From Flavobacteriales bacterium (GTDB lineage Bacteria > Bacteroidota > Bacteroidia > Flavobacteriales_D > Sanyastnellaceae): a stretch of 54,545 nt of DNA. The notes below the pieces were generated by a model. That model searched no databases. It had not been told where the DNA came from and worked only from the letters and a program-made list of their open reading frames with translations. This document shows, piece after piece, positions 1 to 54,545 of the stretch. The position numbers and the translations under genes were made by a program. The stretch spans positions 1 to 54,545 of the forward strand of contig JAPKCA010000003.1 in the NCBI GenBank assembly GCA_028823145.1, in the 5' to 3' direction. How positions within the stretch are numbered: position 1 is the first letter of the stretch; every line of letters begins with the position of its first letter.

Positions 1-1
1 C

Positions 2-1069
2 CCTCATCCACCGCTTGAAGGACTATTCACCATTGATGAGGAAACCGGCATGACGGGTGCCCTGGGACTTCAAGGAGGCTTTTTGCAAGGGAGCATCCTT
101 TTGAACTTGGATACCGAAGACGACAATGAATTATCCATTGGATGTGCCGGGGGGGTCGATGTCACATCTTCCGGTGCTTATGAAGGCGAATCCGTTAACT
201 CGGAAGTTGAGACGCTTTCCTTAACCGTAAAAGGTGGAGCCGGTGGACACTCAGGCATGGACATCCACAAAGGCATTGCCAATGTCAACAAGGTCATGAA
301 TCGCTTGCTTTTGGTCGCCTTGGAAGAAGTGGATTTTCGCATTTCATCGATTGATGGAGGTGGATTACGCAATGCCATTCCACGTGAATCAAATTGCCAA
401 TTGGTCATCGATTCCGCTGATCGAAAAGCGCTTGAGAGCATCGTTGCTCAGGAAATGAACTTCGTTCAATCCGAGCACCGGTCAACAGATTTAGGCTTGA
501 CATTTACCATAGCCCCGGCCGATAAATTGGCCACCACCGTTTTGCCCGAAGATGAACAGGAGTTGCTCTTGCTCGCCATTCAAACATGCCCTGTTGGTAT
601 TCACCGGATGAGTCCCGAAATCCCCGGATTGGTTCAGACATCCAATAATTTAGCTCGTGTAAGCGTTGGGAATGGACAAATCAGCTTAAAATGCCTTTGC
701 CGCAGTTCTGTAGATTCCGAAAAAGATGATCATGCCCGCAGTATCTCATCGGCCTTTGCTTTGGCCGGACTGGAAACAGCGTATAGTGGAACATATCCTG
801 GCTGGACAACCAATCCAAACAGCGCTATTGCATCTTTATTCCAAGCGCTTTACGAAGAACAATTCGGTGAGTCGCCCCATGTCATTGCCTGCCATGCTGG
901 ATTAGAATGTGGTATTTTGGGAACCAATTATCCCGACATGGACATGGTCAGTTTTGGCCCCAACATCCGCGGAGCTCATAGCCCCGATGAATGTGTCCAA
1001 ATCAGCTCTGTACAGAAATTTTGGGGTTATTTCCTGGAAGGACTGACACGAATTCCTGAAGTAAAATGA
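2..1069 (+). CDS. pepD: Cytosol non-specific dipeptidase PepD (M20 family), 5' truncated by window edge
   Basis: This is the C-terminal ~355 residues of an aminoacyl-histidine dipeptidase, a cytoplasmic two-metal M20 peptidase that cleaves dipeptides. The ORF track starts at an internal ATG (50), but the frame is open to the window edge. The residues before that ATG (HPPLEGLFTIDEETGMTGAL) match the conserved PepD segment holding the catalytic and metal-binding Glu pair, so the real start lies outside the window. A lid domain follows (GGAGGHSGMDIHKG, with the family GHSG motif). The C-terminal GPNIRGAHSPDE contains the last metal-ligand His. Full-length family members are ~480-490 aa, so about 130 residues are missing. 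The stop overlaps the surE start (ATGA), which suggests cotranscription. Confidence 0.93.
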   Translation, partial: PHPPLEGLFTIDEETGMTGALGLQGGFLQGSILLNLDTEDDNELSIGCAGGVDVTSSGAYEGESVNSEVETLSLTVKGGAGGHSGMDIHKGIANVNKVMNRLLLVALEEVDFRISSIDGGGLRNAIPRESNCQLVIDSADRKALESIVAQEMNFVQSEHRSTDLGLTFTIAPADKLATTVLPEDEQELLLLAIQTCPVGIHRMSPEIPGLVQTSNNLARVSVGNGQISLKCLCRSSVDSEKDDHARSISSAFALAGLETAYSGTYPGWTTNPNSAIASLFQALYEEQFGESPHVIACHAGLECGILGTNYPDMDMVSFGPNIRGAHSPDECVQISSVQKFWGYFLEGLTRIPEVK

Positions 1070-1851
1070 TCAACCCCCATGAACGCCCCCTGATTTTGGT
1101 CACCAACGACGATGGCATTCAAGCAGGTGGAATTCGATTCTTAGCTGAAACCTTGTTAGACCTCGGTGATGTAGTAGTGGTGGCTCCTGACCGGCCGATG
1201 AGTGGAATGGGTCATGCGGTCACCATCAATGAAACGTTGCACATGGAAGAGAGTCCATTTCCTGTGGACGGTATCAAGGCGGCATGGCAAACTTCCGGAA
1301 CCCCGGTGGATTGTGTGAAACTAGCCATTTACGAAATTCTCGGTCGAAAACCGGATCTATTGGTCAGCGGCATCAACCATGGGAGCAATGCCTCAATCAA
1401 TGTGATTTACAGTGGCACCATGTCAGCGGCAGTTGAAGGCGCCGTTGAGGGCATCCCTTCGATTGGATTTAGTCTATTGGATCATTCGGCAGATGCGGAT
1501 TTCTCGTCTTGCCAAACGTTTGTCTTAAAGCTAGCTCAACACGTTCTTTCCAATGGCTTACCTGATGGGACATGCCTCAATGTGAATTTCCCCAAGTTGC
1601 CTGTAAAGGACATCAAGGGAATGAAAATCTGTCGCCAATCTGCAGGTTATTGGGAAGATGCGTTCGATAAAAGAGTTTCGCCTGGAGGCCGAACGTATTT
1701 CTGGATGACCGGTAAATTCAACAACCCAGATCAAGGGCAAGACACCGACGAATGGGCTTTGAGAAATGGATATGTCAGTGTGGTCCCGACACAATTTGAC
1801 TTGACCGCTCATCATGCCATTGCAACACTAAATCAATGGGATCTATCATGA
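1066..1851 (+). CDS. surE: 5'/3'-nucleotidase SurE
   Basis: A 261-aa stationary-phase survival protein SurE, a metal-dependent nucleoside-monophosphate phosphatase of the cytoplasm. The N-terminus carries the diagnostic metal-binding LVTNDDGIQAGGI motif. SGINHGSNAS (about residues 100-110) is the second conserved block, and SGTMSAAVEGA follows as in other SurE proteins. Length is typical. The start codon overlaps the pepD stop by 4 nt and its own stop overlaps the next gene by 4 nt, so translation is probably coupled. The order surE - small membrane protein - lpxB suggests one operon. Confidence 0.95.
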   Translation: MINPHERPLILVTNDDGIQAGGIRFLAETLLDLGDVVVVAPDRPMSGMGHAVTINETLHMEESPFPVDGIKAAWQTSGTPVDCVKLAIYEILGRKPDLLVSGINHGSNASINVIYSGTMSAAVEGAVEGIPSIGFSLLDHSADADFSSCQTFVLKLAQHVLSNGLPDGTCLNVNFPKLPVKDIKGMKICRQSAGYWEDAFDKRVSPGGRTYFWMTGKFNNPDQGQDTDEWALRNGYVSVVPTQFDLTAHHAIATLNQWDLS

Positions 1852-2159
1852 AAAAATGGGACACCATGGGTTGGGGAATTGCCGCAGGAATTCTAGGAAC
1901 CCTAACCGGTTTTTTCATTCTTGCCTTTTGGTGGAGTTCTGAAAATGACACGAGCCTGAGCTACTTCGTGCATACTGTTTTCATTGAAAGCCAACTTTAC
2001 AAAGACTCCATCCTCACCGTCAGTGTACTCTTTAACGTTGCCTTGTTTTGGATAGCCCTTCAAAGTCAATGGGAGAGCTTTGCAAAAGGCGTGATGTTGG
2101 TGATTTTGATTTCGATCCCAGCGATTCTTTGGATTCAAGGCCAATCCTTCTTTAGCTGA
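1848..2159 (+). CDS. Small integral membrane protein of unknown function
   Basis: This predicted 103-aa protein has about three hydrophobic segments: WGIAAGILGTLTGFFILAFWW near the N-terminus, then SILTVSVLFNVALFWIAL, then GVMLVILISIPAILWI at the C-terminus. I chose the ATG at 1848 (MKKWDTMG) over the listed 1836 because it gives a 4-nt ATGA overlap with surE, the spacing used elsewhere in this run. The gene ends 3 nt before lpxB. Its position between surE and lpxB suggests an inner-membrane protein of the same transcription unit. I do not recognise a named family and assign no function. Confidence 0.75.
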   Translation: MKKWDTMGWGIAAGILGTLTGFFILAFWWSSENDTSLSYFVHTVFIESQLYKDSILTVSVLFNVALFWIALQSQWESFAKGVMLVILISIPAILWIQGQSFFS

Positions 2160-2162
2160 CAG

Positions 2163-3284
2163 ATGAACAACAAAATCTCGCCGAAAAAAAGAATTTTCAT
2201 GGTCGCTGGTGAAGCCTCCGGGGATGCTTATGGCGGATTGCTCGTTCAAGCTTTACTCGCTGCCAACCCTCATTTGGAGATTCGAGCATGGGGCGGTGAG
2301 GAAATGGAACGTGCTGGCGCTCAGGTGACGAAGCATTACCGAGAATTGGCATTTATGGGGTTTTGGGAGGTCCTGAAGAACATCCGAACCATTGCCAGAA
2401 ATCTCACTAGCTGTTGGAACGAAATTCAATCATTTCAACCCGATTCGTTTGTCGGAATTGACTTTCCTGGCTTCAATTTGCGGATTGCTGCAAAAACCCA
2501 CGCCTCGGGCATTTTCTCCCATCATTACATCTCCCCTGCCATTTGGGCATGGAATGCCAAACGTGTCCACCGCATCAAACGCCATGTCGACCGGATGCAC
2601 GTAGCGATGCCGTTTGAACTTGAAGCATACAAATCAGTCGATATGGACGTGCGATTTGTGGGGCATCCACTTCTTGAGGTGCTCGATGCGCAAATGAGCC
2701 CGTCCTCTTCGTTTCCGACTGACAAGCCCATCCTTGCGTTGCTGCCAGGATCACGAAAACAAGAGTTGGATCATATGCTCCCCTTATTTCTCAAGGTCGC
2801 CCAACACAAGCCACAATTCCAACCTGTGATTGCTGGCGCTCCTGGACAAGATGCCGAAGCCTACGCCTTGGCAAAAAGGCACGGCGTTCAAGTGGTCTTT
2901 GGAGAAACACGCGTGTTGATGCAACAAGCAACCTTGGGCCTAATAGCATCCGGAACGGCTACTTTGGAAGCTGCGCTAATTGGTTTACCTCACATCATTT
3001 GTTATCGTACGAGCGCATTGACTTACCAACTGGCCAAACGGCTTGCTCGCGTGTCGTACATCGGACTTCCCAATATTTTATTAGGCAAAATGGGCATTCA
3101 AGAACGCATTCAGAAGGATTGCCACGAAGATCAGCTTGCCAAGGATTTGAACACCTTGCACGACGGCCAGTCCTATACCAAAAAAGGATGGGAACAAAAA
3201 CGAATGTCCGATGAATTAAAGAGCATTTTGGGAACACAAAAAGCCTCAAAATCAGTCGCCGCTTCGATTCTCGAAAATCTATGA
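2163..3284 (+). CDS. lpxB: Lipid-A-disaccharide synthase LpxB
   Basis: A 373-aa GT19 glycosyltransferase that joins UDP-2,3-diacylglucosamine and lipid X to make the lipid A disaccharide at the inner face of the inner membrane. The N-terminal MVAGEASGDAYGGLL is the LpxB signature. HHYISPAIWAWNAKR and the downstream LLPGSRKQEL match conserved blocks, and ASGTATLEAALIGLPHIICY is the C-terminal nucleotide-sugar binding part. Length is normal for Bacteroidota. The stop overlaps the next start by 4 nt. This gene shows the organism makes lipid A. Confidence 0.95.
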   Translation: MNNKISPKKRIFMVAGEASGDAYGGLLVQALLAANPHLEIRAWGGEEMERAGAQVTKHYRELAFMGFWEVLKNIRTIARNLTSCWNEIQSFQPDSFVGIDFPGFNLRIAAKTHASGIFSHHYISPAIWAWNAKRVHRIKRHVDRMHVAMPFELEAYKSVDMDVRFVGHPLLEVLDAQMSPSSSFPTDKPILALLPGSRKQELDHMLPLFLKVAQHKPQFQPVIAGAPGQDAEAYALAKRHGVQVVFGETRVLMQQATLGLIASGTATLEAALIGLPHIICYRTSALTYQLAKRLARVSYIGLPNILLGKMGIQERIQKDCHEDQLAKDLNTLHDGQSYTKKGWEQKRMSDELKSILGTQKASKSVAASILENL

Positions 3285-4423
3285 ATCGGATCTTATTCAT
3301 TGCCCTTCTGGCGGGGGTTAGCATGCTTTCTGCCGCAAGAGCTCAGGAACTTGTGAAAGTTGGACTCCTTGAACTTTCCAACGCCTCTTCATTCACATGC
3401 AGTTCCGCTTCAGGAGCCCATCGTTTGATTTCACCAACCGGCGACTTCGCTCAAACAATTAGCGGAAAGTTAACCGTCAGGTGCCAATCTGGGAAATTGA
3501 GCGTATCCGGCCTCCCAGACCAAACTCACCTCATTATTCAACCCCTGATAGACGGAAGTCTTTTGAGAGTTTCCGTTCCGGGAAAAGGTCTTCGAAAGAT
3601 GCCGGGATTGGTGCACCTTTTCATACACAACGGATCCATTCGCTGCGTATTGGAAACTCCTTTGGAAGCCTATTTACCTGGCGTAGTAGTTGCCGAAGGA
3701 GGAAAAGGACATGCACCCAATTATTACCAAGCTCAATCCATTGTTTGCCGCACGTATACCATTCAAGCATTGGGCAGGCATGCCATAGAGGGATTTGATG
3801 TGTGCGACGGAGTTCATTGCCAAGTGTTTAAGGGGGTAAGCACAGTCAATGATACCATCCGAGAAGGAGTCTGGGCCACACGAGATTTAATCTTGGTCGA
3901 TGAGCAAAAACAACCAATTGTTGCCGCTTTTCATTCCAATTGCGGAGGTCACACCCAAGGTGCCGAGGCCGTTTGGCAGCGTGCCGTTCCATACCTTGCC
4001 GGGGTTTCAGATGCATTCTGTTTAACCTATCCACACAGCCATTGGGAACAATTAATTTCCACCCAGAAATGGTCGGACTGGTTGGAATCGGAACGGGGAT
4101 ACGAAAGCGAAATCGACAATTGGCTCCCGACAAAACGAAGCGCATTCCTGATGGATAGCGTGGATGCCATTCGAACGGCTCGTGCTCGATCCGCTTTCGG
4201 GTTTCGATCCGGGTTTTTCATTGCCCTTGAAGAAGGCGATTCAACGCGTGTGATCGGTCAAGGATTTGGCCATGGAGTGGGGTTTTGTCAAGAAGGTGCC
4301 ATGGGGCGCGCTGCAGCAGGACATGGTGTTTGGGAGATTTTAAAGCACTACTACCGCGGAGTATCCCTGCTCCCTTGGCAGGAATCGGAAGGCGCACCTG
4401 TTCTCAAAGACCTTGGAGAGTAG
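3281..4423 (+). CDS. SpoIID/LytB domain protein (secreted peptidoglycan-active enzyme)
   Basis: This 380-aa protein has an N-terminal signal peptide (MNRILFIALLAGVSMLSAARA). A SpoIID domain follows, with LEAYLPGVVVAEGGKG and the QAQSIVCRTYT block that corresponds to the usual QA.AARTY signature. Further blocks are FHSNCGGHTQGAEAVW and a C-terminal GFGHGVGFCQEGAMGRA. SpoIID enzymes are lytic transglycosylases acting on denuded glycan strands; that activity is inferred from the family. It overlaps lpxB by 4 nt, so it probably belongs to the lpxB operon, and its 3' end overlaps the convergent DUF4139 gene by 20 nt. The Cys-containing motif variants are common in Bacteroidota. Confidence 0.88.
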   Translation: MNRILFIALLAGVSMLSAARAQELVKVGLLELSNASSFTCSSASGAHRLISPTGDFAQTISGKLTVRCQSGKLSVSGLPDQTHLIIQPLIDGSLLRVSVPGKGLRKMPGLVHLFIHNGSIRCVLETPLEAYLPGVVVAEGGKGHAPNYYQAQSIVCRTYTIQALGRHAIEGFDVCDGVHCQVFKGVSTVNDTIREGVWATRDLILVDEQKQPIVAAFHSNCGGHTQGAEAVWQRAVPYLAGVSDAFCLTYPHSHWEQLISTQKWSDWLESERGYESEIDNWLPTKRSAFLMDSVDAIRTARARSAFGFRSGFFIALEEGDSTRVIGQGFGHGVGFCQEGAMGRAAAGHGVWEILKHYYRGVSLLPWQESEGAPVLKDLGE

Positions 4424-6008
4424 ATCGTTTCGGATACTCGACCTTATACGAGAATACCCACGATTTTTGCTCGTTTGGAGCCAACGTTGTTTCCCATGAT
4501 ATCACACCCGTGGTTTCATCCAATTCGCCTCCACTTAATTCTTGAGGAAACACCTTGATTTCTGTGCTATTGGACATGGGAATGCGATCCATTACCCGAA
4601 CATTAATCGACCGATTGTGGTGATTGACAACATCAATTTGAAAGGCTTGATTGTTGCGTTTCGTTCCTCCGAAAGCAGAAGTGGAACACAAATCCATCAT
4701 GCGCTTCCGATGAGATCGCACACTGGGATCCTGCCCAAGCGGAAATTCAAGCGTATCTCCAGGAGCTGGCAACGACAATTGAAATGCCCCACGGTAAGCC
4801 CCACCAGCAACCACCTGAACCGCTCCTGCCATCAGCCGAGCTTGATTCCAGTCTGCGCTTGCCGCCAATTGATAGGACTCATCCGAAAACGCAGGCAACA
4901 CCAAATAGGTCAATTCCCCGTCAAGCTTCATCTCCTCCAATGCAATCCGTTCAGGCGATCCATCACCAGCGATTCGCACGGGATGCATCGGCTCAAACGT
5001 GTACCGATCAATGGCCGGTCCATTCGAAATATTTCTCGCTCTCATGCCGCTATCATCCGTCAGATTAACATCTTCGAATATTTGATCCGAAGCAGCAGAA
5101 CTAGCCCATTCATAACCCGTCGACCCACCCTGTCTAACGCTCAAAAACACCGGATCTAAGCTTGGAGGAGCGAGCGATTGAGTTGGGTTTCCAGCTAAAA
5201 ATCGCAAGGAAATGCCTGTCCAAACTGAACCCGTATGTTGTACCACACGGGCATACCGTTTCAAATTGACATTGCCATCATCTGAAACCTGTGCGTCATA
5301 GGCTGTTTCCCAATATGCATCCAAGGCGATGTAGCTTATTTCCACCCGGCCCATCGCCGATGGCTCCCCTATAAGTCGCATGGTAATCTGACCTTCTTGC
5401 AAGGTCTTTTTCTTTTGCCATTCTCTTACACCTGATTCCAAATCGACCACTTCCATCTCCAACGCTTCAATTTCCAACCGCAGTTCCAACATCAGGTACT
5501 CCAATTCCTTCACGCGATCTCTCCAAAAATCCGCCAATTCACGCAAGTCTTCGACCAACAGTGACTCATCTCCCCCAACCTTGCGGTTGGCTTGCACCAT
5601 GGCCCGTTCTTCCTCGTACGCGGCAAGCAAAGCCCGACGCAACGATATCGTCTGTTGAGCGGATTTGATATTTGACGTCAAATCATCCGTCATTTTCTCG
5701 CACTCAGTTACATGCATTGAATCACTTCCAATTTGAGCACTCCGACTTGACAAAGCCCAGTCCATTGGCAGCGCCACTTGAATGCTTTTTTCGTCAAGGT
5801 TTACCGCCAACCCTCCCAGCAATATGTGCGCCTCTCCCAGAGCATTGAGTTTTACCGTTGCTGACCGTTGGATTCGCGCACCACTTTCATACACTGAAAC
5901 ACCATCAATGCTCCATACAGCGCGCTCCTTGATCGGGCCTTGAGCCATAGTGACATAACAAACAATCAAAAACGAAACCGTGAAAAACCTCTTCAGAATG
6001 GTATGCAT
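4404..6008 (-). CDS. DUF4139 domain protein (mucoidy-inhibitor MuiA-like), secreted
   Basis: A 534-aa exported protein with a signal peptide (MHTILKRFFTVSFLIVCYVTMAQG). The N-terminal region (VSVYESGARIQRSATVKL) matches DUF4140. A long coiled coil follows at about residues 95-205, rich in Glu and Leu. The rest is the DUF4139 beta-rich domain, ending in VISWETTLAPNEQKSWVFSYKVEY, a typical C-terminal pattern for this family. The molecular role of the family is unknown; the name MuiA comes from a weak historical association with mucoidy. It lies 19 nt downstream of the DUF4249 lipoprotein gene on the same strand and probably shares its transcript. Confidence 0.85.
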   Translation of the reverse strand: MHTILKRFFTVSFLIVCYVTMAQGPIKERAVWSIDGVSVYESGARIQRSATVKLNALGEAHILLGGLAVNLDEKSIQVALPMDWALSSRSAQIGSDSMHVTECEKMTDDLTSNIKSAQQTISLRRALLAAYEEERAMVQANRKVGGDESLLVEDLRELADFWRDRVKELEYLMLELRLEIEALEMEVVDLESGVREWQKKKTLQEGQITMRLIGEPSAMGRVEISYIALDAYWETAYDAQVSDDGNVNLKRYARVVQHTGSVWTGISLRFLAGNPTQSLAPPSLDPVFLSVRQGGSTGYEWASSAASDQIFEDVNLTDDSGMRARNISNGPAIDRYTFEPMHPVRIAGDGSPERIALEEMKLDGELTYLVLPAFSDESYQLAASADWNQARLMAGAVQVVAGGAYRGAFQLSLPAPGDTLEFPLGQDPSVRSHRKRMMDLCSTSAFGGTKRNNQAFQIDVVNHHNRSINVRVMDRIPMSNSTEIKVFPQELSGGELDETTGVISWETTLAPNEQKSWVFSYKVEYPKRSTLQGL

Positions 6009-6027
6009 GGTGAAATTTTATTCGTGA

Positions 6028-7044
6028 TTATGGAAGACAAATTACGGTGTCTTGCCAAATGCCATATCCTGCCCAAAGACCCAGTCCTCCTTCAACATTG
6101 GAAATCATGTTGGTCGGAAAGGCGAACGGGCTTCCTTGGTTTAAAATCAAATTCTCGTAGCTCCGAATGGCATCCAACACTCCTTGGTCAATAGAACACA
6201 TGCGAACCACGACCGTATCTGTGGATTTAAAATATCCCGCCTCACTGCTCGAAAAGTCATCATCCCAGGCCGTACTGCCTGGCGCTGCACCACGAAATGC
6301 GTTGAACACAAAAGACAATCCATTGAAAAACGTGTCGTCAAAAGCACTGCCCATTGGAGCTACAAAGTCCGAATCCTTCATTTCTCCGGCCATCGGATCC
6401 CAGTCAGGCCGAACATTAATACGCTTGGCATACCAGCGGTATGCATTTCCCAATGAATCGGGATCGGCAAACGAAGCATAAAGCAAACCCAATGAATCTT
6501 GGACACCAGGGCTTCCCCACCAAGCACTATCCAAGGGGATCGCGGGGAGAATTTCAGTTTCGGCATGGAGCTCTTGCTCTTCAATGGTTACGTCCAAGAC
6601 GTACTTCGCTCCAAATTGTCCGATGACATTCTCATCGAACGAAGTGTAAACGCACAAATCCAATGAAGCCAACATCTCCGCAGGAAATCCCAACAACTCA
6701 GAAGCTTGATCCAGTAATTCTGGTGAGAGGTCACCCGTACAAAGGGACTGAAGCTCATAACTCACGCCACTCGAAGTCACATGCACCAATGCTCCAGGCA
6801 GAAAAGATTGACCAATGGTACTCGCGTCCACCGGATCAAAATAACCTTGAGTTTTTCCAACAAAAACAATAGGCGGAGCTCCAGATTCAATTTTCCCTTC
6901 TATGACAAAATCAGAATCTACCGCTGGCAACACCACTTCAATTTGTTGCTCACAACCCGACAAGGCCAAGGCCAACAAACAACCAACCCATGGTATGAAA
7001 ACAAACCCCCTCACACCATTTTTGGAGAAACATAAATTGGACAT
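6028..7044 (-). CDS. DUF4249-type lipoprotein
   Basis: A 338-aa predicted outer-membrane-attached lipoprotein. The signal ends in a lipobox (LLALALSGC) and the mature part begins CEQQIEVVLPAVDSDFVIEG, typical of DUF4249 proteins, which often accompany TonB-dependent systems in Bacteroidota. Residues after that are beta-rich with no catalytic motif. The ORF track begins at a GTG 15 nt upstream; I prefer the ATG at 7044 because a -7-type box (TATTTTTG) lies 4 nt before it and overlaps the GTG start. No SusC/TonB receptor gene is next to it here. It is divergent from nusB. Confidence 0.82.
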   Translation of the reverse strand: MSNLCFSKNGVRGFVFIPWVGCLLALALSGCEQQIEVVLPAVDSDFVIEGKIESGAPPIVFVGKTQGYFDPVDASTIGQSFLPGALVHVTSSGVSYELQSLCTGDLSPELLDQASELLGFPAEMLASLDLCVYTSFDENVIGQFGAKYVLDVTIEEQELHAETEILPAIPLDSAWWGSPGVQDSLGLLYASFADPDSLGNAYRWYAKRINVRPDWDPMAGEMKDSDFVAPMGSAFDDTFFNGLSFVFNAFRGAAPGSTAWDDDFSSSEAGYFKSTDTVVVRMCSIDQGVLDAIRSYENLILNQGSPFAFPTNMISNVEGGLGLWAGYGIWQDTVICLP

Positions 7045-7048
7045 GCAG

Positions 7049-7056
7049 CAAAAATA
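7049..7056 (-). promoter_or_regulatory. Candidate -7 promoter box of the DUF4249 gene
   Basis: TATTTTTG on the minus strand matches the Bacteroidota -7 consensus TAnnTTTG exactly and ends 4 nt before the ATG at 7044. Transcription would begin at or within a few bases of the start codon. No clear -33 TTTG is visible at the usual distance. Confidence 0.5.
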
Positions 7057-7124
7057 CACCTCTTCCTAGATGTCATTGGTGGAAACTTTGAAGATAAATA
7101 GCCAAATCATTCGAAATCGGGCCA

Positions 7125-7153
7125 TTGGAATCAGCGAGAGAAGAGTAGTTTTG
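7125..7153 (+). promoter_or_regulatory. Promoter of the nusB operon
   Basis: TTG (7125-7127), 18 nt, then TAGTTTTG (7146-7153), an exact match to the TAnnTTTG -7 consensus of Bacteroidota primary sigma factor promoters. It is the only such pair in the 110-nt gap between the divergent DUF4249 gene and nusB. Predicted transcription starts about 5-7 nt downstream, giving a leader of roughly 10 nt before the ATG at 7170. Confidence 0.65.
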
Positions 7154-7169
7154 TGGTCTACGATTGCCC

Positions 7170-8114
7170 ATGCTTAACCGACGTCATATTCGCATCAAAA
7201 TCCTGCACATCCTCTATGGATTTTATCAGGATTCGGAACCAGATATCGTTTCCACGCGCAAGTCGCTAGACCACGCCATTGGAAAGATGCAAGAGTTGTA
7301 CATCTTGCTCCTCCTCATGATAGGGAGCATGCAGTCCTTTGCCATAGATCGCATTGAAATGGGGAGAAAAAAACAGCTTCCATTACCGGAAGATTTGCAC
7401 CCAAACACCAAGTTCGTGACCAATAAGCCTTTGAGGGCACTGGCGAACAGCAAAAAGCTTCAAAAAGCAGGCGATGAACTGGGGGTTGGTTGGGGCAATG
7501 ATCAAGAATTGCTCAGGAAGATTTTCCGAGACCTTTTGGAGCATGAGGAATATGTTGAATACATGGCATCCGAGGAAAGAGGATTCAAGCATGACCGAGA
7601 GTATTTGATCCGCATGTTCCGCAAGCACATGATCAACAGCGAATTATTCCAAGATAGTCTGGAGGAGCAAAGCATCTATTGGAACGATGATTTGGATTTG
7701 GCCGCTTCGATGGCCATCAAAACCATCAAAACGATTCGGGAAACCGAAGAGGAGATCGACTTGCTTCCATTGTGGAGAGAAGACGATGATGACAAGGAAT
7801 TCATGGAAACCCTGTTTAAGGAATCCTTGGCCCAGTCCGATGTGAATGAAAAGCTGGTCATGGAATCCGCGAAAAACTGGGAATTGGAGCGGATCGCCTT
7901 GATGGATCGCATCCTTATGAAAATGGCAATCGCCGAAGCCAAGTCTTTCCCTTCCATTCCATTGAAGGTGACGCTGAACGAATACATCGAACTTTCAAAG
8001 TATTACAGCACACCGAAGAGCAACGGATTCATCAATGGTATCCTCGATCAATTGTTTACCCAAATGAAAGAAGATGGTTCCATCGTAAAAATGGGTAGAG
8101 GATTGATTGAATGA
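7170..8114 (+). CDS. nusB: Transcription antitermination protein NusB
   Basis: This 314-aa protein is much longer than the ~140-aa proteobacterial NusB, as is normal in Bacteroidota. The N-terminus MLNRRHIRIKILHILYGFYQ is typical, and the NusB fold core lies in the C-terminal half (WELERIALMDRILMKMAIAE, then IPLKVTLNEYIELSKYYSTP). NusB binds boxA RNA with NusE/S10 and prevents premature termination of rRNA transcripts. The ORF track starts at a TTG two codons upstream; the ATG at 7170 is preferred. The stop overlaps the next start (ATGATGA), and a consensus promoter sits just upstream. Confidence 0.93.
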   Translation: MLNRRHIRIKILHILYGFYQDSEPDIVSTRKSLDHAIGKMQELYILLLLMIGSMQSFAIDRIEMGRKKQLPLPEDLHPNTKFVTNKPLRALANSKKLQKAGDELGVGWGNDQELLRKIFRDLLEHEEYVEYMASEERGFKHDREYLIRMFRKHMINSELFQDSLEEQSIYWNDDLDLAASMAIKTIKTIRETEEEIDLLPLWREDDDDKEFMETLFKESLAQSDVNEKLVMESAKNWELERIALMDRILMKMAIAEAKSFPSIPLKVTLNEYIELSKYYSTPKSNGFINGILDQLFTQMKEDGSIVKMGRGLIE

Positions 8115-8575
8115 TGAAAAATTGGCTGGTCATAGGATCGATAGGAATGGCGTTGATGGCATGCATGGACTCGTCGTCATCCGCCGTATCCACGGACATG
8201 ATTCACATACCTGCAACAGCCAGCGGTAATGTACCTCACGCTTCAGATCTTCCTGGAATTGTTTTTCAGGACACCTTAGTTGACTTAGGATCTATGGTAG
8301 AAGGTGCCCAAAAAGGAGTTTCATTTACGTTTACCAATACGGGGAAGGCTCCTTTGGTTTTAGCGGATGTTTCGACCTCATGCGGTTGTGCCGTGGCAAG
8401 GGATTGGCCAAAACACCCCATTGGGGCAGGCAAGTCCGGGCAAATTCATGTGAATTTCGATAGCCGCGACCGCCAAGGAACCAACGAAAAAACCATATTC
8501 GTCGTGGCCAATACCATACCATCGGTTACCAAATTAACCCTCCTAGTTGACGTGGTTGGACCTACAACACCTTGA
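8111..8575 (+). CDS. DUF1573 domain lipoprotein
   Basis: A 154-aa protein with a short signal and lipobox-like MALMAC, so probably lipid-anchored. The rest is one immunoglobulin-like DUF1573 domain: VDLGSMVEGAQKGVSFTFTN, then LADVSTSCGCAVA with the family's characteristic CGC, and HVNFDSRDRQGTNEKTIFV. These domains resemble ASPM/SPD2/Hydin-type beta sandwiches; function is unknown. The gene overlaps nusB by 4 nt and precedes yajC, a nusB - DUF1573 - yajC order that recurs in Bacteroidota from general knowledge. Confidence 0.88.
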   Translation: MMKNWLVIGSIGMALMACMDSSSSAVSTDMIHIPATASGNVPHASDLPGIVFQDTLVDLGSMVEGAQKGVSFTFTNTGKAPLVLADVSTSCGCAVARDWPKHPIGAGKSGQIHVNFDSRDRQGTNEKTIFVVANTIPSVTKLTLLVDVVGPTTP

Positions 8576-8597
8576 TAAATAAATAACTAAATAACTC

Positions 8598-8918
8598 ATG
8601 CGATCTACTCTCATTCTACAAGCACAATCTGAAGGCGGCCTTAGTTTTTTCATGCTCATCGGAGGCATGTTCCTGATCATGTATTTCTTTATGATCCGGC
8701 CTCAAATTAAGAAGCAGAAAGAAGCCAAAACATTTCGCAATGCTTTAGCCAAAGGAGATAAGGTGGTCACCATTGGCGGCATTCATGGCAAGGTGGTCGA
8801 CATGAACGAAAGAACGGTGCTCTTACAGGTGGAAGGGGCCAAAATGCGGGTCGAAAAGTCGGCCTTGAATCCTGGAGGCGAAGCTTCTGAAGAAGCCATC
8901 AAAGCCAACAACGCTTGA
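8598..8918 (+). CDS. yajC: Preprotein translocase subunit YajC
   Basis: A 106-aa single-pass inner-membrane protein of the SecDF-YajC complex. A hydrophobic segment (FFMLIGGMFLIMYFFMIRPQ) is followed at once by the basic IRPQIKKQKE that marks YajC, then by GDKVVTIGGIHGKVVD, the conserved cytoplasmic domain. Length is typical. The 22-nt gap before it is AT-rich with repeated TAAATAAC units and no Shine-Dalgarno. It is followed 4 nt later by the antiporter gene. Confidence 0.95.
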   Translation: MRSTLILQAQSEGGLSFFMLIGGMFLIMYFFMIRPQIKKQKEAKTFRNALAKGDKVVTIGGIHGKVVDMNERTVLLQVEGAKMRVEKSALNPGGEASEEAIKANNA

Positions 8919-8922
8919 TCCG

Positions 8923-10395
8923 ATGAAAACGCCGTCGACGCGCACCTCGATGCCGCTTGGTTTGGCTCTATTTCCAGTGCTGGTCTTGATCGTACTGTTG
9001 GCCGCAGATGTCATTGCTTTTGGCGAAGACAGCTCGTATGGAGCCAATCAAATCGCTATGTTATTGGCGGCATTCGTGTCCGGTTGCATTGGCATGGCAA
9101 GAGGCTTGAAATGGAATGTGATCAGTGAGGCCATTGCGAAATCCGTTTCTCAAACTTCCGAAGCGTTGCTCATTTTGCTTCTGATAGGTGCGCTGAGTGG
9201 TGCATGGCTTGTAGCGGGCATCATCCCAGCATTCATCCACTACGGCCTTCAAATCATGGAGCCGGGAATTTTTCTGTTTGCAGCCTGTTTGATCTGTGCT
9301 GTTTTATCCTTGGCAACGGGAAGTTCGTGGGGAACGGTGGGCACGGTGGGCGTTGCGCTGATTGGTATTGGAACTGCTTTGGGCCTAAACCTAGGCTGGG
9401 TGGCAGGCGCCATCATTTCCGGAGCGTACTTCGGAGACAAAATGTCCCCCCTGAGCGATACAACCAACATTGCTCCTGCGGTGGCCGGAACGGATTTGTT
9501 CACCCACATCCGATACATGACGTATACGACCGTCCCGAGCTTGAGCATCGCCTTGATTGTCTTTTTAATCGCCGGATTTGGTGGAGGTGCCAGTGACGCG
9601 CCCTTCAATGAAAGTTTTGCTCAAGGTTATGGTGAGGCTGTCATGAACACTTTTCACATTCACGCGGGCTTATTCATTGCTCCCATCGCAGTCATTGTTT
9701 TGATTGCTCGCAAAGTAGCCGCCGCCCCTGCCCTCTTTATTGGCATCCTATTGAGTGTCGTCACCGCCATTGTTTTTCAACCCGATGTCATCCGAAGCGT
9801 CTCAGGGATTGCTGCTGATCAAGGCAGCTACGCTTTGGCATCCTTTACGGCGAGCATCCAAGCCATGGCATTGGACACGGCAATCGTGACTGGAAATGCA
9901 CTCGCTGATGAATTGCTCACATCCAGAGGAATGCATGGAATGCTCAACACCGTTTGGCTCATTCTTTGTGCCATGGTATTCGGAGCAGTCATGCAAGCCA
10001 CGGGAATGTTGGCTCGAATTACATCGGCCATTCTTCATGGAGTAAACACGACGTTTGGACTCGTTGCGCGAACTACCGGAACCTGTTTGGCTTTTAATAT
10101 CCTGGCATCTGATCAATACCTGGCCATTGTGGTGCCCGGAAACATGTTGAAAGACGCCTACGCCAAGCAAGGGCTTGCACCGGAAAACCTCAGCCGAACA
10201 CTTGAAGACACGGGAACCGTAACGAGCGTATTGATTCCTTGGAACACGTGTGGCGTGGCACAAAGTGGCATCTTGGGCATCTCGACTTGGACCTATTTGC
10301 CCTATTGCATTTTTAATTTGGTCAGTCCCTTGATGACACTTGTTGTGGCGTTCGTTGGATTCCGAATCAGAAAACTTCCCGGCAACGCATCCTGA
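8923..10395 (+). CDS. nhaC: NhaC-family Na+/H+ antiporter
   Basis: A 490-aa polytopic inner-membrane protein with about 11-12 hydrophobic segments. The conserved core AGAIISGAYFGDKMSPLSDT and the later LEDTGTVTSVLIPWNTCG are hallmark NhaC-type motifs that carry charged residues within membrane helices. It should exchange Na+ for H+ across the inner membrane, aiding pH and salt homeostasis, which fits a marine lifestyle. Related proteins may instead be malate/lactate-coupled, so substrate is inferred. It starts 4 nt after yajC. Confidence 0.9.
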   Translation: MKTPSTRTSMPLGLALFPVLVLIVLLAADVIAFGEDSSYGANQIAMLLAAFVSGCIGMARGLKWNVISEAIAKSVSQTSEALLILLLIGALSGAWLVAGIIPAFIHYGLQIMEPGIFLFAACLICAVLSLATGSSWGTVGTVGVALIGIGTALGLNLGWVAGAIISGAYFGDKMSPLSDTTNIAPAVAGTDLFTHIRYMTYTTVPSLSIALIVFLIAGFGGGASDAPFNESFAQGYGEAVMNTFHIHAGLFIAPIAVIVLIARKVAAAPALFIGILLSVVTAIVFQPDVIRSVSGIAADQGSYALASFTASIQAMALDTAIVTGNALADELLTSRGMHGMLNTVWLILCAMVFGAVMQATGMLARITSAILHGVNTTFGLVARTTGTCLAFNILASDQYLAIVVPGNMLKDAYAKQGLAPENLSRTLEDTGTVTSVLIPWNTCGVAQSGILGISTWTYLPYCIFNLVSPLMTLVVAFVGFRIRKLPGNAS

Positions 10396-10445
10396 TGCTC
10401 ACGCATCCAAAGAACCAAGGTTAGAAACTCAGGTTACTGTTATTT

Positions 10446-13325
10446 ATGCCTTCAACCCCCTCCCCGATTGCCCCTGAATCTGACCCGCACGCGGATTGCA
10501 TTGTGGTTCAAGGAGCTCGCGAGCACAATCTGAAGAATATCGACATCACCATCCCGCGAAATAAATTGGTGGTCTTTACGGGAGTTAGCGGGAGTGGAAA
10601 ATCCAGTTTAGCGTTTGACACCATCTACGCTGAAGGACAACGGCGCTACCTCGAGACCTTTTCGACCTATGCTAGGCAATTCATGGGAGGACTGGAGCGC
10701 CCCGATGTAGATCAAATCACGGGGTTGAGTCCAGTCATCAGCATTGAGCAGAAGACCATCAGCAAAAACCCACGATCCACTGTAGGAACCATTACAGAAT
10801 TGCATGATTTCCTGCGACTAGCCTATGCGCGGGCATCAGACGCTTTTAGCCTCAACACGGGAGAAGCCATGGTCCGGTTTACCGATGATGAAGTCGTTGA
10901 AAAACTACTTGAGGCATTCAATGGTCGAAAAATACTCATCCTCGCACCCGTTGTAAAAGGTCGCAAAGGACACTACCGCGAGTTGTTTGAGCACGTGATG
11001 AAACAAGGTTATGTCCGTGCACGAGTCGATGGTGCATTGGTTGAGCTGGAGCCTGGTTTTCGTGTGGACCGCTACAAAGTCCATGACATCGAAGTGATCA
11101 TAGACCGGTTGGCAGTCTCTCTAGAAGATGAACCCCGCATTTTACGCTCCGTCAGAACCGCCTTAACCATGGGCAAAGGCTCCATGAGCGTTTTGACACA
11201 TGACCATGAACAATTGAAGCACTTCAGTAGAAACCTGATGTGCCCGACTACGGGGTTGGCCTACCCAGACCCCGAACCCAATTTGTTTTCATTCAATTCG
11301 CCCTATGGTGCTTGTCCCCATTGCAATGGATTAGGGGAAGTAGCCGAAGCAGACATGAAGCTTATCGTTCCCGATCCATCAAAGAATATCCACCAAGGAG
11401 GAATCCCACCATTGGGCGATTTGAAAGGGAACCGAACTATGCAAGTTCTTGAGGCTTTGCTCAAGCGAGAAGGCGCATCACTAAAAACCCCGATCATTGA
11501 TTTCGATGAAGCCCTTATGGGACAGGTCCTGTATGGTTCAGAAACCAACGTGACGTTGGAAAACAAAATAGGAATCAAAGCGCCCAGTGTTCGGTGGGAT
11601 GGTGTGATTTCGACCATTGAAAAAGCCGCCGAATCGGGAACGAGCATTCCACTCAAGCGTTGGGCACAACGATTTATGAAAAAATGCACCTGCCCACAGT
11701 GCGGAGGTGCACGTCTTCAAAAAATCAGCCTGCAATTTCAATTGGCCGGAAAAAACATTGCCGAATTGGGGAAAATGGATTTGCGCCATCTAGCCGAGTG
11801 GTTTGAATCCTTGGAACCTCAGCTATCCGAACGGCAAAAATTCATCTTGCGTGAGCCTTTAAAAGAAATCCGGGCGCGGATCAGCTTCTTGGTGGATGTC
11901 GGCTTAGAATATTTGGCATTGGATCGTTCTTCAAGAACCCTCTCGGGCGGAGAAGCCCAGCGAATACGGCTGGCTACTCAAATTGGCAGCAAACTGACGG
12001 AAGTGTTGTACATCTTGGACGAGCCAAGTATCGGCTTGCATCAACGCGACAATGCCCGCCTCATCGAAAGTTTGAAAGCCTTAAGGGATGCTGGAAACTC
12101 CGTCATTGTCGTTGAACACGACGAAGAAATGATGCTCGCAGCGGACCATTTGATTGACATAGGTCCTGGGGCTGGAATCCATGGTGGACAGATCGTCGCT
12201 CAAGGATCGCCGAAAACCCATTTGGATGGAGAAAGTCACACTGCTGCATATCTGTCAAAAAAACGGAGCATCCCCATTCCTGAAAAACGGCGAAAAGGAA
12301 GCAAAAAAGCCATCGTATTAGAAGGTGCGACAGGGCATAATCTCAAATCGGTCAAGCTCCGTATCCCGCTGGGAACATTGACTTGCGTCAGCGGAGTAAG
12401 TGGAAGTGGGAAAAGTAGCTTGGTGAACCAAACCCTGTACCCCGCCTTGCACAATCATTTCTATGAAGAGACGAAAATACCCCTGCCTTATTCCAAACTA
12501 AAAGGGTTGCAACATTTGGACAAAGTGATCTCCATCAACCAAAGTCCGATTGGTCGAACTCCACGCTCAAATCCCGCCACCTATACAGGTATTTTCAATG
12601 AAATACGCGCGCTCTTTACCAAGTTGCCGGAAGCGGCCATCCGAGGCTACAAACCTGGGAGGTTCAGTTTTAACGTAATTGGCGGGCGATGCGAGGAATG
12701 CAAAGGGGCCGGACTGAGGACCATTGAAATGAATTTTTTGCCCGATGTGCATGTCGTTTGCGAAACATGCAAAGGCAAACGGTACAACCGAGAAACACAG
12801 GAAGTCCGGTACCGCGGAAAGTCCATTGCGGATGTCTTGGACATGACAGTCGATGAGGCGGTCGGATTCTTTGAAGCTTTTCCAAAACTCAAGCGAATCA
12901 CCAAGACTTTGCAAGACGTAGGATTGGGATACATCACCTTGGGACAGCAATCGACGACTCTTTCTGGAGGAGAAGCTCAACGTGTAAAATTGGCAACAGA
13001 ATTGGCCCGAGTCAGCACCGGAAGCACCTTGTATTTACTCGATGAACCCACAACAGGCTTGCATTTTCAGGACATCCAAATGCTTCTGGATGTGCTCCAA
13101 AGGCTCGTTGAACAAGGCAATACGGTCTTGGTCATTGAACACAATATCGACGTGCTAAAAGTGGCCGACCACCTCATTGACATCGGTCCTCACGGAGGCG
13201 CTGGAGGAGGAGACATCGTTGCCTTCGGCACCCCAGAAGAAGTCGCCGTTTGCAAAAGCAGTGCTACCGCCCCATTTTTGCAAGCAGCATTGGGCATTTC
13301 GCCTATCTTGACCAACGAACAATGA
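10446..13325 (+). CDS. uvrA: Excinuclease ABC subunit UvrA
   Basis: This 959-aa DNA-damage recognition ATPase of nucleotide excision repair has two ABC modules. The first Walker A is GVSGSGKSSLAFDTIYAEGQ near residue 50, with its signature LSGGEAQRIRLA near residue 500. The second Walker A is GVSGSGKSSLVNQTLYPAL and its signature LSGGEAQRVKLA. Two zinc modules are seen: CPHC with CTCPQC, and CEEC with CETC. Length and order are normal. The 50-nt gap upstream shows no good promoter. The stop overlaps the next gene by 4 nt. Confidence 0.98.
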   Translation: MPSTPSPIAPESDPHADCIVVQGAREHNLKNIDITIPRNKLVVFTGVSGSGKSSLAFDTIYAEGQRRYLETFSTYARQFMGGLERPDVDQITGLSPVISIEQKTISKNPRSTVGTITELHDFLRLAYARASDAFSLNTGEAMVRFTDDEVVEKLLEAFNGRKILILAPVVKGRKGHYRELFEHVMKQGYVRARVDGALVELEPGFRVDRYKVHDIEVIIDRLAVSLEDEPRILRSVRTALTMGKGSMSVLTHDHEQLKHFSRNLMCPTTGLAYPDPEPNLFSFNSPYGACPHCNGLGEVAEADMKLIVPDPSKNIHQGGIPPLGDLKGNRTMQVLEALLKREGASLKTPIIDFDEALMGQVLYGSETNVTLENKIGIKAPSVRWDGVISTIEKAAESGTSIPLKRWAQRFMKKCTCPQCGGARLQKISLQFQLAGKNIAELGKMDLRHLAEWFESLEPQLSERQKFILREPLKEIRARISFLVDVGLEYLALDRSSRTLSGGEAQRIRLATQIGSKLTEVLYILDEPSIGLHQRDNARLIESLKALRDAGNSVIVVEHDEEMMLAADHLIDIGPGAGIHGGQIVAQGSPKTHLDGESHTAAYLSKKRSIPIPEKRRKGSKKAIVLEGATGHNLKSVKLRIPLGTLTCVSGVSGSGKSSLVNQTLYPALHNHFYEETKIPLPYSKLKGLQHLDKVISINQSPIGRTPRSNPATYTGIFNEIRALFTKLPEAAIRGYKPGRFSFNVIGGRCEECKGAGLRTIEMNFLPDVHVVCETCKGKRYNRETQEVRYRGKSIADVLDMTVDEAVGFFEAFPKLKRITKTLQDVGLGYITLGQQSTTLSGGEAQRVKLATELARVSTGSTLYLLDEPTTGLHFQDIQMLLDVLQRLVEQGNTVLVIEHNIDVLKVADHLIDIGPHGGAGGGDIVAFGTPEEVAVCKSSATAPFLQAALGISPILTNEQ

Positions 13326-14011
13326 AAAAAGGATACAAGCAAAGGGACTGGAATGAGATCAAGACCGATGACAGTTGGTCCATCTTCAAGATTATGGGGG
13401 AGTTTGTTCAAGGTTTCGACGCCTTGCAGCGGATTGGCCCTTGCATCAGCATTTACGGATCGGCAAGAACCGGTGAGGACACTGAGGTTTACAAACAGTC
13501 CCGCGAAGTTGCTCGCCAATTGAGTGAACGTGGTTACGGTGTCATTACGGGTGGCGGTCCTGGCGTCATGGAAGCGGGCAACCGTGGAGCCCATGATGCC
13601 GGAGGCACTTCCGTGGGGCTCAACATCGAATTGCCCTTTGAACAGCACAACAACCCTTACATCGACGACGACAAGAGCATTGATTTCCATTACTTCTTTG
13701 TTCGGAAAGTCATGTTTGTTAAATACTCCCAAGGGTTTGTGGTCATGCCTGGAGGTTTTGGAACGTTGGATGAGTTATTCGAGGCTTTGACCTTGGTGCA
13801 AACATCCAAAGTGGATCCCGTGCCCATTATTTTGTTTGATTCTTCCTTTTGGTCTGGGTTGGTGGATTGGATGAAAAACACCCTTGCCGCTCGTTACAAA
13901 ACCATCGGTGACAATGACCCCAATCTCTTCCACGTGGTTGACACGCCTGAAGAAGTCGTTCAAGTCGTTGATGAATTCTATGCAAAATCACTGCTTCGTC
14001 CCAATTTTTAA
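13322..14011 (+). CDS. LOG-family protein (TIGR00730 Rossmann fold)
   Basis: A 229-aa cytoplasmic Rossmann-fold protein of the lysine-decarboxylase-like LOG family. The key motif GGGPGVMEAGNRGAHDAGG corresponds to the family PGGxGT/nucleotide pocket, and MPGGFGTLDELFEALTLVQT is the second signature. Members hydrolyse cytokinin or other nucleoside 5'-monophosphates to free base and ribose 5-phosphate; the bacterial substrate is often unclear. I trim the listed ORF to the ATG at 13322, which overlaps the uvrA stop by 4 nt and removes 24 residues that belong to another frame's sequence. Confidence 0.9.
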   Translation: MKKGYKQRDWNEIKTDDSWSIFKIMGEFVQGFDALQRIGPCISIYGSARTGEDTEVYKQSREVARQLSERGYGVITGGGPGVMEAGNRGAHDAGGTSVGLNIELPFEQHNNPYIDDDKSIDFHYFFVRKVMFVKYSQGFVVMPGGFGTLDELFEALTLVQTSKVDPVPIILFDSSFWSGLVDWMKNTLAARYKTIGDNDPNLFHVVDTPEEVVQVVDEFYAKSLLRPNF

Positions 14012-14020
14012 TTTTTACAA

Positions 14021-14998
14021 ATGAGATTTTTTACTGCGTCACTCGTTCTTCTTTTTACCCAGGCTTGCTGGGCACAATTTCCTTATGTGGGTAGCGACTT
14101 CACTGCCACCTATGTCGACTTAGACAACCCAACTATCCTAGATATCGAAGCTGGATGGGATGATCCTGAGCTCTCGTTCTCCCTTCCATTTGTATTTTAT
14201 TTAGCAGGAATACCTCTGACCGAACTAAACCTTGGGGGAGTTGGAGAAATGGTCTATGCTTTTGATGAAAATGGGTTGATTTCCGTTTTATGGCCATTGA
14301 ACATAGATGTCATGGATGTGAACTATCAGCTAGAGGAGGAATTCAGCACCATCCGACATCAAGTGGACGGCACCGCACCTGACCGTATTTTCAAAATGGA
14401 ATGGAACAATGTCGGATTGTATGAAGAACTTACTTACCTAGAAACGGCGGACGTTCGAATGAACTACCAAATGTGGCTCTACGAAGCAGACGGTATGATC
14501 GAATTCCGCTTTGGACCTGGATCCTTCGGTGAAGAATGGCTGAATGAATACAACTTGACTTCTGGAATCATTACGGACTTTGACTATAACAGTTATTCAG
14601 GAAATTTGTACACGGCAAGTGGCGACCCTTCAGCCCCTCAATGGTCAGAAAACGATAGCTTTGATTCTTGGTATTATGGAGTTGGATTTTTGAATGGCAC
14701 CCCCGAATCTGGTCAAGGCTACCGCTTTACGCAAGTTTCCACGGACATCGTGAATGCCGATCAAGCGACCGTTGACATGTTCCAGATTTGGCCAAACCCC
14801 AATACAGGATTCTTTTCTGTTGCCAATCAATCAAATGACCGTCAACAAATGCATCTACTAGATGCCCAAGGAAAAACGATCCAATCGTGGGTGATGGCTC
14901 CTGATAGCCAAACACCTGTGGCGTGCGAGGCCTGCAGTCCCGGACTCTATTTCATCCAGAATTCCAACGGCCAATCGCAACGATTGGTCATCCAATAA
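14021..14998 (+). CDS. Secreted protein with T9SS type A sorting domain
   Basis: A 325-aa exported protein with signal peptide MRFFTASLVLLFTQACWAQF. The middle (about residues 25-235) is beta-rich and aromatic, with no motif I can assign. The last ~70 residues (FQIWPNPNTGFFSVANQ ... CSPGLYFIQNSNGQSQRLVI) form a Por secretion C-terminal domain, so the protein should cross the outer membrane through the type IX system and be attached or released. It follows the LOG gene by 9 nt and ends 4 nt from the convergent 1371-aa gene. Confidence 0.82.
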   Translation: MRFFTASLVLLFTQACWAQFPYVGSDFTATYVDLDNPTILDIEAGWDDPELSFSLPFVFYLAGIPLTELNLGGVGEMVYAFDENGLISVLWPLNIDVMDVNYQLEEEFSTIRHQVDGTAPDRIFKMEWNNVGLYEELTYLETADVRMNYQMWLYEADGMIEFRFGPGSFGEEWLNEYNLTSGIITDFDYNSYSGNLYTASGDPSAPQWSENDSFDSWYYGVGFLNGTPESGQGYRFTQVSTDIVNADQATVDMFQIWPNPNTGFFSVANQSNDRQQMHLLDAQGKTIQSWVMAPDSQTPVACEACSPGLYFIQNSNGQSQRLVIQ

Positions 14999-15002
14999 GG
15001 AA

Positions 15003-18000
15003 TCAATGCTTCATCACGGGAACGCAACTGCGTTGACCTGACTTAAGCATTTCAACCAAGTAAATACCAGGCGACCAGGATGCAACATCCCAGGTTGTCT
15101 GGTATTTTCCGTTCATAGACTCTGATTGTATCAAACGACCTGCCGCATCCAAAACGCGCAACTCCACTCCTTCTGGACTGATGTGATTCAAACGGATGGT
15201 CAAGATCTCATTGGTTGGATTCGGGAACACCGAGAATTCCCCGGCAAGCAGGTCTTCCTGGATCGAAAGAACGGGCTCAAGCCCAATGGTGAAAACGCCT
15301 TCTTCTGGCAGGTCAACTAGAGCGGACCAGTAAGCTCCATTGTTCTGCAATGGATAGAACGAAGGAATGCTCCCCACTTCAAAATCCTCTCCGTCCTGAA
15401 CAATCACACCAAGGGCGGAGGTCGCAAACAATTCACACACTTCTGCATCCTCAAATTGCATGGTCACTGCTCCCACATCACCTGCGCCTTCAAAAGCCCA
15501 AGTTCGTGCCAAGCGGTCTGACAAAAATGGGTAGGACACTTCCACGGCCAAACCACCCCCATCGTGCCCCCAAAAGAGGTACTCACCATCTTCCAAGTCT
15601 TGCGGGTTACTCACCCGGACAACTCCAGTCCCTTGTGCATCTGAGTGCATATCCCATTCATTTTCGCGACCAATTCCAGCGACATCTTCAGCATAATCTG
15701 CTCTAAAGTAATGTTGAATGTTCCCCATAACCATGTCATAGCGAGCCGCGATGTAATTGGATACAATGGTGCGCTGAGATTCAAACAACCGACGATTGAA
15801 AATGAAATGTTCCGCAATCGCCCCTTCTCCAAATCGCTCATCGTAATCCCATCCATAACGGACCTCAACATTGGCCTCCTCCGCTCGAGCGCCGATGTTG
15901 GACCCGGGGAATGGAATGCGCAGGTCGTTGACAATGGTTTGGAAGTTTTGGTCCCAATCGGATTGATCGTAAATCACCCCATAGAATTGAGGCAAGGATG
16001 CATCCACAATCCAATACGGAGTGGCTTGCGCGTAATTGGACTCATCATCGATGACAACGGCCTGGAATGAACTCTGATTCGCGTATGGATGCAATATGAA
16101 TCCATTGGGCTGCCGTGCGCTCGCGATCCAACCGTGATCATTCCATGCCGTCTCGGCACCTTTGACGACGCTAAATGCCGAAATGCCTTGTTTCATCGGA
16201 ACCACCGGCGCGATGATGCAATCATCCACCCCATCAAACGAAATCGCTGGCCGGCCGTTGATACCATCGGCAATCCATTGAGGATGAGCCGCAGCATCAT
16301 CTTGGTATGCGGAAATAAAATTGCCCGACCATTCATCTCTCCATTCGCTGACCCCCGATTCTTCTGTTGCGGTCTCGCCTTGGTCATTAAACGCACCAAC
16401 ATCCCCACGTAACCAAAGGGTCAATGAACTTTCATCTCCCACTCCGCCTGGCCCCCAAGGACCAAATGCATCGGGAACAGGATGATAAACCAACCTCAAG
16501 GTGTCGGAACCTGAGTTGGGCAAAGCATAGCCCCCTACCTCCAAAGCCACTCCTTCTGGAACGACCAAATCGACTGGTCCAAATTCCATCGGATTGATTG
16601 TAAATGTGAATTGGGCACCTTCAGCTTGCAAATCTGACACCGTTCCATTAATTGCTGAAATGTCAGAGGCAATCAACGATTCCATGGACACATCATCCAA
16701 ATTGCGACGGAACACCAATTGAACCGAAGCAGGACCGTATATCGACGTTTCTCCGCTTGCTTGATTCAAGTACGCGATGGCGGGAAAACCTTGAGTCGCA
16801 CCGTGCACATCCGTTTCCCACATGCCTCTACCATAGGTTCCTGCCCGCAACCGGCTGGGATTCTGACTTCCTGAGCCTTGGTACAATTCCAATTCGGTGA
16901 CCCGCACATTGAGCGGCAAGCCTTCCGAGTAATCAATCCAAACCGAATCCGGATTGGACCAATAGTAGACCCCCATATCCGTGCCTGCATACACACCTCC
17001 CGTTCCTGTCGTATCGCAAACCACGGTATTGACAGAAACGCCGGGTAAATCGCCCTCCAATTCCACCCAACTCATTCCGAGATCCGGTGAATACCAAACC
17101 GAATTATTGAACCCGATGTAGACACTGGAGCTATCACCCATCACCGTCTCAATCGCCAAAACAGGCTGGGCGCTCAGAGGTAAATTAGCGCTCAGATCCA
17201 ACCAACTCACGCTATCCGCTTCCACCAATGCAGAATCACACCGGAAAAGCTTTCGGCTTCCTTCGGTAGCAAACAACGTGTGTTCATTGTGGCGATGGCG
17301 GTGCACAACCCGCATAGATGTCAAATCATTTCCCCCCAGTTCCGAGCTAATTCTTTCCCAAACAATGCTGTCCCGTACTGCGTGCTTGATGTTTCGGCTG
17401 CGCCACACGTTCTTCAATCCAACATACATCGTTTCTGAATCCTCTGGAGAAAGCACAAACGGGGTAGACCATGCTCCCCCCTCGTTGATACCCAATTCTC
17501 CATCCGCGACGATGGTTTGCGATTGAATGCCTGGTCCAGTCCGATAGACTCGGCCATATTGAGAACTCGAAAAGAACCACTCCGGATCGTTGGGGTCGTA
17601 GATGCATTCAAAGCCATCTCCCCCACTTCCGCGCGACCACTGCACACCATTGAATAAATACGTGCCGTTGTCTTGGTAGCCGTTCATGGCATGGGTGCCT
17701 GCGTGTGGACTTTGGCCAATCTTGTAAATCTCACCGGTCACAATTCCATTGCTCATGTCCTGCCATTGCTGGTTGTCTTCGTATCGGTAGACTCCACCAT
17801 CATTGGCCAACCAGATCTCATCCGTGTGTGGGTTGGCAACCAAAGCGTGTTGGTCAACATGCAAATAGCTATCCTGGATATCCAACCAGGTTGCGCCGCC
17901 GTCGTCCGAGCGTTTCATTCGAATGCCTCCGACGTATACCCGATCCACCACAACAGGATCGGCCTCTAAGCACATGTCATACCAAGCTTGTCCGCCTTCT

Positions 18001-19118
18001 TGATCTCCAGAAGCACTCCATGCCATGATGTTCGGGGTGTCACTCATTTCTTCAAAATTCAACCCCGTATCAGTCGATTTGAAAAATGCTCGGAACTCAT
18101 AAGTCCCAGCTGAAAGCACATAAACATGGTCCGGAGCAGCCGGGGAAACGGCAATGCACATCCGAGTACTGGGTTGAATCCCATCATTGATATACTCCCA
18201 ATCATCTCCCCCGTTTTCACTCCTCCAGAAACGTCCTTGTCCTGTGGCATACATGATGTCCGGATTGGTCGGATGAAAGCAAATATCCTTGTAATTCTGC
18301 GTATTCGATGAACACTGTGCCCACGTCGCCCCACCATCGCTTGACCGGTGCACACCGCTGTTGGTCGCCGCATAAATCAAATCTTCGTTTTCTGGATGAA
18401 CCAACAAATCGCCTACCACCAAATTGGCAATTCCTTCATTGACAAATTCCCAGTTAATTCCACCATCGGCGGACCTCATCACTCCCATACCTGGGCTATC
18501 TGAAGCGTCCCGATCACCCGTTCCGATATAAACCACCAGAGGATTGGAGGGTGAAATAGCAATGGAACTAACACCCAAGGTGGGCAATGCATCGGTGTTG
18601 GTTTCCCAATGCGCTCCTCCGTCATACGAACGCCATAAGCCACCTGCGGGCGCCCCTGCAAAAATGACCGCTTCGTCTGTTGGATGGAATGTTATGGCAT
18701 TCATGCGACCTACGCCACGGATGTTTTCGCGGGTGGTGACCTCCGTCAATGTCGGACCACAAACCTGCCAATTGCCATTGGGAGAGCGTCCAGCGTCTCT
18801 TCCTTGCAGAATTCTTCTGTGGGCATTCAAAGTGAACTCTGAACCCAAAGCCACCCCATCATCATCGGTTCGGCCATCCATCAAATGAAGCCACCGTTCC
18901 ACCTGTTTGTATCCCGAACCTTTGGTCCGTTCACGCCCCTCCCACTGCATTTCAAACACCGAACGAATCGCATCTGGGTTCGCATCGCTTTGCTGCATCA
19001 ATACAGACCAGTCAGGATCAGAATTCAATGGTTGTTGGGACAACAATTGCGTGTTGCAAACAGCCATTATTAAAACGAAAAAAAAGACGCGAAATGGGCA
19101 AGGAGGTGACATAAGCAT
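15003..19118 (-). CDS. Giant secreted sortilin/BNR beta-propeller protein with LamG-like region and T9SS domain
   Basis: A 1371-aa secreted protein. It starts with a signal peptide (VFFFVLIMAVCNTQLLSQ). Residues ~100-760 contain many BNR/Vps10-type repeats seen as S(S/A)DGG..W, for example GLWRSYDGGAHWETN and GVHRSSDGGATWAQC, as expected of a 10-bladed sortilin-like propeller. After a linker, residues ~860-1270 hold a concanavalin/LamG-like part (LTLWLRGDVGAFNDQGE, DGVDDCIIAPVVP) typical of adhesive secreted proteins. A Por-type C-terminal sorting domain (FSVFPNPTNEILTIRLN ... SPGIYLVEM) ends it. No glycosidase catalytic residues were identified. Start may be 19118 or the ATG at 19112. Confidence 0.85.
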   Translation of the reverse strand: MLMSPPCPFRVFFFVLIMAVCNTQLLSQQPLNSDPDWSVLMQQSDANPDAIRSVFEMQWEGRERTKGSGYKQVERWLHLMDGRTDDDGVALGSEFTLNAHRRILQGRDAGRSPNGNWQVCGPTLTEVTTRENIRGVGRMNAITFHPTDEAVIFAGAPAGGLWRSYDGGAHWETNTDALPTLGVSSIAISPSNPLVVYIGTGDRDASDSPGMGVMRSADGGINWEFVNEGIANLVVGDLLVHPENEDLIYAATNSGVHRSSDGGATWAQCSSNTQNYKDICFHPTNPDIMYATGQGRFWRSENGGDDWEYINDGIQPSTRMCIAVSPAAPDHVYVLSAGTYEFRAFFKSTDTGLNFEEMSDTPNIMAWSASGDQEGGQAWYDMCLEADPVVVDRVYVGGIRMKRSDDGGATWLDIQDSYLHVDQHALVANPHTDEIWLANDGGVYRYEDNQQWQDMSNGIVTGEIYKIGQSPHAGTHAMNGYQDNGTYLFNGVQWSRGSGGDGFECIYDPNDPEWFFSSSQYGRVYRTGPGIQSQTIVADGELGINEGGAWSTPFVLSPEDSETMYVGLKNVWRSRNIKHAVRDSIVWERISSELGGNDLTSMRVVHRHRHNEHTLFATEGSRKLFRCDSALVEADSVSWLDLSANLPLSAQPVLAIETVMGDSSSVYIGFNNSVWYSPDLGMSWVELEGDLPGVSVNTVVCDTTGTGGVYAGTDMGVYYWSNPDSVWIDYSEGLPLNVRVTELELYQGSGSQNPSRLRAGTYGRGMWETDVHGATQGFPAIAYLNQASGETSIYGPASVQLVFRRNLDDVSMESLIASDISAINGTVSDLQAEGAQFTFTINPMEFGPVDLVVPEGVALEVGGYALPNSGSDTLRLVYHPVPDAFGPWGPGGVGDESSLTLWLRGDVGAFNDQGETATEESGVSEWRDEWSGNFISAYQDDAAAHPQWIADGINGRPAISFDGVDDCIIAPVVPMKQGISAFSVVKGAETAWNDHGWIASARQPNGFILHPYANQSSFQAVVIDDESNYAQATPYWIVDASLPQFYGVIYDQSDWDQNFQTIVNDLRIPFPGSNIGARAEEANVEVRYGWDYDERFGEGAIAEHFIFNRRLFESQRTIVSNYIAARYDMVMGNIQHYFRADYAEDVAGIGRENEWDMHSDAQGTGVVRVSNPQDLEDGEYLFWGHDGGGLAVEVSYPFLSDRLARTWAFEGAGDVGAVTMQFEDAEVCELFATSALGVIVQDGEDFEVGSIPSFYPLQNNGAYWSALVDLPEEGVFTIGLEPVLSIQEDLLAGEFSVFPNPTNEILTIRLNHISPEGVELRVLDAAGRLIQSESMNGKYQTTWDVASWSPGIYLVEMLKSGQRSCVPVMKH

Positions 19119-19122
19119 GGCA

Positions 19123-19130
19123 GCAATTTA
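19123..19130 (-). promoter_or_regulatory. Candidate -7 box of the 1371-aa protein gene
   Basis: TAAATTGC on the minus strand differs from TAnnTTTG at the last two positions and lies 4 nt before the ATG at 19118. It also forms part of a small inverted repeat (GGCAG ... CTGCC). The placement matches similar boxes at other starts in the window. Confidence 0.3.
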
Positions 19131-19140
19131 CTGCCTATCC

Positions 19141-19193
19141 GCCATCCTGACGGAATGCCTCCCTCCGTATGTTGGACAACGGGTCAGAATGGC
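19141..19193. repeat. Inverted repeat upstream of htpG, possible operator
   Basis: GCCATCCTGAC (19141-19151) and GTCAGAATGGC (19183-19193) are inverted repeats matching at 10 of 11 positions, separated by 31 nt, in the 144-nt divergent region between the 1371-aa protein gene and htpG. The right half lies 70 nt before the htpG ATG. Chaperone genes are usually stress-regulated, so this could be a regulator binding site; no known consensus is claimed. Confidence 0.35.
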
Positions 19194-19262
19194 AGACTTT
19201 TGACCTCGATTCACCATTGGCTCGGTCATTGAAACAGCAAGAATCAAATAGAATTCAATCCC

Positions 19263-21161
19263 ATGCAAAAAGGAAAAATCAACGTTCAAACGGAAAATAT
19301 TTTTCCGATCATCAAGAAGTTTCTCTACAGCGATCATGAGATCTTCTTGCGCGAATTGGTGTCCAACGCAGTCGACGCAACACAAAAGCGGCTCACGCTT
19401 GCGAAGCTCGGAGAAATCCCCGCCGTTGACGAAAACACGGCCATCGAAGTCATCATCAATTCAGAGGACAAGACGTTGACCATTCGCGACCGAGGCATTG
19501 GCATGACTGAAGAGGAAGTCAACAAGTATATCAACCAAATTGCCTTTTCGGGAGCAACCGAATTCTTGGACAAATACCAAGGAGAGGATGCCAAGACAGC
19601 CATTATAGGCCATTTCGGGTTGGGTTTCTATTCGGCGTTTATGGTTGCGAAGCAAGTCGATATCAATTCCTGGAGCCAACGGGAAGAATCGACTCCTGTC
19701 CAATGGAATTGTGATGGGTCTCCCGAATACAACTTGGGTGAGACCTCTAAAGACGATCGAGGAACGGACATCGTTTTGCACATTGCAGATGACAGCGAAG
19801 AATTTTTAGAACAAGCCCGCATCGAAGGCATTCTGAATAAATATTGCAAGTTCATGCCGGTGGAAATCATTTTGGGGACCCGCACTATCCAAGAAGATGA
19901 CCCCAAGGGCGAGGAGGATGAAAATGGCAACATCAAGAAGGTCGATGTGACTGTTCCAAATGTCATCAACAAGACTCAGCCGTTATGGGGTCGCCAACCG
20001 AAGAATCTGAAAGATGAGGATTACAAAGAATTCTACAAGGATTTGTATCCCATGAACTTTGAAGATCCCCTTTTTCACATTCACCTCAACGTTGACTTCC
20101 CATTCAACTTAACCGGAATCTTGTATTTCCCGAAGTTGAAAAAAGAAATGGAATTGCGTCGAGACAAAATCCATTTGTACTCCAACCAAGTATTCATCAC
20201 GGACAACGTCGAAAACATCGTCCCTGATTTCCTGACCTTATTGCACGGAGTCATCGACTCTCCAGACATCCCCTTGAACGTGTCTCGGTCTTACTTGCAG
20301 GAAGATGCCAATGTCAAGAAAATTAGCGGACACATTTCCAAGAAAGTCTCGGACAAGTTGGGGTCGATGTTCAAAAAAGACCGCGAAGGATTCCAATCGC
20401 AGTGGGACGATTTGAGAATTTTCATCGAATACGGCATGCTCACGGATGAAAAATTCCTCGATCGCGCTAAGAAATTTTTGCTCTTCAAGGATACCCAAGG
20501 TGATTGCCGTACCTACGATGAGTTGATTGCGGAAGTTGGTGAGACCCAAAAGGACAAGAATGGAAAAATCATCCTTCCATATACCAATGATATCAGTGGA
20601 CAACATGTTTTCATTGCACCGGCAATAGACCGGGGCTACAAGGTATTGGTGATGGAAGGGGCTCTGGCGTCCCACATGGTGCAAAAATTGGAAGAAGCAT
20701 ACCCTGACGTTCAATTCAAGCGAGTTGATTCAGAAGTCATTGACACCTTGATCGAAAAGGAAGAAGAATCCACAAGCGCATTGAATGAGAAGCAAGAGGA
20801 ACAAATCAAGCCAGTCATTGAAGGGGCATTCCCTGGAGATTCATACAAGGTGAAATTTGTCGCCATGTCGCCTACTGCCGCGCCGTTGACCATTACACGA
20901 TCAGAATTCATGCGGCGCATGAAAGAACAGCAAGCTGTTGGCGGAGGTGGATTTCAGATGTTCGGAGCATTGCCAGACAGCTATGACGTTTCGGTCAATG
21001 CCAACCACCCGTTGGTTCAAAAGCTCTTGAGTGAAAAAGACGAAGCGCAACGGAGCAAGATGGCAAAACGTGCAGGAGACCTCGCACGTTTGTCACAAGG
21101 TCTTTTGGAAGGTGAAGAATTGACTTCTTTCATCTCAAATGGCTACGCGGAGCTAGCATGA
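19263..21161 (+). CDS. htpG: Molecular chaperone HtpG (Hsp90)
   Basis: A 632-aa cytoplasmic Hsp90 homologue. The N-terminal GHKL ATPase domain shows FLRELVSNAVDATQKR (Mg/ATP-binding Asn), IRDRGIGMTEEEV and IGHFGLGFYSAFMVA, the glycine lid. The middle domain has LYSNQVFITDNVENIVPDFL and the catalytic-loop LNVSRSYLQED. The C-terminal dimerisation part is shorter than in eukaryotes, as usual for bacteria. An imperfect inverted repeat lies upstream. Its stop overlaps the next start, coupling it to a DnaJ-domain protein. Confidence 0.97.
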   Translation: MQKGKINVQTENIFPIIKKFLYSDHEIFLRELVSNAVDATQKRLTLAKLGEIPAVDENTAIEVIINSEDKTLTIRDRGIGMTEEEVNKYINQIAFSGATEFLDKYQGEDAKTAIIGHFGLGFYSAFMVAKQVDINSWSQREESTPVQWNCDGSPEYNLGETSKDDRGTDIVLHIADDSEEFLEQARIEGILNKYCKFMPVEIILGTRTIQEDDPKGEEDENGNIKKVDVTVPNVINKTQPLWGRQPKNLKDEDYKEFYKDLYPMNFEDPLFHIHLNVDFPFNLTGILYFPKLKKEMELRRDKIHLYSNQVFITDNVENIVPDFLTLLHGVIDSPDIPLNVSRSYLQEDANVKKISGHISKKVSDKLGSMFKKDREGFQSQWDDLRIFIEYGMLTDEKFLDRAKKFLLFKDTQGDCRTYDELIAEVGETQKDKNGKIILPYTNDISGQHVFIAPAIDRGYKVLVMEGALASHMVQKLEEAYPDVQFKRVDSEVIDTLIEKEEESTSALNEKQEEQIKPVIEGAFPGDSYKVKFVAMSPTAAPLTITRSEFMRRMKEQQAVGGGGFQMFGALPDSYDVSVNANHPLVQKLLSEKDEAQRSKMAKRAGDLARLSQGLLEGEELTSFISNGYAELA

Positions 21162-21886
21162 GCAACTACGGTGCTTGGATAGGTGGCGCCATCGGATGGG
21201 CTTTTGGAGGTCCAATCGGTGGGATCTTGGGGTACACCTTCGGCAAAATGTTTACAGGCCAATCCCCCGCCATGGAAGGGAGGGGTGCGAGAAACCAAGC
21301 GACCCAACCAGGTGATTTTGCTGCCGCCTTGTTGGTACTCAGCGCTGCGGTGATGAAAGCCGATGGCAAAGTCCTCAAATCTGAACTTGAGTATGTCCGC
21401 TCATTTTTAAAAAACAACTTTGGCCCCGCTCAAGCTGAACAGTTGACTGTGATGCTCAAGGACATCCTTTCGCGACCCATTGATGCCCGAGGAGTGGCAG
21501 AGCAGATTCGGCATCACATGGACCACTCCAAGCGGTTGCTCTTGCTGCAATACCTCTATGGCATTGCCAAAGCAGATGGCCAAGTGCACAGCAGCGAAAT
21601 TGCCCTGCTTGGACAGATTGCCAAGTGGCTAAGCATCAGCGAAAAAGACAGAAAAAGCATCGAGGAGATGTTCCACTCCAACGATGTGAATCCTTATGCC
21701 ATTTTGGAAATTGAGCCGAACGCCTCAGACACGGATGTCAAAAAGGCCTATCGCCGATTGGTGGTGAAATTCCATCCCGACAAAGTGCAAGATTTAGGTG
21801 AAACGCACCAAAAACAAGCGAAAGAACGATTTGTAGCTATTCAGTCGGCTTATGAACAAATCAAGTCAGAACGGGGTATGAAATAG
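21158..21886 (+). CDS. TerB-like and DnaJ domain co-chaperone (DjlA-like)
   Basis: This 242-aa protein has an N-terminal Gly-rich hydrophobic stretch (WIGGAIGWAFGGPIGGILGY) that probably inserts in the membrane. A TerB-like helical domain follows (about 50-165; LVLSAAVMKADGKVLKSELE and GIAKADGQVHSSEI are repeated acidic helices). A C-terminal J domain (about 180-242) has the essential HPD in VKFHPDKVQDLG. The architecture is that of DjlA, which stimulates DnaK ATPase at the membrane. The gene overlaps htpG by 4 nt, so two chaperone-related genes are co-expressed here. Confidence 0.9.
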   Translation: MSNYGAWIGGAIGWAFGGPIGGILGYTFGKMFTGQSPAMEGRGARNQATQPGDFAAALLVLSAAVMKADGKVLKSELEYVRSFLKNNFGPAQAEQLTVMLKDILSRPIDARGVAEQIRHHMDHSKRLLLLQYLYGIAKADGQVHSSEIALLGQIAKWLSISEKDRKSIEEMFHSNDVNPYAILEIEPNASDTDVKKAYRRLVVKFHPDKVQDLGETHQKQAKERFVAIQSAYEQIKSERGMK

Positions 21887-21984
21887 CAGACGCTATAAAT
21901 GCCCTTGATACCCGTGGCATTGAAGCTCTTTCGTTCTTATTTTGCCCCCCAATTATCGCCTGACTCACATTACTCGTCAACCAT

Positions 21985-24585
21985 ATGAGAATAAATCTAT
22001 CACCCATCTGGATTGGATGCCTTCTAACCTTTGTGTGCATGCTGGTCCCTGCCCAAGATGCCATTGCCCAAAAGAGCAAGAAAAACAGAGGAAAGAAAGA
22101 GGCTCCCAAAGAGAAAGACAAAGGAAAGAACGACATCAAGTCGCTGAAGAGTTTAACAGAGAAGTGCACTTACTCAGAAGGGCTTTTGGGCATCTATTCC
22201 GATACTGTTTCAGGTGAAAGCTGGGTCAGCGTACCCGATTCCATGTTGGACAGGGAATTTATTTATTTCTCGCACATCAATGATGGAGTTGCTCAATCGG
22301 GATACACCCGTGGAAGCTACCAGAATTCTAAGGTCATCACATTCCACAAGTTCTTCGATCGGATTGAAATCCATGCAGAAAACACGAATTACCACTTCGA
22401 CCCAAATTCTCCTCTTGCCAAAGCTGCCAAGGCCAACATCAACACGCCAATTTTAGCGAGTTTGAAAATAGAAGGGATCGATTCAGCCAAAACCACTTTT
22501 GCCATTTCAGGTGACGCCTTGTTTTTGAAAGAGGAAGTGCAAATGGTCAAGCGCCCAAGCCGCAAGCCCGGAGATGGTGTGTTGGGAAAATTATCCCGTG
22601 AGAAATCCAAAATTGTTGGCATCAACAATTATCCTGAAAACACCGAAATTTCAGTCGATTACGTGTATGATAATCCCGCTCCAAAAACAGGCGGAGCGGC
22701 TCTAGAAGATGCCCGATACATCACCGTTTCATACCAGCACAGCATCTTGCAAATGCCCGATGAAGGATTTGCTCCAAGAAAAGATAATGCGCGAATTGGA
22801 TTTTTCAGCACCCAAACAGAGGACATGACCTCCGCTTCATCCACTCCATGGAAAGACATGATTCACCGTTGGAGATTGGAAAAGCAAGACCCTACCGCGG
22901 CCGTTTCTCCCCCTGTGAAACCCATCGTATGGTGGATTGAGAACACCACCCCGTATGAATTCAGAGACATCATCAAAAGCGGTGTAGAAAAATGGAACCA
23001 AGCATTTATACCGCTCGGTTTCGAAGACGCCGTTGAAGTAAGGGTGCAACCGGATACCGCAGACTGGGACGCTGGAGACGTTCGTTACAATGTTTTGCGT
23101 TGGACCTCATCTCCTAAGCCCCGATACAGTGGCTATGGGCCGAGTTTTGTCAATCCGCGCACAGGCGAAATCTTGGGAGCTGATATCATGCTCGAATGGA
23201 GTGGCATGACCGGTCGACTTTGGCGTTCTGAAGTATTCCAAAATGCTGGAATGAACGAATTGGACGAACTTCCAACTTCAACACGTGCGCATTTTGCAGA
23301 ATGGATGCATCGTTGTGATGCGGGCGCTGTGCAAGCGCAACAAACACTATTCGGTCTAGCCGCGTTGCGAGCTCGTTCATTCACGGACGAGGACCAAGAG
23401 AAATTCACCCGGGAAACCTTGCATCGATTGGTTTTGCATGAGGTGGGGCACACCCTCGGGTTGAGTCATAACATGGCTGGTTCAACCATGTTGTCTCCGG
23501 AGCAATTGAAAGATTCTGCAATCGTGAACGCTCAAGGCATGGCCAACAGCGTCATGGATTATCCCGCCATCAATTTCGCCAAAGACAAGGAAGATCAAAC
23601 CAAATTCTACGACGATCAGCCGGGTCCATATGACCGTTGGGCCATTCGTTATGGATACTCCATTGGATTGAATGATTATGAAGCCGAGGATGCGCGATTG
23701 GAGGGCATTTTAGCCCGTTCAATTGAGCCCAACTTGATGTTTGGAAATGACGCGGATGACATGCGACGACCTGGAGGAGGAATGAACCCAGACGTCAACA
23801 TTTACGATCTTTCCAACAACCCAGTTGCATACGCTTCAGAACGTTGTGAACTCGTCAATCAGCTCTTACCTCAAATACTAGATGAATACGCATCGGACCA
23901 GCAAAGCAGCTATTTCGAAGTGCGCAGAGCTTATTTGACATTAACCGGTGAATACGCGACCCAATTGGGGGTCATGACCCGTCAGATCGGTGGTGTGCGA
24001 TACAACCGCTCACTCCCCTCGCAACAAAATGGGGCACCTCTGCAACCTGTAACAAAAGGCGATCAAAAAGCTGCAATGGCCGCATTGAGCACGTATGCCT
24101 TCGCACCCAATGCGTTTGATGCCCAATCCTCGGTCTACGGATACCTTCAAAACCAAAGAAGGGGATTTGGGTTTTTCAGAGAACCAGAAGATCCAAAAAT
24201 CCACGCACGTCTGGCAAAAGCTCAAAAAGGCGCTCTCGATCATTTGACTCACCCGCGCGTGCTGCAACGCTTAACCGATGCTGCTGCATATGGCAATGAA
24301 TATCACTTAGACGCATTCATGAGCGATTTGACTTCAGCCATCTTCAAAACGGACCTCAGGACTTCCGTAAATACCGCGAGACAGCAACTGCAATTGGGCT
24401 ATGTAAAGCGCTTGATCAATATGCTCGATCCAACCAAAAAATATGACGTCATCTCACAATCTGTAGCACTCTATAATTTGCAGAGAATCGAACGTGAACA
24501 AAAGACTGCGACTTCACCTGATGGATTGACTAGGGCTCATCGAGCGCATGTTCTCTTCCTCATTGAAAACGCTTTGGAGCGGTAA
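21985..24585 (+). CDS. Secreted zinc metalloprotease (DUF5117/DUF5118 family)
   Basis: An 866-aa exported protein with signal peptide and an early Lys/Glu-rich linker (KKNRGKKEAPKEKDKGKN). It then follows the DUF5118-DUF5117 layout (LLGIYSDTVSGESWVSVPDS; LFLKEEVQMVKRPSRK). The catalytic zinc site is LHEVGHTLGLSHNMAGSTM, an HExxHxxGxxH metzincin motif near residue 490. The later part is DUF4953-like. These are large periplasmic or outer-membrane proteases of unknown substrate, common in Bacteroidota. A near-consensus box TATTTTG lies ~40 nt upstream of the start, and a strong terminator follows the gene. Confidence 0.9.
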   Translation: MRINLSPIWIGCLLTFVCMLVPAQDAIAQKSKKNRGKKEAPKEKDKGKNDIKSLKSLTEKCTYSEGLLGIYSDTVSGESWVSVPDSMLDREFIYFSHINDGVAQSGYTRGSYQNSKVITFHKFFDRIEIHAENTNYHFDPNSPLAKAAKANINTPILASLKIEGIDSAKTTFAISGDALFLKEEVQMVKRPSRKPGDGVLGKLSREKSKIVGINNYPENTEISVDYVYDNPAPKTGGAALEDARYITVSYQHSILQMPDEGFAPRKDNARIGFFSTQTEDMTSASSTPWKDMIHRWRLEKQDPTAAVSPPVKPIVWWIENTTPYEFRDIIKSGVEKWNQAFIPLGFEDAVEVRVQPDTADWDAGDVRYNVLRWTSSPKPRYSGYGPSFVNPRTGEILGADIMLEWSGMTGRLWRSEVFQNAGMNELDELPTSTRAHFAEWMHRCDAGAVQAQQTLFGLAALRARSFTDEDQEKFTRETLHRLVLHEVGHTLGLSHNMAGSTMLSPEQLKDSAIVNAQGMANSVMDYPAINFAKDKEDQTKFYDDQPGPYDRWAIRYGYSIGLNDYEAEDARLEGILARSIEPNLMFGNDADDMRRPGGGMNPDVNIYDLSNNPVAYASERCELVNQLLPQILDEYASDQQSSYFEVRRAYLTLTGEYATQLGVMTRQIGGVRYNRSLPSQQNGAPLQPVTKGDQKAAMAALSTYAFAPNAFDAQSSVYGYLQNQRRGFGFFREPEDPKIHARLAKAQKGALDHLTHPRVLQRLTDAAAYGNEYHLDAFMSDLTSAIFKTDLRTSVNTARQQLQLGYVKRLINMLDPTKKYDVISQSVALYNLQRIEREQKTATSPDGLTRAHRAHVLFLIENALER

Positions 24586-24610
24586 TACTCTCGGAAATAA
24601 TTACAAAAAA

Positions 24611-24649
24611 GGGCAGTTCCGGAATCAACCGGAACTGCCCTTTTTATTT
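24611..24649. terminator. Strong bidirectional rho-independent terminator
   Basis: A perfect 12-bp stem (GGGCAGTTCCGG / CCGGAACTGCCC) with a 6-nt loop, 25 nt after the metalloprotease stop. It is followed on the plus strand by TTTTTATTTC and flanked on the other side by AAAAAA, so a U-tract also exists for transcripts coming from the minus strand. It thus serves the metalloprotease gene and the opposing SRPBCC pseudogene. Confidence 0.92.
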
Positions 24650-24678
24650 CTTGAAAAAATCACTATTCGTCGTCGCTT

Positions 24679-24993
24679 TTAATCCACAAGCCGCGCACCA
24701 GAGAAAATTTGTTCAAGTGCCAACTCCCGAAAAGAAAATACACCGCGCACCTTCCGATGAACAAACCCGCCAAACACGTCTCCAATCTTACCCAAAGGCA
24801 ATGCATAGTGCAAAACATCTTCCATCAAAATGCTGCTATGCAACAAAATACGATTCTCTTTCTTCGTGTGTTATTTCAGTAACTAAATCCATGGTGATTC
24901 CCCATAGCGGCTTGATTTTATACTAAAGAATACCCCTGATTCCTTTGGGCTTATAGGCAACCATTGTTTGGTTTGGATCCGGTGCAATTGCAT
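24679..24993 (-). pseudogene. Decayed SRPBCC-family (ligand-binding, START-like) gene
   Basis: Three minus-strand fragments in different frames line up in order with the ~150-aa SRPBCC proteins I know from Bacteroidota. Fragment one starts at ATG 24993: MQLHRIQTKQWLPIS ... VFFS, the family N-terminus. After a frame change, fragment two reads YKIKPLWGITMDLVTEITH ... YFV, the central strands, ending in TAG. After another frame change, fragment three reads MEDVLHYALPLGKIGDVFGG to a TAA at 24679, the C-terminal strands and helix. About 30-35 residues are missing at the first junction and about 20 at the second. This is inference from remembered family sequence; no ORF of the track covers it. It shares the bidirectional terminator at 24611. 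Confidence 0.75.
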
Positions 24994-25051
24994 GCAACGA
25001 TTCCGATTTTCATTTTGTCTAGGTCAAGCATCAACATTTCGGAAATTATCG

Positions 25052-25092
25052 AAATAAAAAAGTGAAGCATCTGCCGTTGCAGATGCTTCACT
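25052..25092 (-). terminator. Rho-independent terminator of the small RNA candidate
   Basis: A perfect 14-bp inverted repeat (AGTGAAGCATCTGC / GCAGATGCTTCACT) with a 4-nt loop at 25061-25092. On the minus strand the stem is followed directly by TTTTTATTTC. On the plus strand it is followed by ACGATTCAC with no U-tract, so it works in the minus direction. Confidence 0.88.
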
Positions 25093-25136
25093 ACGATTCA
25101 CAACTAGGTCCTCCAAGAACAAATTGTTCATGACCT
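25056..25136 (-). ncRNA. Candidate small structured RNA with its own promoter and terminator
   Basis: The minus strand carries a complete promoter (TTTG-N19-TATATTTG) whose predicted start is about 25136. It is followed by a foldable ~45-nt part and then a perfect terminator hairpin. The 5' part folds as TAGGTC (25137-25132) pairing with GACCTA (25110-25105), enclosing a second perfect hairpin GAACAA/TTGTTC with a 1-nt centre. The predicted transcript is ~80 nt and has no ORF. It could be a trans-acting sRNA or, less likely, an attenuated leader of the decayed SRPBCC gene 60 nt downstream. No known family is recognised. Confidence 0.55.
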
Positions 25137-25141
25137 AAAAT

Positions 25142-25172
25142 CAAATATAATCAGTTTGACTACATATTCAAA
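25142..25172 (-). promoter_or_regulatory. Consensus promoter of the small RNA candidate
   Basis: On the minus strand TTTG (25172-25169), 19 nt, then TATATTTG (25149-25142). Both boxes match the Bacteroidota -33/-7 consensus exactly, making this the best promoter in the window. The predicted start falls at the first base pair of the RNA's 5' stem. Confidence 0.7.
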
Positions 25173-25262
25173 TAATTCATCGTTTTTTATTGAGCCCCCA
25201 TCGGCATTCAGGCGCTTTAAATACTCTCCTATAACACCCAACAATGATTGATGCTCGGACAT

Positions 25263-25270
25263 TATATTTG
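25263..25270 (+). promoter_or_regulatory. Candidate -7 box of the LysM gene
   Basis: TATATTTG on the plus strand is an exact TAnnTTTG match and ends 6 nt before the ATG at 25277. It implies a leaderless or nearly leaderless mRNA. No clear -33 element at 19 nt. Confidence 0.5.
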
Positions 25271-25276
25271 ACGTGC

Positions 25277-26500
25277 ATGTCCTCCAAGACTCGTATTGCC
25301 CTTTTACATCTCTGCTCTGTGATGATTTTTTCATTGCAGAATGCACCCCTGTCCGCTCAATCAGTCGTCAATGAATGGTCAGAAATGATTTCCAATCGGG
25401 TGCAACGTGCCGACTTGATCGCGTTTGAAGAGTGCCAGCCACAGTGGTTGGTACCCAACTTAAAACCGAAATTAAGATCAACGGTTCCCGAAATGGATCC
25501 GTTGGAATTGGCTTTGCAAGCTTGGACCACTGACTTGGAGTTGGAAAACGAATGCGTCCAAGCCTTGATCTCGAATGGGATGGAACGGTGGCAAATCCTT
25601 CAATTGTTGAGAGGGTTGTATGGAATTGATATCGAATTGGCCCTTTCCGAAGAGGATGTTCCTCCATCGTTTCAGTGGCTGCCCATTCTACTCTCCGGAT
25701 ATGACCATGCTTTTGAGGGGACCTCTGAAAAAAAAGGTCTGTGGCACCTTTCTGTTGAAGACAGTGAGAAATTCGGTTTGCACCTGAACGAAATGACCGA
25801 TGACCGGATGCTTGCCTTCGAAGCAACTGCTGCTGCTACTGAAAAAATCAGACGTCTATCTCGGCGCTTTCCCCAATCGCCAGAAAGAACCTTGGTCGCA
25901 TATGTCAAGGGCATGGCGTTCGCGACGCGATGGTCAGGAAAACCGGGGTTCGATCGGGATCTAGACCAATGGTTGACCCTATACCGTGTGGTTGCAAGGT
26001 TGATGGTTAATATAGAGTCGACCCCTTTCGATATGGCTTGGGGACAATGCTTGGCCCAATGGGAACCCATAGCCTACCCAGGTCGAATTCATCGCGAAGC
26101 ACTTTTCAATGTTTTGGGTATGACTCCAACCATTCAGCATGAATTGCTCCCTTGGTGGACCGGTGAAAAACTATCCGAACTCGAATTTGACAACTACGCA
26201 CCCCTATTACCGGCGCGTTGGGCGCTCTTATGGAACAATCGAATAGATCAATTATCGGCTTGGACAGCAGGTTCCGAGCTCACGGTCAATGACAGTGAAT
26301 CGCCAAACTATCCTGTCCAAACACCTCTTACAGAAGCCTCATACGATCCCTGCATCCTTTATGAAGTAAAGGCAGGTGATACGTTGTGGAATATTTCGCA
26401 AAGACACAAAGGCACGACTCCTGAAAACTTGGCCGAAATCAACAACATTGTGGACTACATCCGCATTGGCCAAATCATCTGCATTCCAAAAGCGGAATGA
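25277..26500 (+). CDS. Exported LysM-domain protein
   Basis: A 407-aa protein with a signal peptide (MSSKTRIALLHLCSVMIFSL ... LSAQS). I trimmed the listed start because the promoter box lies between it and this ATG. The large middle part (residues ~30-350) is helical, with conserved-looking Trp/Pro but no family I can name; it is not a clear lytic transglycosylase. The C-terminus is one LysM domain (YEVKAGDTLWNISQRHKG ... IRIGQIICIPK), which binds N-acetylglucosamine in peptidoglycan. The stop overlaps the next gene by 4 nt, linking it to the SGNH/MBOAT cassette and suggesting an envelope-anchored partner of that system. Confidence 0.82.
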   Translation: MSSKTRIALLHLCSVMIFSLQNAPLSAQSVVNEWSEMISNRVQRADLIAFEECQPQWLVPNLKPKLRSTVPEMDPLELALQAWTTDLELENECVQALISNGMERWQILQLLRGLYGIDIELALSEEDVPPSFQWLPILLSGYDHAFEGTSEKKGLWHLSVEDSEKFGLHLNEMTDDRMLAFEATAAATEKIRRLSRRFPQSPERTLVAYVKGMAFATRWSGKPGFDRDLDQWLTLYRVVARLMVNIESTPFDMAWGQCLAQWEPIAYPGRIHREALFNVLGMTPTIQHELLPWWTGEKLSELEFDNYAPLLPARWALLWNNRIDQLSAWTAGSELTVNDSESPNYPVQTPLTEASYDPCILYEVKAGDTLWNISQRHKGTTPENLAEINNIVDYIRIGQIICIPKAE

Positions 26501-28077
26501 ACCGGGCTCCTCATCCCATCCACCAAACCCTTTTATTCTTCCTCTCGGTTGGAACGTTGAGTGCACTTTTCATGTTGCGGCCCGCATCATGGGATTTTAT
26601 TGAATTTCCAAGGTGGTCTCACCTGTTTGAACCCTCAGAAAAGGAGATCAAACCTGAAGATATTTCCCTGCTTCTGGCGGCTTATTCCGACTCGGTCATC
26701 AGCCACTCCAATGATCTTACCACGCCCTTGGATTCGTTGAACCCGATGCCGAAAGATTCATTATCGTTTCGTGGTTTAGATGTCATTAGAAGTGAGGAAA
26801 TCGAAGCGACGGTTCTCGTAAACACCCATGTTCATACGCGATATAACCGATCGCCTCCAACGGACATTCATGAAAATATCGTCCTGCGAGGAACTCCCAA
26901 ATCCTTTGAACTTCTCGGTCGGTTTTTCGAACAATTGGACACCGTTGTGCGGACGAGTTCCTTGCATGTCTTGCATTTTGGCGATTCCCAAATCGAGGGG
27001 GACCGGATGACTTCATTTATCCGTCAAGCATGGCAAAAGAGATGGGGAGGCTCGGGACCGGGTTTCTTATCCCCTATTCCGACTAGCCCATCGCTTGCCA
27101 TGAAACAATCATGGTCAACCGGTTGGAAACGCCATGCGCGTTATGGGAAAAGGGACACGACGATCGGGCACAATCGATATGGAATGCTTGCCTCCTTTGC
27201 AACACATGCCACGGATAACCCTGAAGCAACAAATGCTTGGTTGGAATTCCGACCAAACCTAGCTTCCTATTCCAGCACCAGAAAAGCAGAAGTGGCCACC
27301 CTCCTACTGGGACAAACCGCCTCAACAGGAACAGTTAAGTGTTATCGAAATGAGCATCTTATTGCTTCGCTGCATCTTCCCGATGATAGCATCCATGTGG
27401 AAATTCAAGTGGATCTAATGGACAGCCTTAAATTCACAGACTCATCCTTTGAAAACATCCGCTTTGAATTCGAAGGAACCGTTCCAGAGGTTGACGCCAT
27501 TGGATTCAGCTCTAAATCCGGGGTTGTCGTTCACAACATTGGCATGAGAGGCAGCTCCGGGACTTTGTTTCGTCAGCTTGACCGCACGCAACTGACCGCA
27601 CAACTTCGAGCCCAAAAAGTAGGGTTGGTCATCCTGCAATTTGGTGGAAATGCCGTTCCATACATTGCTGACAGCTCCGCCGTTGAACGATACGGCCATT
27701 GGTTCGCTTCTCAAATCAGACTTTTCAAACAAATCCTTCCAGATACCCCAGTCTTGGTCATCGGACCTTCCGATATGTCCACGAAGGTGGAGAATCAGTT
27801 TGTGACTTACCCCATGCTTGAATTGGTGCGAAGTGCCATTTCAGAAGCGGCATGGAAAGAAGATGCCTTGTTTTGGGACGTTCTACAAGTGATGGGAGGC
27901 AAAGGGTCAATGGCGGCATGGGTGACCAGTGAGCCGCCGTTGGCCAGTTCTGATCACGTGCATTTTACATGGCGCGGAGCAAAGCACATCGCGCAATTGC
28001 TTGATCAAAGCATTGATGCCGAATGGAGCATGTGGAAAGATTGGAAGACCAAGAGCATCGAGAATCCAACTCCATGA
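26497..28077 (+). CDS. Membrane-anchored SGNH/GDSL hydrolase (acyl transfer/esterase)
   Basis: This 526-aa protein has an N-terminal membrane anchor (TLLFFLSVGTLSALFML). After a ~100-residue linker comes an SGNH fold: block I LHFGDSQIEGDRMTSF (catalytic Ser near residue 163), a Gly/Asn block LQFGGNAVPYI, and block V SSDHVHFTWRGAKHI (Asp and His of the triad). Such proteins partner with MBOAT transporters to O-acetylate or de-acetylate surface glycans. It overlaps the LysM gene and the second SGNH gene by 4 nt each, so the four genes are almost certainly one operon. Confidence 0.85.
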   Translation: MNRAPHPIHQTLLFFLSVGTLSALFMLRPASWDFIEFPRWSHLFEPSEKEIKPEDISLLLAAYSDSVISHSNDLTTPLDSLNPMPKDSLSFRGLDVIRSEEIEATVLVNTHVHTRYNRSPPTDIHENIVLRGTPKSFELLGRFFEQLDTVVRTSSLHVLHFGDSQIEGDRMTSFIRQAWQKRWGGSGPGFLSPIPTSPSLAMKQSWSTGWKRHARYGKRDTTIGHNRYGMLASFATHATDNPEATNAWLEFRPNLASYSSTRKAEVATLLLGQTASTGTVKCYRNEHLIASLHLPDDSIHVEIQVDLMDSLKFTDSSFENIRFEFEGTVPEVDAIGFSSKSGVVVHNIGMRGSSGTLFRQLDRTQLTAQLRAQKVGLVILQFGGNAVPYIADSSAVERYGHWFASQIRLFKQILPDTPVLVIGPSDMSTKVENQFVTYPMLELVRSAISEAAWKEDALFWDVLQVMGGKGSMAAWVTSEPPLASSDHVHFTWRGAKHIAQLLDQSIDAEWSMWKDWKTKSIENPTP

Positions 28078-29354
28078 AATCTTTCTACGTTCATCCAAAA
28101 GCATGGTGTTGCTGGGTCATTATCATCCAATATGGGTTGATCGCTCCCCTCTCTATTGGACAAGTTGAAAACGACCGTGTCAGTTCTGTAGATTCAAATG
28201 TCGTCTGGGTCATTCCTCATGCCCAATCCCCGTTCGAGAATCTCTGGGCGACCATGGATTCATTGGCCAATCGCAATGAAGGGAGCCTCCAGTGTCTATA
28301 TGTTGGAGGATCCCATGTACAAGCTGGCTGGATTGGTCATGGCCTGCGTAAGCGTTTTTCGAATTGGGTATCCAAAAGCGATGAATCGCGGGGACTGATG
28401 CTCCCCTATCGTATGGCCGAGACCAACACCCCTACTCATTTCAGAAGTGAGATTGAAGGCCGCTGGGAAACGAACAAGTGCACTTCAAGCAGATCACTCC
28501 CGCCTTTTGGAGGAACAGGAATACGCGTCACCACCCGAGAGGATCAGGCAAAATGGCAGCATGTCGCCATTCGCCCGGACTCTTCGCTTTTCACCTGCAC
28601 AGAAATCGAAGTCTGGGGACGTGCTTCGGGATGCAGCCCCAAATGGAACGGCACCTCGACACCCGCAATCCGTTCGATACTACCCGATCAAAGGGGATGG
28701 CTCTTTCAATTTGAAGAGCCCGTTGACACGGTAGCTTTCTGCTTGGAAGCGAATGGGCACGGCCCTATCCAATTCGATTTGTTTGGAATGCTTGCGAAAA
28801 CACCACAACCCAACGGACCGAAATTCACCATGCACGAATGGGGACACAATGGAGCTAAGATGGAACACGTTCTACGATGTGAAGGGCTTGGTGAATCATT
28901 GGGTTCTATGGAGCTGGACTTGATTCTCATTGGGATCGGCATCAATGACGCTCATGCTGGCGGCTTGCAATGGAATCCCGTTGACTTCGAAAGTGAATAC
29001 GATAGCCTCATTCACACGATCCGACTTACAAAACCTCTCGCTGCCATCGTACTTCTGACCAACACCGACTCGTTTCGCAAGCGCATGAATCCGGACACGA
29101 ATGCCTTGAAAATTCGTGACGTGCTTTTAGGATTGGCCAAAAAACATCGCCTCGGCGTATACGACATGGGAAAGGCCATGGGAGGCTTAGGTTCTATTCA
29201 ACGGTGGCATGAATTGGGATGGGCACAGGATGACCTGATTCACTTCACTGAAGAGGGGTATGACCAATTGACTCAGTTGATTTTCAATTCATGGCGAAAA
29301 GCCTATGCTGAGAACAACCATTCCGCCCTTCCATTCAAACGTCCCCAGCCTTGA
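28074..29354 (+). CDS. Second SGNH-family protein with altered block I (GGSH)
   Basis: A 426-aa exported protein. The ATG at 28074 gives a 4-nt overlap with the preceding gene and a signal-like MKSFYVHPKAWCCWVIIIQ. Block I reads YVGGSHVQAGWIGHG, where GDSH is usual, so the Asp before the catalytic Ser is Gly. The other blocks are intact: IGIGINDAHAGG (Asn) and DDLIHFTEEGYDQL (Asp/His). The family remains SGNH; whether it is active is open, since the Ser-Asp-His triad itself is kept. It sits between the first SGNH gene and the MBOAT gene, with a 1-nt overlap to the latter (TGATG). Confidence 0.8.
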   Translation: MKSFYVHPKAWCCWVIIIQYGLIAPLSIGQVENDRVSSVDSNVVWVIPHAQSPFENLWATMDSLANRNEGSLQCLYVGGSHVQAGWIGHGLRKRFSNWVSKSDESRGLMLPYRMAETNTPTHFRSEIEGRWETNKCTSSRSLPPFGGTGIRVTTREDQAKWQHVAIRPDSSLFTCTEIEVWGRASGCSPKWNGTSTPAIRSILPDQRGWLFQFEEPVDTVAFCLEANGHGPIQFDLFGMLAKTPQPNGPKFTMHEWGHNGAKMEHVLRCEGLGESLGSMELDLILIGIGINDAHAGGLQWNPVDFESEYDSLIHTIRLTKPLAAIVLLTNTDSFRKRMNPDTNALKIRDVLLGLAKKHRLGVYDMGKAMGGLGSIQRWHELGWAQDDLIHFTEEGYDQLTQLIFNSWRKAYAENNHSALPFKRPQP

Positions 29355-31042
29355 TGGATTGGTTTCTATATGACCCAGGGGCTCCGCTCAATTTTATGCG
29401 CCCAGCATTTTGGGCATTTCTATTCTGCGTCTTGGCAGGGTTTGCTTTGCTCGAGCGGAAGATTGCCATGCGCAATGCATTCTTGTTTTTAGTCAGTCTG
29501 TTTTTCTATTGGAAAACAAGCGGATTCTTTGTGCTCATCTTGCTTTTTTCAACGGTTTCAGACTGGCTGATTGGTCATCGAATTGGCCATTCTGAAGGCA
29601 ACCGAAGGAAAAGCTGGCTCGCACTGAGTTTGACGCTCAACTTGCTCTTGCTGCTCTATTTTAAATATGCTTATTTCTTTGCTGACAGCATCAATCCGCT
29701 CCTTGGAACACACTGGAATCCAGCGCATATACTAAACCCATTATCAACGATTTCTTTTGGGTCTACCATCCGGTTCGAACGGATTCTTCTTCCCGTAGGA
29801 ATATCGTTCTACACATTTCAAACCATGTCATATGCCATCGACGTGTACCGGAAAGACTTGGCTCCGGTTAAAAGCATTCTCGACTTTGGCTTTTTCGTGA
29901 GTTTTTTCCCTCAATTGGTTGCCGGCCCCATCGTTCGAGCGAAGGATTTTATTCCTCAAATCATGCGTCCATACTCCCTTTCCAAAGCGGGGTTTGGAAT
30001 GGCCCTTTTTTGGATTCTCAACGGAATCCTTAAAAAAGTTTGGTTGGCGGATTATGTGGCTACAAATCTGGTGGATCGAGTGTTTGCCAATCCTTCAAGC
30101 TACACCGGATTCGAAAACCTTCTCGGGCTCTATGGATACAGCCTTCAAGTGTACGGGGATTTCAGTGGCTATACGGATATCGCCATCGGCATCGCTTTGT
30201 TAATGGGTTTTCATTTGCCCATCAACTTTCGTTCTCCATATAAGGCAAGGCATGTCGGAGAGTTCTGGAAACGCTGGCATATCAGCTTATCCAGCTGGCT
30301 CAAAGATTACCTCTATATCCCCATGGGTGGAAACCGAAAAGCCACTGCATTTACATGGATCAGCGGGCTCTTTTTCTTTGGCTTCTTCTGCCTGCTTGCT
30401 CCATCCGTTGGATGGATCCTACTGGCCTCGGGATTGATATTTTTTTGCTGGGCGGCGGCGGCGGCTTTCCCATCCTTTCAAAAACGAATCAGCACCAACA
30501 TCAACATCCTCATGACCATGCTGATTGGCGGATTGTGGCATGGGGCAAGTTGGAACTTTGTGCTATGGGGAGGGTTGAATGGACTGGGGCTGTTGGTCTA
30601 CAAATCATGGCGAAAATGGAGTCCTTGGGAAAAGAAAGACCGGTGGTGGAAACATGGAATAGGCATCCTCATTACATTCCACTTCATCACTTTTACCCGC
30701 ATTTGGTTCCGATCTGGAAGTCACACAGATTGGTCCAGCATTGGCACGCCTCATGACTTATGGCAGGAGTGGTTTGCAGCCAACAGCATGATTGCACAGT
30801 TGACTCAAGCATTCTGGAACAGTCCATTTTTAGAAATCCTCTGGGGATACCGTCAAGTGCTAGGGGTTGTAGCGTTGGGCTATGCGATACACATGCTGCC
30901 TGAAAGGTGGAAAGCTTCTTACCGTTCCACTTTTGCCAACAGCGGGTTTTTCTTACAGCTCCTGATGACCATTGCAGTCATTGCAATCGCATGGGCCGGC
31001 ATGAGTGCTGGACTGCAGCCGTTCATCTATTTCCAATTTTGA
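29354..31042 (+). CDS. MBOAT-family O-acyltransferase (AlgI/PatA-like)
   Basis: A 562-aa polytopic inner-membrane protein with ~11-12 hydrophobic helices. It has the family signatures FFPQLVAGPIVRAKDFIPQI, GEFWKRWHISLSSWLKDYLY and GGLWHGASWNFVLWGGLNG, the last with the catalytic His near residue 395. By analogy with AlgI and PatA it should move acyl (usually acetyl) groups from cytoplasmic acyl-CoA across the membrane to a partner SGNH protein that modifies a polysaccharide or peptidoglycan. Two SGNH partners lie directly upstream. The listed start is a TTG one codon earlier; the ATG at 29354 is used. No alginate genes are nearby, so the glycan is unknown. Confidence 0.93.
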   Translation: MDWFLYDPGAPLNFMRPAFWAFLFCVLAGFALLERKIAMRNAFLFLVSLFFYWKTSGFFVLILLFSTVSDWLIGHRIGHSEGNRRKSWLALSLTLNLLLLLYFKYAYFFADSINPLLGTHWNPAHILNPLSTISFGSTIRFERILLPVGISFYTFQTMSYAIDVYRKDLAPVKSILDFGFFVSFFPQLVAGPIVRAKDFIPQIMRPYSLSKAGFGMALFWILNGILKKVWLADYVATNLVDRVFANPSSYTGFENLLGLYGYSLQVYGDFSGYTDIAIGIALLMGFHLPINFRSPYKARHVGEFWKRWHISLSSWLKDYLYIPMGGNRKATAFTWISGLFFFGFFCLLAPSVGWILLASGLIFFCWAAAAAFPSFQKRISTNINILMTMLIGGLWHGASWNFVLWGGLNGLGLLVYKSWRKWSPWEKKDRWWKHGIGILITFHFITFTRIWFRSGSHTDWSSIGTPHDLWQEWFAANSMIAQLTQAFWNSPFLEILWGYRQVLGVVALGYAIHMLPERWKASYRSTFANSGFFLQLLMTIAVIAIAWAGMSAGLQPFIYFQF

Positions 31043-31064
31043 CCAGGAAACGACTCCTGCATAT

Positions 31065-31217
31065 TCAGTTCACCTCAGTAGGAATTTCAACTGCCTGATA
31101 TGCACTGCACGATTCGGCATTGGCGCACGAAGTCATAATGACAGCAATTGATAGAATTCCAAGAAATGCGATAATCACTTGCTGCAATCGCATTTGGGTT
31201 ATTTTTTGAGAAAACAT
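31065..31217 (-). CDS. 50-aa lipoprotein, below the ORF track cutoff
   Basis: An ORF read from ATG at 31217 on the minus strand. It encodes a hydrophobic signal (VIIAFLGILSIAVIMTSC) ending in a lipobox-like MTSC, then a short mature peptide CANAESCSAYQAVEIPTEVN of 20 residues with a second Cys. Tiny lipoproteins with a C....C.AY pattern recur in Bacteroidota in my memory, but I know no function. A box TCAGTTTG, one mismatch from the -7 consensus, lies 8 nt before the start. It is the only gene in the 275-nt gap after the MBOAT gene, to which it is convergent. Confidence 0.68.
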   Translation of the reverse strand: MFSQKITQMRLQQVIIAFLGILSIAVIMTSCANAESCSAYQAVEIPTEVN

Positions 31218-31222
31218 GCTGG

Positions 31223-31310
31223 TTCCAAACTGAGAATATTGAACGTCTAGATTCCAAACTTAGTATAAGTTCTTCAAACTACCTTCGCGATTGATTCATT
31301 CATCCAAACT
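31223..31310. repeat. Four copies of a TTCCAAACT-type motif in a divergent promoter region
   Basis: TTCCAAACT at 31223 and 31252, TTCAAACT at 31273 and ATCCAAACT at 31302, all in the same orientation and spaced 29, 21 and 29 nt. On the minus strand they read AGTTTGGAA and resemble promoter TTTG boxes of the small lipoprotein gene. They may be tandem promoters or an operator array serving both divergent genes. Confidence 0.4.
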
Positions 31311-31316
31311 TAAACT

Positions 31317-31643
31317 ATGGAACCAATGAGCAAAACTGGCCTTCTACAGGCCACATTAGTGGGTGTTGTCCTGCTGCAAGTACTCTTCCTTTGGGATGTC
31401 ATTCCAGGTCTATGGACACCTGATATCATGGCTCATATTTTGGAATCCATGCTCCCGGTCCGGGGAGTCATCATGTTGGTTGAACTGTTTGGAATCGCCG
31501 TGCTATTTGTCGATGTCGTCACCCGGTTTGATGAATTAAATCCCAAATGGAAAGTACTGCACTGTATAACTGTCGCAGCTTGCATGATCGGCTATATCCT
31601 GCAATTCTTTGTTTATTTCCTCGACAGCGCGTACCTCGAATGA
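31317..31643 (+). CDS. Small integral membrane protein of unknown function
   Basis: A 108-aa protein with three predicted membrane segments: LLQATLVGVVLLQVLFLWDV, VIMLVELFGIAVLFVDVVT and ITVAACMIGYILQFFVYFL. I recognise no family. It is preceded by a 99-nt AT-rich region with repeated CCAAACT motifs shared with the divergent small lipoprotein gene, and ends 13 nt before a convergent gene. A monocistronic unit is likely. Composition and frame use look like a real gene. Confidence 0.7.
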   Translation: MEPMSKTGLLQATLVGVVLLQVLFLWDVIPGLWTPDIMAHILESMLPVRGVIMLVELFGIAVLFVDVVTRFDELNPKWKVLHCITVAACMIGYILQFFVYFLDSAYLE

Positions 31644-31656
31644 AGGATTCCCCTTA

Positions 31657-32433
31657 TCAATCCCATTGGTACTGGTAATCACTGTCATTCAGGCGAGAAG
31701 GCATCGAACGATACAATTCAAAACGCTGTTGAATATAGCGGATGAATTCATATTGGGTCCATTGCTGCAACAATTCATCTCCAGGATCGCTAAATGCAAT
31801 AAACGCGTCAAAATCCGCTGGCTTCAGGGTGATGATATCGTAATCCACGTATTTGATAAAAAGTTCCCGCAATAAATCGTGACGCTCATCGCGGTTTTCC
31901 ATTTTCGCTACAGCTCGCTTGCTTTGTTCATCCCTGTTGAACATTTGATACAAAAATGTAATCGGGCTAGAGAACGCATCCACCTTGGAAATTCGGTAAT
32001 CCTCTTCATCATAACCCAGCGCCTCAATGTCATTCAATATTTCCCGCAATTCTCTTGGGGCCACGACTTCCGCCGTTCCTATTTCCACTTGGAGCCGCTT
32101 CAGTTTCACCACCAAGTCCCATTGCCTTCTATCCATTGGAGCAATCCGATCAGTGGTATGAAATCCAATGGCACCGAAAGCAATGGTGTCTCCTGGGCAA
32201 ACCGCCAGCAGAAATGTGCCTTGGTGGTCTACAAATTGACCTCCACCATCCCGGGATCGATTGACGACCATCGCCGCTGGAACCATTCGTCCAGCAGCAT
32301 CCGTTACGGCGCCCGAAACAAACATGAGGCTATCACAACGAAAATTGGGCCATTGTTCTTGACTCCACGCGCGACCCTCAATGGAAACCACGACAATACT
32401 CAACAATGCAATCCGTATAACTGACCTAAGCAT
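31657..32433 (-). CDS. Exported protein with carboxypeptidase-regulatory-like domain
   Basis: A 258-aa protein starting with a signal peptide (MLRSVIRIALLSIVVVSIEG). I trimmed 24 residues of the listed ORF to place the start after the -7 box at 32438. Residues ~35-110 form a CarboxypepD_reg-like beta-sandwich (MFVSGAVTDAAGRMVPAAMV ... CPGDTIAFGAIGFHTT), common at the N-termini of TonB receptors and in small secreted proteins. The C-terminal half is helical and charged, ending near KYVDYDIITLKPADFDAF. No catalytic motif. Function unknown. Divergent from meaB with only 39 nt between start codons. Confidence 0.8.
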   Translation of the reverse strand: MLRSVIRIALLSIVVVSIEGRAWSQEQWPNFRCDSLMFVSGAVTDAAGRMVPAAMVVNRSRDGGGQFVDHQGTFLLAVCPGDTIAFGAIGFHTTDRIAPMDRRQWDLVVKLKRLQVEIGTAEVVAPRELREILNDIEALGYDEEDYRISKVDAFSSPITFLYQMFNRDEQSKRAVAKMENRDERHDLLRELFIKYVDYDIITLKPADFDAFIAFSDPGDELLQQWTQYEFIRYIQQRFELYRSMPSRLNDSDYQYQWD

Positions 32434-32437
32434 AGCG

Positions 32438-32445
32438 GCAAGATA
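32438..32445 (-). promoter_or_regulatory. Candidate -7 box of the carboxypeptidase-regulatory-like gene
   Basis: TATCTTGC on the minus strand, a TAnnTTTG-like sequence ending 4 nt before the ATG at 32433. It lies 15 nt from the oppositely oriented box of meaB. Confidence 0.35.
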
Positions 32446-32460
32446 GTTCCGACCTGGCGT

Positions 32461-32468
32461 TAACTTCG
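32461..32468 (+). promoter_or_regulatory. Candidate -7 box of meaB
   Basis: TAACTTCG, one mismatch from TAnnTTTG, ends 4 nt before the meaB ATG at 32473. The whole intergenic region is 39 nt, leaving no room for a conventional leader on either side. Confidence 0.42.
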
Positions 32469-32472
32469 AAAC

Positions 32473-33564
32473 ATGCCCCAGGATGACGCTCCCAAAAAAA
32501 AACAAGGACGTACCGCTGAACTCGGCTCAACAGCCAAGCTCGAAGCGCAGCAGCGCATTCAGCAGGCCAAAGCTGCGACTTCTGACATTCAGCAATGGGC
32601 GTCTGACCTATGCCATGGAAGCAGAGAAGCATTAAGCAGAGCCATTACACTCGCTGAGAGCACTTTACCTACAGATCGCGCGCGTTTAGAATTGTTGCTC
32701 AAGTTGACGCACCAGCCTGATAGGAGTCAATCAAGTTGGCGCATAGGCATCACCGGTGTCCCAGGAGTTGGAAAGAGCACCTTCATCGAAGAATTTGGCC
32801 TAGAGTGGCTCAGAAAAGGACATCGCGTGGCCGTCTTGGCCGTTGACCCGAGCAGCCAGCGCTCCGGTGGGAGCATCCTCGGTGATAAGACCCGGATGGA
32901 ACGACTAACACGCAGCACAGATGCTTTCATCAGGCCCAGTCCAGCCGCGAAGACTTTAGGCGGTGTTTCAAGAGCGACGCATGAATCGATTCTGCTCTGC
33001 GAAGCTGCGGGCTTTGATCGGATTTTAGTGGAAACCGTGGGAGTGGGACAATCCGAAACCGAAGTGAAAAATCTGACCGATGTCTTTCTTCTATTGATGC
33101 TTGCTGGTGCAGGTGATGAGTTGCAAGGCATCAAGCGAGGAATCATGGAAATGGCGGACTTGATTTTGATCAATAAATGCGATGGATTGAACATTCAACA
33201 AGCACAACAAGCTGTAGCTGTTTACCAACAAGCCATTCATCTTTTCCCCGTTCCTGCTGGCGATCATCAGGTAGAAGTGACTGCCATCAGTGCTCTGGAA
33301 AATACCGGCATTGAATCCACCTGCAAACAAGTCGAGTCGCTCATGGAGTCATGGCATTCAACAGGATGGATTCAAGAATTGAGGTCCTCCCAATGCCAAC
33401 ACCAATTTGAACGACACATCCGCGATTTACTCGTTGAGCAGACCCTGCTAAACCCTTTGCAACAATCTCACTTGGAACAGTTGCAAAGTGAAGTGCAACG
33501 ACAACACATTTCAGCCTATGCGGCTGCGCGATTGTGGATTCAGTCCCTAGCTTCGAAGACATGA
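32473..33564 (+). CDS. meaB: Methylmalonyl-CoA mutase-associated GTPase MeaB (ArgK)
   Basis: A 363-aa G3E-type P-loop GTPase that loads and protects adenosylcobalamin on methylmalonyl-CoA mutase. It shows the Walker A GVPGVGKSTFIEEFG, the DPSSQRSGGSILGDKTRM block typical of MeaB/ArgK, the ETVGVGQSETEV switch region and NKCDG guanine-binding motif. A ~40-residue helical N-terminal extension and C-terminal dimerisation arm are normal. The mutase subunits are not in this window. Its stop overlaps the next gene by 4 nt, coupling it to a degenerate kinase-like protein. Confidence 0.94.
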   Translation: MPQDDAPKKKQGRTAELGSTAKLEAQQRIQQAKAATSDIQQWASDLCHGSREALSRAITLAESTLPTDRARLELLLKLTHQPDRSQSSWRIGITGVPGVGKSTFIEEFGLEWLRKGHRVAVLAVDPSSQRSGGSILGDKTRMERLTRSTDAFIRPSPAAKTLGGVSRATHESILLCEAAGFDRILVETVGVGQSETEVKNLTDVFLLLMLAGAGDELQGIKRGIMEMADLILINKCDGLNIQQAQQAVAVYQQAIHLFPVPAGDHQVEVTAISALENTGIESTCKQVESLMESWHSTGWIQELRSSQCQHQFERHIRDLLVEQTLLNPLQQSHLEQLQSEVQRQHISAYAAARLWIQSLASKT

Positions 33565-34496
33565 GTGGATGGATGATTGGGTGGATGAGCATTGCAGGGG
33601 TGTCTGCCGCATTTCTCGTGATCCAGTATTCCGAAATGAAGCACGAGTCGCCCCTTCTCTCTTCTGTCAAAAACCCCTCTGATTTTGTCATCCGACATGC
33701 CCCCGCTTTCGGATGGATTGCATGGTTAATTTTTGGATGGATCGGAGTTCCAAACTTACCCGAAGGCATCGTTTTGACTTCAATGGTCAGCTTTGCATCT
33801 TTGGTGGCGTGGTCCAATCGCAAGGTGATTTCACGTTTGCCTGAAGAAACGGAAGATTCGCCTGAAAATATTCATGCGCGGTTGGTGCAGTTGAGGATTC
33901 AGTTGCAGCGGCTACATGAACGAGAAAGACTCAGCCTCCGATTGGAACGTGCTGAGCAATCGCAAAATGTATTGGACCGATACGAGCAGCGCTTTCAGGT
34001 CATCTTGTTGGCCATTGAACAGCACCTGACCTTTGGTGACCACGAACGCGCTGAACGAATCATCACATTATTTGCAAGGCATCTCAGACACATTCTACAT
34101 GAAGGGTCTACTCCTTTCCTGTCCCTTGCCGACACGTTGGATCACATCAAAACACACATCCGGTTGATGGAATTGCTCACTGCAGGTCGATTCGAGTGTG
34201 AATTGGATGACGGGATGTTGGACGATTCAATCCTCAACAGATACACGGAGAGCTTGCAAATTAGTCCGTGGGTCGAGTCGATGGTTTGGCCATTTTATGA
34301 ATGGGCTGAAAGGACAACCGAACCGATTCCTCCCATTCAATTGCTCATCGATGTCATGGAGGATCAAGTCGATTTCTCCTTTGCACACCCCAACATCAAT
34401 CCAGCGATTATCGCTTGTGACTTTCGCTTAAAATTGTTGGGCGCCGCACAAGGTGTAGAACTCGAAGAATGGTCTTCATCCCTTCAAGTTGCTTGA
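33561..34496 (+). CDS. Membrane protein resembling a degenerate LytS-type histidine kinase
   Basis: This 311-aa protein starts at the ATG overlapping the meaB stop. It has two or three hydrophobic segments in the first ~90 residues (MIGWMSIAGVSAAFLVIQY; FGWIAWLIFGWIGV), then a long charged coiled coil. A region near residues 135-210 follows (RFQVILLAIEQHLTFGDHER ... LFARHLRHILHEG) that parallels the His_kinase domain of the intact kinase at 39380. The hallmark NPHFLFN is replaced by EQRFQVI, so the phosphoacceptor His is gone. The place of the ATP-binding ENA..HG reads YEWAERT. It probably cannot bind ATP or phosphorylate and may act as a scaffold. The homology is by eye; an unrelated membrane protein is possible. 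Confidence 0.7.
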   Translation: MSGWMIGWMSIAGVSAAFLVIQYSEMKHESPLLSSVKNPSDFVIRHAPAFGWIAWLIFGWIGVPNLPEGIVLTSMVSFASLVAWSNRKVISRLPEETEDSPENIHARLVQLRIQLQRLHERERLSLRLERAEQSQNVLDRYEQRFQVILLAIEQHLTFGDHERAERIITLFARHLRHILHEGSTPFLSLADTLDHIKTHIRLMELLTAGRFECELDDGMLDDSILNRYTESLQISPWVESMVWPFYEWAERTTEPIPPIQLLIDVMEDQVDFSFAHPNINPAIIACDFRLKLLGAAQGVELEEWSSSLQVA

Positions 34497-34501
34497 GCGA
34501 A

Positions 34502-35875
34502 TTAACCCAGGCGCTGAACGAGCTGTTCCGCACTGACCATGATTTGCTCTCCTGACTCCATGTTTCGAAGGGTCCATCCTCCCGATTCTCTTTCCGAATC
34601 TCCGCGCATCGCAACAAATGCCACTCCCAAATCTGATGCGTGCTTCATTTGCTTTTTCAGCTTTGCCACATCGGGATAAAGCTCAGATCGTATCCCCGAT
34701 TGACGAGCCGACTGGAGCAACCTAAGTGCATCCTCGACGCCATCCTCATCCATTTGCAGAATGAGCAATTGCGACCCCCCTTTCGATTCTGGCGGAAAGC
34801 ATTGAAAATGTTCCAACACATCGTAAATCCGGTCCGCACCGAAACTGATCCCCACACCGCTCATACCCGCCCAACCAAAAACACCAGTCAAGTCCGCGTA
34901 TCGTCCACCTCCGCAAATGCTCCCAACCGGCGAATCATCAACCCGCACCTCAAAAATAACGCCGGTGTAATAATCGAGTCCCCTAGCCAACGTTGGGTCG
35001 AACACAACATGGTCTATCGCCACACCGCAAAGACCTGCTCGGTCAATCAATTCTGTGATTTCACGCCATGCATCCTGTGCCTCCAAATCATCCGGGTTCA
35101 ACATGGACTTGAGTCCCTTCAATCTCTCCTCGTTCAGAGGTTCTTTCAGCAAACCAAACAACTGCTCCACTTGAAGCAAAGTTTCGGAACCAAATCCTCT
35201 GTTCTCCAATTCGTTTTTGACACCTTCGGTTCCCACCTTATCCCACTTATCCAATGCAACGGTCAAGTCTTGGAGTTGGGATATCACGCCCCATTGACGC
35301 GCCAGACCATTTAATAGACGACGGTCATTGATCACAATACGAAAACCTGGAACACCCAATTCAGAAAGCGCCTCATCGAACAGCAACATCAAGTCCAATT
35401 CGCACAATGGACTTTCCGAGCCGATGATATCCGCATCGCACTGGGTGAATTCTTGATAACGGCCTTTCCCCGGTCGATCCCCTCGCCAGACCGTCTGCAT
35501 TTGGTACCTGCGAAACGGGAATTGCAATTCATTCCTCGACATGACAACAAATCGAGCAAAAGGCACTGTCAAGTCATACCGCAAGGCCTTTTTGGAAATG
35601 GAAGAAACGACCCCTTTGCTATCTTTTTCCGCCCAGGCCTGACCATCCACTTTGGATAAGAAGTCGCCGTTGTTCAGAATGCGAAAGATCAATTGATCCC
35701 CTTCCTCCCCGTATTTCCCGGTTAAAGTCGAGAGATTTTCCATGGCAGGCGTCTCGATGGGCTGAAATCCATGGCGCTCAAAAACCTCTCGCATGATGCC
35801 AAACATCCAATTGCGTCGGGCCATTACTTGAGGACCAAAATCTCGCGTTCCCTTAGGTATGGAAGGTTTACTCAT
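34502..35875 (-). CDS. hisS: Histidyl-tRNA synthetase
   Basis: A 457-aa class II aminoacyl-tRNA synthetase that charges tRNA-His. The N-terminus SKPSIPKGTRDFGPQVMAR is the conserved start. Motif 2 reads FRRYQMQTVWRGDRPGKGRY. The histidine-binding loop GLDYYTGVIFEVRVDD and motif 3 GISFGADRIYDVL are present, followed by a C-terminal anticodon-binding domain. Length is normal. It is convergent with the degenerate kinase gene (5-nt gap) and is preceded on its strand by a 25-codon ORF. Confidence 0.97.
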   Translation of the reverse strand: MSKPSIPKGTRDFGPQVMARRNWMFGIMREVFERHGFQPIETPAMENLSTLTGKYGEEGDQLIFRILNNGDFLSKVDGQAWAEKDSKGVVSSISKKALRYDLTVPFARFVVMSRNELQFPFRRYQMQTVWRGDRPGKGRYQEFTQCDADIIGSESPLCELDLMLLFDEALSELGVPGFRIVINDRRLLNGLARQWGVISQLQDLTVALDKWDKVGTEGVKNELENRGFGSETLLQVEQLFGLLKEPLNEERLKGLKSMLNPDDLEAQDAWREITELIDRAGLCGVAIDHVVFDPTLARGLDYYTGVIFEVRVDDSPVGSICGGGRYADLTGVFGWAGMSGVGISFGADRIYDVLEHFQCFPPESKGGSQLLILQMDEDGVEDALRLLQSARQSGIRSELYPDVAKLKKQMKHASDLGVAFVAMRGDSERESGGWTLRNMESGEQIMVSAEQLVQRLG

Positions 35876-35884
35876 GGGACCAAA

Positions 35885-35962
35885 TTACCGTTTGTTGTTA
35901 CGACGGTATTGAATAAACGCAACGATTGTCAAAATCGCCATGGCTAGAAATACATATTGCAT
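35885..35962 (-). CDS. Possible 25-aa single-pass membrane peptide upstream of hisS
   Basis: The minus-strand ORF encodes MQYVFLAMAILTIVAFIQYR plus RNNKR: one hydrophobic helix followed by a basic tail, the layout of many bacterial small membrane proteins. It ends 9 nt before the hisS ATG. A box AACTTTTG, one mismatch from the -7 consensus, lies 3 nt before its ATG, so it could be the first cistron of the hisS transcript. At this length chance cannot be excluded. Confidence 0.4.
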   Translation of the reverse strand: MQYVFLAMAILTIVAFIQYRRNNKR

Positions 35963-35986
35963 GCGCAAAAGTTTGAATGTGGGTGC

Positions 35987-35994
35987 TAAATTCG
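35987..35994 (+). promoter_or_regulatory. Candidate -7 box of the WD40 gene
   Basis: TAAATTCG, one mismatch from TAnnTTTG, ends 7 nt before the ATG at 36002. The region is divergent with the hisS unit. Confidence 0.38.
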
Positions 35995-36001
35995 GGAATT
36001 G

Positions 36002-36907
36002 ATGGGAACGAACGATACACTATACGAACTTTCCGGTCACCAAGGTGCGATTTACGACGCCGTTTGGGATAATCAACGGTCTCGTTGGCTCACAGCAGGA
36101 GGTGATGGGATCGTTGCCGCATGGAAAGAAGGTGACCCCTCCAATGGAAAAGCACTTTTGCACCATGACAAAGCTTTTTTCTGCGTTTTAGCTTTGACAT
36201 CTGGGCTGGTTGCGGGGACCGAAGATGGAGAACTCTTTTTTTTGGATTTAGAAGGCGATGTTTCTCGATGGACAGCCCATAAGGGCGGTGTTTTCTCGTT
36301 GTTGGCCATGGAAGATGGCAGAGTCTTCACTGGAGGAGGTGATGGGAGAATTTTATGCTGGAAGTCGGGGGAGCTCGTGGGAGAATGGACATGGGAGAAC
36401 GCGAGTAAAATCCGAACTCTTGTATCGTATGAAGATTCTATTTTTATTGGTGCCAGCAACGGTGAAGGCCGCCTTTGGAATCCAGAGGCTCCCACGCCCA
36501 TTAAAGATTGCAAGGCCTTGGGCCAGCATCTCGGAGGTCTTTATTGCGCCATGAGATTGGATCATAAAAAAGCTTGGATTACTGGAGGGCGGGATGGACA
36601 CCTGAGGGCGTGGGACGACAACGGCCAACCACTTCTGGAAATTCCGGCTCATGAAGGGGCCATCTACCGGATGGCTATTTCGTCTGAATGGCTTTGGACC
36701 GCGAGCCGAGACAAAACGGTCAAATGCTGGAGTCTCCGAGATCTCTCCCCTGCTTATCGTTGGACCCATCGCGATGGCGGTTGCCGGAGATCGGTCAATG
36801 CTCTGGCCATTGGAGGTCCAAACAACGAATGGCTGCTCGCTGGTGGAGACGACCGCAACGGACACGCCGTGAAATGGAGGAGTTTGCTACCAGATAATGG
36901 GGGATGA
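36002..36907 (+). CDS. WD40-repeat beta-propeller protein
   Basis: A 301-aa cytoplasmic protein made of about seven WD40 repeats and little else. Repeats are visible as GH/AH...W units: LSGHQGAIYDAVWDNQRSRW, WTAHKGGVFSLLAMEDGRVF, ITGGRDGHLRAWDD and TASRDKTVKCWSL. It lacks a signal peptide or an extra catalytic domain. Such propellers are protein-interaction platforms; the partner is unknown. I use ATG 36002 instead of the listed TTG at 35999. Its last 21 nt overlap the convergent ung gene. Confidence 0.88.
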   Translation: MGTNDTLYELSGHQGAIYDAVWDNQRSRWLTAGGDGIVAAWKEGDPSNGKALLHHDKAFFCVLALTSGLVAGTEDGELFFLDLEGDVSRWTAHKGGVFSLLAMEDGRVFTGGGDGRILCWKSGELVGEWTWENASKIRTLVSYEDSIFIGASNGEGRLWNPEAPTPIKDCKALGQHLGGLYCAMRLDHKKAWITGGRDGHLRAWDDNGQPLLEIPAHEGAIYRMAISSEWLWTASRDKTVKCWSLRDLSPAYRWTHRDGGCRRSVNALAIGGPNNEWLLAGGDDRNGHAVKWRSLLPDNGG

Positions 36908-37588
36908 ACCATGGCCCACAAGCCAATCGTTGGTTCGACTAAATGGCTTGGAACCAAAGAAGCCACGATAAGCCGATAAAGGACTCGGATGTGGCGCTTG
37001 GATGACGAGGTGTTCGGGCCGATGGATCCAATGCCGTTTGGCTTGCGCGAATTTCCCCCACAGAATAAACACCATGGGCCGGTCTTGTTGGGAAAGAAAA
37101 CGAAAGACCGACTCGGTCAAAGTTTCCCAACCAACATTTTGATGGCTTCCAGGCGCACCCTGCGCTACTGTGAGCACATCATTCAACAACAAAACTCCCA
37201 TTTGACTCCAATGGGAAAGCACCCCTTTCCCTTTCTCGTCCATCAAGGAATCAATCTCCACACCCAAGTCCGATTTCAATTCTTTCATGATATTGCGCAG
37301 CGACGGTGGCAAAGGGGTTCCCGCTAACACTGAAAATGCAAGCCCATGGGCCTGTCCTGGAGCGTGATACGGGTCTTGACCAACCACGACCACTTTCACA
37401 TTGGATGGGGCGCAATCCGATAAGGCTTGAAACTCAAGTCCAAAGGAAGGAAAACAGACACCTCGAGATCGAGCTATTTCCAAGAACCGGTTCAAACTAT
37501 CCCATGAAGCCTTTTCCATTCCATGGGGCATGGCCAATTTCCATTCCTCAGGGAACCGGTCAAAAAGCGAAATATCTTGGACATCCAT
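36887..37588 (-). CDS. ung: Uracil-DNA glycosylase, family 1
   Basis: A 233-aa base-excision-repair enzyme that removes uracil from DNA. The water-activating motif VVVGQDPYHAPGQAHGLAFS, the GVLLLNDVLTV block and the Leu-loop HPSPLSAYRGFFG are all present with catalytic Asp and His in place. Length is typical. The 3' end overlaps the convergent WD40 gene by 21 nt. No strong promoter is seen in its 166-nt upstream gap. Confidence 0.97.
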   Translation of the reverse strand: MDVQDISLFDRFPEEWKLAMPHGMEKASWDSLNRFLEIARSRGVCFPSFGLEFQALSDCAPSNVKVVVVGQDPYHAPGQAHGLAFSVLAGTPLPPSLRNIMKELKSDLGVEIDSLMDEKGKGVLSHWSQMGVLLLNDVLTVAQGAPGSHQNVGWETLTESVFRFLSQQDRPMVFILWGKFAQAKRHWIHRPEHLVIQAPHPSPLSAYRGFFGSKPFSRTNDWLVGHGSSPIIW

Positions 37589-37666
37589 GACGCTAAAATC
37601 ATGGGTTTACCAGTGCTTTCCAACGAGTTTTGGAACTTTTCGTTGAAAACCTATAGCCACGATGCA

Positions 37667-37695
37667 TTGACATAGAAAAGTAAAGGGTACTTTTG
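37667..37695 (+). promoter_or_regulatory. Promoter of the helicase gene
   Basis: TTG (37667-37669), 18 nt, then TACTTTTG (37688-37695), an exact TAnnTTTG match with the same spacing as the nusB promoter. Transcription should begin near 37701, leaving a leader of about 55 nt before the TTG start at 37755, unusually long for this window. Confidence 0.6.
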
Positions 37696-37754
37696 TCTTT
37701 TCGTCCTAACCTCACCGCGAAGGACATATTTTCTAAATCGCTACTTGCCCACCT

Positions 37755-39296
37755 TTGTCCTTAACCGATACCTCGTTGCGTAACAGACTGGAAACCAACC
37801 AAGGGAAAACCCTTTATGGTTACCAAGAGAATGCCATAAATACGCTGATGGGCCGAATGGATAAGTTTCCATCTGGGTACAATCTGCTCTTCCAGCTCCC
37901 GACGGGAGGCGGAAAAACGGTCATTTTCTCAGAGTTGGCAAAGCGTTACATCCTTCAAACAGGTAAGAGGGTGTTGATTTTGACCCACCGAATTGAATTG
38001 TGTGGACAAACGAGCCGCATGCTAACGGATATCGGTGTTCCCAACAAAATCATCAACAGCAAGGTCAAGGATCTCGATGATGATGATGATTATTGGTGCT
38101 ATGTCGCCATGGTGGAAACGCTCAACAACCGTCTGAATGATGAGCGAATCCTCTTCGACAACTTGGGCCTTGTGATCATTGACGAAGCCCATTACAACAG
38201 CTTCAGAAAACTCTTCGGTTTCTTTGCAAAACAGATCATTCTAGGCGTTACGGCTACTCCACTGAGCTCAAACATCAAGCTCCCGCTCAAGGACAATTAC
38301 AATGAATTGATTGTAGGAGAGTCCATCTCTGCATTGGTGGAGAGGGAATTTTTGGCGGAGGCGGTGACGTACAGCTATGATGTCAACCTTCGGTCCCTAA
38401 AAATTGGCATCAACGGGGATTATACCGTCAGCAGTTCCGAACGATTGTACGGAAACTATCTGATGCAAGAAAAGCTGCTATACGCCTACGAAGAGAAAGC
38501 CAAGTCAACGAAAACCCTGATTTTCAACAACGGCATCAACACTTCCAAGTCGGTCCAGGCCATGTTCCAAGAAGAAGGATATGAATGCAAACACTTGGAC
38601 AACACCCATAGCGAAAAGGAAAGGCAGGATATCTTGGAATGGTTTGAGAAAAAAGAAGATGCGATTCTCAGCTCTGTTTCAATTTTAACGACAGGTTTTG
38701 ACTCCCCGTCCGTTGAAACGATCATCCTCAACCGAGCCACTAAATCGCTCACCCTGTACCATCAGATGATTGGTCGTGGTTCTCGCGTATTGCCCCATAA
38801 GAAGAAGTTTAACGTCATAGACTTAGGCAACAATGCCCGACGTTTTGGTCTTTGGGACACCCACATCAATTGGTCTGATATCTTCAAGTCACCCAATTCA
38901 TACATCGAAGGCCTCTACTCCGATGAGGAAATTGAAGAAGAATTCGTCTTTGAGTACTCAGATGAATTGATGGCGAAATTGCAAGGGGGACCTGACCCAG
39001 ATTTCAATATGTCCCAAGCATATGTGGAGGTCACCGTAAAAGGTGGCCGCCCGAAAGAAGCCATTGACCAGAGCATCTTGCACCACATGAGCCTCATTCG
39101 CTTTGTCTGTTCCGATTTCTGGGACGCCTTGGATCTCCTGAAGGAGCTTGAAGGCGACATCACGTACCGTGTTCGCTTGTATTCCAAATGCATCGCCAAG
39201 ACAACAGATAATTATAAAAATTGGCTAAAGGAAGAATACCTCCGCAAATTGCAGAGCGAGTTGAGAAAGGCCTATGCTGACGATGATATCATCTAA
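37755..39296 (+). CDS. Superfamily 2 DEAD/DEAH-box helicase (SSL2-like)
   Basis: A 513-aa nucleic-acid-dependent ATPase. A Q-motif-like LYGYQENAINTL is followed by Walker A LPTGGGKTVIFSELAKRY, DEAH box VIIDEAHYNSF, motif III VTATPLSS, and C-terminal motifs V/VI SILTTGFDSPSVE and YHQMIGRGSRV. The last ~130 residues form an unassigned extension. No ATG exists near the start; the TTG at 37755 fits family N-termini, with another TTG seven codons later as an alternative. It is a single-gene unit with its own consensus promoter. No nuclease or other partner adjoins it, so DNA repair and defence roles are both open. Confidence 0.9.
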   Translation: MSLTDTSLRNRLETNQGKTLYGYQENAINTLMGRMDKFPSGYNLLFQLPTGGGKTVIFSELAKRYILQTGKRVLILTHRIELCGQTSRMLTDIGVPNKIINSKVKDLDDDDDYWCYVAMVETLNNRLNDERILFDNLGLVIIDEAHYNSFRKLFGFFAKQIILGVTATPLSSNIKLPLKDNYNELIVGESISALVEREFLAEAVTYSYDVNLRSLKIGINGDYTVSSSERLYGNYLMQEKLLYAYEEKAKSTKTLIFNNGINTSKSVQAMFQEEGYECKHLDNTHSEKERQDILEWFEKKEDAILSSVSILTTGFDSPSVETIILNRATKSLTLYHQMIGRGSRVLPHKKKFNVIDLGNNARRFGLWDTHINWSDIFKSPNSYIEGLYSDEEIEEEFVFEYSDELMAKLQGGPDPDFNMSQAYVEVTVKGGRPKEAIDQSILHHMSLIRFVCSDFWDALDLLKELEGDITYRVRLYSKCIAKTTDNYKNWLKEEYLRKLQSELRKAYADDDII

Positions 39297-39303
39297 TAAG
39301 TGA

Positions 39304-39332
39304 TAACGATTGCGAACTGCAATCAGCCGTTA
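39304..39332 (+). other. Hairpin after the helicase gene
   Basis: GATTGC/GCAATC with a 5-nt loop inside a TAACG/CGTTA outer pairing, 7 nt after the helicase stop. It lacks a U-tract (AACAAAACG follows), so it is at best a weak terminator or an mRNA-stabilising structure before the kinase gene. Confidence 0.35.
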
Positions 39333-39379
39333 ACAAAACGCCCATACGGGAAGCAATGGAACTCGTCTAAATTAACTCC

Positions 39380-40474
39380 ATGCCTGTTTCATATGGATCG
39401 TGGACTGAAGGGTCCGCACTACATCTCGGATTCGCCCTGATTTCGACCTTTTTTGTTTGCCTGCTGATTATGCAGCTGCAAATCCGAAAGAATCGATCGA
39501 CAAGCCTTTCGACAGCCCAATGGGCATTGACCACAATAGGGGTTTTAGCGAGTATCATAAGTTGGGCACTTCAAGTCAACCCAGCGTGGAACGAAACCAC
39601 TTCCTTTAGTCGGTCAATTCCTTGGTGGCTGTTTCTTTCTGCCCTTTGTTTGCTGACACTTTATTGGCATAGTGTGATGCTGCGAAAGAACCAAGGCATT
39701 CCTAAGGACGCCCAAAACGCACTGATTCAAGAACAGCTACTCCTGCAAAGTGTCACTCAAATCCAGCAGAATCTCAAATTGCAAGACGAAGTAAGACATG
39801 CCAAGCGGATCAATTTAAGGTCCCAAATGAATCCTCATTTCTTGTTCAACATCTTGACTGGAATTCAACACCTTCTTTTTTCTGAACAAAGCGAGCGCGC
39901 AAGCCACGTTTTCAGAAGGTTTCGAAAATTGCTGATGCAAGACTTCATCTCCAACGATCGAATCAATGGGGCCTTGAGCCAAGAATTGGAACAAGTCATT
40001 CAATACATGGAATTGGAAAAAGAACGTCTTTCCAAAACCATCCAATGGAGCATTAAACTGGAAGATGGATTAAATGCCCAACAAACCTCTTGCCCTTTGT
40101 TTATCCTTCAGCCGTTGGTTGAGAATGCCATTTGGCACGGACTATCGAGCGAATCGATTGACCAACCCCAATTGCTCATCCAGGTCATTCGGCAAGATGA
40201 AGATTTGCTTCTGATGGTCCATGACAATGGCATTGGATTGGACCTGAATTCATCGAACAAAAAACCTGAACACCAATCCCGAGGGACAGCAATTCTGAAA
40301 GAAAGACTGTCCTTGTTGAGGCACCCAGGGGCATTGGATTTATCGATGCAACACCCGCTCAGCCCCTATACCCAAGGCACGTCATCTGAAATCCGTTTAC
40401 CCCTTTGGGCCCTTGAACCTCCGCCCCACCCCACAGGTGTTAAAACGGCAAACGAGGATCCGGAGCATCACTGA
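39380..40474 (+). CDS. LytS/YehU-type sensor histidine kinase, orphan
   Basis: A 364-aa protein with two or three hydrophobic segments in the first ~100 residues, then a coiled coil. The His_kinase domain reads LRSQMNPHFLFNILTGIQHL (phosphoacceptor His near residue 152). The ATPase has LQPLVENAIWHGL (N box) and HDNGIGLDLNSS (G1 box). It should autophosphorylate and pass phosphate to a LytTR-type response regulator, but no regulator gene adjoins it. A TAAATTAA box lies 4 nt before the ATG. The 3' end overlaps convergent tsaD by 35 nt. Confidence 0.9.
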   Translation: MPVSYGSWTEGSALHLGFALISTFFVCLLIMQLQIRKNRSTSLSTAQWALTTIGVLASIISWALQVNPAWNETTSFSRSIPWWLFLSALCLLTLYWHSVMLRKNQGIPKDAQNALIQEQLLLQSVTQIQQNLKLQDEVRHAKRINLRSQMNPHFLFNILTGIQHLLFSEQSERASHVFRRFRKLLMQDFISNDRINGALSQELEQVIQYMELEKERLSKTIQWSIKLEDGLNAQQTSCPLFILQPLVENAIWHGLSSESIDQPQLLIQVIRQDEDLLLMVHDNGIGLDLNSSNKKPEHQSRGTAILKERLSLLRHPGALDLSMQHPLSPYTQGTSSEIRLPLWALEPPPHPTGVKTANEDPEHH

Positions 40475-41453
40475 TGCTTCCGACCACTCCACTTTGAAAA
40501 AGCAATGAACCCGCCATCGCGATCATGGCTGCATTGTCCGTGCAATAAGCCATTGGCGGAATATGAACCTTCCACCCCATTTCATTTTGACGATGTTCTA
40601 GAGCTTTTCGGAGTGCACGATTGGCCGACACCCCTCCCGCAATGGCCACTTCCTTGATACCCGTTGAAGAGACTGCAGCTTCCAATTTACGCATCAGGAT
40701 TTCTACGATGACCCGCTGAACGCTTGCGGCAATATCAGCAAGCCTCTCCGATATGAAATTTGGATTTTCAGCTTGGGAACGTTGCAGAAAATACAAGACT
40801 TGGGTTTTGAGACCACTAAAACTCATGTCCAACCCCGCCACTTTCGGATGAGAAAACTCAAACGCATGTTCATCTCCATCCGAGGATAAGCGATCCAAGA
40901 TGGGACCCCCTGGATAAGGCAAGCCTAGCAGTTTCGCAACTTTGTCAAAAGCCTCTCCAGCCGCATCATCCAACGTGCTTCCCAAAACCTCCATTTCTCG
41001 TGGACCTTCCACTCGAACCAATTGTGTATGGCCCCCTGATACAGTCAAACACAAAAATGGCAATGACGGAGCATCCCCAGGAGCTAAATAATGAGCCAAA
41101 ATATGGGCATGCATATGATGGACCGGGACCAATGGTAATTCGTTTGCCCAAGCCCAGGACTTCGCAAATGCAGCACCCACATGCAGCGACCCCATCAACC
41201 CAGGACCCTGCGTGTAAGCCACCGCGCTCAATTCTTCGGGTGAAACTCCCGCATCCTTCAATGCCTGCTGAACTGTTGGGACAATATGCTGAGCATGGGC
41301 GCGACTCGCCAACTCCGGCACCACTCCTCCGAATTGTTCATGAACCTCCTGACCTGCCACCACATTCGACAAAACCTGCCTTCCCCGAATAACGGCAACG
41401 CCTGTGTCGTCACAAGATGACTCTATGGCTAAAATACAGGGAGCATCACGCAT
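40440..41453 (-). CDS. tsaD: tRNA N6-adenosine threonylcarbamoyltransferase TsaD
   Basis: A 337-aa ASKHA-fold enzyme that, with TsaB and TsaE, transfers threonylcarbamoyl to A37 of ANN-decoding tRNAs. The N-terminus ILAIESSCDDTGVAVI is diagnostic. The metal-binding HHMHAHILAHY and the nucleotide-binding VSGGHTQLV and GGVSANRALRKAL are intact. Length is typical. It is divergent from the TamB gene, an arrangement I know from other Bacteroidota, and has a consensus -7 box about 35 nt upstream. Confidence 0.97.
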   Translation of the reverse strand: MRDAPCILAIESSCDDTGVAVIRGRQVLSNVVAGQEVHEQFGGVVPELASRAHAQHIVPTVQQALKDAGVSPEELSAVAYTQGPGLMGSLHVGAAFAKSWAWANELPLVPVHHMHAHILAHYLAPGDAPSLPFLCLTVSGGHTQLVRVEGPREMEVLGSTLDDAAGEAFDKVAKLLGLPYPGGPILDRLSSDGDEHAFEFSHPKVAGLDMSFSGLKTQVLYFLQRSQAENPNFISERLADIAASVQRVIVEILMRKLEAAVSSTGIKEVAIAGGVSANRALRKALEHRQNEMGWKVHIPPMAYCTDNAAMIAMAGSLLFQSGVVGSISDAPDPRLPF

Positions 41454-41487
41454 GGTGGATTCTGAAAAATTGGATGTGTCGACAGCA

Positions 41488-41495
41488 CAAAATTA
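41488..41495 (-). promoter_or_regulatory. Candidate -7 box of tsaD
   Basis: TAATTTTG on the minus strand, an exact TAnnTTTG match, 34 nt before the tsaD ATG at 41453. The -33 region is weak. A second, oppositely facing box TAACTTCC (41518-41525) precedes the TamB start at 41533 by 7 nt. Confidence 0.45.
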
Positions 41496-41532
41496 AGGCG
41501 TACTGAGGGACTTCACTTAACTTCCCATCGGA

Positions 41533-44500
41533 ATGAGAACCACTGCTCGGAAATACTTTTGGAGAATCAATGGCACTCTCGTCCTTGCTTTTCTGTTGGG
41601 GGTAATTCTCCTCCAATTTTCAGGCATTCAGACTCAATTAGGAAAATGGACCGTCGCGTGGCTCAACAACCAAAATCAATTGCATTTCGAATTGGATCAT
41701 GCTTCCATTGATTGGTGGAATCAATCCTTGGTCATCTCTAAACTATCCGTGGCATCTGAGGAGGATCGCAGTCAAGCAATACACTTGGACCACATTGAAT
41801 TGGGCGATTGGCGGCGCGTTGATGGTGTGTGGTCTTTTGGTTCATTGGACTTGCATCATGGCCACATCGATTTAAATGAACTTCAAGAGCTCTCCAATCA
41901 ACTGGCTTCATCCGAGACAGCCAACGAAGAGACCTTTGCGTTTGCATTGGAATCGCTCGATATCCATGGTTTTACGCTAGAGCAAAGAAATTCAGATACC
42001 ACTTGGACGTTGGAGCTCGACCATCTGAGCATGCTCAATTTGTCCTTAAGTCGTGACACACAACGTGTCAACCTCATTGGATTGTCAGGAAGACTGAAAG
42101 GAACCATGCTCGAGCATACTGATTGGGCGAATGGAATTGAAATCGAAACGCTTCAAGGACAATGGATGGGCGACGAGTCCTCTTGGAGTTGGACAGGTGG
42201 CAATTGGAAGTCGGAACTTTTCGATTTGGATTTTTCGGCAAATGGCCACTGGAATTCTCATCAACTGCGGGACATTCATGCCGACTGGCGCTGGACAAGT
42301 GGACTCCGCATTTTGCAGCTGTCTGAGCATCATTTGTCACCTGAAAGAGGTGATATCTTGCGCTGGATAGAAAGTCTCGCAACATCCCAATCCTTGCAAT
42401 GGGATGGATCATTCGCTTGGAATGAGCGTGGGAATTGGGAAATCGAAACCCACCAATGGAAAGGTGTTCCGCTATTTGAATCCATTCCTGCTTGGAGCAT
42501 TGGTCAAGACATCCATCTTAACTGGACATCTCAAGGCGAAGCGTTGATAGACATCACAGATGCTCTACTGAGCATGCGCAGTGCCCCTCCAATTCTTCAA
42601 AAAAGTTGGCCCGCAGATAACATCGAAGCCATGAGCGTAAAACACAAATCATGGCGCTTGGCATGGGAGACCCGAGATGAGGGATACCACGTCGAATTAA
42701 TATCGACGGGAAAGAGCCACCCTACTCCAGCTTGGATTAAGGTTCATTGGGTACCCTCACCTCATCAACAGCATGCTCGCCTTTCATTCGGAGGACTGGA
42801 AGCTCCAGATTGGCTCCATACCTCGTCTGCATTGACGATTGAAGGTAACGGAGAGGCTGACTGGGACTCCACCGCGTTTGACATCCAATGGCAAAGCAAT
42901 GTGAGTGGAGCAGGAGAAATTGAAGGCTCTGCTCATGGCGTGCGCATGGAATCAACAAACGACGAACCCATGGCATCCTGGCGAATCAACGGGAAACTTG
43001 AATCACTCAACAATCCGTGGCCCGCAGTCTGCCTTTGGGAAGGTCAAATGGATGAAAACCGATGGAGGTTAGAATCGCAGTGGCAGTTAAAGGGCATTGC
43101 ATCACCGCTTTCAGCGCCCAAAAAACCCTGGACGATGTTTGCTGATGCGGAAATTCGAGCCAATGGAAAAAACGCCCATATCGAAGATTTTACCTTGGCA
43201 TTGCGAAACATCAACTTGCTCGAAAATCGAAAACCGAGAGCTTTTGAGCGTCTCGATATCACCGGTAAGCAAACCCAACGCAATTGGACTGTGCAATGGT
43301 ATTCCGATTTAAGCGACGGGAATATCACTGCTGATTCCGACTGGAAAGCATGGTCTCAGTGGTTGGAGGCCATGACAACCCGATCGACTTTTTCATCAAA
43401 AAAAATGCCCCTGTTATTGGCTGAATTTTCCATCCATCGTTTTGCACCAATCGCATTGATTGCTGACCTCCCCTTTGAATTGGAGAATGGAGCAAGGTTG
43501 AAAGCAAATAATCAACAGCGCGGCATTGAACTTCAATTGACCATTCCCTCTTTCTCATGGGATTCCTTTGAGGCGAAGAACGTGCTGCTTCAGGCTGATG
43601 GGAACGTCCAGGAATTCTTCCTCAACGTGCAATGTGATTCGCTCTTGCAAAATCATGCCCCCTGGATTTCCAATGCAGCTTGGGACCTGCATGGTGACAC
43701 CATTTGGTACAGTGACGTAGAATGGCAAGGGAAAGAACCCATTTCAACCGAGTTGCAATGGTCCATGCACCCTGACCAAGACAATCGGCAACGGGTTGAA
43801 TTTTCTAAATTCCAATGGCCTTATGAAGATCAGGTGTTTCAACTCACCACAGCAAGACCTGTTCTCCAAATCGCAAGCCACCAAGGACAATGGAGCATTC
43901 AGAGTGAGGGACTTACCTGGAAGTCCAAAGATTGGACGATTCAAACAGGTGGAGTCTTGCACCAATCCCATCCGAGTGATTGGACCCTATCCGCGGAGGG
44001 AACATCATGGCCCGACCTCGGGACTTACGGGTTTCCGGGATGGCAAGCTCAACGCACCCAACTAGACCTGGATTGGCATGGCACGTTAGACGATTGGGAG
44101 TATGGCGCTCAATTGGACATGGATTCAATCACCTGGAAAAACGTAACGGTATCCAACCTCGAATGCGTTTTATCCGGAGATGCAAAAAGCACGACGTTTT
44201 GGGTCGAAGGAAGAGAAGATGCAACATCTACATGGGGTGGAACAGGTCAGATTCCACATGAGCCTCAAGGACCCCTCCGAGCGCAATTGCTCTTGAAGCA
44301 AGTACCTCTAGAGTGGATCAATTCATGGTTGCCGGAGCAATCGGTTGGCCTGAGCGGCAGTGCTGATGGAGAGCTGGCTATCCAAGGAACCCGACAATCA
44401 CCTGAGATGAATGGTTGGATTCAATCCAATGCCGTTGAAGTGAACATCGAATACCTCGGCACATCGTACCAGTTGGATGGAAGGTGCGAAATCGAACCGG

Positions 44501-45861
44501 ACCAATTTGCCTTAGATCAATGGATCGTTACGGATGAACAAGGTCATCACGCGAAACTAAATGGCACCATTTTACATCAATCCTTTGACCACTGGAATGT
44601 TGATATCGGATTGGAGGCCACAGAGGCCATTCAATGGATGAATCTCAAACGTGACCAAAACGACCTCTTCTACGGAACGGTTCATGCAACAGGTGACATC
44701 AACGTCTTTGGATTTTCAGATAACCTGCAGATTGAGGCAAATTTAAAAACGTCTGCCCAAACGCAATTTGCATTGCCCTTGGATGGAGCCTCTGATGCAT
44801 CTTACGCATCATTTATCCATTTCACAGCACCAACTACCGAAATCCCAGCTATAGCTCCGAAACAGGATTTGTCAAGGATTCGAATGGATCTCAGGGTAGA
44901 GGTGAACGAAGACGCGGAGGCCCGCATCATTTTTGATGAAAGCGTGGGAGATGAAATCATTGGACGGACAAAAGGAACCATTGCGCTCGGCGTTGACGAT
45001 TTTGAACGGTTCACCATGGACGGGCAGTTGGAGGTTGTTGAGGGGGATTATTTTTTCACGCTTCAAAATTTGATCAATAAGCGGTTCGAAATTTCACCGG
45101 GAGGAACCATCACCTGGTTTGGTGATCCATATGACGCAGAAATAAATTTGGATACAAAGTACCAAGTCAGGACCGATTTATCGGGCTTACTCCCCGATGA
45201 GACGGACTTACCCGGGCGCATTCCTGTTGATTTGATTCTGGCTCTTGAAGGGGAATTGATGCGGCCTGAAATAGAATTCACCGTTTCGGTACCGGATGCA
45301 TCACCGCAAATCCAAGCACTCGTTGAAGGAGCTCTGATCAACGAGGAAGAATTAAATCGCCAGGCTCTTAGCTTGTTGGTTTTGAATCAATTCCTCAGTC
45401 CTGACCCCATTACTTCGGCCATCGGAGGCACGGGTGTCCAAGACAAAAGCACAGCTTTCATCGCCAATCAATTGGGGCATTGGATTTCACAAATCTCCCC
45501 GGAGATAGACATTGGCGTTGATTACACCAACGATCAGTTGAGCGGGGAACAAGCCCTTGCTGTGGCATTGAGCACTCGATTGATGAACGACCGCTTGCAT
45601 ATCGAAGGAGCCATTGGAACGCAGAATTTAACCCATGTTTCGGCATCGGATGTGCAACTACAGGACATGACCTTGAGTTATGATTTGGACCAGCATGGGA
45701 ATTTTCAAGTAACCGGGCACACCCGAACCAACCAAGGGCTGAGCGTTCCATATGGCACCAAGACGCAAGGAGTTGGCATCCGGCTCCAAAGAGATTTCAA
45801 CCGTTGGGGAAATTGGAAGTTGAGGAGGGAGAAAAAGTCGAAGTCGAACAATGCCGATTAA
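41533..45861 (+). CDS. TamB-like translocation and assembly module protein
   Basis: A 1442-aa envelope-spanning protein. One N-terminal membrane anchor (LVLAFLLGVILLQFSGI) is followed by a very long beta-rich region of repeated amphipathic strands (about 60-1100) as in AsmA/TamB proteins, which form hydrophobic grooves for lipid movement across the periplasm. The C-terminal DUF490/TamB domain is recognised by VEGDYFFTLQNLINKRFEI, GTITWFGDPYDAEINLDTKY and SLLVLNQFLSPDP. In Bacteroidota it is thought to support outer-membrane lipid or protein assembly with a TamA/TamL partner. That partner is not here. Confidence 0.9.
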   Translation: MRTTARKYFWRINGTLVLAFLLGVILLQFSGIQTQLGKWTVAWLNNQNQLHFELDHASIDWWNQSLVISKLSVASEEDRSQAIHLDHIELGDWRRVDGVWSFGSLDLHHGHIDLNELQELSNQLASSETANEETFAFALESLDIHGFTLEQRNSDTTWTLELDHLSMLNLSLSRDTQRVNLIGLSGRLKGTMLEHTDWANGIEIETLQGQWMGDESSWSWTGGNWKSELFDLDFSANGHWNSHQLRDIHADWRWTSGLRILQLSEHHLSPERGDILRWIESLATSQSLQWDGSFAWNERGNWEIETHQWKGVPLFESIPAWSIGQDIHLNWTSQGEALIDITDALLSMRSAPPILQKSWPADNIEAMSVKHKSWRLAWETRDEGYHVELISTGKSHPTPAWIKVHWVPSPHQQHARLSFGGLEAPDWLHTSSALTIEGNGEADWDSTAFDIQWQSNVSGAGEIEGSAHGVRMESTNDEPMASWRINGKLESLNNPWPAVCLWEGQMDENRWRLESQWQLKGIASPLSAPKKPWTMFADAEIRANGKNAHIEDFTLALRNINLLENRKPRAFERLDITGKQTQRNWTVQWYSDLSDGNITADSDWKAWSQWLEAMTTRSTFSSKKMPLLLAEFSIHRFAPIALIADLPFELENGARLKANNQQRGIELQLTIPSFSWDSFEAKNVLLQADGNVQEFFLNVQCDSLLQNHAPWISNAAWDLHGDTIWYSDVEWQGKEPISTELQWSMHPDQDNRQRVEFSKFQWPYEDQVFQLTTARPVLQIASHQGQWSIQSEGLTWKSKDWTIQTGGVLHQSHPSDWTLSAEGTSWPDLGTYGFPGWQAQRTQLDLDWHGTLDDWEYGAQLDMDSITWKNVTVSNLECVLSGDAKSTTFWVEGREDATSTWGGTGQIPHEPQGPLRAQLLLKQVPLEWINSWLPEQSVGLSGSADGELAIQGTRQSPEMNGWIQSNAVEVNIEYLGTSYQLDGRCEIEPDQFALDQWIVTDEQGHHAKLNGTILHQSFDHWNVDIGLEATEAIQWMNLKRDQNDLFYGTVHATGDINVFGFSDNLQIEANLKTSAQTQFALPLDGASDASYASFIHFTAPTTEIPAIAPKQDLSRIRMDLRVEVNEDAEARIIFDESVGDEIIGRTKGTIALGVDDFERFTMDGQLEVVEGDYFFTLQNLINKRFEISPGGTITWFGDPYDAEINLDTKYQVRTDLSGLLPDETDLPGRIPVDLILALEGELMRPEIEFTVSVPDASPQIQALVEGALINEEELNRQALSLLVLNQFLSPDPITSAIGGTGVQDKSTAFIANQLGHWISQISPEIDIGVDYTNDQLSGEQALAVALSTRLMNDRLHIEGAIGTQNLTHVSASDVQLQDMTLSYDLDQHGNFQVTGHTRTNQGLSVPYGTKTQGVGIRLQRDFNRWGNWKLRREKKSKSNNAD

Positions 45862-45883
45862 CTTTAGCCTTCAAATCCACCCC

Positions 45884-46930
45884 ATGAAACATCTATTTCG
45901 AATTACCCCCGCTGTTTGGATGCTTATTCTCTCCCCTTCGATGTGGAGTCAAACCACCATTGAATCAAGTGATCTGCCGCAGGGAGGCACGACCTACCCT
46001 ATCGTCAATACCACCGTTTTGGATTTCAATTTGCTCAACCTAGCGGGAGCGGACGTCACATGGGATTTCAGCAATTTGATTGCACTTGTAGATGCTCCCA
46101 TCACTCCTTCCCCCATGAGTGAAGCCTCCATCACCGCTTCTATTGCTTTCAACAGCCCATTCAACTCGGCCTACCAATGCGACTTTTTCCTACCCACCGT
46201 TTTTCCCGATTTGGGCATCGATTTGGGCATTCCACTCGACGGATTCAACAATTTCTATCAAACGGACAATGATTACTACGCCATTGCAGGAATAGGACTG
46301 AGTTCAGCCGGGTTTGATTTACCCGTACCCTATGACGACATCGACGAATTCTTCCCACTCCCCTTTTCGTTTGGAGAAAGCTTTTCAAGTACCGGTTCAT
46401 TTGCTCTGGATTTGACGGGCATCTTGGGGTATTGGCTGGATCAAACTCGAGAAGTGACAGCCGATGCTTGGGGAACGTTGATTTTACCGAGTGGGGACTA
46501 TGATGTCCTGCGAATTCGGACAGAATTGAGTGCTGTGGACAGTGTTTACATCGAGCAATTGGGAGAGCCTTTTGTCATCGATCGAGAACAAGTGATTTAC
46601 CAATGGTGGGCGAATGGGCACGGCTTCCCTCTTTTAGAAGTCACCACCACGAGTGGCATTCCAAGTTGGGCAACCTTTCAAGATCTTGGCACACCCAATG
46701 GAATCGAGAGTCATGAAGGAGATGATCGATTGGAGTTGTACCCGAATCCCGCCGAGGCCGGAAGTTCCATTACTTGGAATGTGAATGCACAAAACTGGAA
46801 GTTTCTCGATAGCTCTGGTCGCACCCTAGATGAAGGAATGGGCAATGACATGCATCTCCCATCGGACCTACCAAGCGGTGTTTACTTTATCGTCGTCGAT
46901 GGCCAATCAAGTCGCTTGCTGATTCAATAG
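45884..46930 (+). CDS. Secreted protein with T9SS type A sorting domain
   Basis: A 348-aa exported protein. The ORF track start (45851) overlaps the TamB gene; the ATG at 45884 gives a proper signal peptide (MKHLFRITPAVWMLILSPSM). The body is a beta-rich domain with ADVTWDFSNL and DYDVLRIRTELSAVDSVYIE, a pattern I have seen in secreted Bacteroidota proteins without known function. The C-terminus (LELYPNPAEAGSSITWNV ... LPSGVYFIVVDGQSSRLLIQ) is a Por-type sorting domain, ending in the usual basic-hydrophobic tail. It is probably transcribed with TamB. Confidence 0.82.
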   Translation: MKHLFRITPAVWMLILSPSMWSQTTIESSDLPQGGTTYPIVNTTVLDFNLLNLAGADVTWDFSNLIALVDAPITPSPMSEASITASIAFNSPFNSAYQCDFFLPTVFPDLGIDLGIPLDGFNNFYQTDNDYYAIAGIGLSSAGFDLPVPYDDIDEFFPLPFSFGESFSSTGSFALDLTGILGYWLDQTREVTADAWGTLILPSGDYDVLRIRTELSAVDSVYIEQLGEPFVIDREQVIYQWWANGHGFPLLEVTTTSGIPSWATFQDLGTPNGIESHEGDDRLELYPNPAEAGSSITWNVNAQNWKFLDSSGRTLDEGMGNDMHLPSDLPSGVYFIVVDGQSSRLLIQ

Positions 46931-46967
46931 CAAGCGCACGCATCCAATCCGCGATGCAGCACAACCA

Positions 46968-47414
46968 TCAAACGTCCAACTTTCCCAAATCCCCAAAAGC
47001 ATCGATTTCCTGGCCAACCTGCTGGTCATACCACGTATCGAGGGCCCAACCTTTTGCAACTTGAGGGTTTCGGAAAATCCTGAACGGCACTGCTGGCTTA
47101 AATAAGGCCCACCGGATCTGATCACGAAGTACCTGAATCGAAGATGGAACGACCACAGCACGCGCTGGAACTCCCTGCATCGCTGATTCCGTTCCCATCC
47201 AAGCCAAGGCCTCTTGTTCAACGAGAGCCACGTTTTTCGGAATCAAAACCAATACAGGCCCTGTACCTCCTGGGAGCAAATCCCGTCGGGCTTCTTCCAC
47301 ACGCATGATCTGATTCAGATCCAACACCGCTTCAGCATGAAAGCGAACGGTATAAAGCCCCATGGAGAACTCAATGGTAGCTTCTTGAAGCGATATAGAT
47401 AAGGTGTGCTGCAT
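46968..47414 (-). CDS. STAS/SpoIIAA-like small protein
   Basis: A 148-aa cytoplasmic protein. The alternating pattern FSMGLYTVRFHAEAVLDLNQ, VLVLIPKNVALVEQEALAWM and VPARAVVVPSSIQVLRDQI resembles the beta-alpha SpoIIAA-like (STAS/DUF7793) proteins of Bacteroidota, which often are single genes of unknown role. No catalytic residue is evident. It follows the lipoprotein gene by 8 nt on the same strand and ends 37 nt from a convergent T9SS gene. The assignment to the STAS fold is tentative. Confidence 0.62.
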   Translation of the reverse strand: MQHTLSISLQEATIEFSMGLYTVRFHAEAVLDLNQIMRVEEARRDLLPGGTGPVLVLIPKNVALVEQEALAWMGTESAMQGVPARAVVVPSSIQVLRDQIRWALFKPAVPFRIFRNPQVAKGWALDTWYDQQVGQEIDAFGDLGKLDV

Positions 47415-47422
47415 GGCTATGA

Positions 47423-48562
47423 TTAATCACAATAAAAATCAGAAAACGGATTGGGGGTACAAAAATTCAAAGCGGCTGTAGCGTCCCCTTCCATCAAATA
47501 CTGAATGGTCGAGGTGGTGTAACCAATACCGTAAACCCCTTGCGATGCACGGGCTGCAAAAAGCCCCAAACCTCCTTTGATATTCGTGTACTCTGGGCGC
47601 TCTTGGATGACACCCGTGACGGGTGAATTAATTTCCAAATAAGTCGCCAATTCATCGTTAGCAATGGTTAAAATAAAATCGATGGCCCTCGCAATTTGCA
47701 CATTTCCATCCCATGTGCCAAGCACCCTTGTGATGTATGGGTCTTCTTCCAATTGCGTTGTCAATGTGGTGAAAAACCGCTCGCCACTCACTGCCTTTTG
47801 CAGGACCTGACCGCCTCCATCATCATTCGTGCTTAGGGAGCCAATGTTCCATTCTACCACACGCTCCTTTTCCTCTAGCAAAACCGTATGGCCCAAATCT
47901 TCCCAAATGCGCTCCATGACATGAATCATCACGGTGATATCATACCGTTTTGCTCCAGCTGTGGAGGACCATTTAAACGTAATGTCCGGGTAAGTCGTTT
48001 GAAAACCCAAGCTCACAAATCCCAATTTAAAATTCGCGACACCTGGAGGCGGCTGAGTAATGTTGCCAATTTGATTCGCAATCATATTGGTCGTCGCCTC
48101 TGCACTTGAATCACCTACAATTTCCAAATCAAAATCGTACTCGGCATCCGCGTTTAACCCTCCTTTTGGAACGAAATACCACATCTGGTGCTCTGGCGCG
48201 TAGAAAATGCCGTTTTCTGTTTTGTTTTGAATCACGGTGTCTTGCAATGGCCAATTCCGAACAGACATGCCATTCATTCGCTCCGTCACTTGAACTTGCA
48301 AATCAGCGGCAGGGTACTCGCTACTATCTGCAACCATCGCCGCATCAAATTGATTGCCATCCCCCAACCACGTTCGATTGATTCGAACCCATTGAGTGTC
48401 CTGAGCAGCATCCAGCAGACTGAAAACCACTGGTGTACGCTGGTATGGAGCCGTCAAATCAATATCTGTCGAGCAGCCTAACCCCCCAACAACCATAACT
48501 GCAAGTGCGGAAATGGGCAGCCAATGCTTCTTCCAAGTGTTCATCTTCATCCAATCAATCAT
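47423..48562 (-). CDS. Secreted lipoprotein of unknown function (DUF4249-like)
   Basis: A 379-aa protein with a lipoprotein signal (LPISALAVMVVGGLGC) and mature start CSTDIDLTAPYQRTPVVFSL. The following DTQWVRINRTWLGDGNQF block is a pattern I know from Bacteroidota lipoproteins near DUF4249. The start is uncertain: the listed ATG (48562) overlaps the acyl-CoA reductase stop by 8 nt, while in-frame ATGs at 48550 and 48544 give a neater signal peptide. It is the second gene of a minus-strand unit, acyl-CoA reductase - lipoprotein - STAS-like protein. Function unknown. Confidence 0.75.
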   Translation of the reverse strand: MIDWMKMNTWKKHWLPISALAVMVVGGLGCSTDIDLTAPYQRTPVVFSLLDAAQDTQWVRINRTWLGDGNQFDAAMVADSSEYPAADLQVQVTERMNGMSVRNWPLQDTVIQNKTENGIFYAPEHQMWYFVPKGGLNADAEYDFDLEIVGDSSAEATTNMIANQIGNITQPPPGVANFKLGFVSLGFQTTYPDITFKWSSTAGAKRYDITVMIHVMERIWEDLGHTVLLEEKERVVEWNIGSLSTNDDGGGQVLQKAVSGERFFTTLTTQLEEDPYITRVLGTWDGNVQIARAIDFILTIANDELATYLEINSPVTGVIQERPEYTNIKGGLGLFAARASQGVYGIGYTTSTIQYLMEGDATAALNFCTPNPFSDFYCD

Positions 48563-49619
48563 GCTGTAAAGATAGCTCCAACAGAAACTTCATGGTATCG
48601 ACTTCATCTGCATAATCCCAGGGCGCTGGACACTGGGCTTTTCCCAAGCCAACGACCGGTGTGGAAACCTTCAAACGATCAGCTTCAGGCCTTCGAATAA
48701 CACATTGCAAGCCGTCTTGGTAAACATCCAATTGAGCCTCCACCTCGATTACATTATCGTAAAATTCATAGTACAACGTTCCGACGGGACTGACCCATTG
48801 TCGATCCTCTTTGAGCAGGACAAATCCATTTTCGAGCAACGCATCTTGATTGAGCAACCAAATCGCTTTGTGGTAATCGTAATTGTTCGCGTATTTGTTA
48901 TGGTTTCCGAGGAAAGACCATGAAATCCATGCGGCAAACAAGCGGTCCAAATCAAATCCACGGGGCAAGAACAACTTTGTCACACTCCGGCATCCCATTC
49001 CAAAATATCCGAACACATCGTTCCCAAGCTCGACACAATCTGCCTCTGTCTCCTTGCCATCCAATACCGCGACACTCGTCCGTTGACCTCTTAGAATTCG
49101 CGGAACATGGCTGAAATAATATTCGAAATGACGTTTTGTATTGTTGCTTCCCGTGCCAATCACGGCATCTACTTCACGCATGGGTCCTGGCACGAATTCA
49201 AACCGACTGGTCACCTCTTCCCCTCCGTGTTTTGACATGGCACTCAAGGCCGCAGGAATCAAAATAGCATCAGATGAGCTGCATTTTATCACAGCAAAAT
49301 GTCCAGAAAGAAGAACACAAAGAACATCATGCCAACCAACCATCGGCAGGTTTCCAGCCAAAATTAACCCAATCCTTAAAGCTGGATTATTCTCGGGACT
49401 TGGAACGGCATATGGGCGCATCCATTGAGCCAAGGTGTCGGCTATCAGCCAATCACCGACAGCGATCATGGCTTGCTTCGAGTGCTCTGGAGTGAACCAC
49501 CGATTGGCCTCTTCAGCAGCAGTTAGCAAAGACATATCGTCCGAGCCTTCGCCCGAGATTTCTCCTCTTAACCACTTTCCGAGATGAACAAAAGATGATT
49601 CCAATGGGTTCCTATGCAT
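48555..49619 (-). CDS. Acyl-CoA reductase, LuxC/aldehyde dehydrogenase-like
   Basis: A 354-aa cytoplasmic protein of the LuxC-like acyl-CoA reductase family, which reduces long-chain acyl-CoA to aldehyde with NADPH. Conserved blocks include GLILAGNLPMVGWHDVLCVL, DAVIGTGSNNTKRHFEYYFS and ELGNDVFGYFGMGCRSVTKL, the last holding the candidate nucleophilic Cys. In Bacteroidota this gene is regularly divergent from a ferredoxin gene, as here. No luciferase genes adjoin, so a lipid or wax/ether role is more likely than light. The listed ORF begins 12 codons earlier at a GTG; the ATG 49619 is preferred. Confidence 0.88.
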   Translation of the reverse strand: MHRNPLESSFVHLGKWLRGEISGEGSDDMSLLTAAEEANRWFTPEHSKQAMIAVGDWLIADTLAQWMRPYAVPSPENNPALRIGLILAGNLPMVGWHDVLCVLLSGHFAVIKCSSSDAILIPAALSAMSKHGGEEVTSRFEFVPGPMREVDAVIGTGSNNTKRHFEYYFSHVPRILRGQRTSVAVLDGKETEADCVELGNDVFGYFGMGCRSVTKLFLPRGFDLDRLFAAWISWSFLGNHNKYANNYDYHKAIWLLNQDALLENGFVLLKEDRQWVSPVGTLYYEFYDNVIEVEAQLDVYQDGLQCVIRRPEADRLKVSTPVVGLGKAQCPAPWDYADEVDTMKFLLELSLQHD

Positions 49620-49625
49620 GCTGCG

Positions 49626-49644
49626 TATCTTCGCGGCGAAGTTA
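49626..49644. promoter_or_regulatory. Mirror-image divergent promoter boxes around a perfect palindrome
   Basis: TATCTTCG (49626-49633, plus) and TAACTTCG (49644-49637, minus) flank one base pair of a perfect 13-nt inverted repeat CTTCGCGGCGAAG (49629-49641). Both resemble TAnnTTTG with TTCG in place of TTTG. They serve ferredoxin and acyl-CoA reductase respectively, and the predicted starts fall within the opposing box. Confidence 0.5.
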
Positions 49645-49672
49645 GTTCGCACCAAACGAGAAGAAAGACTAC

Positions 49673-50020
49673 ATGGCGATTATGATTACTGATGAATGCA
49701 TCAATTGCGGAGCATGTGAACCAGAATGCCCCAACAATGCTATTTATGAAGGGGGGGCAGGATGGCAATTTGCAGATGGCACAGGCTTTAAAGGTTCTGG
49801 AGATCACCCAACTGTTGGCACCGTAGATGCAGAACAAGAGCAAGATCCCGGAAGCATGGACGTGTATTACATCACCCATTCAAAATGCACTGAATGTGTT
49901 GGCTTTCATGACGAACCACAGTGCGCTGCAGTTTGTCCTGTAGATTGTTGTGTGGATGACCCTGAACATCGGGAATCGGAAGAGTTGTTGCTTGCTAAAA
50001 AAGCGTTCCTTCACTTGTAA
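49673..50020 (+). CDS. 4Fe-4S dicluster ferredoxin
   Basis: A 115-aa cytoplasmic electron carrier with two [4Fe-4S] clusters. The first cluster motif is [20 protein letters not shown]. The second, after a ~50-residue insert, begins [18 protein letters not shown], with extended spacing between the second and third Cys as in Azotobacter-type ferredoxins, and runs on to VDCC. It is divergent from the acyl-CoA reductase gene across a palindromic 53-nt region, and could supply electrons to it or to fatty acid metabolism; the pairing is inferred from gene order. Confidence 0.95.
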
Positions 50021-50077
50021 GCCATGGAATGTACAATCATTAGGCAATGCAATGACTTGAACCCACGTTCATCTCAT

Positions 50078-50977
50078 ATGAAGTGCTTCTTCTTTGTCAT
50101 CTGTTTATTCAATTTTGGTTGGGTGGAGATGGGACATTCTTCCACTCCGGTGGTCGAAAACCCCATCGATAAATTGGTGGGTTTACACCAAAATTTAATC
50201 CAAGCGGCCGACGAAGATGAACTTCATCTTGCTCATCTGGCACTTCAAGAAGCGATGCTTGACACATGGCGTTCCAATGATTTCTGGACCACGTCATGGG
50301 ACGCATTAGGAGACAGGATGGGAGTTGTTCATGTAGGTGAAAAGAATGAACGCCTTGCCATCATCACTTGGAATGCCGAAAAAAAGAATCGAACTCAACT
50401 TTATGGAGGGGTGGTTATCTTTTTTGATCGTTTTGGCCATCAAATAGTCAAGGAGCTGGAGCAATACGCATCAAAAGTTGCCAATTCTTCGATCGACTCT
50501 AAAAAGCGATTTAAACCCGAAAAATGGCCCGGAGCAATTTACTATGAACTCATCCTTCAACACCTAGGAAAAACACCCATCTATACCCTCCTAGGATGGG
50601 ACGGAGCAGATGGAATTCGGACACGTAAAATTGTGGAAACCTTGACTATTAATGGTGGAAAATTGCGGTTCGGAGCACCGGTCATTGATGCTGGAAAAGG
50701 TTCACAAAAACGATTGATCTTGGAGTTTGCGGATACCGTAACGGCCATGTTGCGGTGGCGAGAGGATTTGAACATGATTGTCATGGATCACTTAAGCGCC
50801 CCTGACGCTTCACTCCTTGGGCGAACAGCGTTTTACGGTCCTGACATGACCTATGATGCGCTGGTTTGGCAAAAAAACCATTGGGTTCTCAAGGAGAATA
50901 TCGACGTACGTGATCCCGATATGAAAGATCCGTGGAACAACCCCAAGCGACCTCGGCGAAGACCTCGAAATGGTTGA
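50078..50977 (+). CDS. Exported protein of unknown function
   Basis: A 299-aa protein with a signal peptide (MKCFFFVICLFNFGWVEMG). The ATG at 50078 is used, not the listed 50024, to give that signal. The body has conserved-looking stretches GAIYYELILQHLGKTPIYTL and GWDGADGIRTRKIVETLTIN, with SLLGRTAFYGPDMTYDALVW later. This pattern recurs in Bacteroidota hypothetical proteins in my memory, without a known role. C-terminal tail PKRPRRRPRNG is strongly basic. It follows ferredoxin by 57 nt. Confidence 0.72.
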   Translation: MKCFFFVICLFNFGWVEMGHSSTPVVENPIDKLVGLHQNLIQAADEDELHLAHLALQEAMLDTWRSNDFWTTSWDALGDRMGVVHVGEKNERLAIITWNAEKKNRTQLYGGVVIFFDRFGHQIVKELEQYASKVANSSIDSKKRFKPEKWPGAIYYELILQHLGKTPIYTLLGWDGADGIRTRKIVETLTINGGKLRFGAPVIDAGKGSQKRLILEFADTVTAMLRWREDLNMIVMDHLSAPDASLLGRTAFYGPDMTYDALVWQKNHWVLKENIDVRDPDMKDPWNNPKRPRRRPRNG

Positions 50978-50986
50978 GCTCATTTG

Positions 50987-50994
50987 TATATTAG
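50987..50994 (+). promoter_or_regulatory. Candidate -7 box of the gene at 50999
   Basis: TATATTAG, one mismatch from TAnnTTTG, ends 4 nt before the ATG at 50999. It lies 10 nt after the stop of the preceding gene. Confidence 0.38.
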
Positions 50995-50998
50995 CCAC

Positions 50999-51829
50999 AT
51001 GAACCGGATTATTTGCGCACGTCCACTTAGCATTCTTGTCTTTTGTCTCATGGCAAATTTGTGTTGGACTCAAGAGGGGAATACCCCTTCAATTTCTGAA
51101 GAAGATTCCATTCAACAAGCCCATCGTGAAACACAGCAAATGCTGCAGACACAATTGCGAAATATCACCCGGTCTCCTTTGGGAGAAGGTGAAATGTCCT
51201 GGAGCCATGAATTGGAAATTGAGGTGACGCGCGGAGGCCGTTCACTGGTCCAACGGTTTTGGTTTAACCCAAAGAAGGATGGCCCACTCGCTTGGGTCTT
51301 GGATACGATTAAAACAAACGAGTGGCTCTACTTTGACCCGGCAACGAATCAATTGGCTAGCTTATTCATCGCCAGTCAAAACGGCACCATTATCCCAGCG
51401 GCCATGGCTACAAAAATGGGCCTTCGGGGCAATCAAACTGGTCAAGCAAAAAAGCGAAAGTCTCCCTGGAAAGTCATCTCCAATGACTCCCTCTTAACCT
51501 TGGGGTTTGAGGATGATACCAAGACAATGACCGTCGCACTTGGTTCAAAAACACTTTGGCAAGCAGATGGGGTCAATCGGTGGCTAAGCATGCAACCAGT
51601 CCCCGGGTACACCTTGCCCTTCGAATCATCGAAACAGCCCATCGTTCAATTCGAGCAATCCAATGGAGCAGGGCACATTCAATATGCATTCCGAGTCTTA
51701 TCGATGACAGAATTGGAAACGCCACAATCCCTGAGTTTGAACTCCATGATGCTGGATAATCCCGAGCGAAATTTGAGCGTCATTGCAAAAGAATGGGCCG
51801 CAGAGCAAAAAAAGAAGAAGGCTGAATGA
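50999..51829 (+). CDS. Exported protein of unknown function
   Basis: A 276-aa protein with a signal peptide (ICARPLSILVFCLMANLCWT). I trimmed five residues because a -7-type box overlaps the listed start. The body is beta-rich and basic (ELEIEVTRGGRSLVQRFWFN, EWLYFDPATNQLASLFIASQ). The C-terminal tail (AAEQKKKKAE) is Lys-rich. No motif identified, and I recognise no family. The gene ends 4 nt from the convergent DUF2027-Smr gene. Confidence 0.72.
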   Translation: MNRIICARPLSILVFCLMANLCWTQEGNTPSISEEDSIQQAHRETQQMLQTQLRNITRSPLGEGEMSWSHELEIEVTRGGRSLVQRFWFNPKKDGPLAWVLDTIKTNEWLYFDPATNQLASLFIASQNGTIIPAAMATKMGLRGNQTGQAKKRKSPWKVISNDSLLTLGFEDDTKTMTVALGSKTLWQADGVNRWLSMQPVPGYTLPFESSKQPIVQFEQSNGAGHIQYAFRVLSMTELETPQSLSLNSMMLDNPERNLSVIAKEWAAEQKKKKAE

Positions 51830-51832
51830 AGC

Positions 51833-52441
51833 TTATCTAGACAAAGCTCTCTCATCAATCCACACTTCTGTAGCACCACTTCCATAACGCCTTGGATCGG
51901 CTGATCGGCAAGAACAGTTCGGGTAAAATTGCTCAATTCTCGACCAAATTTGATGGCGAAGGGTCCCTTGTCCAATGCCATGAATAAACACCATTCGTTT
52001 GGTTTTTTGCTCAATCCCAATGCGAAGCATTCGTTCAAAATGGGCGAGTTGCAATTCCAACATCGCCCCAGGAGTGAGTCCACGTTGTGAATCCACCAGT
52101 TGATGCATGTGCAAGTCCACTTCGACTTGATCCGTATGAAGCCTCCTCTCCTGGATTTCGGTATATCTCGAATTGAAGTCTTTTTCAATCGCCCGTTGAT
52201 CTGAAGAGCTCACCTCTTGTTGAAGTATTTCAGCGACGGTAGGAACACTTCGATCATAACCAGAAAGTTCCGCTTGCCGATCGACTATCAAAATCAACTG
52301 ATTTATGGCATGGGGAAATTCAAAACCATTCTCATCTTCCACCATCACTCGGTCCTTATCCATGCATTGAGTAACAACACCTTCCCCTACATCGTTTAGA
52401 AAACGAACCTTTGAGCCTACTTGAATCGCATTTGAAGCCAT
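51833..52441 (-). CDS. DUF2027 and Smr domain protein
   Basis: A 202-aa protein. The N-terminus (VGSKVRFLNDVGEGVVTQCM) is the KOW/SH3-like DUF2027 domain found in MutS2-associated proteins of Bacteroidota. Residues ~105-202 form an Smr domain: VDLHMHQLVDSQRGLTPGAM (the LDLHG-like site is VDLHM) and MVFIHGIGQGTLRHQIW, with a GxGxLR-type motif. Smr domains nick DNA or cleave RNA; in MutS2 they act on recombination or on collided ribosomes. The change LDLHG to VDLHM may affect activity. Divergent from the serine hydrolase gene. Confidence 0.87.
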   Translation of the reverse strand: MASNAIQVGSKVRFLNDVGEGVVTQCMDKDRVMVEDENGFEFPHAINQLILIVDRQAELSGYDRSVPTVAEILQQEVSSSDQRAIEKDFNSRYTEIQERRLHTDQVEVDLHMHQLVDSQRGLTPGAMLELQLAHFERMLRIGIEQKTKRMVFIHGIGQGTLRHQIWSRIEQFYPNCSCRSADPRRYGSGATEVWIDERALSR

Positions 52442-52446
52442 GTGCA

Positions 52447-52454
52447 CGAAATTA
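52447..52454 (-). promoter_or_regulatory. Candidate -7 box of the DUF2027-Smr gene
   Basis: TAATTTCG on the minus strand, one mismatch from TAnnTTTG, ends 5 nt before the ATG at 52441 within a 38-nt divergent region. Confidence 0.42.
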
Positions 52455-52479
52455 GCCCATCTAAAATCACTTTCACTCT

Positions 52480-54063
52480 ATGATTCTTCCATTCCGAACC
52501 GTCCAATTCAGCCAGAGAATCCTCATCCTATTGAGCCTACTCACTTTATGGTCCATTTCAAACGCTCAAATCTCCATAAAGCCCCGACAATTAACCACAT
52601 TGGACGCCGCTTTGGCTTCTTCTCAAAAAAACTTCAATCTTCCTTCGCTATCCGTCGCCATTGTACATGAAGGAAAAGTGATTTTCAGCAAATCCTATGG
52701 AGAACGGATGGCTGGATCCGGCCAACTTACCACACCGAACTCCTTGTATGCCGTTGCTTCCAACACCAAGGCATTCACTAGCGCAGCGCTGGCCCAATTG
52801 GTAGATCAAGGTTTGATTGAATGGGATGATCGCGTACAAAAACACTTGCCCTGGTTTGAACTGTACGACCCCTATGTCACCTCTGAAATGCGCATCCGAG
52901 ACTTGTTGTGTCATCGTAGCGGACTCGAAACATTCAGTGGTGATCTGCTCTGGTATGGCTCCAAACTCACGAGTAAAGAAGTTTTGGTCAGTTCAAAACA
53001 CTTGAAGCCCACCAGTCCTTTCCGGACAACATATGGCTACCAGAACCTCATGTTCATGGCTGCAGGTGCAGTCATCGAAAGTGTGACTGAACAACCTTGG
53101 AAGGGCTACATACAACAAGCATTGCTCGATCAAGTAGGAATGCCACAGTCCGTTCTGAGTACGGATGACCTCGAAACGAGATCAGATGTGGCATCACCGC
53201 ACAACGAATTGGAATCTGGGGAACAAATTCCCATCGAGTGGTTGAATTGGGACAACATGGCACCGGCAGGTGCATTGATCAGCAGCACCGAAGAAATGGC
53301 CCGCTGGATGATGGTTCAATTGGACAGCGGTCGGACCGCAACAGATACGTTATGGAGCAGGCAGCGAACCCATGAAATGTGGAGTATGCATACCCCTATC
53401 CCCGTTTCTTCATGGTATCGGAATCGTTTTCCAAGCATGCATTTTAGAGGCTATGGCCTGGGTTGGGAGCTATACACCTTACATGGACGGAAAATGGTTG
53501 CCCACAGTGGAGGATACGATGGCATGATCAGCAGACAAGTTTTAGTGCCCGAAGAAAAACTAGGGATGATCATCATGACCAATGCCAACTCATCCGTCCC
53601 TTGGGGTTGGGGGCATGACGCCATGGGAATGTTACTCGAGGGTAAAAAGGAATCTCCAACCATTGAATTCTTGTTGGAACGAAAACGGTTGGAACCGCAA
53701 AACCGCATCGAAGATGAAGAAGCCCTAATCGCTTCTCGCGTCCCTCAAGCCTCCCCATCTTTTTCATTGGAGAAGTATCAAGGATTGTACCGAGACCCAA
53801 TGTATGGTGATGTCCGTATTACCCAGAATGACAATCGATTGGAGTTTGATTTCATCCCAACGGACCTCTTCAAGGGTTGGTTAGAACCTTGGCATTACGA
53901 CACCTTTCGATTGCACTGGGGAACGCAGATGATGCTTCCCACAGGAATGGCTCAATTCTCCATGAACATGAAAGGTGACGTGGAGTCCTTGGACTTTGAC
54001 GTGCCCAATCCAGACTTTGATTTCACTGAATTGCACTTTGCCCGAGTGGTTGACAGCGAATAG
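52480..54063 (+). CDS. Secreted serine hydrolase of the class C beta-lactamase/PBP4* family
   Basis: A 527-aa exported protein with signal peptide ILILLSLLTLWSISNAQ. The beta-lactamase-like domain (about 35-385) has the SxxK motif in YAVASNTKAFTSAALAQLV, a YxN-type motif at TYGYQNLMFMAAGA, and the third-motif HSGGYDGMISRQ. The C-terminal ~130 residues form a DUF3471-like beta domain. Such enzymes are often peptidases or esterases on envelope substrates and need not confer beta-lactam resistance. Divergent from the DUF2027-Smr gene with no clear -7 box of its own. Confidence 0.9.
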   Translation: MILPFRTVQFSQRILILLSLLTLWSISNAQISIKPRQLTTLDAALASSQKNFNLPSLSVAIVHEGKVIFSKSYGERMAGSGQLTTPNSLYAVASNTKAFTSAALAQLVDQGLIEWDDRVQKHLPWFELYDPYVTSEMRIRDLLCHRSGLETFSGDLLWYGSKLTSKEVLVSSKHLKPTSPFRTTYGYQNLMFMAAGAVIESVTEQPWKGYIQQALLDQVGMPQSVLSTDDLETRSDVASPHNELESGEQIPIEWLNWDNMAPAGALISSTEEMARWMMVQLDSGRTATDTLWSRQRTHEMWSMHTPIPVSSWYRNRFPSMHFRGYGLGWELYTLHGRKMVAHSGGYDGMISRQVLVPEEKLGMIIMTNANSSVPWGWGHDAMGMLLEGKKESPTIEFLLERKRLEPQNRIEDEEALIASRVPQASPSFSLEKYQGLYRDPMYGDVRITQNDNRLEFDFIPTDLFKGWLEPWHYDTFRLHWGTQMMLPTGMAQFSMNMKGDVESLDFDVPNPDFDFTELHFARVVDSE

Positions 54064-54087
54064 GACACTTTCGGAACAGAATATCCG

Positions 54088-54095
54088 TATCTTAG
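54088..54095 (+). promoter_or_regulatory. Candidate -7 box of the endonuclease I gene
   Basis: TATCTTAG, one mismatch from TAnnTTTG, ends 6 nt before the ATG at 54102. A TTTC element about 18-20 nt upstream could be a -33 variant. Confidence 0.38.
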
Positions 54096-54101
54096 ATTGC
54101 C

Positions 54102-54545
54102 ATGTATTTGCCCAACCAACCCCCCTGGTCCGCTTTGTCTCGTCATTGGACGTTGCTGGCAATCGGATGTTTTTTTGCAGTCTCAAGCTTTGCTCAACCC
54201 GCTGTACCGGACAATTTGAACATGGAGCCTTTGCGTGAATGGCTGAATTCCAATTGGTACGAGCCTTTCTTTTCTGATTTGGGTTACAACGGGGCCAGAA
54301 CACAAATGTTTGGCTATACAGATGAGCAAAGTGACTGGATTTATTGCGTGTACACAGGCTTTGAACAACCCGCTGACTTTACCACGTATTTAAATCCCAT
54401 CAACACCGAACACATTGTCCCTCAAAGTTTTTTCGGTTCATTGTCTCCCATGAAATCGGACCTCTTCAACATCCGCCCGTCCTATGAAAATGCCAATTCA
54501 GCACGTGGAAATAGCCCATACGGTGAGGTCACAGATGCGTCAGCG
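54102..54545 (+). CDS. Endonuclease I-type secreted nuclease, 3' truncated by window edge
   Basis: The frame is open for 148 codons from ATG 54102 to the window end, so it is absent from the ORF track. It begins with a signal peptide (HWTLLAIGCFFAVSSFAQPA). The end carries NTEHIVPQSFFGSLSPMKSD and FNIRPSYENANSARGNSPYG, the beta-beta-alpha-metal catalytic core of the endonuclease I/NucM family, with the His of HIVPQS as general base. The related proteins degrade extracellular DNA or RNA and often end in a T9SS domain in Bacteroidota, which cannot be seen here. It follows the serine hydrolase gene by 38 nt. Confidence 0.88.
   Translation, partial: MYLPNQPPWSALSRHWTLLAIGCFFAVSSFAQPAVPDNLNMEPLREWLNSNWYEPFFSDLGYNGARTQMFGYTDEQSDWIYCVYTGFEQPADFTTYLNPINTEHIVPQSFFGSLSPMKSDLFNIRPSYENANSARGNSPYGEVTDASA

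Follow-up and report, generated by a model that had tools for sequence, protein, structure and literature searches.

On the minus strand of the window, the whole 54,545-nt stretch of contig JAPKCA010000003.1 (Flavobacteriales bacterium) analysed here, a unit of about 80 nt is predicted to be an independent small RNA (sRNA) gene of a new family, whose product would act in trans, independently of Hfq, by base-pairing through its core; we put the probability of this reading at roughly 60%. By comparison with relatives, the unit is a structured gene bounded by its own promoter and terminator, within which the core is invariant and predicted to be unpaired. The positions of its elements and of the neighboring genes are listed in Table 1.

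Table 1. Elements of the predicted sRNA gene and its neighbors in the window
Feature	Position	Strand	Basis or remark
Small RNA gene, predicted transcript ~80 nt	25055..25137	-	Sharp-edged conserved block; homologues in 4 genera
-33 promoter element TTTG	25169..25172	-	Sequence; TTG kept in homologues
-7 box TATATTTG	25142..25149	-	Matches Bacteroidota sigma-A consensus TAnnTTTG
5' hairpin, outer stem TAGGTC/GACCTA, inner stem GAACA/TGTTC	25105..25137	-	Fold and paired changes
Single-stranded core GUUGUGAAUCGUA, proposed seed	25092..25104	-	Identical in 45 distinct homologues (partly by construction of the search pattern)
Intrinsic terminator hairpin, 14 bp, loop AACG	25061..25092	-	Fold and 7 covarying pairs
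Invariant loop stretch GCAACGGC	25080-25073	-	Inside terminator
T-tract TTTTTT	25060-25055	-	Directly after terminator hairpin
Divergent LysM-domain gene	25244..26500	+	Pfam LysM 3e-13; context only
Decayed SRPBCC-like gene, outside the RNA, downstream	24682..24993	-	tblastn fragments, two frames with stops

The folding energy of the region gave a z-score of -4.8, and none of 200 shuffled sequences folded equally well. The predicted 5' hairpin has the layout TAGGTC-AT-GAACA-ATT-TGTTC-TTGGAG-GACCTA. Of the two nested perfect stems given in the preliminary description, the outer one stands as drawn, but the inner one, given as 6 bp (GAACAA/TTGTTC), is a stem of 5 bp closing a 3-nt loop, because 6 bp would leave a loop of only 1 nt. 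The perfect 14-bp terminator followed by a U-tract was found as described, and so was the single-stranded link between the two hairpins, formed by the core GTTGTGAATCGTA, for which the mean unpaired probability was 0.83-0.98 at positions 1-12 and 0.50 at the last position.

The promoter TTTG-N19-TATATTTG spans positions 25172-25142 of the minus strand. It had been called the best in the window, and it is indeed the single perfect match to TTTG-N19-TAnnTTTG in the whole window, the 3' part of which is the sigma-A consensus of Bacteroidota (PMC9723704; PMC7366714). When one mismatch at most was allowed, eight matches were found against 6.6 expected, and the match in the window is by itself weak evidence. 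The promoter is taken as real because the TAnnTT box is kept in 43 of 44 homologues. About 20 nt 5' of this box the homologues carry a TTG, the two T residues of which are more than 90% conserved (93-95% at the equivalent position in 43 homologues). If the -7 box occupies -12 to -5, the placement used in PMC9723704, the predicted transcription start is about 25137, the base of the 5' hairpin.

BLAST search with a 101-nt query identified the unit in 20 of the 21 other genomes of the genus (g1), with 86-93% identity over the full length, while the protein of the divergent LysM gene in the same genomes is merely 35-45% identical. Within the genus, column identity is 0.91-1.0 from -10 to +49 relative to the start of the core, 0.74 just before -10, and about 0.35-0.45 outside the unit; the conservation thus ends sharply on both sides. 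In three more genera of the family, g3, g9, and g10, the same query matched over the core and the terminator. Scans with the pattern (299 genomes of the order) and with a covariance model (114 genomes of the family) placed the RNA in these four genera only, usually as a single copy. Among public named genomes, a total of 47 records or contigs carry it, all from uncultured Flavobacteriales-type MAGs, two of which are filed as Crocinitomicaceae. No viral contig carried the RNA, and a viral origin was dropped. In the sequences compared, the unit is conserved among relatives far more than chance would allow.

The core GTTGTGAATCGTA and the loop stretch GCAACGGC did not differ among the 45 distinct copies compared, an invariance that is partly by construction, since the homologue pattern demanded both elements. 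BLAST and the covariance model, neither of which demanded core or loop, turned up nothing beyond close variants (e.g. GCAACGGT in G212 and G216). Some other matches were set aside: those inspected among the R1 matches in genera g8 and g12 and among the second matches (e.g. in G015) were terminators without the core, and a match in G028 was core-like without a terminator.

Compensatory changes were found in both hairpins when syntenic intergenic regions of relatives were compared, a check that had been proposed for this unit. Among 21 sequences from g1 and g9, nine of the 23 base pairs have changed on both sides and 96.9% of the cells remain paired; none of 500 shuffles reached this number of double changes, and sliding of the partners abolished the signal. 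The inner stem of the 5' hairpin shows changes on both sides at five of its six pairs, and with all 45 sequences seven of 13 terminator pairs covary. In genus g10 the sequence of the 5' hairpin is wholly replaced and the hairpin is kept. The main proposal of the preliminary description, a small RNA gene that possibly acts in trans, gains support from this syntenic conservation and from the compensatory changes in the stems. Several features of an independent sRNA gene are found together: a conserved promoter of its own, a covarying terminator of its own, a conserved RNA structure with compensatory changes, and no reading frame that is kept.

That the region is conserved for encoding a small peptide is exceedingly improbable. 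Several copies do hold an ATG frame, but this short frame is out of register in the genome of the window and stopped early in relatives, so that the claim of no ORF holds in substance; moreover, the changes in the stems are compensatory, and the invariant block is predicted to be unpaired RNA. Protein coding was dropped on the ground that the frames are not kept.

Two side observations concern the homologues outside the genus. In at least four g3 genomes (G262, G065, G252, and G166; L170-L173 at 1001-1050), another element was found that is built alike, from a 5' hairpin, a GGTTAAGTTTAGTTGTTAGTTAG stretch, and a terminator whose loop is GCAACGGC (once GCAGCGGC); it has no match in Rfam and may be a paralogous sRNA. 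In the g10 homologues (L059-L061, L093-L135) the 5' hairpin is a different one, likewise conserved, that contains the motif GACAGGCACTT. The T-tract after their last hairpin is mostly short, so termination may be weaker in this genus.

The unit lies, as first described, between the LysM gene and an SRPBCC pseudogene, the remnants of which run from 24993 to 24682 on the minus strand in two frames with stops. The SRPBCC-like gene is intact in most of the genus; Pfam and NCBIfam give it no name, and its sole match in PDB is weak (3oh8, E 0.01). In g1 and g3 it lies 3' of the RNA in the same orientation, with about 45-63 nt between the T-tract and its ATG; in g10 an RNaseH-like or other gene takes this place instead, and in g9 no gene follows downstream on the strand of the RNA. 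The upstream neighbor is the divergent LysM gene in g1 and g9 versus a hybrid histidine kinase, so named from its sequence, in g3 and g10. The pseudogene of the window is separated from the metalloprotease gene by a 17-bp inverted repeat at 24606-24645 with T-runs on both sides, apparently a two-way terminator.

This arrangement bears on the second proposal of the preliminary description, that the unit is a relic attenuator of the decayed gene. The RNA would then be the 5' part of the SRPBCC-like transcript, a cis-acting leader with a terminator that gates the gene, surviving as a relic in the window. The short distance to the ATG in g1 and g3, often without a TAnnTTTG box in between, the short T-tracts of the g10 terminators, and the complementarity of GUUG in the core to CAAC in the loop agree with such a leader, which we nevertheless hold to be unlikely. 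The RNA is hard to read as an SRPBCC attenuator because it is kept whole where the downstream gene has been replaced (g10), is dead (the window), or is missing (g9), and no single downstream gene accompanies it throughout. In addition, a terminator-free fold costs at least 8 (8.4) kcal/mol and 15 kcal/mol on average among the homologues folded, and the only alternative to the terminator is the weak GUUG/CAAC pairing rather than a strong antiterminator. Furthermore, no aptamer-like sequence is conserved in the 5' hairpin from one genus to another, and in several relatives an nAACNTTTG-like box past the terminator is a possible, if weak, promoter of the downstream gene itself.

Hfq was absent from all 22 genomes of the genus, in a search for which the positive controls worked, and an sRNA dependent on Hfq of the host is thus not indicated in any of these 22 genomes. 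We infer that the independent sRNA gene is transcribed and that its RNA, released by its own terminator, would act in trans without Hfq and independently of a chaperone, the core GUUGUGAAUC pairing with target mRNAs. The best candidate target in the genus is the mRNA of a TPR lipoprotein, with a leader of about 24 nt that carries GAUUCACRA 3-9 nt before the start codon; a duplex of 9-11 bp formed there would keep the ribosome off and reduce translation. In other genera the same core would serve other targets.

The candidate target encodes a protein of 570 aa with TPR repeats, classified as a lipoprotein from its signal sequence. It was found in a screen of 1.56 Mb of G001 and 0.75 Mb of G015, in which two of 276 ortholog pairs, the lipoprotein being one, had 9-bp matches to the core in both genomes. 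With 1000 shuffled cores the mean was 0.33 ortholog pairs, and 4.8% of the shuffled cores reached at least two, and the target is therefore statistically suggestive only. When orthologue starts were compared with independently found positions of the pattern, the complement GATTCACRA was located 3-9 nt before the lipoprotein start in 17 of the 18 genomes compared within the genus (G000-G004, G006, G007, G009, G011-G015, G017, and G019-G021), the genome of the window (G000) included; G005 lacks the site before this gene, and the count leaves out G008 and G018 as well as G010 and G016, the assemblies of which show no lipoprotein orthologue. In the genome of the window, an exact 11-nt complement, ACGATTCACAA, lies at C144:9978-9988, with 8 nt between it and the lipoprotein start (9997).

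The leaders read GATTCACAATAAAGC-ATG in G001 and GATTCACGAAAT-ATG in G015, and the A-to-G change between the two sites keeps a G-U pair. In both genomes the leader follows, over about 24 nt, a TAGTTTTG box, which we read as the lipoprotein promoter, and GATTCACAA or GATTCACGA precedes the ATG. The spacer between site and ATG varies in sequence and length (TAAAGC, TTAAGC, CATACAGT, CACAGT, and others) and the 9-mer is constant; the site pattern has just 5-25 matches per genome of the genus. The leader is partly conserved outside the site too, as seen between G001 and G015. In the genus, the sRNA probably lowers the expression of this cell-envelope lipoprotein gene, its candidate target.

Outside the genus, the lipoprotein gene lacks the strict site in G029 (g9), in four genomes of g3, and in three of g10, all of which carry the RNA, and likewise in the RNA-free family members G022, G024, G025, G032, and G061, and also in G063, in a comparison that leaves out G148 and G034. 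Since the site is absent from these g9, g3, and g10 genomes, the lipoprotein target cannot be the reason why the core is invariant from genus to genus; the predicted pairing is a good candidate for the genus and no explanation for the whole family.

Invariance of 13 nt over four genera, for which no shared target was found, could also point to a protein-binding RNA, whose core and AACG loop would bind a protein, for instance of the RRM type, or sequester it, rather than pair with mRNA. The presence of two invariant unpaired elements would fit such a role, and so would the rarity of AACG loops elsewhere (one or two of 50 tetraloop terminators in the genome of one relative). The site complementary to the core, kept in the lipoprotein leader in 17 of the 18 genomes compared within the genus, argues against it, and we regard protein binding as improbable. 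Within the base-pairing reading, the seed might be held reversibly by the terminator loop of the same molecule, GUUG of the core pairing with CAAC in GCAACGGC as a pseudoknot latch that works without a chaperone and is displaced by a matching mRNA. Such a latch is quite doubtful; if true, it would explain why core and terminator loop are fixed amid drift elsewhere.

Genome-wide searches for further targets gave no clear set. Exact complements of the 11-mer core number about 1-2 per genome of the genus beyond the RNA itself, without excess, and at the 1210 start regions of G001 the duplexes were no better in energy than those of shuffled cores. In these start regions CGATTC was seen directly before the ATG five times against 0.6 expected, and, counting G-U pairs, CGATTCATG is complementary to the core throughout. 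Several members of the CGATTC-ATG set look like overlapping ends of upstream operon genes, and a match in the infB leader, AAATTCGCAAC, is possibly a promoter box; neither was retained.

The RNA had been proposed to be novel, and this is supported: neither the window nor the divergent homologues gave an Rfam 15 match at the gathering score, only weak matches and no family appeared at a relaxed threshold, and no earlier description of the RNA was found. The core sequence had no match in a full-text literature library, which is partial and in which sequences are rarely printed in the text. The RNA is thus a new sRNA family of an already known kind. Few trans-acting sRNAs have been characterized in Bacteroidota, and none was found described for these uncultured, mostly marine members. 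Since the family has a directly searchable sequence signature, a seed that does not vary, and a candidate target known by name, riboregulation without Hfq in this group becomes testable from existing metatranscriptomes.

Like 6S RNA, Flavo-1, SRP RNA, and other Rfam families, this is a small structured RNA of Flavobacteria, but it matches none of them in Rfam, and 6S RNA is a rod whereas the RNA described here is differently shaped. The envelope sRNAs of enterobacteria of the MicA, RybB, and MicL type act through a short antisense block at the mRNA starts of outer-membrane proteins or lipoproteins and depend on Hfq. The predicted RNA would act alike on its predicted target, but their Hfq is absent here, and we know of no sequence relation between them. 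The Rfp sRNAs of Flavobacterium psychrophilum, such as Rfp18, are also independent, structured sRNAs of Flavobacteria, from a genome with TAnnTTTG promoters, and some are conserved within a genus (PMC9723704); compared by description, the present RNA differs in being confined to one family among 299 genomes of the order. There is a likeness in kind, too, to GibS of Bacteroides thetaiotaomicron, reported in 2020 as the first trans-encoded sRNA of Bacteroidota with identified targets (PMC7366714): both are intergenic, with an own promoter, a conserved single-stranded seed, targets at start-codon regions (here predicted), and no Hfq. By the same kind of comparison, of descriptions rather than sequences, the seed of GibS is located in its 5' portion and that of the present RNA between two hairpins, and GibS has been studied experimentally, whereas the RNA described here is known from its sequence.
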